Shown: positions 1-36,607 of the stretch, one piece after another
Layout: each line of letters starts with the position of its first letter
Numbering within the stretch: position 1 is the stretch's first letter
NCBI GenBank assembly: GCA_002731275.1
Contig: PCBK01000030.1
Coordinates: forward strand, 1 to 36,607
DNA length: 36,607 nt
Reading direction: 5' to 3'
Source: Deltaproteobacteria bacterium
Lineage (GTDB): Bacteria; Myxococcota_C; UBA6777
The notes under the pieces: generated by a model
Seen by the model: only the letters and a program-made list of their open reading frames with translations
Told to the model about the DNA's origin: nothing
Database searches by the model: none
Program-made: the position numbers and the translations under genes

Positions 1-27
1 TTGAGGCGTATGTTGCAAAGCGTACGG

Positions 28-55
28 AGCAAACGTCCTCATAGGACGCTTTGCT
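28..55 (+). repeat. Imperfect hairpin at left edge
   Basis: AGCAAACGTCC (28-38) can pair with GGACGCTTTGCT (44-55) across a 5-base loop, with one bulged C. No T-run follows on either strand, so a classical intrinsic terminator is not supported. It may be the 3' end of an upstream transcript or part of a repeat. Confidence 0.4.
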
Positions 56-208
56 TTGGACGCAAGTGCAACGTCCGCCGGATCAACATTCAAGTATCCC
101 CCGTAAATACGGTTTGGCTGTTTTTGGGACCATTCGTATCCCAATATAGGTGCGTACATAGGTTTGTATCCTAATTAGCGTTCCTTGGACGCAGGTGTAA
201 CGTTTGCC
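56..208 (+). repeat. Diverged 24-nt direct repeat pair
   Basis: The segment at 56-79 (TTGGACGCAAGTGCAACGTC, then CGCC) recurs at 185-208 with 20 of 24 bases identical; all four differences are transitions. The copies start 129 bp apart in non-coding DNA. They may be remnants of a duplicated intergenic unit or repeated protein-binding sites. Confidence 0.4.
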
Positions 209-437
209 AAAGCAGACATCTCACACAAAGAACAAAAAAACAACACGTGCACACATGATTCAACATGGCCAGTCGAATATCTCAACACGGCATTATGAGT
301 CACACAACCTACGAGGGAAAAGATAATGATGTATGTGAAACAAAAAGAAGCTATGAAAACAGGGAAGCTAGAGAACTTGGAGGGGGGTCGAAGAGTCATT
401 TTTGGGGAGCTGGTACAAAATCTGCCTTTGTGTTTGG

Positions 438-484
438 GCAACGCCGGGAAGACAAGGGAGTTTCCCAAAAGCGTTGCTTTTTTA
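438..484 (+). terminator. Intrinsic terminator or attenuator in the leader of the 510 gene
   Basis: GCAACGC (438-444) pairs perfectly with GCGTTGC (471-477). Inside it, GGGAA (446-450) pairs with TTCCC (462-466). A run of six T (478-483) follows directly. This is the best intrinsic-terminator signature in the window. It lies only 26 nt before the start codon at 510, so it either ends an upstream transcript or acts as an attenuator. TTTGGG (433-438) could pair alternatively with CCCAAA (464-469), competing with the inner stem. No known riboswitch class was recognised. Confidence 0.65.
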
Positions 485-509
485 TTCTCATTTGAAAGGG
501 AGAAACATC

Positions 510-1262
510 ATGGCAGAAGCAAACAGAATGATGCTACAGAACGTATCGAAACTTCCAGAAGAAGCGGATGCCACCAAGCGGGAACAGCTTGACGTGAATA
601 AGGACCTGAAAAAAATCACGGTCCGCTCACACACGAAAGTGATTTACTATGTTCCAACTGTATTGGCGGCCATCTTCTTCGGCTTGCAAGCTCCTAACGG
701 GAGTAGCGGTTGGTCAAGCGCGTTCCTCTCGATTTTCTTCCTCAACACAGTTGTTGTCTTGTTTGACTTCAACTCGCTGAGGACACTGTTTCTCACGCTG
801 GTCTTTTCCCTGATAGGATTGACCATCTGGCACTTTGGCTGGGTAGGATTTCTCTCCTCCTCGCTGGCCCAAGTCAATCCCACGATGAACAGCCATGCAT
901 ACTTTGTGTATGCAGCCTTCTTTGGCATGCTCATCCTCGGGGATGTTATCTGGTCGCACCTCAACCGTTGGGAGTTCTCAGCGAACGAGGTCAAACACAT
1001 CCAGGCGTTTGCAGGTCACACTGCCAACTTCCCGGGACGTGGTCTTCGCTTCCAGGTACGTACAGTCGATGTATTTGAGCGCTTGTTGCTCGGTGCTGGT
1101 ACTGTCCTCCTGCTTGTCGGAAAGAGAAAGATCAAGTTGAAAAACGTCATCTTTGCTCACCGCAAGGTCAAACAGCTTGAGAAGTTCGTCCGCACCACAG
1201 GAGTCTTCGCTGACGACGATGATGTCTTCGAAGAAGACTTCGATGATGATGATGACGAATAA
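510..1262 (+). CDS. Small polytopic membrane protein with acidic C-terminal tail
   Basis: The family is not recognised. The 250-residue product has a charged cytosol-like N-terminus (1-40), about four hydrophobic helices (roughly 44-60, 68-86, 91-112, 130-147), a basic segment around 204-222 and an extremely acidic tail (residues 235-250, almost all Asp/Glu). The frame is open from 402, but ATG 510 is preferred because GAAAGGGAG lies just upstream and residues encoded before it overlap the terminator-like hairpin at 438-484. The tail could bind cations or a basic partner; that is inference. The gene appears to stand alone, with apaG 255 bp downstream. The intervening sequence, especially 1268-1342, is strongly pyrimidine-rich on the plus strand. 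Confidence 0.8.
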   Translation: MAEANRMMLQNVSKLPEEADATKREQLDVNKDLKKITVRSHTKVIYYVPTVLAAIFFGLQAPNGSSGWSSAFLSIFFLNTVVVLFDFNSLRTLFLTLVFSLIGLTIWHFGWVGFLSSSLAQVNPTMNSHAYFVYAAFFGMLILGDVIWSHLNRWEFSANEVKHIQAFAGHTANFPGRGLRFQVRTVDVFERLLLGAGTVLLLVGKRKIKLKNVIFAHRKVKQLEKFVRTTGVFADDDDVFEEDFDDDDDE

Positions 1263-1517
1263 GCCTACCTGACTTCCTCTCTCAAATCCCCCTCTCTTCT
1301 TCCTTACTTCTTCCTCCACAATCCTGAACCTCTTCCTCTCCAAGCAAAACCAAGAAGCACCTGATCATTTTCCCCCACACAGCGTCAAAATAGTGTATAG
1401 ATGAGATCAGGTAGGCCAACACCTACGATGGCCCTTTTTCAATCATGACCTTCTCTTTGCAGAGAAAGACACGACAATTACGACGTAACTGTTCGTATAT
1501 GGAGCACAGGAAACTTC

Positions 1518-1898
1518 ATGTCTGATGTCACCACACGTGGGATTCGTATCCAAGTAGCCTCTCAATTTCTGGATGAACACTCCAAAACAGACGAAGGCGT
1601 CTGGCTCTTCTCCTATCATGTCACCATCGAAAACGTGGGAGAAGAACCCGCACAGTTGATCAACCGACACTGGATCATCACGGATGGATGGGATAAAGTC
1701 GAAGAAGTCAAAGGCCCCGGTGTGATCGGTGAACAACCCTATCTCACCCCTGGTGAGTCATTCGAATACACGAGTTACTGCCCACTCCCCACCCCCACAG
1801 GCACCATGCACGGAAGCTATGAAATGAGACTCGACACCGGCGAAATGTTCCACGCCGAAGTCGGTACCTTCCACCTCAAAGAACCTGGACTCCAATAA
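1518..1898 (+). CDS. apaG: ApaG family protein (DUF525)
   Basis: The 126-residue product matches ApaG over its whole length. Visible hallmarks are VTIENVGEEPAQLINRHWII near residues 36-55, then ITDGWDKVEEVKGPGVIGEQ, PYLTPGESFEYTSYCPLPTP and a GTMHGSYEM segment. ApaG is a fibronectin-III-like beta-sandwich protein long annotated with Co2+/Mg2+ efflux; its biochemical role is not settled. The length is typical. ATG 1518 is preceded by an AGGAAA Shine-Dalgarno at suitable spacing. It is not next to ksgA or apaH here, so context adds no function. It converges on the minus-strand lipoprotein ending at 1944. Confidence 0.93.
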   Translation: MSDVTTRGIRIQVASQFLDEHSKTDEGVWLFSYHVTIENVGEEPAQLINRHWIITDGWDKVEEVKGPGVIGEQPYLTPGESFEYTSYCPLPTPTGTMHGSYEMRLDTGEMFHAEVGTFHLKEPGLQ

Positions 1899-1943
1899 AC
1901 CCCCACACGCCAGCTTCAGGTCACCGACTCAAAGAACACAACC

Positions 1944-2552
1944 TCACTCACCAGCCCCACCATCAACACCAGTTGAAGGCTCCTCAGGCTTTGGTTCGGG
2001 ATCTGGTGTCACCACAACACCCCCGCTGCTCGTACCAGGTGTCGTCAAATCACAAGAACCAAGGCTGAGTCCATACTTTCCAGCCACCTTACGACAGCTC
2101 GACTCCGAACCACTGTCCTCAACATCCTCGATGCACTTGTTCCGATCTGAGGTCGCCTTGATCTGCGAGCAACACGCGATCGCACGAGCACAATCTCCAC
2201 GAATCCAGGAAGGTGAAGGAGCAACAAACTTCCCACCAGCACCTCCCTGAAAAGCCACGGTCTTCCCTTTGGTCACGGGAAATGGCTGATAACACGCGCT
2301 CTTCTCGAAGAGATCCTGACAATGATCTTCTTCGGTCTTTCCATTGGGACGATTCTTCACGTTGGCGTCGGCGGCCTTGATACAATCGTCACTCTGCGTC
2401 CCAAAGGTGTCACGACACAAACAATCCTTGTACACAAGGCAGTAATCAGCCGTACTTGGCGCACGACCAGCCAAACAACCCGTCATCACAACACCACCCA
2501 AGACCGCTCCCAAAGACAACAACACGATCATATTTTTGACGAATAACTTCAT
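1944..2552 (-). CDS. Cys-containing lipoprotein, family unknown
   Basis: The 202-residue product has a lipoprotein signal: a basic start, a hydrophobic stretch and a lipobox ending MTGC with Cys26. The mature part has many cysteines in short motifs (for example YKDCLCRDTFG and CARAIACCSQI), suggesting a disulfide-stabilised domain. The tail is Pro/Glu/Gly-rich (PDPEPKPEEPS). ATG 2552 was chosen over longer readings because GAGGAGATA lies 8-12 nt upstream and the lipobox is then at the normal distance. It starts 25 bp after the stop of the outer-membrane barrel gene on the same strand, so the two are probably co-transcribed. No homologue is recognised; surface anchoring is inferred from the lipobox. 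Confidence 0.8.
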   Translation of the reverse strand: MKLFVKNMIVLLSLGAVLGGVVMTGCLAGRAPSTADYCLVYKDCLCRDTFGTQSDDCIKAADANVKNRPNGKTEEDHCQDLFEKSACYQPFPVTKGKTVAFQGGAGGKFVAPSPSWIRGDCARAIACCSQIKATSDRNKCIEDVEDSGSESSCRKVAGKYGLSLGSCDLTTPGTSSGGVVVTPDPEPKPEEPSTGVDGGAGE

Positions 2553-2577
2553 CACTTTATCTCCTCTTCTGCTCAAC

Positions 2578-3879
2578 TTATTTCCACACATAACTCAACG
2601 AAGCGGTCGCAAATAAACCGGGCGATTTCCCACCCAGAAAGTTCGGGCCATCCGTAAAAAATGGCGCTTCAAAGGACGCATCAAACGAGAACCCAGCGAG
2701 AGAAAAGGTCAACCCTGCCCCCCAACTGTATGTCTGCTGTGTCGATGCAGTCTCAGCAGGATCCGTGTTGCTCGGCTCAGACGAGTTGATCGGCTCGCGA
2801 AGCCTTGGGAAAACACCCGAAGCGTTTGTGAAAAAATACCGCGCAGTCACACCCATCCGAACGGAGAAGTGTTTACCAAGAGAAGCCTCCAAAGCGGCGT
2901 GAAAACCAGGAAACAAGAACGCACCGACAGACTGTTCAAAGCGCGCCTCTCCCAGTCCACTCGGACCAAAGGAGGTCGCACCACCGACAACTTCATACCC
3001 GATCAACACACCACCGACAAAGCGCGCCGCGAGTGGTGGAAGCTGCACAGCCTTCTTGTCTCCGTCCTTTTGGACATCTGCTGCGCGCAAGATCTGGAAC
3101 GCTGGACCGACCATCGCCTGGACATTCAATCGACTGTAATCTGCAACACTCGAATGCACAGGAACATTGACCTGATAACTACGACGAGCTGCGATCAACT
3201 CAAAAGCCAGATCAACACGTTCGCGCAACAAGAGAAACCCACGCCCCTTCAAAGAAAAGGAAGGCACAAGTGAACCCTCATATTGAATCTCACTCGAACG
3301 CACAACACTAAACGTATTGAATGTCACCTCTCCACCAATATCCAGGCGAAGATTGCGTTGCTTCATCGAGTAGCCAAAGTACAGCTCAAACACAGAAGCT
3401 GTCACACCAGACGTTCGATTGCTCCGTGTGTCAGTTGTTGCGTTTGTCGCGCTGCTCAACGTCGATGAGAAGCCCAAACCAACACCAAAAGCTTGGCCCT
3501 TACCAAGTCGAAAAGAGCCAACAACATCGACCAAGCGACGCGCCTGACCAATCGATGGCGCAAGATCAAACAGTCTCACAACCTCACCCAGATCGTTGTT
3601 GGTCGCCGCTCGGTTAAAGAACACACCAAGCCCCAACCGCTTCCCAAAGAGCACACCTGCGCTCCCTGTTGTCTGTGAAGGATCGGCGTTTAAAATCAAC
3701 TTGTTGCTATGCTGTGTGAGCACACCTGGATAGGCAAAGACATCCGTATCATCTCGAAAAAATGGAGAGTTATTCAATCCATCCATTCTCGCAGGGGTCG
3801 CGTGAGAGAGCGTTACAAACAACAGCATGCACACAGGAACACTCAAAAAGATCCGTATATATCGGGATAGATTGCCCAT
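2578..3879 (-). CDS. Probable outer-membrane beta-barrel protein
   Basis: About 433 residues. A signal peptide (IFLSVPVCMLLFVTLSHA) is followed by a mature chain of alternating hydrophobic and polar strands rich in Gly, Ser and aromatic residues. It ends in an aromatic/basic strand (SLSYVWK), as expected of an outer-membrane barrel. The family is not recognised; the pattern resembles transport or porin-like barrels of 12-16 strands. Two ATGs are adjacent (3882 and 3879). The upstream AGGAG is only 3 nt from the first but 6 nt from the second, so 3879 is favoured. It is the first gene of an operon with the lipoprotein at 1944-2552. Confidence 0.75.
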   Translation of the reverse strand: MGNLSRYIRIFLSVPVCMLLFVTLSHATPARMDGLNNSPFFRDDTDVFAYPGVLTQHSNKLILNADPSQTTGSAGVLFGKRLGLGVFFNRAATNNDLGEVVRLFDLAPSIGQARRLVDVVGSFRLGKGQAFGVGLGFSSTLSSATNATTDTRSNRTSGVTASVFELYFGYSMKQRNLRLDIGGEVTFNTFSVVRSSEIQYEGSLVPSFSLKGRGFLLLRERVDLAFELIAARRSYQVNVPVHSSVADYSRLNVQAMVGPAFQILRAADVQKDGDKKAVQLPPLAARFVGGVLIGYEVVGGATSFGPSGLGEARFEQSVGAFLFPGFHAALEASLGKHFSVRMGVTARYFFTNASGVFPRLREPINSSEPSNTDPAETASTQQTYSWGAGLTFSLAGFSFDASFEAPFFTDGPNFLGGKSPGLFATASLSYVWK

Positions 3880-3952
3880 CATTATCTCCTATCAGTATGA
3901 GCGTATCAGAAAGATCGTTTGGATGAGCGCACTACAAACACAAACGAAGGGA

Positions 3953-4002
3953 TTCTCTGGGCGCAGGTATCTTACGCAGCTCGCGACAAGCTCCCCAGAG
4001 AA
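3953..4002 (-). repeat. 9-bp inverted repeat downstream of the Cys-rich gene
   Basis: TTCTCTGGG (3953-3961) and CCCAGAGAA (3994-4002) are exact inverted copies separated by 32 bases that contain further short complementary segments. The repeat lies 50 nt beyond the stop at 4052 and upstream of the barrel gene. It could be a weak transcription terminator (only a loosely T-rich stretch follows on the minus strand) or an operator for the operon starting at 3879. Confidence 0.35.
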
Positions 4003-4051
4003 CACCATCTAAGCAATGTCTGTTTGTTGTTTGGAGTGACTCAATGAAGGA

Positions 4052-6475
4052 TTATTGATCCAGGCAGATTCCTCGAACACAAACCCAACCAAAGCTTGAG
4101 TTGATGTTCTGACAAGTCGATACAGAGGTGCATTTTTTGAAGCAATAACCCGAAGAGGACGAAGAACTAGAGGACTCATATGGACGACAACTGTAATCAT
4201 TGGCACATGGATTACTCGTTGAGCATTTCGCAAGACAGGCTTTGGCAGGGCCAGACTGGTCGTCAATATCGACACAGGACTCTCCACCTGTACAACTTGT
4301 GCTGCAAGACTTATAAGAAGATGTCGAGCCCGTGTTGGACTCACAAAATCCGTTGCTGCACTTCTCCGTTGTAGGTGTGCAGTCCGCGTCTGAACCACAT
4401 TTTTTCCCTAACACACAAGTGTTATTGGTACACTTGTATCCAGAGTTACAATCGCGGTATGTCGTGCATGTTGTCGGTGCCTTGCCCACACACACACCGC
4501 CTGTACACATATAGCCTGCCTTACAATCCGCAGTAGAAGCACAGTTTGTTTTGCAGTAACTGCTCGAACATTTGTACCCATAAGGACATGTGGAGTCCGA
4601 TGAACAAGAGATACGACAACCACTTGAGTAACAACGAGACCCCTTCCAAGTACAGTAGTAAGAAGAAGACGTTGAGCTGCTACGTCTGCAAGTCACGCCA
4701 ACACATTTTCCGGATTGACAGACAGCCCCACGATAACAATCAGAATCAGCGCTACAGGATGTCTTACACTGAGCATTAGAACCACACGCAAAACCTCCAC
4801 CACAGTCACCTTCAAAGCGACATGTTGTTTGTGATGAAGGCACACATTGCCTGTTACCACCACCAAGACTCGCGCAAGTATAGCCAGGTCGGCACATCGA
4901 GGTATTCAGACAACTGGGATGACAAAAGCCATTGAAACAGGCAACACCTGTTGGACAGGAAGCATCCGAAGAGCATGGCTTCATACACTGATCAGCCATA
5001 CACAAGTAGCCTTTTGCGCAAGAAGAGTTATACGAACAGCTCGTGTAACAGCGTGGTTTTGTGCCTCCAAGCGAGCAAGCATATCCACCACATCTGGCAT
5101 CCGTACGACAACCAAGCTCACACTTTCCACTCGTGCAGATATAACCATCCTGACAATCAGTATCCGTTCCACACGAGACCTTACAAGTACCTGAGAGACA
5201 AGCGTACCCAAAAGAACACTCCGCGTTGGTCCCACATTTTTTGGGCTGACAAGCTCCACTTTGACAGGAGTAGTTCTCCGTGCACTCTCGATTTCCGTTG
5301 TTGGCATCACAATGCACATAACACTTTTGTTGTGATTTGTAACATTCGTAGGCACCGCCGCAGGCAGACGCATCGTTACACGTCTTGTTCGAAGAGACAC
5401 AGCGACCACCCGAACAGACATAAAATTGTTTACAGTCGGCGTTGCCTGTACATGACTCAGCACAATACCCTTGTGAAGTACACCCAAATCCACCGGGACA
5501 TGAGCTATCACGTGAACAACTTTGTACCGATTTACATTGTCCAGAGATACACTTGTATCCACTGCGACAATCCGATCCAACCGAGCAAGAGTTCAAACAT
5601 GAACCATTTCGGCAGATATAGCCTCCAGAGCATTCAGAGCTGGTACGGCAACCAGAGACACACGCGCCACTTTTGCAGACTTGACCGCTTGGACATCCAG
5701 ATGTATCAGCGCATCCATTGACACACGCGTTGCCATTGCAAGTCTTGCCGAGAGGACAATCAGCCGCTGCCCCCCACTGACTACAACCGCGAACGATTTC
5801 ACACGTGATGACCTGACTCCCTGAGCACTTGGTGCTGCCTTTGGAGCAAGTACTGGGGCAGGCTTTACAGACCTTCGATGAACAACTCTCTCCGTCAGGA
5901 CAATCTGTGTCCTTGGAGCAGGTCGATTTACACGCACCGTCCACACAAGCCTGTCCGGGGTTACAAGCAGCAGAAGGTCCCCATTTTCCACAACCATCCT
6001 GATCCACACACTTTTGAAGCGCGCTGCCAAAACACTGTACGTCGCCGACGTTACACTCTGGAGTACAATTTCCACCCTTTTTCAGGCATCGACCTCCAAC
6101 ACAGACCTTATCGGCAGCCCCACAGTCGATGTCATTTTCGCACTCAGGCTTTGGATCTTTCTCGACAGGGCCGCTGTCCACTTGTGTGTTCGGCTCTTGA
6201 CCGGTCGTGCCATCAGGCAGCTTCCCATTTCCATCATCCTCGATACACTTCCCACGAGGACTACAAATCTCTTTATCGCTACAGTCAGTATTCGAAGCAC
6301 AATCCCTTGTGCATGTCTTGTCCTTACTGCAGTAGTAATTGTTTTGACAATCAGCGTCGCGCTTACAGGCAGAGCCAATGCCTCCATCACTACAAGCAGT
6401 CGCAAACAAAAACAGTGCCATAAACATGCACAAACACGATATCGACCCGTACAATTTGACGTTTTTGGATGGCAT
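4052..6475 (-). CDS. Long Cys-rich repeat lipoprotein (DxDC repeats)
   Basis: An 807-residue lipoprotein: the signal ends FATAC with lipidated Cys28. The rest is almost wholly tandem units of about 20-25 residues with the plan C-x4-DC-x2-G-x2-C-x4-C (for example CSKDTDCPDGESC). More than twenty units are visible, interrupted only by a short Gly/Pro/Glu linker near residues 83-108. Such arrays are common in surface proteins of Myxococcota and relatives; their functions are mostly unknown. The cysteine pairs imply export to an oxidising compartment and a rod of small disulfide knots. Ser-rich patches occur in the later repeats. An AAGGA motif precedes ATG 6475. Likely outer-membrane anchored and surface exposed (inference). 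Confidence 0.85.
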   Translation of the reverse strand: MPSKNVKLYGSISCLCMFMALFLFATACSDGGIGSACKRDADCQNNYYCSKDKTCTRDCASNTDCSDKEICSPRGKCIEDDGNGKLPDGTTGQEPNTQVDSGPVEKDPKPECENDIDCGAADKVCVGGRCLKKGGNCTPECNVGDVQCFGSALQKCVDQDGCGKWGPSAACNPGQACVDGACKSTCSKDTDCPDGESCSSKVCKACPSTCSKGSTKCSGSQVITCEIVRGCSQWGAAADCPLGKTCNGNACVNGCADTSGCPSGQVCKSGACVSGCRTSSECSGGYICRNGSCLNSCSVGSDCRSGYKCISGQCKSVQSCSRDSSCPGGFGCTSQGYCAESCTGNADCKQFYVCSGGRCVSSNKTCNDASACGGAYECYKSQQKCYVHCDANNGNRECTENYSCQSGACQPKKCGTNAECSFGYACLSGTCKVSCGTDTDCQDGYICTSGKCELGCRTDARCGGYACSLGGTKPRCYTSCSYNSSCAKGYLCMADQCMKPCSSDASCPTGVACFNGFCHPSCLNTSMCRPGYTCASLGGGNRQCVPSSQTTCRFEGDCGGGFACGSNAQCKTSCSADSDCYRGAVCQSGKCVGVTCRRSSSTSSSYYCTWKGSRCYSSGCRISCSSDSTCPYGYKCSSSYCKTNCASTADCKAGYMCTGGVCVGKAPTTCTTYRDCNSGYKCTNNTCVLGKKCGSDADCTPTTEKCSNGFCESNTGSTSSYKSCSTSCTGGESCVDIDDQSGPAKACLAKCSTSNPCANDYSCRPYESSSSSSSSGYCFKKCTSVSTCQNINSSFGWVCVRGICLDQ

Positions 6476-6778
6476 GATCTAATCCTTTTCCTTCGATTGT
6501 CGCGAACATTCGCCACAACATCATTCGAGATGAACGTCATACGCTTTAGGGAAGAATGCTTTTGCAAAACCCTGACGTATGAAACCACAACTGGAACGGA
6601 CGAGACCTTGATCGAGCGGTCGCATTCTTTTTTGAAAAAAAAATAACAAACGCATAATCAGTTTATTTTGGAGGGAAAAAAGGAAGGGAGCTGGCCTCAA
6701 TGGAGTGTCGACGATGGAAACATCTGTTCACCATGTATCCATCGCTGAGAAGTGAGATGAGTGAGGGAGCAAAAACGC
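6476..6778. other. Intergenic region between cysN and the Cys-rich gene
   Basis: No gene is seen in these 303 bp. It must contain the promoter of the Cys-rich gene on the minus strand, but no clear sigma-70 or sigma-54 box pair was found. A symmetric T-tract/A-tract (about 6627-6644) and a purine-rich stretch (6669-6690) are the only notable compositions. No hairpin plus T-run was found to end cysN. Confidence 0.4.
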
Positions 6779-8671
6779 CTACTCCAACCAACCGTGCTCT
6801 CGCAAAGCATTCACAACTGCGTCGACAGCTTCTTCGACGGACAATGAATGTGAGAGGGACAGGTTGGCCGCTGTCGGCGGAGTGTATGAGCTTGCAAAGA
6901 AGGTCAACTCGTTGAGATCTTGTTCGAGATCCTCACCACCTTCTTCTTGAAGACGCTGTTGACAGACGGCGAGTGGCGTATCGAGGTGGATCTCAAAGAA
7001 CGCCTGATCACCCATCAATGAGCGGATCGTCTCACGCTGTTGTGGTCGAGAGATTGGGAATGTACAGATGGTCATCAGCCCTGTCGCGTTCCCTCGTCTT
7101 GCGACGCGAGAGAAGACACCCAGTGAGGTCGGTGCCCAGACAAAGTTGTCCGTCACATCGGCGTCCAGATCCTGCATAAAGTCTTCGGCATCGAGGACTT
7201 GTGGTAGGTAGCCATCGTCAAACAATCTCTTCTCAAGAGCATACGCGAGCGCAGCCTGTCCACCGTGAGGCAAACCAGCGAACCAGATCGTTCCGCCCCG
7301 CTGCTTTAAGCGCGCCTGTCGCTCCTCGGCCTTGATCTTCGAACGATGTAAACGAGCCCGCTCCGAAGAGGAGAGCTTTGAAGAGTCCTCTGGTCCAGTA
7401 ATCATCCCGGCCGCGAGTGTCGCGTTGGTCATACTGTCGATCAGGATGAAGGCACCAGTCTCACGATTCTTTTGGTAATCGTCGAAAAACAGCGGCCGGT
7501 GTGTCGTGATCGAGACAGAACCAATCTCATTCAGCGCAAAGGTCTTTGTCTCGATCGAATCAAGTGTATCAGGATCGATCTTGGAGTGGACCTTTTTAAC
7601 ATTGGCGCGGACAATGTGGCTGGTGTGTTTGATCAGGAAGGAGCGACGAAGATCAAGCGGCTGTTCACTCATCCATACGAGCTGTGCCTGAAAATGTCTC
7701 GTCGCGTGAGGTGCGTCATCGGGATGGCAGAGCATATCACCGCGACTGACGTCGATCTCATCTTCGAGACGGATCGCAACAGACATCGGCGTGAAGGCCT
7801 CATCAAGTTCACCTTCGAAGACATCAATGGCCTTGATCTTCGAAGTCTTTCCTGAGGGCAAGACCTGCACGGGATCACCCTTTTTCACAACACCTGAGCT
7901 GACCTGTCCAGCAAATGCTCTGTAATCGAGGTGTGGACGCAGGACATATTGGACAGGGAAGCGAAAGTTCTTGAAGTTGCGGTCAGTGACGATGGGGACA
8001 TCTTCAAGAAATTCGAGGATGGTGCCACCATCAAACCAGGGTGTGTGCTCGCTCTTGTTGACGACATTGTCACCTTTGAGCGCGCTGATCGGAAAGAAGT
8101 TCACATCTTTGAAGCGCAGCTTCTCTGTAAACGAGAGCGTCTCAGCTTTGATCTCATCGAAGATCTTCTTGTCGAAGTCGACGAGATCCATCTTATTGAC
8201 ACATACGATCAGGTGGGGGATACCGAGCATCGAAGCGATATAAGCGTGGCGTTTGGACTGTTGCAACACGCCGAGTCGCGCGTCGATCAGGATCAGAGCC
8301 GCGTTGGCTGTTGACGCACCTGTCACCATATTCCGCGTGTACTGGACGTGACCCGGTGTATCCGCGATGATGAATTTTCTCTTGGCGGTCGCAAAGTAGC
8401 GGTAGGCGACATCGATCGTAATCCCCTGCTCACGTTCAGCGTTAAGGCCGTCTGTCAGGAGGGAGAAGTCGATATCATCTCCGGCTGTGTTTTTGCGCGC
8501 GTCTTCGAGCTGGTCAGCATACACTTGCCCTGTATCGTAGAGCAAACGTCCGATCAATGTAGACTTACCATCATCGACCGAGCCGACCGCGACAAACCGC
8601 AACATCTCTTTGCGCTCGTGTTGATCCAAAAACGTGTGGATATCTTTTGTGTACAACTCCGTTGTTGTCAT
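6779..8671 (-). CDS. cysN: Sulfate adenylyltransferase large subunit fused to a degenerate APS-kinase domain
   Basis: The GTPase subunit of ATP sulfurylase, which drives APS synthesis from sulfate and ATP together with CysD. Residues 20-440 are a complete CysN: Walker A GSVDDGKST (30-38), DTPGH (104-108), NKMD (159-162), then EF-Tu-like beta domains. Residues about 448-630 align with CysC (RQARLKQRGGTIWFAGL, ALEKRLFDDGY), but the P-loop GLSGSGKST is GLPHGGQAA here, losing the Lys and Ser/Thr that hold ATP phosphates. The usual DGDNVR is DAEDFM. The kinase half is therefore probably inactive, while the CysN half looks intact. ATG 8671 is used because the longer reading starts at TTG and adds residues unlike the family. 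It follows cysD by 71 bp. Confidence 0.92.
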   Translation of the reverse strand: MTTTELYTKDIHTFLDQHERKEMLRFVAVGSVDDGKSTLIGRLLYDTGQVYADQLEDARKNTAGDDIDFSLLTDGLNAEREQGITIDVAYRYFATAKRKFIIADTPGHVQYTRNMVTGASTANAALILIDARLGVLQQSKRHAYIASMLGIPHLIVCVNKMDLVDFDKKIFDEIKAETLSFTEKLRFKDVNFFPISALKGDNVVNKSEHTPWFDGGTILEFLEDVPIVTDRNFKNFRFPVQYVLRPHLDYRAFAGQVSSGVVKKGDPVQVLPSGKTSKIKAIDVFEGELDEAFTPMSVAIRLEDEIDVSRGDMLCHPDDAPHATRHFQAQLVWMSEQPLDLRRSFLIKHTSHIVRANVKKVHSKIDPDTLDSIETKTFALNEIGSVSITTHRPLFFDDYQKNRETGAFILIDSMTNATLAAGMITGPEDSSKLSSSERARLHRSKIKAEERQARLKQRGGTIWFAGLPHGGQAALAYALEKRLFDDGYLPQVLDAEDFMQDLDADVTDNFVWAPTSLGVFSRVARRGNATGLMTICTFPISRPQQRETIRSLMGDQAFFEIHLDTPLAVCQQRLQEEGGEDLEQDLNELTFFASSYTPPTAANLSLSHSLSVEEAVDAVVNALREHGWLE

Positions 8672-8742
8672 AGGATTGTTCTCTTTATATGTAAGCCACA
8701 AGACGCAGCTGTCCTGTCAAGAAGAGCTGCGTAAGGCGTTCG

Positions 8743-9696
8743 TTAAAAGTAACCTTCGCGCTTCTTCATCTCCATCGAACCAGCTTCGTCGTGGTCGATC
8801 ACACGGTTCTGTCGTTCGGAGTGACGCATCTCAAGCATCTCCCGAATGATCTCAGGGACAGTCGTTGCTTCCGAACGAATCGCCCCTGTCAGAGGATAAC
8901 AACCCAATGTCCTGAAGCGAGACATCACCATCTCAGGCTCTTCTCCATCTTCAAGAGGCATTCGATCATCATCGACGAGGATCAACACACCATCGCGCTC
9001 GACGACGGGTCGTTTATCGGCAAAATAAAGAGGGACAACAGGGATATTTTCGAGGTGGATGTAGAGCCAGATATCGAGCTCTGTCCAGTTTGAGAGCGGG
9101 AAGACACGGATACTTTCGCCTCGATCGAGTTTTCCGTTGTAAAGGTTCCATAGCTCAGGGCGCTGGTTTTTCGGATCCCACTGGTTGTAACGATCGCGAA
9201 ATGAGTACATGCGCTCTTTTGCGCGGGACTTCTCCTCGTCCCGACGTGCCCCACCAAAAGCAGCGTCATATTTTCCGGCTGCAAGTGCCTGCAAGAGACC
9301 TTCTGTCTTCATCACGTTGGTGTGTTTTTGAGAACCAGAGGAGAATGGATTGACACCGTCCCGAACGCCCTGCTCGTTGATATGAACGAGCAAGTTCAGA
9401 TCATTCTCTTCGCAAAATGTATCGCGAAACTGAATCATCTCTTTGGGCTTCCAGGTGGTGTCGATGTGGAGGAGTGGAAAGGGCAGCGGAGCAGGATGGA
9501 AGGCTTTCATCGCCAAACGCACCATGACAGACGAGTCTTTCCCGATCGAATACAACATCACGGGATTTTCGAACTCTGCAGCTACTTCTCGGATAATATG
9601 AATACTTTCGGATTCCAACTGACGTAGATTGGACAGCGTGTGCTCATTCACCCACTGATCAATCGAGTCGAGATGGAGGGGGGGTTTGTCACTCAT
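8743..9696 (-). CDS. cysD: Sulfate adenylyltransferase small subunit
   Basis: A 317-residue PP-loop ATP pyrophosphatase that adenylates sulfate to APS in complex with CysN. The nucleotide loop reads SIGKDSSV (residues 50-57). Other family signatures are [45 protein letters not shown] and [12 protein letters not shown]. The C-terminus MKKREGYF is typical. The length is close to the usual of about 300. GGAGAAAG lies upstream of ATG 9696. It is the first gene of a cysD-cysN operon. No cysH, cysJ or separate cysC occurs in the window. Confidence 0.96.
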
Positions 9697-9760
9697 GACA
9701 GACTTTCTCCATAGGTGTGTCGCCGATGTCGCTCTTTATCGACGAACATTGCATGATCTG

Positions 9761-9780
9761 TGCTCGATACAAATCGAGCA
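9761..9780. promoter_or_regulatory. Perfect 8-bp palindrome upstream of cysD
   Basis: TGCTCGAT (9761-9768), spacer ACAA, ATCGAGCA (9773-9780). It lies 65-84 bp upstream of the cysD start in the divergent promoter region. The symmetry and position fit an operator for a dimeric regulator, possibly sulfur-responsive; the regulator is unknown. Confidence 0.4.
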
Positions 9781-9810
9781 TGCAAGCTAGCAGTTCAGAT
9801 CCAGAAAGTC

Positions 9811-9839
9811 AATAGACACAAAACGCAACAAATAGACAC
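9811..9839. repeat. AATAGACAC direct repeats, 20-bp period
   Basis: AATAGACAC occurs at 9811-9819 and again at 9831-9839, exactly 20 bp apart (near two helical turns). The stretch is AT-rich and lies 115-143 bp upstream of cysD. Same-face binding by a regulator is possible; function is not shown. Confidence 0.35.
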
Positions 9840-10061
9840 TTTACTATTTACTTACGAACACTTACACACAAAATGCAATAACCTATTTTCTGAGTAGGGA
9901 ATAGTACAGGGTGTGACTTGGGGGCGAAGAGGCTTGACTTTGGGGGTCTCTCCTACTACTCTCTGGCGATCGAATGAAAGGCCAGCGACTCACAGTAGGA
10001 GCCGCAAACGCCCTCGGCATCGCTGGTAACCATCAAGCGTACATAGAAAGTGGAACAGATC

Positions 10062-11642
10062 ATGAACCATCCTTCTGTCACATATATCGACAATCACTCC
10101 GCCCCACGTGTTTTGTTTTCAGGGACTCGTCTTGTAGAGGTAGATCTACCCGTCGGCACACGCGTGATCAACCCAAATCCGCCGCAAGAAGGTCTCAAAG
10201 ACGTGGACGCGGCGATCCGTTATGCGATCAACCACCCAGAGGGCGCAGAGCCACTCTACTCGAAGCTTCGTCCGGGGATGAAGGTCTTTATCGCGATCGA
10301 TGACATCAGCATGCCCTTGCCACCGATGAAGCGTCCAGACGTTCGAGAGCGGATCTTGACCATCGTCCTGGAGCTACTCGCGGATTACGGCGTGGATGAC
10401 TTCGAGATGTGTATCGCGACAGCGTTCCACAGACGCATGACAGAAGATGAGCTCCGCCACATTGTGGGTGACAAGATCTTCGATCGTCACTATCCAGAGC
10501 GGCTGTACAACCACGACGCAGAAGACCACAGCAATCTCGAAGTCCTCGGAACAACAGAAGCTGGAGAGGTCGTCGAGATCAACAAGCGCGCGGCGCAGTC
10601 GGATCTTTTGATCTACGTCAACCTCAACATCGTCCCGATGAACGGTGGTGTGAAGTCCGTCTCTGTCGGTCTCTCTGGCTACAGAAGTCTGAAAGCTCAC
10701 CACAACCCCCACACACTCAGAAAGTGCGACAGCTACATGGACCCCCGTCCCGGTCGCTCAGCGCTATATGAAAGCTTCGCACGGATGAACGAGGTTGTCG
10801 GAAAGAACCTCGACGTCTTCCACATCGAATCGACGATCAACAACCGGATGTTCGACAAGCCATTGTCCTTCCTCGCCAAAAACGAGGACAAGTACACAAA
10901 GCTCGAACAATTGGCGTGCAAGAGTCTGATCTACACCCTCGACAAGCTCCCACAAAAAGCACGTCAGGGTGTCTTTGAGCGTGTCCCTGCACCATACGAA
11001 GTCACAGGTATCTTCGCAGGAAACACAGAAGGAGCCCACCAACCTGCGCTTAAAAAGTGCCACGACCAATACCTCGTCCCCGTCAAGGGACAAGCTGACG
11101 TCCTCGTCGTAGGGCTCCCCTTCATCAGCCCGTACAACGTACACTCCTATCTCAACCCACTCCTCGTACAGGTGATGATCCAGGGTTACATCTTTAGTCT
11201 GTACCGCAACAAAGCGCTGGTCAAAAAAGGTGGCACGATCATCTTCTTCCACCCCTGTACAGATCAATTTGATCAAGACCACCACCCCTCGTACATCGAG
11301 TTCTTCCACAGACTCTTGCCCGAGACACGCGACGCAATGCAGCTGCACAAGAAGTACGAGTCGGAGTTCGCCTCCAACCCACACTACATCGAGATGTACA
11401 GACGTGGAAACGCGTACCACCCAGTGCACCCATTCTACATGTGGTACTGGGGCGAACCAGGGCGTCAACACCTCGGCCGTGTGATCGTCGTCGGCGCAGA
11501 CAACACCTACGTCCCAGAAGTCCTTGGCTACGAGACCGCCAACAGCTTCCCCGAAGCCCTCGATATGGCAAAAGACACTTGCCCCTCACCAGAGGTCACC
11601 TTCTTTAAGATCCCACCCATCTCCATGGTGGATGTCCTCGAC
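10062..11642 (+). CDS. LarA-like protein (DUF2088, lactate racemase family)
   Basis: A 526-527-residue protein (stop codon 11643-11645) with LarA-family landmarks. IAIDDISMPLPPMKRP (near 78-93) corresponds to the DxTRP region, ATAFHRRMTEDEL (118-131) carries the first conserved His (H123), and GVKSVSVGLSG (196-206) carries the Lys (K198) that holds the nickel-pincer cofactor in LarA. The second metal-binding His, normally in a GxIxPH motif, is Met here (NIVPMNGG, M193); HH at 213-214 may correspond to the later His. It is about 100 residues longer than classical LarA. A role as an alpha-hydroxyacid racemase or epimerase is possible, but the altered ligand makes the substrate and even nickel use uncertain. 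A GTG at 10050 is in frame, but GGAA before ATG 10062 supports the ATG. Confidence 0.8.
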
Positions 11643-11812
11643 TGAGTCCCCAACGAAAAAAGACCTCCTCCCCCCTCTCTCCGAAGTAAACCAGACACTC
11701 CCTACAGTTTGTATTGAATGACTTGCTTGGATGTCCGTCATACACTGTGAACGTTTTGACAAAAACGACCACAGTATAGGGTAGCCTGCTTCTCATGAAC
11801 GAAGGATTGTCC

Positions 11813-12643
11813 ATGGCATACTTAATCACAACCCGAGACAACAGCCTCTCCCCACTCACGATCGAATCCAACAACTGGATGCTTGCGCTAGAGCAGGCGC
11901 TCGATAAGTGGGGACTTCCCTACACCCTCGAAGAACTCCATACCAAAGAAGTCGATAGTGATGTTGGTGAGGCGATCGCCCCAGACCACTCCAAACACTT
12001 CGATATCAAACCATCTCTGCGCTCGCTGAGCATGACAGATGAGTTGGAGTTTGACCCTCCCGAATTGCTCCCTCCTCCGCCCAAGAATAACGACGCGCTC
12101 GTCGATCAGGAGCAATATATGCCAGGTATGACGACGGACATCCTCACGAACTCGTTCATGAAGCTGTCCGAGCTGTCTGCAAACTACGGAACACAATACA
12201 AAGACGCGATCGCCTTCCTCTTGGATACGCTCTCAGAAGGCCTAAAGGCCGATGGACATGGCGTACTGTTGACCAACTTAAACGACCCTTCGGGGGTGTT
12301 GTGGTTTGAGGATATCAGAGGTGCACACGCTGAAGAGCTTGCAAATATCCAACTCTCTCCAGGTCAGGGGCTCATCGGATACGCGGCCAAACAAGGCAGC
12401 AGTCTCCACCTCGCCAATATTCACGACCATGAACGCGCTGAGCACGAGAATATCCTTCAAATCGTCCCGTTGATGGGACCTCTTCTCGCGCTCCCGATCC
12501 AGCACGAGCAGCGTCTATACGGGATGTTTGTGTTGTACCGTACCAAAAATCACCCCTTCACAGAGGGCGAAAAGAGTATCCTGACCTATTTTTGCTCGAC
12601 CCTCGGCGAGTACCTCTCACAGCTCCCTTCTCCCCCTTCTTGA
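11813..12643 (+). CDS. GAF-domain protein
   Basis: A 276-residue soluble protein. Residues 1-105 are poorly conserved and include a Pro-rich linker (PPELLPPPPKNND). Residues about 130-270 form a GAF domain: a helix (DAIAFLLDTLSEGL), a strand with GVLLTN, then SPGQGLIGYAAKQGSSLHLANI and LLALPIQHEQRLYGMFVLYR, ending TEGEKSILTYFCSTLGEYL. GAF domains bind small ligands or mediate dimerisation. No output domain is fused, so it probably acts through a partner. ATG 11813 has AAGGA 7 nt upstream, whereas the in-frame ATG at 11795 has no such site. Not clearly in an operon: the LarA-like gene ends 170 bp before. Confidence 0.8.
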   Translation: MAYLITTRDNSLSPLTIESNNWMLALEQALDKWGLPYTLEELHTKEVDSDVGEAIAPDHSKHFDIKPSLRSLSMTDELEFDPPELLPPPPKNNDALVDQEQYMPGMTTDILTNSFMKLSELSANYGTQYKDAIAFLLDTLSEGLKADGHGVLLTNLNDPSGVLWFEDIRGAHAEELANIQLSPGQGLIGYAAKQGSSLHLANIHDHERAEHENILQIVPLMGPLLALPIQHEQRLYGMFVLYRTKNHPFTEGEKSILTYFCSTLGEYLSQLPSPPS

Positions 12644-12805
12644 AGCAGCTCTCCCCCACCTTTTTTGGACGGATCGTACGACCCCACATCGCTGTGACAA
12701 GTATCTCTACACACATGACTTTCTTTCCAGGAGACTTTACATCCGGTGTACTCGTACACATTATGCCCACATGACCCCCTTCCTTGAAAATGAAAGGCAA
12801 AGCAC

Positions 12806-13330
12806 ATGAATCGTTTATTGAGTCTCTTTTTTGTTGGCGCGCTCTTCTTTTTCACAGCCTGTGATGCTGTCCCCGTTCGCTTTGACATCGACGTTGACGC
12901 GACAACAACAGTCGAAAAAGGAAGCATCCTCGACCAGCTCTCTTCCAACTTTGGATTCTCCAACTTCACGACGTTTGATGTTTCGAGTACACAAGAGTTC
13001 CAAAACAACAACACGCAAAAGAACCAGGTCGTCGACGCCAAGATCGCGAAGCTCACGCTCACAATTGTCTCACCCAGTGGGCAAAACTTCGACTTCCTCG
13101 ACAAACTCTCTTTCTACATCGAAGCTCCCGGCCTGGAGAAAAAACTCGTCGCGACGAAAGATTTTGCAAAGGGCCTGACGACTGTCGATATGGACATCAT
13201 CGATCTAGATCTTGCCCCATATATCAAGGCCGACAGCTTCTCGTTTACGACAGATGTCACAGGTCGCAGACCTGATGTTGAGACACAAATCAAGGCCTCA
13301 CTGAAACTCAACATCGGTGCCAAACTGTAA
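12806..13330 (+). CDS. Small lipoprotein, function unknown
   Basis: A 174-residue lipoprotein with lipobox FFTAC (Cys19). The mature protein is mostly beta-strand-like with alternating polar and hydrophobic residues and lacks further cysteines. An Asn/Gln-rich stretch lies near residues 69-74. The family is not recognised. AAAGG precedes ATG 12806. A long palindrome starts 12 bp after the stop, and the KaiC-like gene follows at 13520. Confidence 0.8.
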   Translation: MNRLLSLFFVGALFFFTACDAVPVRFDIDVDATTTVEKGSILDQLSSNFGFSNFTTFDVSSTQEFQNNNTQKNQVVDAKIAKLTLTIVSPSGQNFDFLDKLSFYIEAPGLEKKLVATKDFAKGLTTVDMDIIDLDLAPYIKADSFSFTTDVTGRRPDVETQIKASLKLNIGAKL

Positions 13331-13342
13331 CGATCAGTGCAG

Positions 13343-13376
13343 CTTGTTTCATGTTTCATGTTTCGCATGAAACAAG
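13343..13376. promoter_or_regulatory. Palindromic TTTCATG site A, candidate activator site
   Basis: CTTGTTTCATG (13343-13353) and CATGAAACAAG (13366-13376) are perfect 11-bp inverted arms around a 12-nt spacer that itself repeats TTTCATG. No T-run follows, so it is not a standard terminator despite lying just after a stop codon. The centre is about 104 bp upstream of a sigma-54-like element at 13462-13477, the usual position of an enhancer-binding-protein site. It shares the word CATGTTTCATGTTT with site B at 22267-22303. Confidence 0.6.
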
Positions 13377-13461
13377 GGCTATTCAGGTTGAAACTCACCA
13401 AGCTTCCGCCCTTTTTCTCCAAGACGACGTCCACACGAACCTTCCCCAAAATGATTCAATC

Positions 13462-13477
13462 TGGTATACATATTGCT
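13462..13477 (+). promoter_or_regulatory. Sigma-54-like promoter before the KaiC-like gene
   Basis: TGGTAT-ACATA-TTGCT matches TGGCAC-N5-TTGCW at 9 of 11 defined positions, keeping GG at -24 and GC at -12 with exact spacing. The start codon is 43 nt downstream. Alone such a match could be chance; its distance from palindrome A gives it weight. Confidence 0.5.
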
Positions 13478-13519
13478 TGATAAAGGCATGCATTGAACTT
13501 GCACAGACGGAGACTTTTG

Positions 13520-14995
13520 ATGCTCGAGCAGACATACCCCACACAAGCAGACAAATTGCCCACAGGCGTGACAGGACTCGATGAGATCCTGGGTGGTGGA
13601 CTGATACCAAATCACTCGTATCTGCTGCGTGGTGGTCCAGGGACAGGGAAAACGACAACAGCGCTTCACTTTCTCCAACAGGGATGTCGTCGGGGTGAGA
13701 GTGTCTCCTTTATCTCCTTGCACGAACCCCCCGAGAATATACAAAAGAACGCAGAGCGTTTTGGGTTTGTGTTGGAAAACATTCACTATCTCGATCTGAG
13801 TCCGTCAGCCGATCTGCTCTCCAAAAATGAAAGTTACACCATCTTCTCTGCTGCAGAGGTCGAAGGTGTCGACACAACCCAAAGAATCCTCGATCACATC
13901 GAAGAGTTTCAGCCTTCAAGGCTCGTGATCGATTCGCTCAGTCACTTGCGTTACCTGTCAGAGCGCCCTTTTCACTTTCGCCGCCAAGTCATCGCGCTAC
14001 AAAAGTGCTTGCGGCAAAAAGGGATCACTGTCCTCTTTCTCTCCGAATGCCTCGAAGGTTCCAACGAGGATATGGACATCCAACATCTAGTGGATGGTAT
14101 CATCCATCTCAAATCGACAGCACGCACGCGCTATATTCGCGTGAGCAAGTACAGAGGTTCGGGGTTTCGAGGTGGGTACCATCCCATGAGCATTACCCAA
14201 AAGGGTATCGAAGTCTATCGCAGACTCGAACCCAAAGCGCACCTCAAACAACCTGACTACAAGGCGATGAGTTCGGGCATCCCCTCTCTTGACGAGCTGC
14301 TTCATGGTGGAATTGAGCGAGGTACGATCTCGATTATTTCCGGTCCAACGGGCGTCGGAAAGACCACGTTGGGGGTACAATTCATGAAGGAAGCCGCTGG
14401 TCGTGGCGAGAACTCAGCGATCTACACCTTTGAAGAGCAGCCAGAGATCCTCCTACGTCGCTGCGAGGCGATGAATATACCAGTCCGCACCATGATCAAA
14501 AATGGCAATCTCTCTCTGGCACGTATCGAGCCGCTCGATGTGTACGCAGATCAATTTGCACAGAGAGTAAAAAAAGACATCGAAGATAAGGATGTCAAGA
14601 TTGTGATGATCGATAGCATCGCGGGATATCAGCTGTCCCTTCTTGGCGAAGACGAAGCGATGACCGCGACAGAGCACCTACACGCACTGTGTAAATACTT
14701 ACAAAATGTAGGCGTCACTGTCATACTGATCAACGAGATGGAGCACGTCATCGGCCGCTTCAAGGCGACCAGCTTAGGTGTCAGCTATCTCGCAGATAAC
14801 ATCGTGTTCTTGCAGTATACCGAGCAGAGAGGACAGCTCGAACGTGCGATCGGCATCCTCAAGAAACGACTGAGCAGTTTTGAACACAGCATTCATTCAT
14901 TTGAGCTCACTCAATATGGTCTCAAAGTGGGTGAGGAGATCACCCATATTCAAGGCATACTTTCAGGTACAGCAGAGATTATTGAGCCATCATAA
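13520..14995 (+). CDS. KaiC-like double-domain ATPase
   Basis: A 491-residue protein with two RecA/KaiC domains. The first has Walker A GGPGTGKTT (38-46) and the second GPTGVGKTT (275-283). KaiC uses a Glu-Glu pair for catalysis; the second domain keeps it (TFEEQPE, 305-306), but in the first it is His-Glu (SLHEPPE, 68-69). In the KaiC phosphorylation loop, T426/S431/T432 correspond here to Thr417, Ser422 and Tyr423 (KATSLGVSYLADN). Such proteins act as ATP-driven switches coupled to histidine-kinase or receiver partners; a true clock is unlikely because no kaiA or kaiB is seen. ATG 13520 has CGGAGA 8 nt upstream; an in-frame TTG at 13493 is less likely. The receiver-like gene follows after 58 bp, probably in the same operon. 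Confidence 0.9.
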   Translation: MLEQTYPTQADKLPTGVTGLDEILGGGLIPNHSYLLRGGPGTGKTTTALHFLQQGCRRGESVSFISLHEPPENIQKNAERFGFVLENIHYLDLSPSADLLSKNESYTIFSAAEVEGVDTTQRILDHIEEFQPSRLVIDSLSHLRYLSERPFHFRRQVIALQKCLRQKGITVLFLSECLEGSNEDMDIQHLVDGIIHLKSTARTRYIRVSKYRGSGFRGGYHPMSITQKGIEVYRRLEPKAHLKQPDYKAMSSGIPSLDELLHGGIERGTISIISGPTGVGKTTLGVQFMKEAAGRGENSAIYTFEEQPEILLRRCEAMNIPVRTMIKNGNLSLARIEPLDVYADQFAQRVKKDIEDKDVKIVMIDSIAGYQLSLLGEDEAMTATEHLHALCKYLQNVGVTVILINEMEHVIGRFKATSLGVSYLADNIVFLQYTEQRGQLERAIGILKKRLSSFEHSIHSFELTQYGLKVGEEITHIQGILSGTAEIIEPS

Positions 14996-15040
14996 GGTAG
15001 ATTTTCATTCTTGTCATGGCCAACGTTGATACCGACGTGC

Positions 15041-15047
15041 AAAGGAG
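15041..15047 (+). promoter_or_regulatory. Ribosome-binding site selecting TTG 15054
   Basis: AAAGGAG ends 6 nt before TTG 15054. The next in-frame ATG (15078) has no comparable site, so the TTG start is preferred. Confidence 0.7.
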
Positions 15048-15053
15048 AGTCCG

Positions 15054-15617
15054 TTGTCTTTCACCATACGCATACACATGGCACACGCCAAAAATGCAGC
15101 CCTCTTGGAGGGCGCGCTTCCTTCTGAATACAGCGTAATAAGGGCAACACATGCTTCTGCAGAAGACGCTCACTCATTTGATTTGTGTGTGTTGGATTAC
15201 AAGCAATTTTTGCAACTGTCTCCAATGCTCTTTGCCTGGAAATCAAAGACAGCCCCGCTCTTCTTGCCGTTTTTGTTGCTTTGCGAACAAAAAGAGTACC
15301 CTCATCTCTCACCACACGTTTGGGAAGTCGTCGACACTGTCGTCACAATGCCCGTCTCTAAGGCCGAATTGGTAGGAAGGATACGTATGCTCTTGCGCAC
15401 CAGACAGTCGTCCATTGAGTGCTCGCAACTCGCACAAGAGCTCGAAAAACATCCTCCAAGTGTGGAGCAAACAGTCTCAGATTCAAAAGATCTACTCGAA
15501 GAGATTCTAGAAATATCTCTTGAGCTGTCAGATATTCTCGCGCCAAACCTGCAAAAAAACGAGAAGAAGCTGTTGAACAAAATCATTGAACTGTCCAGTT
15601 TGGACGCACACTCCTAA
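15054..15617 (+). CDS. Degenerate receiver-like partner of the KaiC-like protein
   Basis: A 187-residue protein. Residues 1-115 follow the outline of a receiver domain (FDLCVLDYKQFLQLSP, LFLPFLLLCE, VVDTVVTMPVSKAELVGRIRMLLRTRQ) and resemble pseudo-receivers found beside KaiC-like and histidine-kinase genes. The usual acidic cluster after the first strand is missing. An Asp is present in CVLDY (about residue 50), so phosphorylation is doubtful rather than excluded. The C-terminal part (120-187) is helical and probably mediates association. It starts at TTG with a strong AAAGGAG and follows the KaiC-like gene by 58 bp, so the pair is probably co-expressed and may interact. Confidence 0.75.
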   Translation: MSFTIRIHMAHAKNAALLEGALPSEYSVIRATHASAEDAHSFDLCVLDYKQFLQLSPMLFAWKSKTAPLFLPFLLLCEQKEYPHLSPHVWEVVDTVVTMPVSKAELVGRIRMLLRTRQSSIECSQLAQELEKHPPSVEQTVSDSKDLLEEILEISLELSDILAPNLQKNEKKLLNKIIELSSLDAHS

Positions 15618-15717
15618 AGTCACAGGGCAGCCAAGCGAACATCTCTTTTCCGTATACTTTTTTCTTGCAGTAGCCTTATCTCACGAAAACACCACTCAGT
15701 GGTCCCTCTTTCGAGCG

Positions 15718-15742
15718 GTGTCCAACAGAATGGGTTGGACAC
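15718..15742. repeat. Perfect 9-bp inverted repeat between operons
   Basis: GTGTCCAAC (15718-15726) and GTTGGACAC (15734-15742) are exact inverted copies with a 7-nt spacer. The hairpin lies about 100 bp after the receiver-like gene and 155 bp before the MscS gene. No T-run follows on the plus strand. A smaller palindrome, ACCAC-TCA-GTGGT, lies at 15691-15703. Operator or weak terminator; undecided. Confidence 0.4.
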
Positions 15743-15897
15743 AACCCCCAACCCTACGAAAAAAAAACGAGACCTCAGTCTTCTATGCTGACTTTGCATA
15801 TGTGTTTGTAGATTTGAGTGATGCCATACAGACATCACAAGAGAACCGTGAAATCACGAAGCACATACACTGAAAAAACGACGCTGGAGCTTCATTT

Positions 15898-18801
15898 ATG
15901 CTATTAAAACGATATCTTTGTGCACTTCTATTTGTCATCACAACACAATGTGTATACCCAATGCAACCTGCACATGCACAAGCATCTCTGCTCAAAATGT
16001 TCCTCATGGACATGGGCAAAGGAGGCACCTTCCAGTCCGCGGAGCAGAAGAAACGCACAGCCTTGCAAGAACGACTCTCACAGCTGCGTGCTGAGAGCGA
16101 ATTGGAGTTGAAACAAAGAGCCTCCCTTGAACAATCTCTTCAACAGGAGATCCGTTACTATCGAAAACAAGCCTTGGGATATCGCACACAAGCCCGCCGG
16201 GCAAAGCACTCCACGAACAAACAACTTATGTACCACCGCTTGGGTCGTGTCGCCGACACATGTGTGGATCTATTGATGGGGTTACAAGTCGCGCGTAGCT
16301 CACGTGAGCAAAGTCGTAGAAAGTTACAAGGGGTCCTCGAGAGCTATCTCGAAACGCTCAACCAAATGAGGAAATTGCTACAAACACGTTATCCACCCTC
16401 GCAAATTATTTCACTGCGACAACACACCGACAAACTTCAAAAACAAAAGAAGACACTCGACTCGCAGGCCAAACAAGATGAACAGACTCTACAAAAGAGC
16501 AGAGAGAGCCTGGAGAAAGCGCAGAGAACATTTAGTACACTGCGTCGTGTCCTTATGCGCAACGAGCAAGGACAGACCACTTCTCGACCGACTTCACAGC
16601 CGACAAAACACCATCTGCTCGACTTTCGATATAAGATCCTGCAGTTCCACAAGGCGAGATTAAGGGTCAGGCTGTACGAATTACGGCATAAAGACGAAAA
16701 GTTGGAATTTGAGAGCTATCAACTTCAACAAGCACAACTACAAGATATGCTCAAAAAAATGCTCGCATGGTCCAAACGAATTTCCAGGCAAGCCGAAGGA
16801 GGTCTCCTCTACAGAAAGTGGCCAAAGTGGTTTGGCAATAGTGCGTATCAACCAAAGACGTCTCTTATCCAGGCGCTTGCGCTCAAGAAACAATCGAGTG
16901 GTCTGCAGCGAGCTAGCACCAAGTGGTCCGTTGGATTTTGGCTCATTATCATCGTCAGCTTGCTCGTGTCTTTGTTCTTTGTCGTCTGGTTTGTCTTCTT
17001 TTTGGGGCGACTACAAGGGCATGTCACTGATGAAGCGCCACCATGGATGCGCCCTCTACACTTCCTCCTCTATATTCTGAAAGGCACCCTTCCCTGGTTT
17101 TACGTCTGCTTAATCCTGACTGCGCTGCTGTTTCTCAGTCAATCATCGGCCAAACAGCGAGATGTGTGGCTGGGACTGCTCACCTGGATCTTGCTCATGC
17201 GAAGTCTCTGGTTAGCCATTGGCATGATGTTCTCAAAATCACAAAACGAGCGCATCTTTCAAGAGATCGCAGAGCATCGAGTCACGGTTTTCCGCCGAAC
17301 CCTTCGCGTGCTGGTGTTGCTTTGGTGTATTCCCTTTGCGCTTGTCCAACCCTTCGGTCAGAGCCCTGCCTTGTTGCCATACCCGATGTGGTTCTTCGGT
17401 GTACAATGGTTACTCACGCTCGTTCTCTGGGGCGTCTTGTGCATCAGAAAAGACGATCTTATCCAAATGCTTCCGCGAGAGAATACGCTCCAAAGGGTCT
17501 TGATTTTACTAATGTACTATCTTTACCCAATATTTGCGTTGTTGCCCTTTATCAGCTTTGGCTTGTACTGTGCGGGGTATCAAAATCTCTCACAATTCAT
17601 TCTATCCAACATCTTTTGGACCCTCGTGCTTTGGCTCACCATCGGCTGGGTTATGGAGTGTATTCAGGACTTCTTTGAGACATTACGTGGTGCGTCACAG
17701 GTCCAGGCTCCTCCGACACCAGAGCTTCCAGCTGCCGATGTCGATATCGACGAAAAGCACGCCGCCTCGACACCTGCTCCTACCATATTGGTCGAGAGTA
17801 GACTTCCGACACAGCTCAAGAGTTGGCTCACTTTTGTCAACACACTTCATTTACTGACCTATTTGTTGCTGTGGATCTCAGTGGTCGGTTTACTCTTGGA
17901 GATATGGGACGTACCGGGCGGCTTTTTGGCGTTGTGGTACATGATGCAAACATCTCTTTTCCAGGTACAAAATACGCACATCACGTTGTGGTCACTCGTG
18001 CGCATGTCCCTCACAGTAGGCATCGCGATCTGGCTGACAAGGTGGGCGCCCATCATCCTGGACAATACGATCTACGCGACCTTTGAGGTGAGTGAACCAG
18101 TCCAGTATGCGACAAATACACTCATCACCTATACATTTATCCTCGCCGGACTCTTGGTTGGGTTTCAGTGGATGGGTGTTGGACTCGGAGGTGTCTTCCT
18201 GGCACTCGGTATCATCGGATTGAGCATTGGCTTTGGGTTGAGGAATATCGCCAATCACTTCCTCTCCAGCCTGATTATCATCTACGGTCGCCCGTTTGTC
18301 GTTGGTGACTTCATTCAGGTTGGTCCATTAGAAGGACGTGTACGTGAAATCACAGCGCGCTCGACATTGATTGAGACTCCTAACAAACGTATTTTGATGA
18401 TTCCAAACGCGAACTTACTCAACGACAAGATCATCAACTGGACCAAAAAATATCCATACGTCCGAGCACGTGTCGACATTTATGTCTCTTACAAAAGTGA
18501 TATGGAGAAAGTTGAGAGTGTTCTCTCGGAGATCGCACAAGCGAACAAAGGTGTGCTCCCGACCCCCGGTCCCAAGGTCAGATTGCGAAACCTCGACACC
18601 AACCACATGCAATACGGACTGACGGTGAGTGTGTCAGATCCCATCGTGCGCTTTCGTATTCTCAGCGAGCTGCGTAAGGAAGCGGTGCGACGATTCGCCG
18701 AAGAAGGTATTGAGCTCGCGATGCCAGAACGCCGACTGCACATTGCCTCTGAAGACACCCTCCCCCTCGCAAAGGAAGCACCTCTCGTCATCGATGAGTA
18801 A
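15898..18801 (+). CDS. Large MscS-family mechanosensitive channel (MscK-like layout), copy 1
   Basis: A 967-residue protein. A signal peptide (1-27, ending PAHA) leads into a periplasmic coiled-coil region (about 40-330) with a Ser/Thr/Pro linker near 225. About ten membrane helices follow from residue 341. The last holds the MscS pore signature (GGVFLALGIIGLSIGFGL, then RNIANHFLSSLII), followed by the beta domain (GRPFVVGDFIQVG) and the cytosolic alpha/beta domain. Such channels open on membrane tension and release solutes during hypo-osmotic shock; large versions resemble MscK/MscM. TGGAG lies 8 nt before ATG 15898. It is paralogous to the protein at 22442-25432 but diverged. It converges with the sigma-54 activator gene, 20 bp away. 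Confidence 0.93.
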   Translation: MLLKRYLCALLFVITTQCVYPMQPAHAQASLLKMFLMDMGKGGTFQSAEQKKRTALQERLSQLRAESELELKQRASLEQSLQQEIRYYRKQALGYRTQARRAKHSTNKQLMYHRLGRVADTCVDLLMGLQVARSSREQSRRKLQGVLESYLETLNQMRKLLQTRYPPSQIISLRQHTDKLQKQKKTLDSQAKQDEQTLQKSRESLEKAQRTFSTLRRVLMRNEQGQTTSRPTSQPTKHHLLDFRYKILQFHKARLRVRLYELRHKDEKLEFESYQLQQAQLQDMLKKMLAWSKRISRQAEGGLLYRKWPKWFGNSAYQPKTSLIQALALKKQSSGLQRASTKWSVGFWLIIIVSLLVSLFFVVWFVFFLGRLQGHVTDEAPPWMRPLHFLLYILKGTLPWFYVCLILTALLFLSQSSAKQRDVWLGLLTWILLMRSLWLAIGMMFSKSQNERIFQEIAEHRVTVFRRTLRVLVLLWCIPFALVQPFGQSPALLPYPMWFFGVQWLLTLVLWGVLCIRKDDLIQMLPRENTLQRVLILLMYYLYPIFALLPFISFGLYCAGYQNLSQFILSNIFWTLVLWLTIGWVMECIQDFFETLRGASQVQAPPTPELPAADVDIDEKHAASTPAPTILVESRLPTQLKSWLTFVNTLHLLTYLLLWISVVGLLLEIWDVPGGFLALWYMMQTSLFQVQNTHITLWSLVRMSLTVGIAIWLTRWAPIILDNTIYATFEVSEPVQYATNTLITYTFILAGLLVGFQWMGVGLGGVFLALGIIGLSIGFGLRNIANHFLSSLIIIYGRPFVVGDFIQVGPLEGRVREITARSTLIETPNKRILMIPNANLLNDKIINWTKKYPYVRARVDIYVSYKSDMEKVESVLSEIAQANKGVLPTPGPKVRLRNLDTNHMQYGLTVSVSDPIVRFRILSELRKEAVRRFAEEGIELAMPERRLHIASEDTLPLAKEAPLVIDE

Positions 18802-18821
18802 GGCTGTCGGATGGAAAAAAG

Positions 18822-20336
18822 CTAAATCCCGTACCGCTTTCTCTTTCTCCAAAGTGTTGCGCGGCTCATGCCAAGGGTTTCGGCTGCTTGGCCGACATGA
18901 CCATGTGAGTCTTCCAGCGCGCTCCGGATCAACTCTTTCTCCTCTTCGCTTGTCCCCTTTGCCTTTGCTTTCTTTTTGCTCGCCTTTGGTTGGTAAAACA
19001 GATAATCGGGCAACGCATCCACCTTCAAGACAGTGTTCCTCCCCACAGCGAATGCATACTCCATCGTGTTCTTAAGCTCACGAATGTTGCCAGGCCACTT
19101 GTAACCGATGAGCGCGATCATCGCATCGGACTCGATCTCTTCGATATAATGACCGTGTCTTTCGTTGAAGTTTTGGACGAAGTGCCAGATCAGCAGTTCG
19201 ACATCTTCTTTGCGCTCTCTAAGTGGAGGTAACTCAATAGGCACAACACGCAATCGATACATCAAATCTTCGCGAAACTGCCCCTGCGCGACCTTGTCCT
19301 GCAAAGACTGAAAAGACGCGGAGACAATGCGAATATCAACTTTAATGGGAGTATTGGAACCGACAGGGATCACCTCTTTCTCTTCGAGAACACGCAGCAA
19401 CTTGGATTGAAGCGCCAGAGGAACTTCTGCGATCTCGTCGAGAAAAATCGTCCCCTTGTCAGCCTGCTGAAAGAGCCCAACTCGCTTGGCGACAGCTCCA
19501 GTGAAGGCACCTTTGACGTGGCCAAAGAGTTCACTCTCAAGCAATGTCGGACTGAGCGCGGCACAATTGATCGCTACAAACGGCTGTTTTGCACGCTCGC
19601 TGTTACGATGAATCGCCCGCGCGACCAACTCCTTCCCTGTCCCACTCTCCCCGTGAATCAAAACTGTAGCTTCGGTCTTCGCGATGTTCTCAATAATACG
19701 AAAGACCTTCTTCATTTTCGCGTCACGCGACAGCATCGCATCAAACGACTCAAACTGTGTATCTTCAAAAAGATGCTGAGGGAAGGTGTGGTTGGGCACC
19801 TGACGAGCTTGTGTCGGGGGGACCTCCACGACCTCTGCTTCTTGTGTAGAGAACACCTCTTGCGAAACTGTAACCTCATGAGAGCTTTCAGTTCGCTCCT
19901 GCTCGACGTGGTGTGCGATCAGACTGAGTGCTTCTTTGGCTTGCTCCACTTTGAGAGGACGATAGAGACACTCGATCCCACCCAAAAATTGTTGTTGTGC
20001 CCCATAAAACGCAACGCCTCGTGTATGAAACTCCATCGCTTGGCCACCCGCATGGTACAGCGAACGAGGGAATCTTTTCAGCGCCTTCTGCTCTTGCAAT
20101 GGGCACCCCATCATACACTCCATACAACGGATCACCTTCCGGCAATGAAACCCAACGGCGTCTTCGGGTGTGTACCCAAGAAGCTCTTGTGCATGCGTAT
20201 TCCAGAAAATAATGTTCTGTGAAGCGTCGACAACAAACAACGCAACGTCGGAGAAGAGCGGCTCAAGACCGACGAGTAAGTTTGTTATCCCGACTTCTTG
20301 TAACCACTCTTGGAACACCTCAGGGTGTGGAGTCAT
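18822..20336 (-). CDS. Sigma-54-dependent activator, PAS-AAA+-Fis
   Basis: A 504-residue enhancer-binding protein. An N-terminal PAS domain (about 20-130) contains a Cys cluster C65-x5-C71-x2-C74-x3-C78 ([11 protein letters not shown]), a pattern that could bind metal or sense redox state. After a linker, the AAA+ domain (200-425) has Walker A GESGTGKE (229-236), the sigma-54 loop GAFTGA (276-281), Walker B TIFLDEI (296-302) and the [18 protein letters not shown] segment. A Fis-type helix-turn-helix closes the protein ([20 protein letters not shown]). It has no receiver domain, so control is probably by ligand or redox at PAS. ATG 20336 has AAAGG upstream. It lies between the two operons that carry shared palindromes and sigma-54-like promoters, so it is the natural candidate regulator. 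Confidence 0.95.
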
Positions 20337-20718
20337 TGATCTACCTTTGTCACCATGCCCCTAGCCTTCGATGAAAATCGAGGTTGGAGCCAACACGACC
20401 TGTCCGAATCGTCAAGGAGGGTAACAAAAGGAGAAACGAGGCGCAAGGGAAAAGAGGTAAAGGCTACCGCAAGGAGAAAAGAGCTGAGGAAGAAGAAACC
20501 GCACAAAAGAGGTTGTTGCTGAAGCCTAAGTGGTCCTCTCGCGAAGTAAACGCACGAATATGATATTGCATTTTTTTCCGTAGGTTCGGGCCTTGTGTCC
20601 GACCTCGATGTTGTATGTCCTTTTCGCGAGAGGACCACTTAGGCCGTCGGGGGAGTTGTCTGGAGCGATTCAAACTTCAGGGGTTTTGGGAAAAAAGGAG
20701 TTAAAGAGCTACACTGTG
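20337..20718. other. Intergenic region containing an inverted-repeat element
   Basis: No gene is seen in these 382 bp. The region holds a perfect 22-bp inverted repeat (20524-20545 and 20623-20644) around 77 bp and must also carry the promoter of the sigma-54 activator, for which no clear box pair was found. Confidence 0.5.
20524..20644. repeat. 121-bp element with perfect 22-bp inverted ends
   Basis: The left arm 20524-20545 begins GCCTAAGTGGTCC and ends TCGCGAA; the right arm 20623-20644 is its exact reverse complement. The 77-bp interior contains a T7 run and no gene. The size and perfect termini fit a miniature inverted-repeat element or an invertible segment. No target-site duplication is visible next to the arms, and no second copy was noticed in the window. 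A long-stemmed RNA processing or terminator structure is an alternative. Confidence 0.6.
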
Positions 20719-21678
20719 TTATCGACGTCGGCGTCCACCAGAGGAGCGTCTTGTTCGGGTTTGACGAGTGCGCGTCCGATACGTTCGCTTGGGTTGCGTT
20801 TTGATACGTCGATTCCATCGATTATGACGAAAGTTACTGCGCAAGCCTCGTTGGTATCCACGTCGCCATCCTCTATAGTACCCTCGACGCCACCCACCGT
20901 TGTATGTGCGCCAATATCCTTTTCGATGATAATAACGCCCCTTCACACGTCGGAAAAAGTAGCCTCGCTTCCATCCCCAAGGACGATAGCGGGTGTAGTA
21001 TGCTCCCCTGTAGTAACGAGAATATCGGGGATACATGTTGTAGTAATAGACGCCTCTGTTGTAGAAGAATCCAGTACTCCAATAACTCGTGCCCCACCAA
21101 GAGAAGGTCACCCGCCAGTGCAAACCAGCCCAGACAGATGGATACAAAAAGAATCCCATAAACGCTGGTTCAGCAGCGGGAACGACATATACATAGGTTG
21201 GATCTCTGTAGTAGAACCCAGTCCCGTCGCGTAGACTATAGTGAAGCTGGCGGGTTTTACTATCGTAGGCCTGGCTCTGATCGAAGACAAACAACAGGAG
21301 GTCTTGGCCGTTTTGAAACCCTGCTGTGTGGTTCATATCGACGTATCCGTAAATTTTCAATCGACCATGGACGCGTTGTGCGTCGACTCTGACAGGTCGA
21401 CTCATCAACGTCGCAGGATCTGCCTGTGGATTTTGGTGACGCAAAGTTGCGAAGTAGATCGCGTTGACTTCATCTTCGAACCGCTTCATCCAACCACGAA
21501 AATCATTTTGGTTGGCCGCTTTTGTATCTATAAGAGCTTGCTCAACAGCCTGCAAGTCGATACGAGGAGGTGCGACCTGGACGGGGTTCAGTGTGTCCGT
21601 TGTTTGCGCAAAGGTTGAGGTCCCCCAAGCGCATCCCATCAAAATAAAAATCATCAACCAAATCGAACGTTTTTTCAT
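20719..21678 (-). CDS. Exported protein with Tyr/Arg-rich C-terminal half
   Basis: A 319-residue protein. The N-terminal signal can be read two ways: signal peptidase I after TSTFA, or a lipobox LMGC at Cys16. Residues 30-190 look like a folded domain (RLKIYGYVDMNHTAGFQNGQ, DLLLFVFDQSQAYDSKT, RDPTYVYVVPA). From about 200 on, the chain is low complexity and very rich in Tyr, Arg, Gly and Trp (YYNMYPRYSRYYRGAYY), ending in a strongly basic tail. The family is not recognised. The tail could bind polyanions such as LPS, capsule or DNA (inference). TTAGGAGAGAG precedes ATG 21678. It follows the gene at 21699-22124 by 20 bp on the same strand, probably co-transcribed. Confidence 0.8.
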   Translation of the reverse strand: MKKRSIWLMIFILMGCAWGTSTFAQTTDTLNPVQVAPPRIDLQAVEQALIDTKAANQNDFRGWMKRFEDEVNAIYFATLRHQNPQADPATLMSRPVRVDAQRVHGRLKIYGYVDMNHTAGFQNGQDLLLFVFDQSQAYDSKTRQLHYSLRDGTGFYYRDPTYVYVVPAAEPAFMGFFLYPSVWAGLHWRVTFSWWGTSYWSTGFFYNRGVYYYNMYPRYSRYYRGAYYTRYRPWGWKRGYFFRRVKGRYYHRKGYWRTYNGGWRRGYYRGWRRGYQRGLRSNFRHNRWNRRIKTQPKRTYRTRTRQTRTRRSSGGRRRR

Positions 21679-21698
21679 AGACTCTCTCCTAAATCAGC

Positions 21699-22124
21699 CT
21701 AGTCTTTTGGCTGTGGTTTTCCACGAAGCAATTGGAGGACCTCTTTTTGGGTCCCTAGCCCAAGCTTATTTTGGGCACGAAATGCAGCAACAGAGGCGAT
21801 ACGACACGCCTGCACGTCAAAAAAATCAAAGTCATCCACATCGAGCTGGAGACCGCTTCTAACTTTTGCGTACATCGTCGCGTATTGTGTCTTCTCTTCA
21901 ACACTCATCACATCGGTCCCTTCTTCACTCTCTCTATGAAAACGAGTGACCTCATGCTTGAGTGATTCGTCCGTACGAGGTGCAAAGCCACGGTCGACAT
22001 CACTGACAGCGACCGCAGACGCGATCGCCGCACGCGCGTCGAGACCTTCAAAGTGCTCATCTTGAAGATTTGCGCCACTCTGCACCAACGCAAAGACTCT
22101 ACGATATACAAGAATATCAGTCAT
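21699..22124 (-). CDS. Hypothetical acidic protein
   Basis: A 141-residue, soluble, acidic protein without signal peptide or membrane segment; the family is not recognised. Its sequence is helical with repeated Asp/Glu (DVDDFDFFDVQ). ATG 22124 is chosen because AAGGA lies 9 nt upstream; longer in-frame starts (GTG 22163, ATG 22133) have no site or one that overlaps. It is the first gene of a two-gene minus-strand unit with the Tyr/Arg-rich exported protein. A weak sigma-54-like element (22168-22183, minus strand) lies just upstream. Confidence 0.7.
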   Translation of the reverse strand: MTDILVYRRVFALVQSGANLQDEHFEGLDARAAIASAVAVSDVDRGFAPRTDESLKHEVTRFHRESEEGTDVMSVEEKTQYATMYAKVRSGLQLDVDDFDFFDVQACRIASVAAFRAQNKLGLGTQKEVLQLLRGKPQPKD

Positions 22125-22167
22125 CAAACACATCCTTTCGTTTGTCGTTTGTGTTGTCCCCACTCTC

Positions 22168-22183
22168 TACAAAACTTATGCCA
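22168..22183 (-). promoter_or_regulatory. Weak sigma-54-like element before the 22124 operon
   Basis: On the minus strand, TGGCAT-AAGTT-TTGTA matches TGGCAC-N5-TTGCW at 9 of 11 positions but has GT instead of GC at -12. Its GG is about 103 bp from the centre of palindrome B, mirroring the plus-strand promoter at 22383-22398. Start codon 44 nt downstream. Confidence 0.35.
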
Positions 22184-22266
22184 AAAGGACCATAACTTTT
22201 TTCCCTTTTTAAATCAAGTACCCCCATCTTCTTAAAGCACCAAACGCGTTTCAATGTGACTGCTTA

Positions 22267-22303
22267 CATGTTTCATGTTTGTATCCCTGAAACATGAAAC
22301 ATG
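22267..22303. promoter_or_regulatory. Palindromic TTTCATG site B, candidate activator site
   Basis: CATGTTTCATGTTT (22267-22280) and AAACATGAAACATG (22290-22303) are perfect 14-bp inverted arms around 9 nt. The centre (22285) is 99 bp upstream of the GG of a sigma-54-like promoter on the plus strand and about 103 bp from a weaker one on the minus strand. The half-site TGTTTCATG is shared with site A (13343-13376). Confidence 0.65.
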
Positions 22304-22382
22304 CAACGACCAATCATCCCCAGTAGAACAGTGGAAAGGCCATGTGTCGAGAGAATCAGGAATCTCTGTGGACTTGAAATGT

Positions 22383-22398
22383 TGGCACATCATGTGCA
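22383..22398 (+). promoter_or_regulatory. Sigma-54 promoter before mscS2-corA
   Basis: TGGCAC-ATCAT-GTGCA matches TGGCAC-N5-TTGCW at 10 of 11 defined positions, with exact GG/GC spacing. Transcription would start near 22410, which leaves a 30-nt leader before TTG 22442 with its Shine-Dalgarno. Confidence 0.6.
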
Positions 22399-22427
22399 AG
22401 ATGGACACCTACTCAAACAGACCAAAC

Positions 22428-22432
22428 AGGAG
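22428..22432 (+). promoter_or_regulatory. Ribosome-binding site selecting TTG 22442
   Basis: AGGAG lies 9 nt before TTG 22442. The first ATG of this frame (22301) lies inside palindrome B and upstream of the proposed promoter, and would give an implausibly long signal sequence. Confidence 0.65.
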
Positions 22433-22441
22433 TCACTTGAT

Positions 22442-25432
22442 TTGCTTACGTTACCTTTGCTATCAGACAGTCCCAACAAGAAAAGAACATCCTCACTCAG
22501 ACTCATCGCCTGCTTGTATATCACGTTGTTGACGCTCATGATGTTTGCCCAACCTGTCGCAGCCCAAGATATTTTAGGTACGTTGACAGGAGGCAACTCC
22601 AACAAGTCGAGTTTTCATATCTCGACACCATCGCAACGCATCGTCAAATCACTAAACCAACGACTCAAAGTTGTCGATAAACAGCTCGAAGAAGCGCACA
22701 AGCAAGAAGCACAACTCGACAAACGGATACAACGAGACCGCAAACATCTCGAGCAGCTCTCCAAAAAGCTCAAGCACACTTCGTTGCGGCACCTCTTCCA
22801 ACTCTTTTACACACGCAAACAACAATATCTCCTCGGTATGGGCAGACTGCAAGTTGCGATGTTATCGCACATCCAAAACATCAAGATCTTGCACGCACAG
22901 ATCAAGCAGCGCGCTTCAATGAGAACCAAGACGGACACTTGGTTGCAGGAAAAATACAAGTCAGCCAAAGACCCAAAAGCCCTTGATCTGGATGTCCAGA
23001 CACTCCAAAGCGCGATCAAAAAAGAAACCGAAGAGCGAAACATACTCTCAAAAAGTATCAAGCAATTTGAGACATCACTAGAACGCTCAAGAGAAACCTT
23101 AGACAAAACAAAAAGAAAACTTCTGAAGCTTGCACCTGTCGATCCAGAATCTCCAAAACCCTCGACTCTTCCATCGACAAAACCATCCGTCAAACAACGA
23201 AATGAGCTGCAGCGTGTCAAACAAAAGTGGATCCAATTGTACTGGCAAGAAGAGATACTTCGCTTAACATACCTCTACCACCAACTTCAGTTTGATTGGT
23301 TTACGCTGCGAAAAAAAGACCAACAAGTCGAATTCAATACACTCGACCATCGCATCAAGATGCGAACCTTTATCCTCAACGAGATCAAGCGACAACGAAA
23401 AACGTTGCTGTCTCACACACGAGAAGGATTGCTCTTTTTTCGTCCTCACCTCTTTGCTCCCGAGCAATGGAAGCAATTCCGAACACACTTTGAAAAGACG
23501 CTCAAAACTTCCACTCCACACTTTCAAGTCCTGCGAATCCAGGTCCGCGACCATCTCAAAAAGACCAAGGGAGGTGTCGTCTTGCAGTGGGTGTTGTTTA
23601 GCCTCTTCTTGCTGCTCGTCGTGTACTTTGTGGTCTCATTCATCCGAAGACGCTTGAAAGCAGCGATCATACGGCTCGCAGAGCGAAAGGAAGCAGGTAA
23701 CGTCACGCACCGGTTCTGGCACGCGATGCTATTGGCCTTACGTAGCCTCCGGAAAGTGACCCCATATGTGGGTGGTATTTTGTTGCTGTGGGTTGCGTTG
23801 TACTACGTCCCGCTCCCTGTTGTGTGGGAAGATCTATTCCTGCTCTTGTGTATCTCATTGGTCGCGTTTGTCCTGTACTCAGCGTTGATAGGTCAACTTT
23901 TCTCTCCCATCGAAGCTGAACGGTATTTGCAAAACATCGATAAAGAAGGCGCACGTCGTTTTCGCATCGTGTTCCTCGTCATAGGTGCGCTCTCAGCGCT
24001 CTACTTTTGGGGCACACAGTGGCTCAGTCAGCTTGGCTTCCCCAACTTTTCTCTACGCTATCTCAACCTGATCTTCTACGGAATTGTTGTCATCGGGTGT
24101 TTGTTACTGCTCCTCAACAAAGACACCATGTTGACGTTGATCCCCTCTGATACACAACTGGGACGGACAGTGATCGTCTTTGTCTACCGCGTGTATAACT
24201 GGATCTTCCTGTTTATTTTGGGATTATACGGTTTGTACGTCTGGGGATATGTCAACCTGGCATCGTACATCGCCCGCGGGTTGGTCTTGAGCCTCATACT
24301 TATATCGACGATTGTCGCGCTCGCGAGGCTGGCCTGGACGTTGAACTTGTGGACATTTGGCTTTGTCAAAGGAGAAGGCGGCCTGATCCAGGTCGAGAAG
24401 AAGTGGGCGAGAAACCTCCTGCGTATGACACAAGCCTCTATGGTCGCCTTGTTGAGTCTGTTTGGATTCAGCGTATTGCTCGAAATATGGGGGATCGCAA
24501 ATGGTTTTTGGACCCTCTTTCAGCTTCCTCTGATCCCCTTTGTTCAGGTCCAGGATACACAGATTAACCTGCTCTCCCTGCTCAAGTTTGTCCTCTCTGT
24601 TGGGGTCGCATTTTTCCTCTCACATTTCATCCGCAAACGCCTTACAAGTCTTGTCTACCCAGCTCTTCGACTGTCTGCGTCCAATCAGCACGCGGCCAAC
24701 ACAATCATCGTGTATCTCATCATCACGGTGGGGATTTTGGTCGGTCTTCAGTGGATGGGGGTTGGGATCGGTGTCCTCGCAGTCTTTGCAGGTATCGTCG
24801 GTATCGGGATCGGTTTTGGACTCCAAAACATTATGAGTAACTTTATCTCGGGGTTGATCATCACCTTTGGCCAACCTTTCAAGGTCGGAGACCTTATCGA
24901 GGTCGGTGGCATCATGGGTGAGGTCTTGGAGATCAGTATTCGCAGTACAACAGTCGAGACATACGACTACCGGATTGTCCTGGTACCCAACTCCGAAATT
25001 CTCACCACAAAACTGATCAACTGGAGTATGGGCAAACCCTATGTCTGTGTGCCGATGGAGGTCGGTGTCGCGTACGGAAGTGACGTCGCGCTTGTGAAAA
25101 AGCTTCTGCTTGAAATCGCGGATGCTCACCCAGACGTACTCAAAACGCCTTCACCAGATGTAAGGTTTCAAGAGTTTGGGAGTGACTCATTACTCTTCCG
25201 CGTCTGGGTCAATGTCAACGATCCAATGGCTCGTTTCAAGGTCATCAGTGAGCTGCGCTTCAAAACCGATGAAGTGTTTGCCAAGCATGATGTCGTCATC
25301 GCGTTCCCACAAAGAGATATCCACCTCAACCCTGCACTCGAAGAAGCTGCTGTACGCTCACTTCAAGCCTGGTCTACACGTCCAGAGCCTGCACAAACAA
25401 CCGAGCCAAAGACCAAAGGAGACCCCTCATGA
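22442..25432 (+). CDS. Large MscS-family mechanosensitive channel, copy 2
   Basis: A 996-residue protein from TTG 22442. The signal peptide has a basic n-region (NKKRTSSLR), a hydrophobic core and a cleavage site after PVAA. A periplasmic coiled coil (about 55-370) has a Pro/Ser/Thr linker (PKPSTLPSTKPS). About ten membrane helices start near residue 378. The pore helix and beta domain read GVLAVFAGIVGIGIGFGLQN and FGQPFKVGDLIEVGG, followed by the cytosolic domain. The MscS core fits the canonical pattern more closely than copy 1 (channel opening on membrane tension). The frame is open from 22301, but the promoter, Shine-Dalgarno and signal peptide all favour 22442. Its stop overlaps the corA start (ATGA), so the two are translationally coupled. 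Confidence 0.93.
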   Translation: MLTLPLLSDSPNKKRTSSLRLIACLYITLLTLMMFAQPVAAQDILGTLTGGNSNKSSFHISTPSQRIVKSLNQRLKVVDKQLEEAHKQEAQLDKRIQRDRKHLEQLSKKLKHTSLRHLFQLFYTRKQQYLLGMGRLQVAMLSHIQNIKILHAQIKQRASMRTKTDTWLQEKYKSAKDPKALDLDVQTLQSAIKKETEERNILSKSIKQFETSLERSRETLDKTKRKLLKLAPVDPESPKPSTLPSTKPSVKQRNELQRVKQKWIQLYWQEEILRLTYLYHQLQFDWFTLRKKDQQVEFNTLDHRIKMRTFILNEIKRQRKTLLSHTREGLLFFRPHLFAPEQWKQFRTHFEKTLKTSTPHFQVLRIQVRDHLKKTKGGVVLQWVLFSLFLLLVVYFVVSFIRRRLKAAIIRLAERKEAGNVTHRFWHAMLLALRSLRKVTPYVGGILLLWVALYYVPLPVVWEDLFLLLCISLVAFVLYSALIGQLFSPIEAERYLQNIDKEGARRFRIVFLVIGALSALYFWGTQWLSQLGFPNFSLRYLNLIFYGIVVIGCLLLLLNKDTMLTLIPSDTQLGRTVIVFVYRVYNWIFLFILGLYGLYVWGYVNLASYIARGLVLSLILISTIVALARLAWTLNLWTFGFVKGEGGLIQVEKKWARNLLRMTQASMVALLSLFGFSVLLEIWGIANGFWTLFQLPLIPFVQVQDTQINLLSLLKFVLSVGVAFFLSHFIRKRLTSLVYPALRLSASNQHAANTIIVYLIITVGILVGLQWMGVGIGVLAVFAGIVGIGIGFGLQNIMSNFISGLIITFGQPFKVGDLIEVGGIMGEVLEISIRSTTVETYDYRIVLVPNSEILTTKLINWSMGKPYVCVPMEVGVAYGSDVALVKKLLLEIADAHPDVLKTPSPDVRFQEFGSDSLLFRVWVNVNDPMARFKVISELRFKTDEVFAKHDVVIAFPQRDIHLNPALEEAAVRSLQAWSTRPEPAQTTEPKTKGDPS

Positions 25433-26418
25433 GCACACAAGTTCGCTGGCACATCTACAACGCTGAGAACGTCGAACACCACACATTCGAGCAAGCTCCA
25501 GAGCAGTGGCCGGAGATCCAAAAAGGACGCGTCCTTTGGCTTGACGTCGTGGGACTCAACGCAGAGATGATGAAGCAGCTCAAAGAGCAATACTCCATCC
25601 ACCATCTCATCGCCGAGGACATGCTCAACACTCGACAGCGACCAAAATTCGAACGATATGAAAGTTCGGAGTTTATCACGATCAAGATGCTCCAAAAAGA
25701 ACGAGACTCGTCCTTTGAAGAGCACGAACAATTGAGTATCTTTTTCCGAGAAGGTCTCGTCCTCACTGTTCAGGAAAAACCTGGGGATGTCTTCGCCTCC
25801 GTTCGTGAACGCATCGAAGAAAACAAAGGACGCATTCGAAAACGCGAAGAAGATTACCTCGTCTACGCACTGCTCGACTGTGTCATCGATGAATACCTCC
25901 AGTTTGCCGACATCCTTGAGAACCGCTCGGAACAACTCGAAGCGAACTTGCTCCGAGATGAAGACAACGACATCAAGACCTGCTATGCGTTTCGCAACGA
26001 GCTCCACAGATTCAAGAGGATGTCACGCGCAACCATCGACATGCTCAAGCGCTTGATGGAACATATCCAAGAAGATGAGCACACACGCTTTCAAGGGACC
26101 ACCAAGGTCTACCTGCGCGATGTTCATGATCATGCGATGTCCTTTTCACAAAACATCGAAGAGTTGCAAGAACAGTGCAACAGCTTGATCGAGCTGTACT
26201 ACGCTCAAATCAACGATGGTATGGGACGTGTCATGAAGGTTCTCGCGGTCATCTCCACGATCTTCCTCCCCCTCAACCTGCTCGCAGCCGTCTACGGCAT
26301 GAACTTCACGCACATGCCCGAACTCAAGTACAAGTGGGGATACTATATACTCCTCGGAACAATGGGCTTTATCGTGGCAAGTATGCTCTCGTTATTCAAG
26401 TACAAAAAGTGGTTCTAG
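25429..26418 (+). CDS. corA: CorA-family divalent cation transporter
   Basis: A 329-residue protein. A soluble N-terminal domain and long stalk helix (to about 265) lead to two C-terminal membrane helices. The first ends in the signature YGMNF (289-293), followed by a short loop (THMPELKYKW) and the last helix ending KKWF. CorA pentamers carry Mg2+ (and Co2+/Ni2+) across the inner membrane. The length is typical. The start ATG overlaps the stop of the MscS gene as ATGA, so synthesis is coupled, and both would be driven by the sigma-54 promoter at 22383. This links ion balance to osmotic-tension release (inference). Confidence 0.94.
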   Translation: MSTQVRWHIYNAENVEHHTFEQAPEQWPEIQKGRVLWLDVVGLNAEMMKQLKEQYSIHHLIAEDMLNTRQRPKFERYESSEFITIKMLQKERDSSFEEHEQLSIFFREGLVLTVQEKPGDVFASVRERIEENKGRIRKREEDYLVYALLDCVIDEYLQFADILENRSEQLEANLLRDEDNDIKTCYAFRNELHRFKRMSRATIDMLKRLMEHIQEDEHTRFQGTTKVYLRDVHDHAMSFSQNIEELQEQCNSLIELYYAQINDGMGRVMKVLAVISTIFLPLNLLAAVYGMNFTHMPELKYKWGYYILLGTMGFIVASMLSLFKYKKWF

Positions 26419-26455
26419 GCTATCCAAGCACAAAGGACCACGCGCTGAGACTGCG

Positions 26456-28228
26456 CTAGCAATCAGTGCTTTTTGCAATGTCATCAACGCCCTCTCGTTG
26501 AAGTCCCTCTAAAGAGAGGATGTACGTGCGGTTGTTGGAATGCTTTGCTTGCTCAAGAGCGTCCAATCCTGCTGCCATAAAATCCTCTGCATCTTGCGCA
26601 TGCAATGGCCAGATCGCCATCCCCAAATGAAAAGAATGTTCAAACTCCTTTTCACCGATGAAAAGGGGCTTTGCAAACGCCTCCTCGCAGCGCAAACACA
26701 GCGAAAGACACTCTTCTGTGGTCTCCGCTTCTTCTACCAACACAGCAAACGTACCTCCCCCCAAACGTGCAACGGTATCGAACTCATCTAAACACCCGAT
26801 GAGTCGACTGGCAAGCCCCTTTAGAACCTTATCTCCCGATGAAAATCCCTGTGTATCGTTGATACGCTTGAGATTCTTTACATCGAAAAGTAACAATGTA
26901 AGCAGCCTGTTATTTCGCTTCCCTCGTGCGATGGCCTTCTTCATGCTCTCTTTGAAGGTCTGAAGGTTGGCGACCTGCGTGAGTGGATCTAGACCTGCGA
27001 GCACCTCTTCTTTTTTCTGCTGACGCAGTACATACCGCATCGTACGCTCAAGCAACGAAGCAGTTAACTCATCCTTATCAAAGTACGCCGCAAATCCCAC
27101 GTCCATAGCTTGCAAATCGAGGGAGTAGCTGCCCATCCCTGTGAGCAAAATAAATGGGAACGTGTATCCACGTTCATGTGCAAAAGATTGAAGTTGGAAG
27201 GCATCATCCGCCCCCAAGTGATAATCTGTGATACACAATGTCGGTGCACGCTCCAACAACATACTCTTGGCCTCATCGAGTGAGCTGGCATGTCGAAAGG
27301 AGTATGAACCAATGCGCTCCTCATCGAGAAGATTGCGGATAAACAACATATCGACTTCGTCGTCCTCGACGAGCAAAATGTCGATCGTGGGGAGTGAGAG
27401 TTCCGAACATAACGTCTTCTCTCTCACCATCTGTCCAAAAAATGCCGGCTCGCGCTGAAATTGTTCAATGAGCCAGCTAAAAACCTTCACAAGCTCCATC
27501 CACTGCCGATTTGAGGGTTCCCCAACAGCGAGCATGGTACTAAGCTTAAGCTCAAGTAGATCAAGCACAGGGGGCACAAACTGCAAAGCAAAAGATGAAA
27601 ACTGCTCGCGCAGCTCACCGAGTGTTTCCTGGGAAACCACGAGCTCTTGGGGGTTTCTTTTTTTGTAGGCATGAAAGAGTTGTGAGATGAGCAGGCGGAC
27701 ACCAAACCGTACATCAGCAGGTTGAGGGAGCTCTTTGTTGACCTCTCCAAGGATGTGGAGAGGTTCTTTTTCTTCGGGAGAAGTGTTCAAGCTGTTCAAG
27801 TCCCACGGCGCAGGATGTGTCGGTGCAGACTCTGCCTCTGCGAGAAGTCCTTGTCGATGATGAAGGAGAGACTCCTGAATCGCCTCCCACAACAAATCGT
27901 CAGGGGTGGTCTTGGGGATCACACGGCATAGTGCCTTGGCGGTCATCATTTGATGTCCAGGGTGGAAATCCATCAACACGGACAAAAAAATCAAGGGGCC
28001 ACGATATCCAACCCGACGCATCGTGTTGTGGAAGGAAGAGTCTTCGAGCAAGATCAACAACTCATCACAAACGATCAGCGCGATCGAGTGCGTTTTGATC
28101 AAAGTAACAGCCTCTGTCCAAGACTTGACAAACAACACATCTTCGTTCGCCTTCGAAAACAACCGCTCAAGACGTTGGCGTGTGAAAGCTTCATCTTCAA
28201 TTACCAAAATAGAATCATAAGAGGTCAA
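26456..28228 (-). CDS. Two-receiver regulator with degenerate GGDEF domain, paralog 1
   Basis: About 590 residues. Receiver 1 (about 5-120; IEDE, then IVCDELLILLEDSSFH) is atypical. A helical middle region (about 165-275) is shared with paralog 2. Receiver 2 (about 281-402) is canonical (LLVEDDEVD, Asp335 in CITDYHLG, LLTGMGS, FDKDE). The C-terminal GGDEF domain has GGGTF in place of GGDEF and lacks the RxxD inhibitory site, so diguanylate cyclase activity is unlikely; it may bind GTP or c-di-GMP partners. TTG 28228 is chosen because AAGGAG ends 8 nt upstream; the in-frame GTG 28237 overlaps that site. A sigma-70-like promoter lies about 100 nt upstream. Divergent from the active cyclase gene at 28468. 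Confidence 0.88.
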   Translation of the reverse strand: MTSYDSILVIEDEAFTRQRLERLFSKANEDVLFVKSWTEAVTLIKTHSIALIVCDELLILLEDSSFHNTMRRVGYRGPLIFLSVLMDFHPGHQMMTAKALCRVIPKTTPDDLLWEAIQESLLHHRQGLLAEAESAPTHPAPWDLNSLNTSPEEKEPLHILGEVNKELPQPADVRFGVRLLISQLFHAYKKRNPQELVVSQETLGELREQFSSFALQFVPPVLDLLELKLSTMLAVGEPSNRQWMELVKVFSWLIEQFQREPAFFGQMVREKTLCSELSLPTIDILLVEDDEVDMLFIRNLLDEERIGSYSFRHASSLDEAKSMLLERAPTLCITDYHLGADDAFQLQSFAHERGYTFPFILLTGMGSYSLDLQAMDVGFAAYFDKDELTASLLERTMRYVLRQQKKEEVLAGLDPLTQVANLQTFKESMKKAIARGKRNNRLLTLLLFDVKNLKRINDTQGFSSGDKVLKGLASRLIGCLDEFDTVARLGGGTFAVLVEEAETTEECLSLCLRCEEAFAKPLFIGEKEFEHSFHLGMAIWPLHAQDAEDFMAAGLDALEQAKHSNNRTYILSLEGLQREGVDDIAKSTDC

Positions 28229-28236
28229 AATACACA

Positions 28237-28242
28237 CTCCTT
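28237..28242 (-). promoter_or_regulatory. Ribosome-binding site selecting TTG 28228
   Basis: On the minus strand AAGGAG (28242 to 28237) is followed by 8 nt and TTG 28228. The alternative GTG at 28237 begins inside the site. Confidence 0.55.
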
Positions 28243-28337
28243 CATGCTCTCACGCCGCTACACTTCGCATATCCCCGCAAACACTCCAAGGTGTCGAAAA
28301 CAATCAGCGCAAAGTGGGATTTACTCTAACGGAGAGC

Positions 28338-28366
28338 ATTATAGCGTTGATGTGACCATTAGACAA
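28338..28366 (-). promoter_or_regulatory. Sigma-70-like promoter of the 28228 gene
   Basis: On the minus strand TTGTCT (28366-28361), a 17-bp spacer and a perfect TATAAT (28343-28338). Transcription would start near 28331, giving a leader of about 100 nt before TTG 28228. Confidence 0.6.
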
Positions 28367-28467
28367 GTGTGCAAAAAAAGTGAAACCTTGGCTGTGTTTT
28401 TGTGCTTGGATGACTATATTCTCACGAGAGACCCAAAAAAGCATTTCGATACGAAAGGCCCCGACAG

Positions 28468-29385
28468 ATGAAACAAACACAATCACAAAAGCCGCCTCTG
28501 TCTTTCCAAGATCAACTCAACATCTTGTGTATTGACGACGATCAAGTTGACTACTTTGTCCTCAAATCCATGCTCAAAAGGAGTATGACAGAGCCCTACC
28601 AACTCGAATGGCAAAACTCCGCACACACAGGACTCAAAAGTCTTTTAAATGGAACATATGATGTTTGCTTGCTGGACTATCACCTCCCTCCTCATACGGG
28701 ATTTGAGATCCTTCAACAGGCGCAAGACCAAGGGAACCGAACACCTGTCATTATGTTGACAGGCAACGAGTCGCCAGATATCGACAAGCGCGCGATGGAG
28801 CAAGGAGTCTACGGCTTTTTACACAAAGAAGAGCTCGAACCAACACACCTCGAACGCACGATCCGGTACGCCCTCAAACATCACAAAACACAAGAGGAAC
28901 TGCGACACAAGTCAGAGCGCGATGCGCTTACTGGACTGTACAATATACAAGCCTTCCACGATATTGCAGAAGAGCGCCTCCAACACCTGCGTCTTCACGA
29001 CAAACAAGCAGCCCTCTTGTTTATCGATCTTGACAGATTCAAGCAGCTCAACGACCAACAAGGTCACCTTGCAGGTAACAAGTTCCTGCAATCACTCTCA
29101 CAAGCCCTCACGGTGAACCTACGCGCAACTGACCTTGTCGCGAGGGTTGGTGGCGATGAGTTTGTTGTACTTCTCGAAGAGATCCCCTCTCTCGACGTCG
29201 CCTACCAAGTCGCCCAACGTCTCATGTCCCTTCCAAAGAGCATCTCCACAAACGTCGGGATGAGCATTGGTATCTCCATGTTCCCGCAGGACAGCCACAC
29301 TCTGCACGGTTTGCTCATGTGTGCGGACAAAGCCATGTACCAGAGAAAAAAAAGCGGCGGGCAAGGGATCAAGACATTCAGCTAA
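28468..29385 (+). CDS. Response regulator with intact GGDEF domain (diguanylate cyclase)
   Basis: A 305-residue protein. The receiver domain (17-140) has IDDDQVD, phosphoacceptor Asp70 in CLLDYHLPP, LTGNES and Lys120. The GGDEF domain (150-305) has RDALTGLYN, FIDLDRFKQLND and an intact GGDEF motif (228-232), with the inhibitory RxxD (RATD, 219-222) five residues before it. This is the pattern of an active, feedback-inhibited enzyme that makes c-di-GMP from two GTP when phosphorylated. AAAGG precedes ATG 28468. The gene stands alone on the plus strand, divergent from paralog 1 and converging on the histidine-kinase operon. It is the only GGDEF protein here with all catalytic residues. Confidence 0.95.
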   Translation: MKQTQSQKPPLSFQDQLNILCIDDDQVDYFVLKSMLKRSMTEPYQLEWQNSAHTGLKSLLNGTYDVCLLDYHLPPHTGFEILQQAQDQGNRTPVIMLTGNESPDIDKRAMEQGVYGFLHKEELEPTHLERTIRYALKHHKTQEELRHKSERDALTGLYNIQAFHDIAEERLQHLRLHDKQAALLFIDLDRFKQLNDQQGHLAGNKFLQSLSQALTVNLRATDLVARVGGDEFVVLLEEIPSLDVAYQVAQRLMSLPKSISTNVGMSIGISMFPQDSHTLHGLLMCADKAMYQRKKSGGQGIKTFS

Positions 29386-29388
29386 CCA

Positions 29389-29412
29389 GACAGCCCAACA
29401 CATAAGGCTGTC
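29389..29412 (+). terminator. Hairpin just after the cyclase gene
   Basis: GACAGCC (29389-29395), a 10-nt loop, GGCTGTC (29406-29412), starting 4 nt after the stop codon. It is a perfect 7-bp stem between convergent genes. There is no T-run, so it may stabilise the transcript end rather than terminate by itself. Confidence 0.4.
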
Positions 29413-29532
29413 GGCTGTACATTTGGAAGGGGTTTTCCGGTGGTTCAGAGAAACGCACACACGACATCGCGTTTCCCCTTGTAGAATCATATCATCCGAC
29501 CTTCACACCGTCTTCCTCTAGTGGTCGCGCGA

Positions 29533-29952
29533 CTACGGACTCTCGCAAAACTCTCCGTATTGTTTGAGAAACCCCAAAAATCGACTTAAACCAGCGGAGT
29601 CTCCAGGCTTCACGACATACCCCGTCGCAAAAGACCGGTACGCCATCTCCACATCTTGCCTTGCGTCAGAAGAGGAGAGAATAAACACAGGGCTCTTTTG
29701 TAACCTTGGATCCTTTCGAATCTCCTGTAGCAATGTGATACCGTCCATGATCGGCATCTTCAAGTCAGACACCACGATTGGGACATCATGCTCTTGCTTG
29801 GTTTTCAGAAGTTCGAGCGCTTCCTTTCCGTTCGAACACTGCTCGAAAGAGCACTCTAAGCCGCTTTTACGAAGCGCCCTTTTAAACCCCATAACATCGA
29901 CGACATCATCTTCTACAAGTAAGATTTTGAGTGGTTTTCTACGTTGAAGCAT
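29533..29952 (-). CDS. Single-domain response regulator (Rcp1-like)
   Basis: A 139-residue stand-alone receiver. The acidic pocket is E14-D15-D16 (LLVEDDVVD), the phosphoacceptor Asp63 lies in VVSDLKMPIMDG, the hydroxyl switch is in ILSSSD (93-95) and the conserved Lys is K115 (VVKPG). The VEDD-x2-D start and overall length match the Rcp1 type, which partners phytochrome-like and related histidine kinases. It starts 12 bp after the histidine-kinase stop with AAGGAG upstream, so it is the obvious phosphotransfer partner. It has no output domain and must act through protein contacts. Confidence 0.93.
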   Translation of the reverse strand: MLQRRKPLKILLVEDDVVDVMGFKRALRKSGLECSFEQCSNGKEALELLKTKQEHDVPIVVSDLKMPIMDGITLLQEIRKDPRLQKSPVFILSSSDARQDVEMAYRSFATGYVVKPGDSAGLSRFLGFLKQYGEFCESP

Positions 29953-29964
29953 CCTTGTCTCTCC

Positions 29965-31503
29965 TTATTTATCCATGTGTTTTGGCCAAGAGACGATAAA
30001 CGCACTCCCTTCGCCTGGAGTAGACTGCAAAGAGATACTCCCACCAACCGTATCCAGAACCTTTTTGACGATCGCCAATCCCATGCCGCTGACCTTCTTT
30101 TTCTTATTGGGATAGATACTTTGGAAGATTTGAAAAATCTTCTCATGGTAAACAGGATCAATTCCTGGACCATTATCTCTGACAGAGATCTCATAGAATG
30201 TCTGCGTTTCTTTCAGCGTGATCTGAATGTAAACATCATCGCCACAATGTTCAAATGCGTTGGCAATAAGATTGGACACAACACGTTGTAATGGGGCGAC
30301 AAAAGTCTCGATCTGACAGTCCTCTTCTGGAAATAGTATGCTCTTGTCAGATACACTATGGGGGACGACAAGTTCAGCGCACTCTCGCAGCAAAGTGAGG
30401 AGAGAGACCTGTTCGAGTTTATCTGTAAGCCGACCAGCACGTGAGTATAGCAGTAATCCATCGAGCATATCTCGCATCTGCGAGACGCGCTCGCGCATCA
30501 GCCGCATGTAACTCTCAAGCTCCTCCTTTTCCTCATCGTCGAGGGGGCTTTTTTGGCTTTGCTCGACGAGTTGTTGGACCCATTGTGAGAGATTGGTAAT
30601 GCCTCTCAGTGGCGCTTTAAGATCGTGTGAAACGACATATGCAAACTGTTCAAGCTCACGATTGGAGCGCAAGAGCTCTTCGGTCCGCTCTTCGACTTGT
30701 TGTTCAAGTCGCTCTCGCACATTGTGTCGCTCTGTGTCATCTCGTGTGACCTTTGCGTACGCAGTCACATGACCATCATCATCCGTGATGGCGTCTACCA
30801 CGACTGTCGCATAAAAAGTAGAGCCATCCTTGCGGATACTTATCCCCTGCGATGACCAAATCCCTTTTTCACGAGCTTCTTGTAGTGCGTTGGTGAGCTG
30901 TTCTCTCTCGCTTTCTGGATAAAAATGGGAGAAGTGCATTCCAACAGCTTCGGAGGCTGTGTAGCCTTTCAAACGTTCCGCACCGGTGTTCCAGCTTTGG
31001 ATGTACCCATCGGCGTCGATCATGTAGATGGCATACTCACTAACAGCCTCAAGCAAAGAGCGAAAACGCGCCTCGCTCTCACGAAGCGACACCTCTACGG
31101 CCTTCCGCGCCTCTATTTCGCGCTCCAACTCCTGCGGTGTCCGTAACGCCATCATCTTTGGCACGATAGGAATCAACACCAAGGCTGTCAGGACAGAGAC
31201 CCCCGCGGTTATAGCCTTCAACAGCCCTGCGAAGCGATAAATTGGATTCCAAAAGATAATCGCCTCGGTAAGGTGGGTGAGTCCACAGCAAAAAATGAAC
31301 AGCGCAAACAACACAAGCACATGAGGAAATGGAATGGCCCCTTGTTTCTTCTTTGCGAAAAATCCGAGCAGAATTGGAATCGTCATGTACGCCAAAAAAA
31401 TGAGCACATCTGAGGTAATATGTGTCCAACCGAGCAACTCGCTCCATGTCCCACAGTACCACCGCGCAGGAAATCCAGTCGCGTCAAATAGAGTCCAAAA
31501 CAT
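29965..31503 (-). CDS. ETR1-type (ethylene-receptor-like) PAS histidine kinase
   Basis: A 512-residue sensor kinase. The first 115 residues form three membrane helices that match the copper/ethylene-binding domain of plant ETR1 and cyanobacterial SynEtr1. Asp32 lies in ITSDVLIFLAYMTIP, and Cys73 and His77 lie in CCGLTH; these correspond to ETR1 Asp25, Cys65 and His69. A PAS domain (145-255) and coiled coil follow. HisKA has H293 (VSHDLKAPLRG) and the ATPase has the N box (VVSNLIANAFEH), VRDNGPGID and SGMGLAIVKK. All catalytic residues are present. GGAGC lies 8 nt before ATG 31503. It sits between a degenerate-GGDEF regulator (32 bp upstream) and an Rcp1-like receiver (12 bp downstream), in one probable operon. 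Actual ethylene binding is an inference from the ligand residues. Confidence 0.92.
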   Translation of the reverse strand: MFWTLFDATGFPARWYCGTWSELLGWTHITSDVLIFLAYMTIPILLGFFAKKKQGAIPFPHVLVLFALFIFCCGLTHLTEAIIFWNPIYRFAGLLKAITAGVSVLTALVLIPIVPKMMALRTPQELEREIEARKAVEVSLRESEARFRSLLEAVSEYAIYMIDADGYIQSWNTGAERLKGYTASEAVGMHFSHFYPESEREQLTNALQEAREKGIWSSQGISIRKDGSTFYATVVVDAITDDDGHVTAYAKVTRDDTERHNVRERLEQQVEERTEELLRSNRELEQFAYVVSHDLKAPLRGITNLSQWVQQLVEQSQKSPLDDEEKEELESYMRLMRERVSQMRDMLDGLLLYSRAGRLTDKLEQVSLLTLLRECAELVVPHSVSDKSILFPEEDCQIETFVAPLQRVVSNLIANAFEHCGDDVYIQITLKETQTFYEISVRDNGPGIDPVYHEKIFQIFQSIYPNKKKKVSGMGLAIVKKVLDTVGGSISLQSTPGEGSAFIVSWPKHMDK

Positions 31504-31535
31504 CGATCAGCTCCATTGTGTTGCAAAACAAATCG

Positions 31536-33209
31536 CTAGAGAAGAACATGCACATCTGCGTTTGGATCATCTCTTGCGTACTGCACTGCGTCAAGGGCGA
31601 CAAAGTAAAGGGTGTCTGCGTCTTGTGCATGTATCGGTGCGAATGCAACGCCTATATGAAGTTGAAGAGCCAATGTCTCCCCTTCAAGCTCCAATTCAGC
31701 TCCAAGCTGCGCAGCGAACGAGGAAACAGCTCTCGCAGAGTCGTCAAGGTCTCGACACCCCACCCTCAAAACAGCAAAGAGATCCCCTCCAACCCGACCA
31801 ATAATGTCAGAGGGCTCTGCCATCTGCCGCAGCCTATGAGCAAGCGCTAACAAAACACGATCCCCGAATACATAGCCATAGCGCTCGTTCACGTCTTGAA
31901 AATTTTGAACATCAATAAGGTACATGGCGATGTATGTTGACTCGTTCTTTACGACATTGAGCGCAGCCTCCGAGAGTGCCAAGAATCCCCCCAACGAATA
32001 CAAAGACGTCAAAGCGTCACGTCCTGCGAGCGCACCGACCTCCTCTCTCGACTGCTGTTGTCGCATCACATACCGCAAAGTTTGCAACAACAACGTCTCC
32101 GTCAAATGAGCTTTATCGATATACCCCGCATATCCACGATGCATAGCGTCCAAATCGAGCGTGTAACTTCCCTCTCCTGTCAAAAGGATCATCGGAAACG
32201 AATATCCCCGCTCTATCAGTTGTGTCTGGAGTTGAAAACCCGTATCCTGATCCAAATGAAAATCCGAAATGCACACAGTAGGCACACCCTCTTCGACACT
32301 CTCAAGCGCCTCCTCAATTGTCGACGCGTGAATGAGTGTATACGCCCCAATACTCTCTTCATTGAGCAAACTGCTGATAAATAACGCATCGATTTCATCG
32401 TCTTCAACGAGCAAAATCTTTAACTCCCTAACACCCAACTCCGAACACAGCGTCGACGTTGTTTGTTGACTTGGCTGATGCGCTTTATGCCGACGTAATT
32501 GTAAGAGCAATCCACGAAACAAACGAATAAGCCTGCTCCACCCCTCTTCTGCGTCCACCTCTTGACGCATCAACAGCTCAAGACGCGTACCAAAAGATGA
32601 CAACGCCGGGAGTACAAATGACAGAGAGTATTTGTTGATGTGTTCGCATAAAGCCTCATACCCCCGATACACCTCTTGCAGGTCAGAGGGTTGCTTAGTT
32701 TGGTAGGCACAAAAAAGCAAAGAGAGCAAAGACCTCACCAGCCGACAGAGCTCCGGAATGTGTTCTCCTGAGACATCGATCCCCTCCGTCTCCTCAAAGC
32801 CCTTTATCCTCGACTTCATCATGCTTTGTTCGGTCTTTGTTGGACCATAAAGTAGCTCCCCCGCATGTCTCCTAAGCTCCTCTGCGGAGACCCCTCTTGG
32901 CAGGACACGAAACCGCCCCACCGAAAAACCAAGTGAAAGCTCTGGATGAAAATCCATCATCTTCGACAGAAAGATCAATGCACCCTTATACCCGAACTTT
33001 TCCATCGTCCTGTGAAAAGAGAGATCCTCCAACAACACCAGCACTTCATCGCAGATGATCAGCACGACATCGTGTTTTTGGATGTACTCGCGAGCCTCTT
33101 GCCAAGAGCCCACCCATTCAATACGTTGTGGTGCCGCAGAGAGACTGCATTTTACAAGCTCACGTATCTCTTCTTCCTCTTCGATCACCAGTATGATTGG
33201 TTCATCCAC
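31536..33209 (-). CDS. Two-receiver regulator with degenerate GGDEF domain, paralog 2
   Basis: A 557-residue paralog of the 26456-28228 product with the same order: atypical receiver (3-122; ICDEVLVLLEDLSFH), helical middle domain (about 150-255), canonical receiver (263-382; LLVEDDEID, Asp316 in CISDFHLD, LLTGEGS) and a GGDEF-like domain. The motif is GGDLF (474-478), losing the catalytic Glu; the RxxD site is absent (EPSD). Cyclase activity is therefore doubtful. GTG 33209 is chosen over upstream TTG/ATG starts because a purine-rich GGAGAGGAG ends 8 nt before it. It is the first gene of an operon with the ETR1-type kinase and Rcp1-like receiver, so it is a likely output of that kinase. Confidence 0.88.
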   Translation of the reverse strand: MDEPIILVIEEEEEIRELVKCSLSAAPQRIEWVGSWQEAREYIQKHDVVLIICDEVLVLLEDLSFHRTMEKFGYKGALIFLSKMMDFHPELSLGFSVGRFRVLPRGVSAEELRRHAGELLYGPTKTEQSMMKSRIKGFEETEGIDVSGEHIPELCRLVRSLLSLLFCAYQTKQPSDLQEVYRGYEALCEHINKYSLSFVLPALSSFGTRLELLMRQEVDAEEGWSRLIRLFRGLLLQLRRHKAHQPSQQTTSTLCSELGVRELKILLVEDDEIDALFISSLLNEESIGAYTLIHASTIEEALESVEEGVPTVCISDFHLDQDTGFQLQTQLIERGYSFPMILLTGEGSYTLDLDAMHRGYAGYIDKAHLTETLLLQTLRYVMRQQQSREEVGALAGRDALTSLYSLGGFLALSEAALNVVKNESTYIAMYLIDVQNFQDVNERYGYVFGDRVLLALAHRLRQMAEPSDIIGRVGGDLFAVLRVGCRDLDDSARAVSSFAAQLGAELELEGETLALQLHIGVAFAPIHAQDADTLYFVALDAVQYARDDPNADVHVLL

Positions 33210-33217
33210 CTGAATGG

Positions 33218-33230
33218 CTCCTCTCCTCTC
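33218..33230 (-). promoter_or_regulatory. Ribosome-binding site selecting GTG 33209
   Basis: On the minus strand GAGAGGAGAGGAG (33230 to 33218) is followed by 8 nt and GTG 33209. The in-frame ATG at 33260 has a poorer purine run. Confidence 0.6.
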
Positions 33231-33410
33231 AAATATGTTTAGAGAGAAGTATAGCCTCATTTTCCCCAAATGAGAAGTAGACTCCGCTCATTCTAAATGG
33301 AGAATTGCGCAAAACCCGCAAACAGTGTATCATTCGCCAAATGTAAAGAACCAACAACAAAAAAATAGTCTGACAGTTCAGAATGACACCTTTGTTTGGG
33401 CACGGTATCC

Positions 33411-33636
33411 GTCAACAACCTCCCCCTAAAGGGAGAGGCTTGAGAGAGTCTCTATGTTGACCAGCCTGAGCGAGAATACTCGAAAGGAGGATTTCAAACT
33501 ACGTTAGGAGCGAATACATAGGCACCCCTGGATGCTTCTCCAGTCCTGGGCACTGCGGCATGTCGTTAAATGTTTTTTGGAGGTCGAAACTGTGCGACCT
33601 GCATCAAAACCGCTCCATAACATTGGCGAGGAGACC
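33411..33636 (+). ncRNA. Putative omega RNA (HEARO-type) of the IscB element
   Basis: IscB nucleases use a guide RNA encoded directly upstream (omega RNA, earlier described as HEARO). Here the leader shows nested stems: GTCAAC (33411-33416) pairs with GTTGAC (33456-33461) and encloses a hairpin CCTC-C-CCC/GGG-A-GAGG (33419-33438, loop TAAA). CTGGA/TCCAG (33528-33543) lies inside CCC/GGG (33525-33550). AGGTCG/CGACCT (33581-33600) has an 8-nt loop. The guide would lie immediately 5' of the scaffold, around 33395-33410. The exact ends are inferred, and covariation was not checked. Confidence 0.6.
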
Positions 33637-35010
33637 ATGACTGGAGAACTCCCCAAAGGACGACTCCCAGAACGCGAGGTAACTCGATTGAAAAAAAATA
33701 CCCAACAAGCCCAAAACAGAGTCCTTGTCCTCGACAAAAACAAACAGCCTCTGATGCCCTGCCATCCGGCCAGAGCTAGAGAACTCATGCGAAAAGGCCG
33801 TGCTGCTGTCTATCGCAGATTTCCCTTCACCATCATTCTCAAAGACCGTGAGGGTGGCCAGACACAGCCTGCCGCCCTCAAGTTCGATCCTGGCTCCAAA
33901 AAGACGGGGATTGCTGTCGTCGCAGACTTTCAACGTGGAAAACGTTGCATTTTCGCTGCTGAACTCGAGCATCGCGGAGAACAGATCAAAAAAGCGCTTG
34001 AAAAGCGAAGAAACATCCGTCGTTCCCGTAGAGGTCGAAAGACCCGCTACCGAAAAGCACGCTTCGAGAACCGACGAAGACCCCAGGGATGGTTGGCCCC
34101 CTCACTGCAAAGTCGAGTGGATAACATCGCGTCCTGGACACAGAAGTTTCGGGCATTGGTACCCATCTCAGGTCTTTCGGTTGAGAACGTCCGTTTTGAT
34201 ACACACAAGCTGGTCAATCCCGAAGTCGAAGGCATCGAATATCAACAGGGAACGCTCTTTGGTTACGAGGTCAAAGAGTATCTGCTCGATAAATGGGGCA
34301 GAAAGTGTGCATACTGTGGAAAACAGAATGTGCCTCTGCAGGTAGAACACATGACACCCAAAAGTAGGGGAGGCTCCAACAGGGTCGACAATCTGACATT
34401 GGCCTGTGAGAAGTGCAATCAAAAGAAGAGCAATCAAACAGCCGAAGAATTTGGGTTTCCGGAGCTTCGCCAAAAGGCCGACAAGCCCTTGAGGTCGGCA
34501 GCTGTCGTGAATTCGACTCGGCCTGCGATTCTTCGTAGACTCGAAAGCACAGGTCTTTTGGTGGAGACAGGCAGCGGCGGGCAGACGAAGTTCAACCGAA
34601 GCCAACAAGGATACGCGAAAGAACATTGGCTTGATGCAATGTGTATCGGTGATAGCGGAAGACAGGTTTTTGTAGAAACACAGCACGAAGTGTTGGAAAT
34701 CAAAGCGATGGGAAGGGGCAGTCGGCAGATGTGTCGAGTTGATCGTTTTGGATTTCCGAGGACCGGAGCAAAAAAGAAGCAAAAGCGAGTGGGTGGGTTC
34801 CAGACAGGAGACATTGTAAAAGCGGTGGTGACGAAGGGAAAGAAGCAAGGAAGTTACGAAGGTAGAGTGGCAGTCCGAAGTAGCGGAAATTTCAACATCA
34901 AAGGGCGAAAACAAACGACACAAGGAATTGCAGCAAAATATTGTAAAACATTACAAAAAATAGATGGATACACTTACAACAGAAGGACGGGCGTTTCCTC
35001 CCCCCTCTGA
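33637..35010 (+). CDS. iscB: IscB RNA-guided nuclease (RuvC-HNH, Cas9 ancestor family)
   Basis: A 457-residue protein from ATG 33637. All IscB parts are visible. The PLMP domain is NKQPLMPCHPARARELMRKG (35-54). RuvC-I has Asp84 in KFDPGSKKTG. An Arg-rich bridge helix spans 123-140. RuvC-II has Glu183 in LSVENVRF. The HNH domain has CAYCG, His238 in LQVEHMTPKSRGGS, Asn252 and CNQKK. RuvC-III has His330/Asp333 in HWLDAMC. Every catalytic residue is kept, so it is probably an active RNA-guided DNA nickase/nuclease. The frame runs on upstream to 33532, but that part overlaps the putative omega RNA; ATG 33637 has GAGGAG just before it (spacing short), and a TTG at 33688 is an alternative. The last codons lie in the right-end hairpin. 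Confidence 0.95.
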   Translation: MTGELPKGRLPEREVTRLKKNTQQAQNRVLVLDKNKQPLMPCHPARARELMRKGRAAVYRRFPFTIILKDREGGQTQPAALKFDPGSKKTGIAVVADFQRGKRCIFAAELEHRGEQIKKALEKRRNIRRSRRGRKTRYRKARFENRRRPQGWLAPSLQSRVDNIASWTQKFRALVPISGLSVENVRFDTHKLVNPEVEGIEYQQGTLFGYEVKEYLLDKWGRKCAYCGKQNVPLQVEHMTPKSRGGSNRVDNLTLACEKCNQKKSNQTAEEFGFPELRQKADKPLRSAAVVNSTRPAILRRLESTGLLVETGSGGQTKFNRSQQGYAKEHWLDAMCIGDSGRQVFVETQHEVLEIKAMGRGSRQMCRVDRFGFPRTGAKKKQKRVGGFQTGDIVKAVVTKGKKQGSYEGRVAVRSSGNFNIKGRKQTTQGIAAKYCKTLQKIDGYTYNRRTGVSSPL

Positions 35011-35029
35011 AGAAGGGGGTCTCCACGCC
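34990..35029 (+). repeat. Right-end imperfect hairpin of the IscB element
   Basis: GGCGT (34990-34994) pairs with ACGCC (35025-35029), and CCCCC (35000-35004) pairs with GGGGG (35015-35019), with unpaired bases between the stems. The iscB stop codon (35008-35010) lies in the loop. Subterminal hairpins of this kind are recognised by Y1 transposases in IS200/IS605 elements. Confidence 0.7.
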
Positions 35030-35055
35030 TTAAGCGTACGAAAGGTTTTTATGCG

Positions 35056-35898
35056 ATGACAGAGATCGCCAAAGCACTAGAGGGCATCAACATGTCCCAG
35101 GGCATCATCACCATGGGGTTGTTGATGTCTCGGATCATGGGAATGATCTTCCTCGCGCCTTTTTTGGGTGGCAAACTCGTGCCCAACCAGGTCAAGATCG
35201 GTGTTGGTGTGACCCTCTCATTGATCATCCAACCGGTCGTCCAAGCAACAGGTGGGATCGGCCCGATTCTCAATCCAACAGGGCCATCCTATCCATTCGC
35301 GATCGCGATCGTGGGTTACCTCGTCAAAGAGGTCTTCGTTGGGTTTGTGCTTGGATTCATCATCCACACGATCTGGCACGCCGCCGAGATGATCGGTCGT
35401 TTTGTCGATACAGCGAGGGGATCGGCGATGGGGACTGCGCTCGTTCCCACCATGAAGTCCTCTTCCTCGGTGTTTGGTAGCTTCTATTATCAACTGTTGA
35501 TCTTGTTGTTTTTGTTGATGGATGGGCACCTGCTGTTCATCAACTTCTTCGTGCGGAGCTACGTCCACATCCCCATCTCTTCGATCCCTCGATTTGACAC
35601 GGGGCTGTGGCCTTTTGTCGACATGATGATTCGGATCACAGCCGATCTCTTTACAACGGCGTTGGCGTTTAGCGCGCCTGTCATGATCGCGATCTTCATC
35701 ACAGACGTCTGCATGGGCTTATTTAACAAGGTCGCACCTCAGATCAACGTGTTGTTTTTGATGATGCCCTTTAAGGCTGTCCTTGGTGTGCTCTTCTCGA
35801 TGCTCGCCTTCTTTTTGTTTGTCCGCCAGAGTGAGTACTTGATGGCGCAAGCGCTCCACCACGTGTGGGAGGCGATCCGTCATCTGACCCCCTTCTGA
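35056..35898 (+). CDS. sctT: Type III secretion export apparatus protein SctT (FliR family)
   Basis: A 280-residue inner-membrane protein of the SctT/FliR/YscT family, part of the export gate. Hallmarks are MGLLMSRIMGMIFLAPFLGG, VGYLVKEVFVGFVLGFIIH, FVDTARGSAMGTALVPTMKS, SVFGSFYYQLLILLFLLMDG with HLLF following, and FNKVAPQINVLFLMMPFK near the C-terminus. About six to seven hydrophobic helices are visible. AAAGG precedes ATG 35056. A sctU-type gene follows, as in sctRSTU operons. The assignment to a non-flagellar system rests mainly on the neighbour's N-terminus; flagellar FliR is the alternative. The IscB element ends just upstream, and no sctR or sctS precedes it. Confidence 0.9.
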   Translation: MTEIAKALEGINMSQGIITMGLLMSRIMGMIFLAPFLGGKLVPNQVKIGVGVTLSLIIQPVVQATGGIGPILNPTGPSYPFAIAIVGYLVKEVFVGFVLGFIIHTIWHAAEMIGRFVDTARGSAMGTALVPTMKSSSSVFGSFYYQLLILLFLLMDGHLLFINFFVRSYVHIPISSIPRFDTGLWPFVDMMIRITADLFTTALAFSAPVMIAIFITDVCMGLFNKVAPQINVLFLMMPFKAVLGVLFSMLAFFLFVRQSEYLMAQALHHVWEAIRHLTPF

Positions 35899-36042
35899 CG
35901 TCGGGTAGACACCCTATCAAGACCACCTCGCCTCTTCACTGTGCACAAAAAGAACCACGCAACACTTTTGCAGATGTGACGAACTTGTTATATTCGTTTG
36001 TGATTCGTAGGTCTCTCACAAGAGAAGGATGATACTGCCGAG

Positions 36043-36607
36043 ATGTCCGGAGAAAAGACCGAAGAACCGACCGAACACAAGCTGAGGGAAGCCCGGAAAA
36101 AAGGCCAAATCGCCAAAAGCCAGGACATTACCTCAGCGGCTATCTTCTTGCTCGGTTTCTTCATCATCTACTTTACAGGAAGCACCATCTCCAACGAGTT
36201 GATGAACTTCATCAATATCTGCGTGACGGTAGCGACCACCACAAAAGAGATCGACAACGGCGCGATCTTTTACTTGATGCAAGCGGGCGTCAACACGATG
36301 TTTGTCTGCATTGCGCCTGTGTGTGCCGTTGCGTTTGTCGTCGCGATCTTTGCCAACTACGTACAGGTCGGCACGCTGATCACCTTTGAGCCGCTCAAAC
36401 CACAGCTCAAAAAGCTCAACCCCATCGAAGGTCTGAAGGGGATGTTTAAGCTGCGTAAGCTGATCGAGCTGCTCAAATCCACGCTCAAGCTGCTCATCGT
36501 CTCCCTGATCGCCTACTTTGTCGTCAAAGACCGGGTCGTCAACATCATCCTCTCTATTCGCATGCCGATATGGCAGACGATTGGGCTCGTGTGGGACATG
36601 GTCTTCG
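36043..36607 (+). CDS. sctU: Type III secretion switch protein SctU (FlhB/YscU family), partial
   Basis: The frame starts at ATG 36043 and runs off the window; 188 residues are visible. The N-terminus MSGEKTEEPTEHKLREARKK is characteristic of SctU/YscU (EKTE-P-T-KL-AR-KGQ), followed by AKSQDITSAAIFLLGFF. Further on are the membrane region and FEPLKPQLKKLNPIEGLKGM with FKLRKLIELLKS. The autocleaving NPTH segment lies outside the window. SctU controls substrate specificity of the export gate with SctT. The short N-terminus, with no extra residues before SGEKTE, favours SctU over flagellar FlhB. The 144-bp gap after sctT has a TATATT (35989-35994) but no good -35. Confidence 0.92.
   Translation, partial: MSGEKTEEPTEHKLREARKKGQIAKSQDITSAAIFLLGFFIIYFTGSTISNELMNFINICVTVATTTKEIDNGAIFYLMQAGVNTMFVCIAPVCAVAFVVAIFANYVQVGTLITFEPLKPQLKKLNPIEGLKGMFKLRKLIELLKSTLKLLIVSLIAYFVVKDRVVNIILSIRMPIWQTIGLVWDMVF

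Follow-up and report, generated by a model that had tools for sequence, protein, structure and literature searches.

Two palindromes, hereafter sites A and B, are very likely the UAS of the sigma-54 enhancer-binding protein (EBP) encoded between them, through which this protein would activate a KaiC-like gene (possibly on one transcript with mscS1), the mscS2-corA pair and the unit divergent from it. They are located on contig PCBK01000030.1 (GCA_002731275.1) of a Deltaproteobacteria bacterium, the 36,607 nt of which constitute the window analysed here and the genome of which (10.75 Mb) is labelled G000. The distance of about 100 bp that separates each site from a promoter element, and the recurrence of this geometry beside the same activator gene in another genus, G003, make it very probable that A and B are the docking sites of a single activator. 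The features are listed in Table 1.

Table 1. Location of the sites, predicted promoters and genes of the proposed regulon in the window
Feature	Position	Strand	Remarks
Site A, palindromic UAS (predicted)	13343..13376	none	CTTGTTTCATG-N12-CATGAAACAAG; extra tandem TGTTTCATG at 13352
Predicted sigma-54 promoter CTGGTATACATATTGCT	13461..13477	+	Score 13.5/15.5; GG 100-104 bp from centre of A
KaiC-like double-RecA-domain ATPase	13520..14995	+	First gene downstream of A
187-aa protein, no Pfam family	15054..15617	+	38.5% homologue adjoins EBP orthologue in G003
MscS1, large MscK-like mechanosensitive channel	15898..18801	+	Profile match
Sigma-54 enhancer-binding protein (EBP)	18822..20336	-	PAS, AAA+ with GAFTGA, lid, HTH_8; predicted binder of A and B
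Exported Tyr/Arg-rich basic protein	20719..21678	-	G003 orthologue 52.5%
141-aa protein, no Pfam family	21699..22124	-	First gene of minus-strand unit
Weak predicted sigma-54 promoter TTGGCATAAGTTTTGTA	22168..22184	-	Score 12.5; GT, not GC, at -12
Site B, palindromic UAS (predicted)	22267..22303	none	CATGTTTCATGTTT-N9-AAACATGAAACATG; between divergent units
Predicted sigma-54 promoter TTGGCACATCATGTGCA	22382..22398	+	Score 14.5; GG about 100 bp from centre of B
MscS2, large MscK-like channel, signal peptide	22442..25432	+	TTG start after AGGAG
CorA Mg2+/Co2+ transporter	25429..26418	+	Overlaps mscS2; mscS2-corA pair kept in G003

The original prediction of two long perfect palindromes sharing a half-site and a 14-mer was borne out, the arms matching exactly at 13343-13353 and 13366-13376 for site A (12 nt gap) and at 22267-22280 and 22290-22303 for site B (9 nt gap), the latter being the longest close inverted repeat of the whole window. 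The common 14-mer occurs four times in the 10.75 Mb, three times at A and B and once on another contig (C110), and its reversed-pattern control is absent. Likewise, the genome-wide search that had been proposed for the palindrome retrieved its strict form (TGTTTCATG-N0-20-CATGAAACA) only at A and B and its reversed pattern nowhere. Since both sites contain the heptamer CATGTTT in tandem, the half-site TGTTTCA(TG) is present three or four times in each, not always perfectly. Neither site presents the 10-12 bp spacer of a classical TGT-N10-12-ACA operator: the TGT...ACA spacers are N17 and N24 in site A and N13, N20 and N27 in site B (N12 in the sites found on contig C29, described below). In our adjusted reading, the operator unit would be TGTTTCA/TGAAACA with variable spacing.

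Every 17-mer of the window was scored on both strands against YTGGCACRNNNNTTGCW, using our own weights, which favour GG/GC and give a maximum of 15.5. The element preceding mscS2 (22384+) obtained the single top score, and the one preceding the KaiC-like gene (13463+) was tied second with two elements, 4202+ and 8855+, distant from both palindromes. Both display GG and GC at -24/-12 with 10 bp between them, near TGGCAC-N5-TTGCW; the minus-strand element (22182-) lacks the GC at -12. Taken between the centre of the palindrome and the leading G of the GG, the distance is 103.5 bp (outer pair) or 100 bp (inner pair) for site A, and about 99-102 bp on the plus strand for site B, in agreement with the roughly 104 and 99 bp previously announced. 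For the promoter proposed before the 22124-20719 operon, the expected distance was recovered (99.5-103 bp) and the element itself turned out to be weak. With starts inferred from the two plus-strand elements, the leaders would measure some 31 nt up to the ATG at 13520 and some 35 nt up to the TTG at 22442. Single promoter matches were conceded from the outset to occur by chance, the argument being the repeated geometry; this argument holds, as the partners of A and B are the best and tied-second elements of the window, with P ~8e-6 that two random positions both have an element of at least 13.5 at 85-110 bp, an interval that we chose once the distances had been seen.

The comparison with relatives suggested by the original prediction was made in G003, another genus of the same family, where the loci were located through the palindrome and the EBP and not through promoters. 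The arrangement recurs beside the G003 orthologue of the EBP (46.7% over the full length, helix SRPTLWRKRKKY), with the EBP, the basic protein and mscS2-corA in one neighbourhood. By the basic-protein orthologue, a TGTTTCA...TGAAACA pair lies 90.5 bp before an element scoring 13.5 (14877-). Another pair lies 92 bp before an element scoring 15.0 (17532+), upstream of ATP-grasp, PP2C-cNMP, mscS2 and corA genes that share one strand and form an apparent operon, and a third group consists of tandem half-sites about 75 bp before an element scoring 14.5. Over 28 kb, this neighbourhood contains nine TGTTTCA/TGAAACA words, six of which fall in these three groups upstream of strong elements. The pattern GTTTCATG-N0-22-CATGAAAC has a single match in G003, 97.5 bp from the element TTGGCACAAACTTCGCT (14.5), which precedes a threonine-synthase-like gene, named by reading its translated start.

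The association was also evaluated with relaxed palindromes (TGTTTCA-N4-30-TGAAACA), which number 10 in G000 and 11 in G003 against three in each reversed control, three other genomes of the family remaining at control level. Four of the 11 in G003 have an element of at least 13 at 90-98 bp, where 0.07 are expected (P 5.7e-7 for the same 85-110 bp interval, chosen after inspection, and our own weights); one G003 match (L081) sits inside an open frame. The 80-150 bp interval set by the original prediction retains the same four (P 2.9e-5), so that the proposed link between palindromes and -24/-12 elements is significant in this genus. The corresponding proportion in G000, significant as well, is 3/9 at 85-110 bp (P 2.2e-5, the discovery sites being included and the third being the separate EBP locus on C29). 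Among the elements of at least 13 within 600 bp of a palindrome, 8/13 are at 90-119 bp and in the correct orientation. In G001, G002 and G004, no palindrome is associated with an element of at least 12.5 at 80-150 bp, which is consistent with chance. A composite pattern joining a half-site to -24/-12 showed a modest excess over its reversed control in G000 (12 vs 5) and G003 (16 vs 5) only, many of the matches being lone half-sites with poor elements. As would be expected of the UAS of an EBP, the inverted repeats thus precede -24/-12 elements by a regular distance and do so more frequently than by chance.

The activator predicted between the two sites was confirmed as such by its domains. The protein matches the AAA+ family Sigma54_activat (PF00158, E 1.2e-70) and a Fis-type HTH (PF02954, E 8.4e-14), and its GAFTGA and Walker motifs are intact, the motif stretch being invariant in an alignment of four orthologues. 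G000 encodes one RpoN (PF04552, E 1.9e-63, on C138) and 39 strong Sigma54_activat domains.

Such a number of EBPs gives some room to the reading that A and B, as UAS of sigma-54 promoters, are bound in trans by another of the 39. The best example is the Rieske-GAF EBP of C29, which has its own two TGTTTCA-N4-TGAAACA sites, 99.5 bp from an element scoring 14.5, and a related helix (SRTTLWRK). Copies of TGAAAC/GTTTCA also precede a 13.0 element at an EBP with helix SRTTFWRKRRKY in G002/G004 and, more generally, EBPs of similar helix (TLWRK/TFWRK) are adjoined by TGTTTCA sites and a sigma-54 element. The half-site is therefore not private to one EBP, and it appears, judging from these helices, that a subfamily with helix SR[ATP]T[LF]WRK reads TGTTTCA, spacing presumably giving the specificity. 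However, the C29 sites differ from A and B in spacing and are devoid of the CATG extension, A and B flank the EBP gene of the window and their strict form occurs nowhere else in G000, and such sites surround again the syntenic EBP orthologue of G003. Binding by another EBP is on this evidence improbable.

Other loci served as controls. The mscS2 homologues of G002 and G004, and the paralogues retrieved together with them, adjoin no such EBP within the fetched loci and lack an upstream pair of sigma-54 element and half-site, the scan having left out L130 (G001), which begins at a contig edge; in one locus of the mscS2 homologue set (L136), a 13.0 element and a single half-site are separated by only about 23 bp. 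The homologues of the basic protein from two Myxococcota MAGs, with no EBP nearby, have neither palindrome nor sigma-54 element. A weakness of the proposal is that the more distant EBP orthologues of G002 and G004 (42%), whose helix is identical, are not accompanied by such palindromes; their neighbours differ (penicillin amidase, oxidoreductase). Two further candidates were set aside: the heptamer array of C110, a possible member of the regulon, is accompanied by no more than a 12.0 element, which lies on the opposite strand some 108-112 bp away, and the palindrome of G016 (L018) has no strong element and belongs to a locus encoding another NtrC-like EBP, not to this cluster.

Perfect palindromes with a half-site repeated every 7 bp would also suit dimeric repressors, and A and B might thus be bound by an ordinary repressor or activator that controls sigma-70 promoters, next to coincidental -24/-12 matches. 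This is very unlikely, given that neither region contains a sigma-70-type (-35/-10) match, that elements at about 90-103 bp are well above chance in two genera and that a distance of 100 bp is odd for a repressor. It is equally hard to credit that A and B are RNA hairpins, acting as terminators or mRNA structures: their arms would pair as stems if transcribed and site A begins 13 nt past the stop codon at 13330, but a terminator match and a T-tract are both absent from the two regions, the conserved units are half-sites rather than hairpins, some of the G003 sites being tandem, and B, lying upstream of both its predicted promoters between divergent units, is not transcribed from them. The least credible reading, in which A and B are instances of a small repeat (the heptamer CATGTTT) spread by mobility or slippage and devoid of regulatory role, could invoke the tandem heptamers and the third array, that of C110, which lacks a good sigma-54 element, but is opposed by the single further 14-mer copy in 10.75 Mb and by the geometry and synteny in G003.

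Under the preferred reading, in which the EBP encoded between A and B acts through them, we infer that it binds both sites and that the promoters need sigma-54. The EBP would dimerise or oligomerise on the TGTTTCA/TGAAACA half-sites, which precede the -24 element by about 100 bp, and reach the RNA polymerase-sigma-54 complex by DNA looping, with contact through its GAFTGA loop. Its ATP hydrolysis would then open the promoters of the KaiC-like gene (with or without mscS1) and of mscS2-corA and, more weakly, that of the divergent unit, to which the gene of the exported basic protein belongs. The regulon membership originally proposed was partly upheld: mscS2-corA and the basic protein recur in G003, and the KaiC branch is restricted to G000, no orthologue of the KaiC-like ATPase being found among the four family genomes, so that site A is argued for by its sequence and position. 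As judged from its profile score, far under the cut-off of the cyanobacterial clock model circ_KaiC (169.6 vs 546 bits), this product is KaiC-like only and not a circadian clock KaiC. The EBP gene might itself be co-transcribed from 22182, but it is separated from the basic-protein gene by a 382-bp gap containing a strong inverted repeat, the corresponding gap in G003 being about 270 bp.

Four cysteines of the PAS region (C65, C71, C74 and C78), invariant in the four orthologues, suggest redox or metal sensing by the EBP, whose activity this Cys-rich domain would set. We propose, as a tentative extension that may well prove wrong, that a Cys4-PAS redox- or metal-sensing sigma-54 activator runs a cell-envelope regulon in which mechanosensitive channels and CorA are accompanied by a KaiC-like ATPase and a polycationic exported protein. 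If true, this regulon would couple the control of membrane tension and of ions, in a Myxococcota-like lineage, to a chemical signal from the cytoplasm.

Our search of the literature on TGTTTCA with EBPs retrieved nothing relevant, and in the open-licence literature no paper was found that names the present operator or EBP family, or an mscS-corA pair controlled by sigma-54. From sequence, the present data assign an operator and targets to one of dozens of orphan EBPs in G000, the arrangement being seen again in another genus. That MscK-like channels and CorA are under sigma-54 control becomes a testable prediction, and the half-site TGTTTCA for SR[ATP]T[LF]WRK helices could decode more EBPs of the group.

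The AAA+ and HTH of the EBP resemble those of PrpR/NifA/PrdR-type EBPs, with PrdR as best NCBIfam match (E 1.6e-107) followed by PrpR (2.2e-92), but its scores are far under the curated cut-offs (360 vs 795 and 310 vs 499 bits, respectively) and its N-terminal domain is a Cys-containing PAS. Similarly, both MscS proteins score best against MscK among the MscK/MscM large channels, yet far under the equivalog cut-offs; the predicted sigma-54 regulation of such MscK-like channels is a new point. In Planctomycetia, MscS genes (COG0668) are enriched among predicted sigma-54 targets (PMC12316311), which likewise places MscS under predicted sigma-54 control, but as a statistical enrichment in another phylum, the sigma-54/MscS passages of that study naming no EBP or UAS. 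A close parallel is given by the EBP-linked local sigma-54 regulons reconstructed in Clostridiales, in which most UAS are at 100-250 bp and targets are mostly co-localised with the EBP gene (PMC6615313). They share with the present regulon the Fis-type HTH EBPs, the inverted TGT...ACA operators, the UAS upstream of TTGGCAT-N5-TTGCT and the targets by the EBP gene, and differ from it in cargo, lineage and operator, the TGT/ACA spacers being 10-12 bp there, whereas TGTTTCA(TG) occurs here in tandem copies with TGT-N13 to N27-ACA. What is described here is thus very probably a real local sigma-54 regulon, newly described as such and relying on an already known mechanism.

Sites of the TGTTTCA type accompany further sigma-54 enhancer-binding proteins (EBPs), listed below. 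The gene for the Rieske-GAF protein is transcribed divergently from two genes, one for an SDR and one for queuosine synthesis (PF02547); its locus carries the TGTTTCA-N4-TGAAACA palindrome twice and a sigma-54-like element at 99.5 bp, and the EBP with helix SRTTFWRKRRKYGL, found in two family relatives, has adjoining TGAAAC/GTTTCA copies and an element scoring 13.0 (own weights, maximum 15.5).

Location of additional EBPs and of IscB
Feature	Location	Strand	Evidence
EBP with N-terminal Rieske [2Fe-2S] and GAF domains	L077:1676-3844, G000:C29 (source genome)	-	
Another EBP, helix SRTTFWRKRRKYGL	L100 (G002:C105:6224-6332) and L101 (G004:C252)		
IscB RNA-guided endonuclease	33411-35010	+	NCBIfam guided_IscB, 440 bits vs cut-off 175

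Among other strong sigma-54-like elements, two lie 37 bp apart on opposite strands in the G003 locus L044, at 17495(-), which scores 14.5 and faces the palindrome, and at 17532(+), scoring 15.0. Just outside the window, CTGGTACGAGGTTTGCT (L043:2883, G000:C35:38882, +; 14.5) has no TGTTTCA upstream and is perhaps the target of another EBP. Three tandem GAAACAT copies precede an SDR gene on C110 (L004, G000:C110:5931-5950), but no sigma-54 element of good quality points the same way.

The gap separating the basic-protein and EBP genes contains a perfect 22-bp inverted repeat (20524-20545/20623-20644, arms 77 nt apart). The 34-nt element GGTCGGACACAAGGCCCGAACCTACGGAAAAAAA within it recurs before mscS1 (15733-15766) and twice on C110 (L048 3665-3760), which looks like a dispersed repeat family. 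The IscB region is overlapped by a HEARO/omega RNA (Rfam RF02033, 120 bits).

In the PAS domain of the window's EBP (18822-20336), a C-x5-C-x2-C-x3-C motif (residues 65-78), invariant in four orthologues, could form an Fe-S, haem or zinc site. The fusion of an EBP to a Rieske domain may be unusual.
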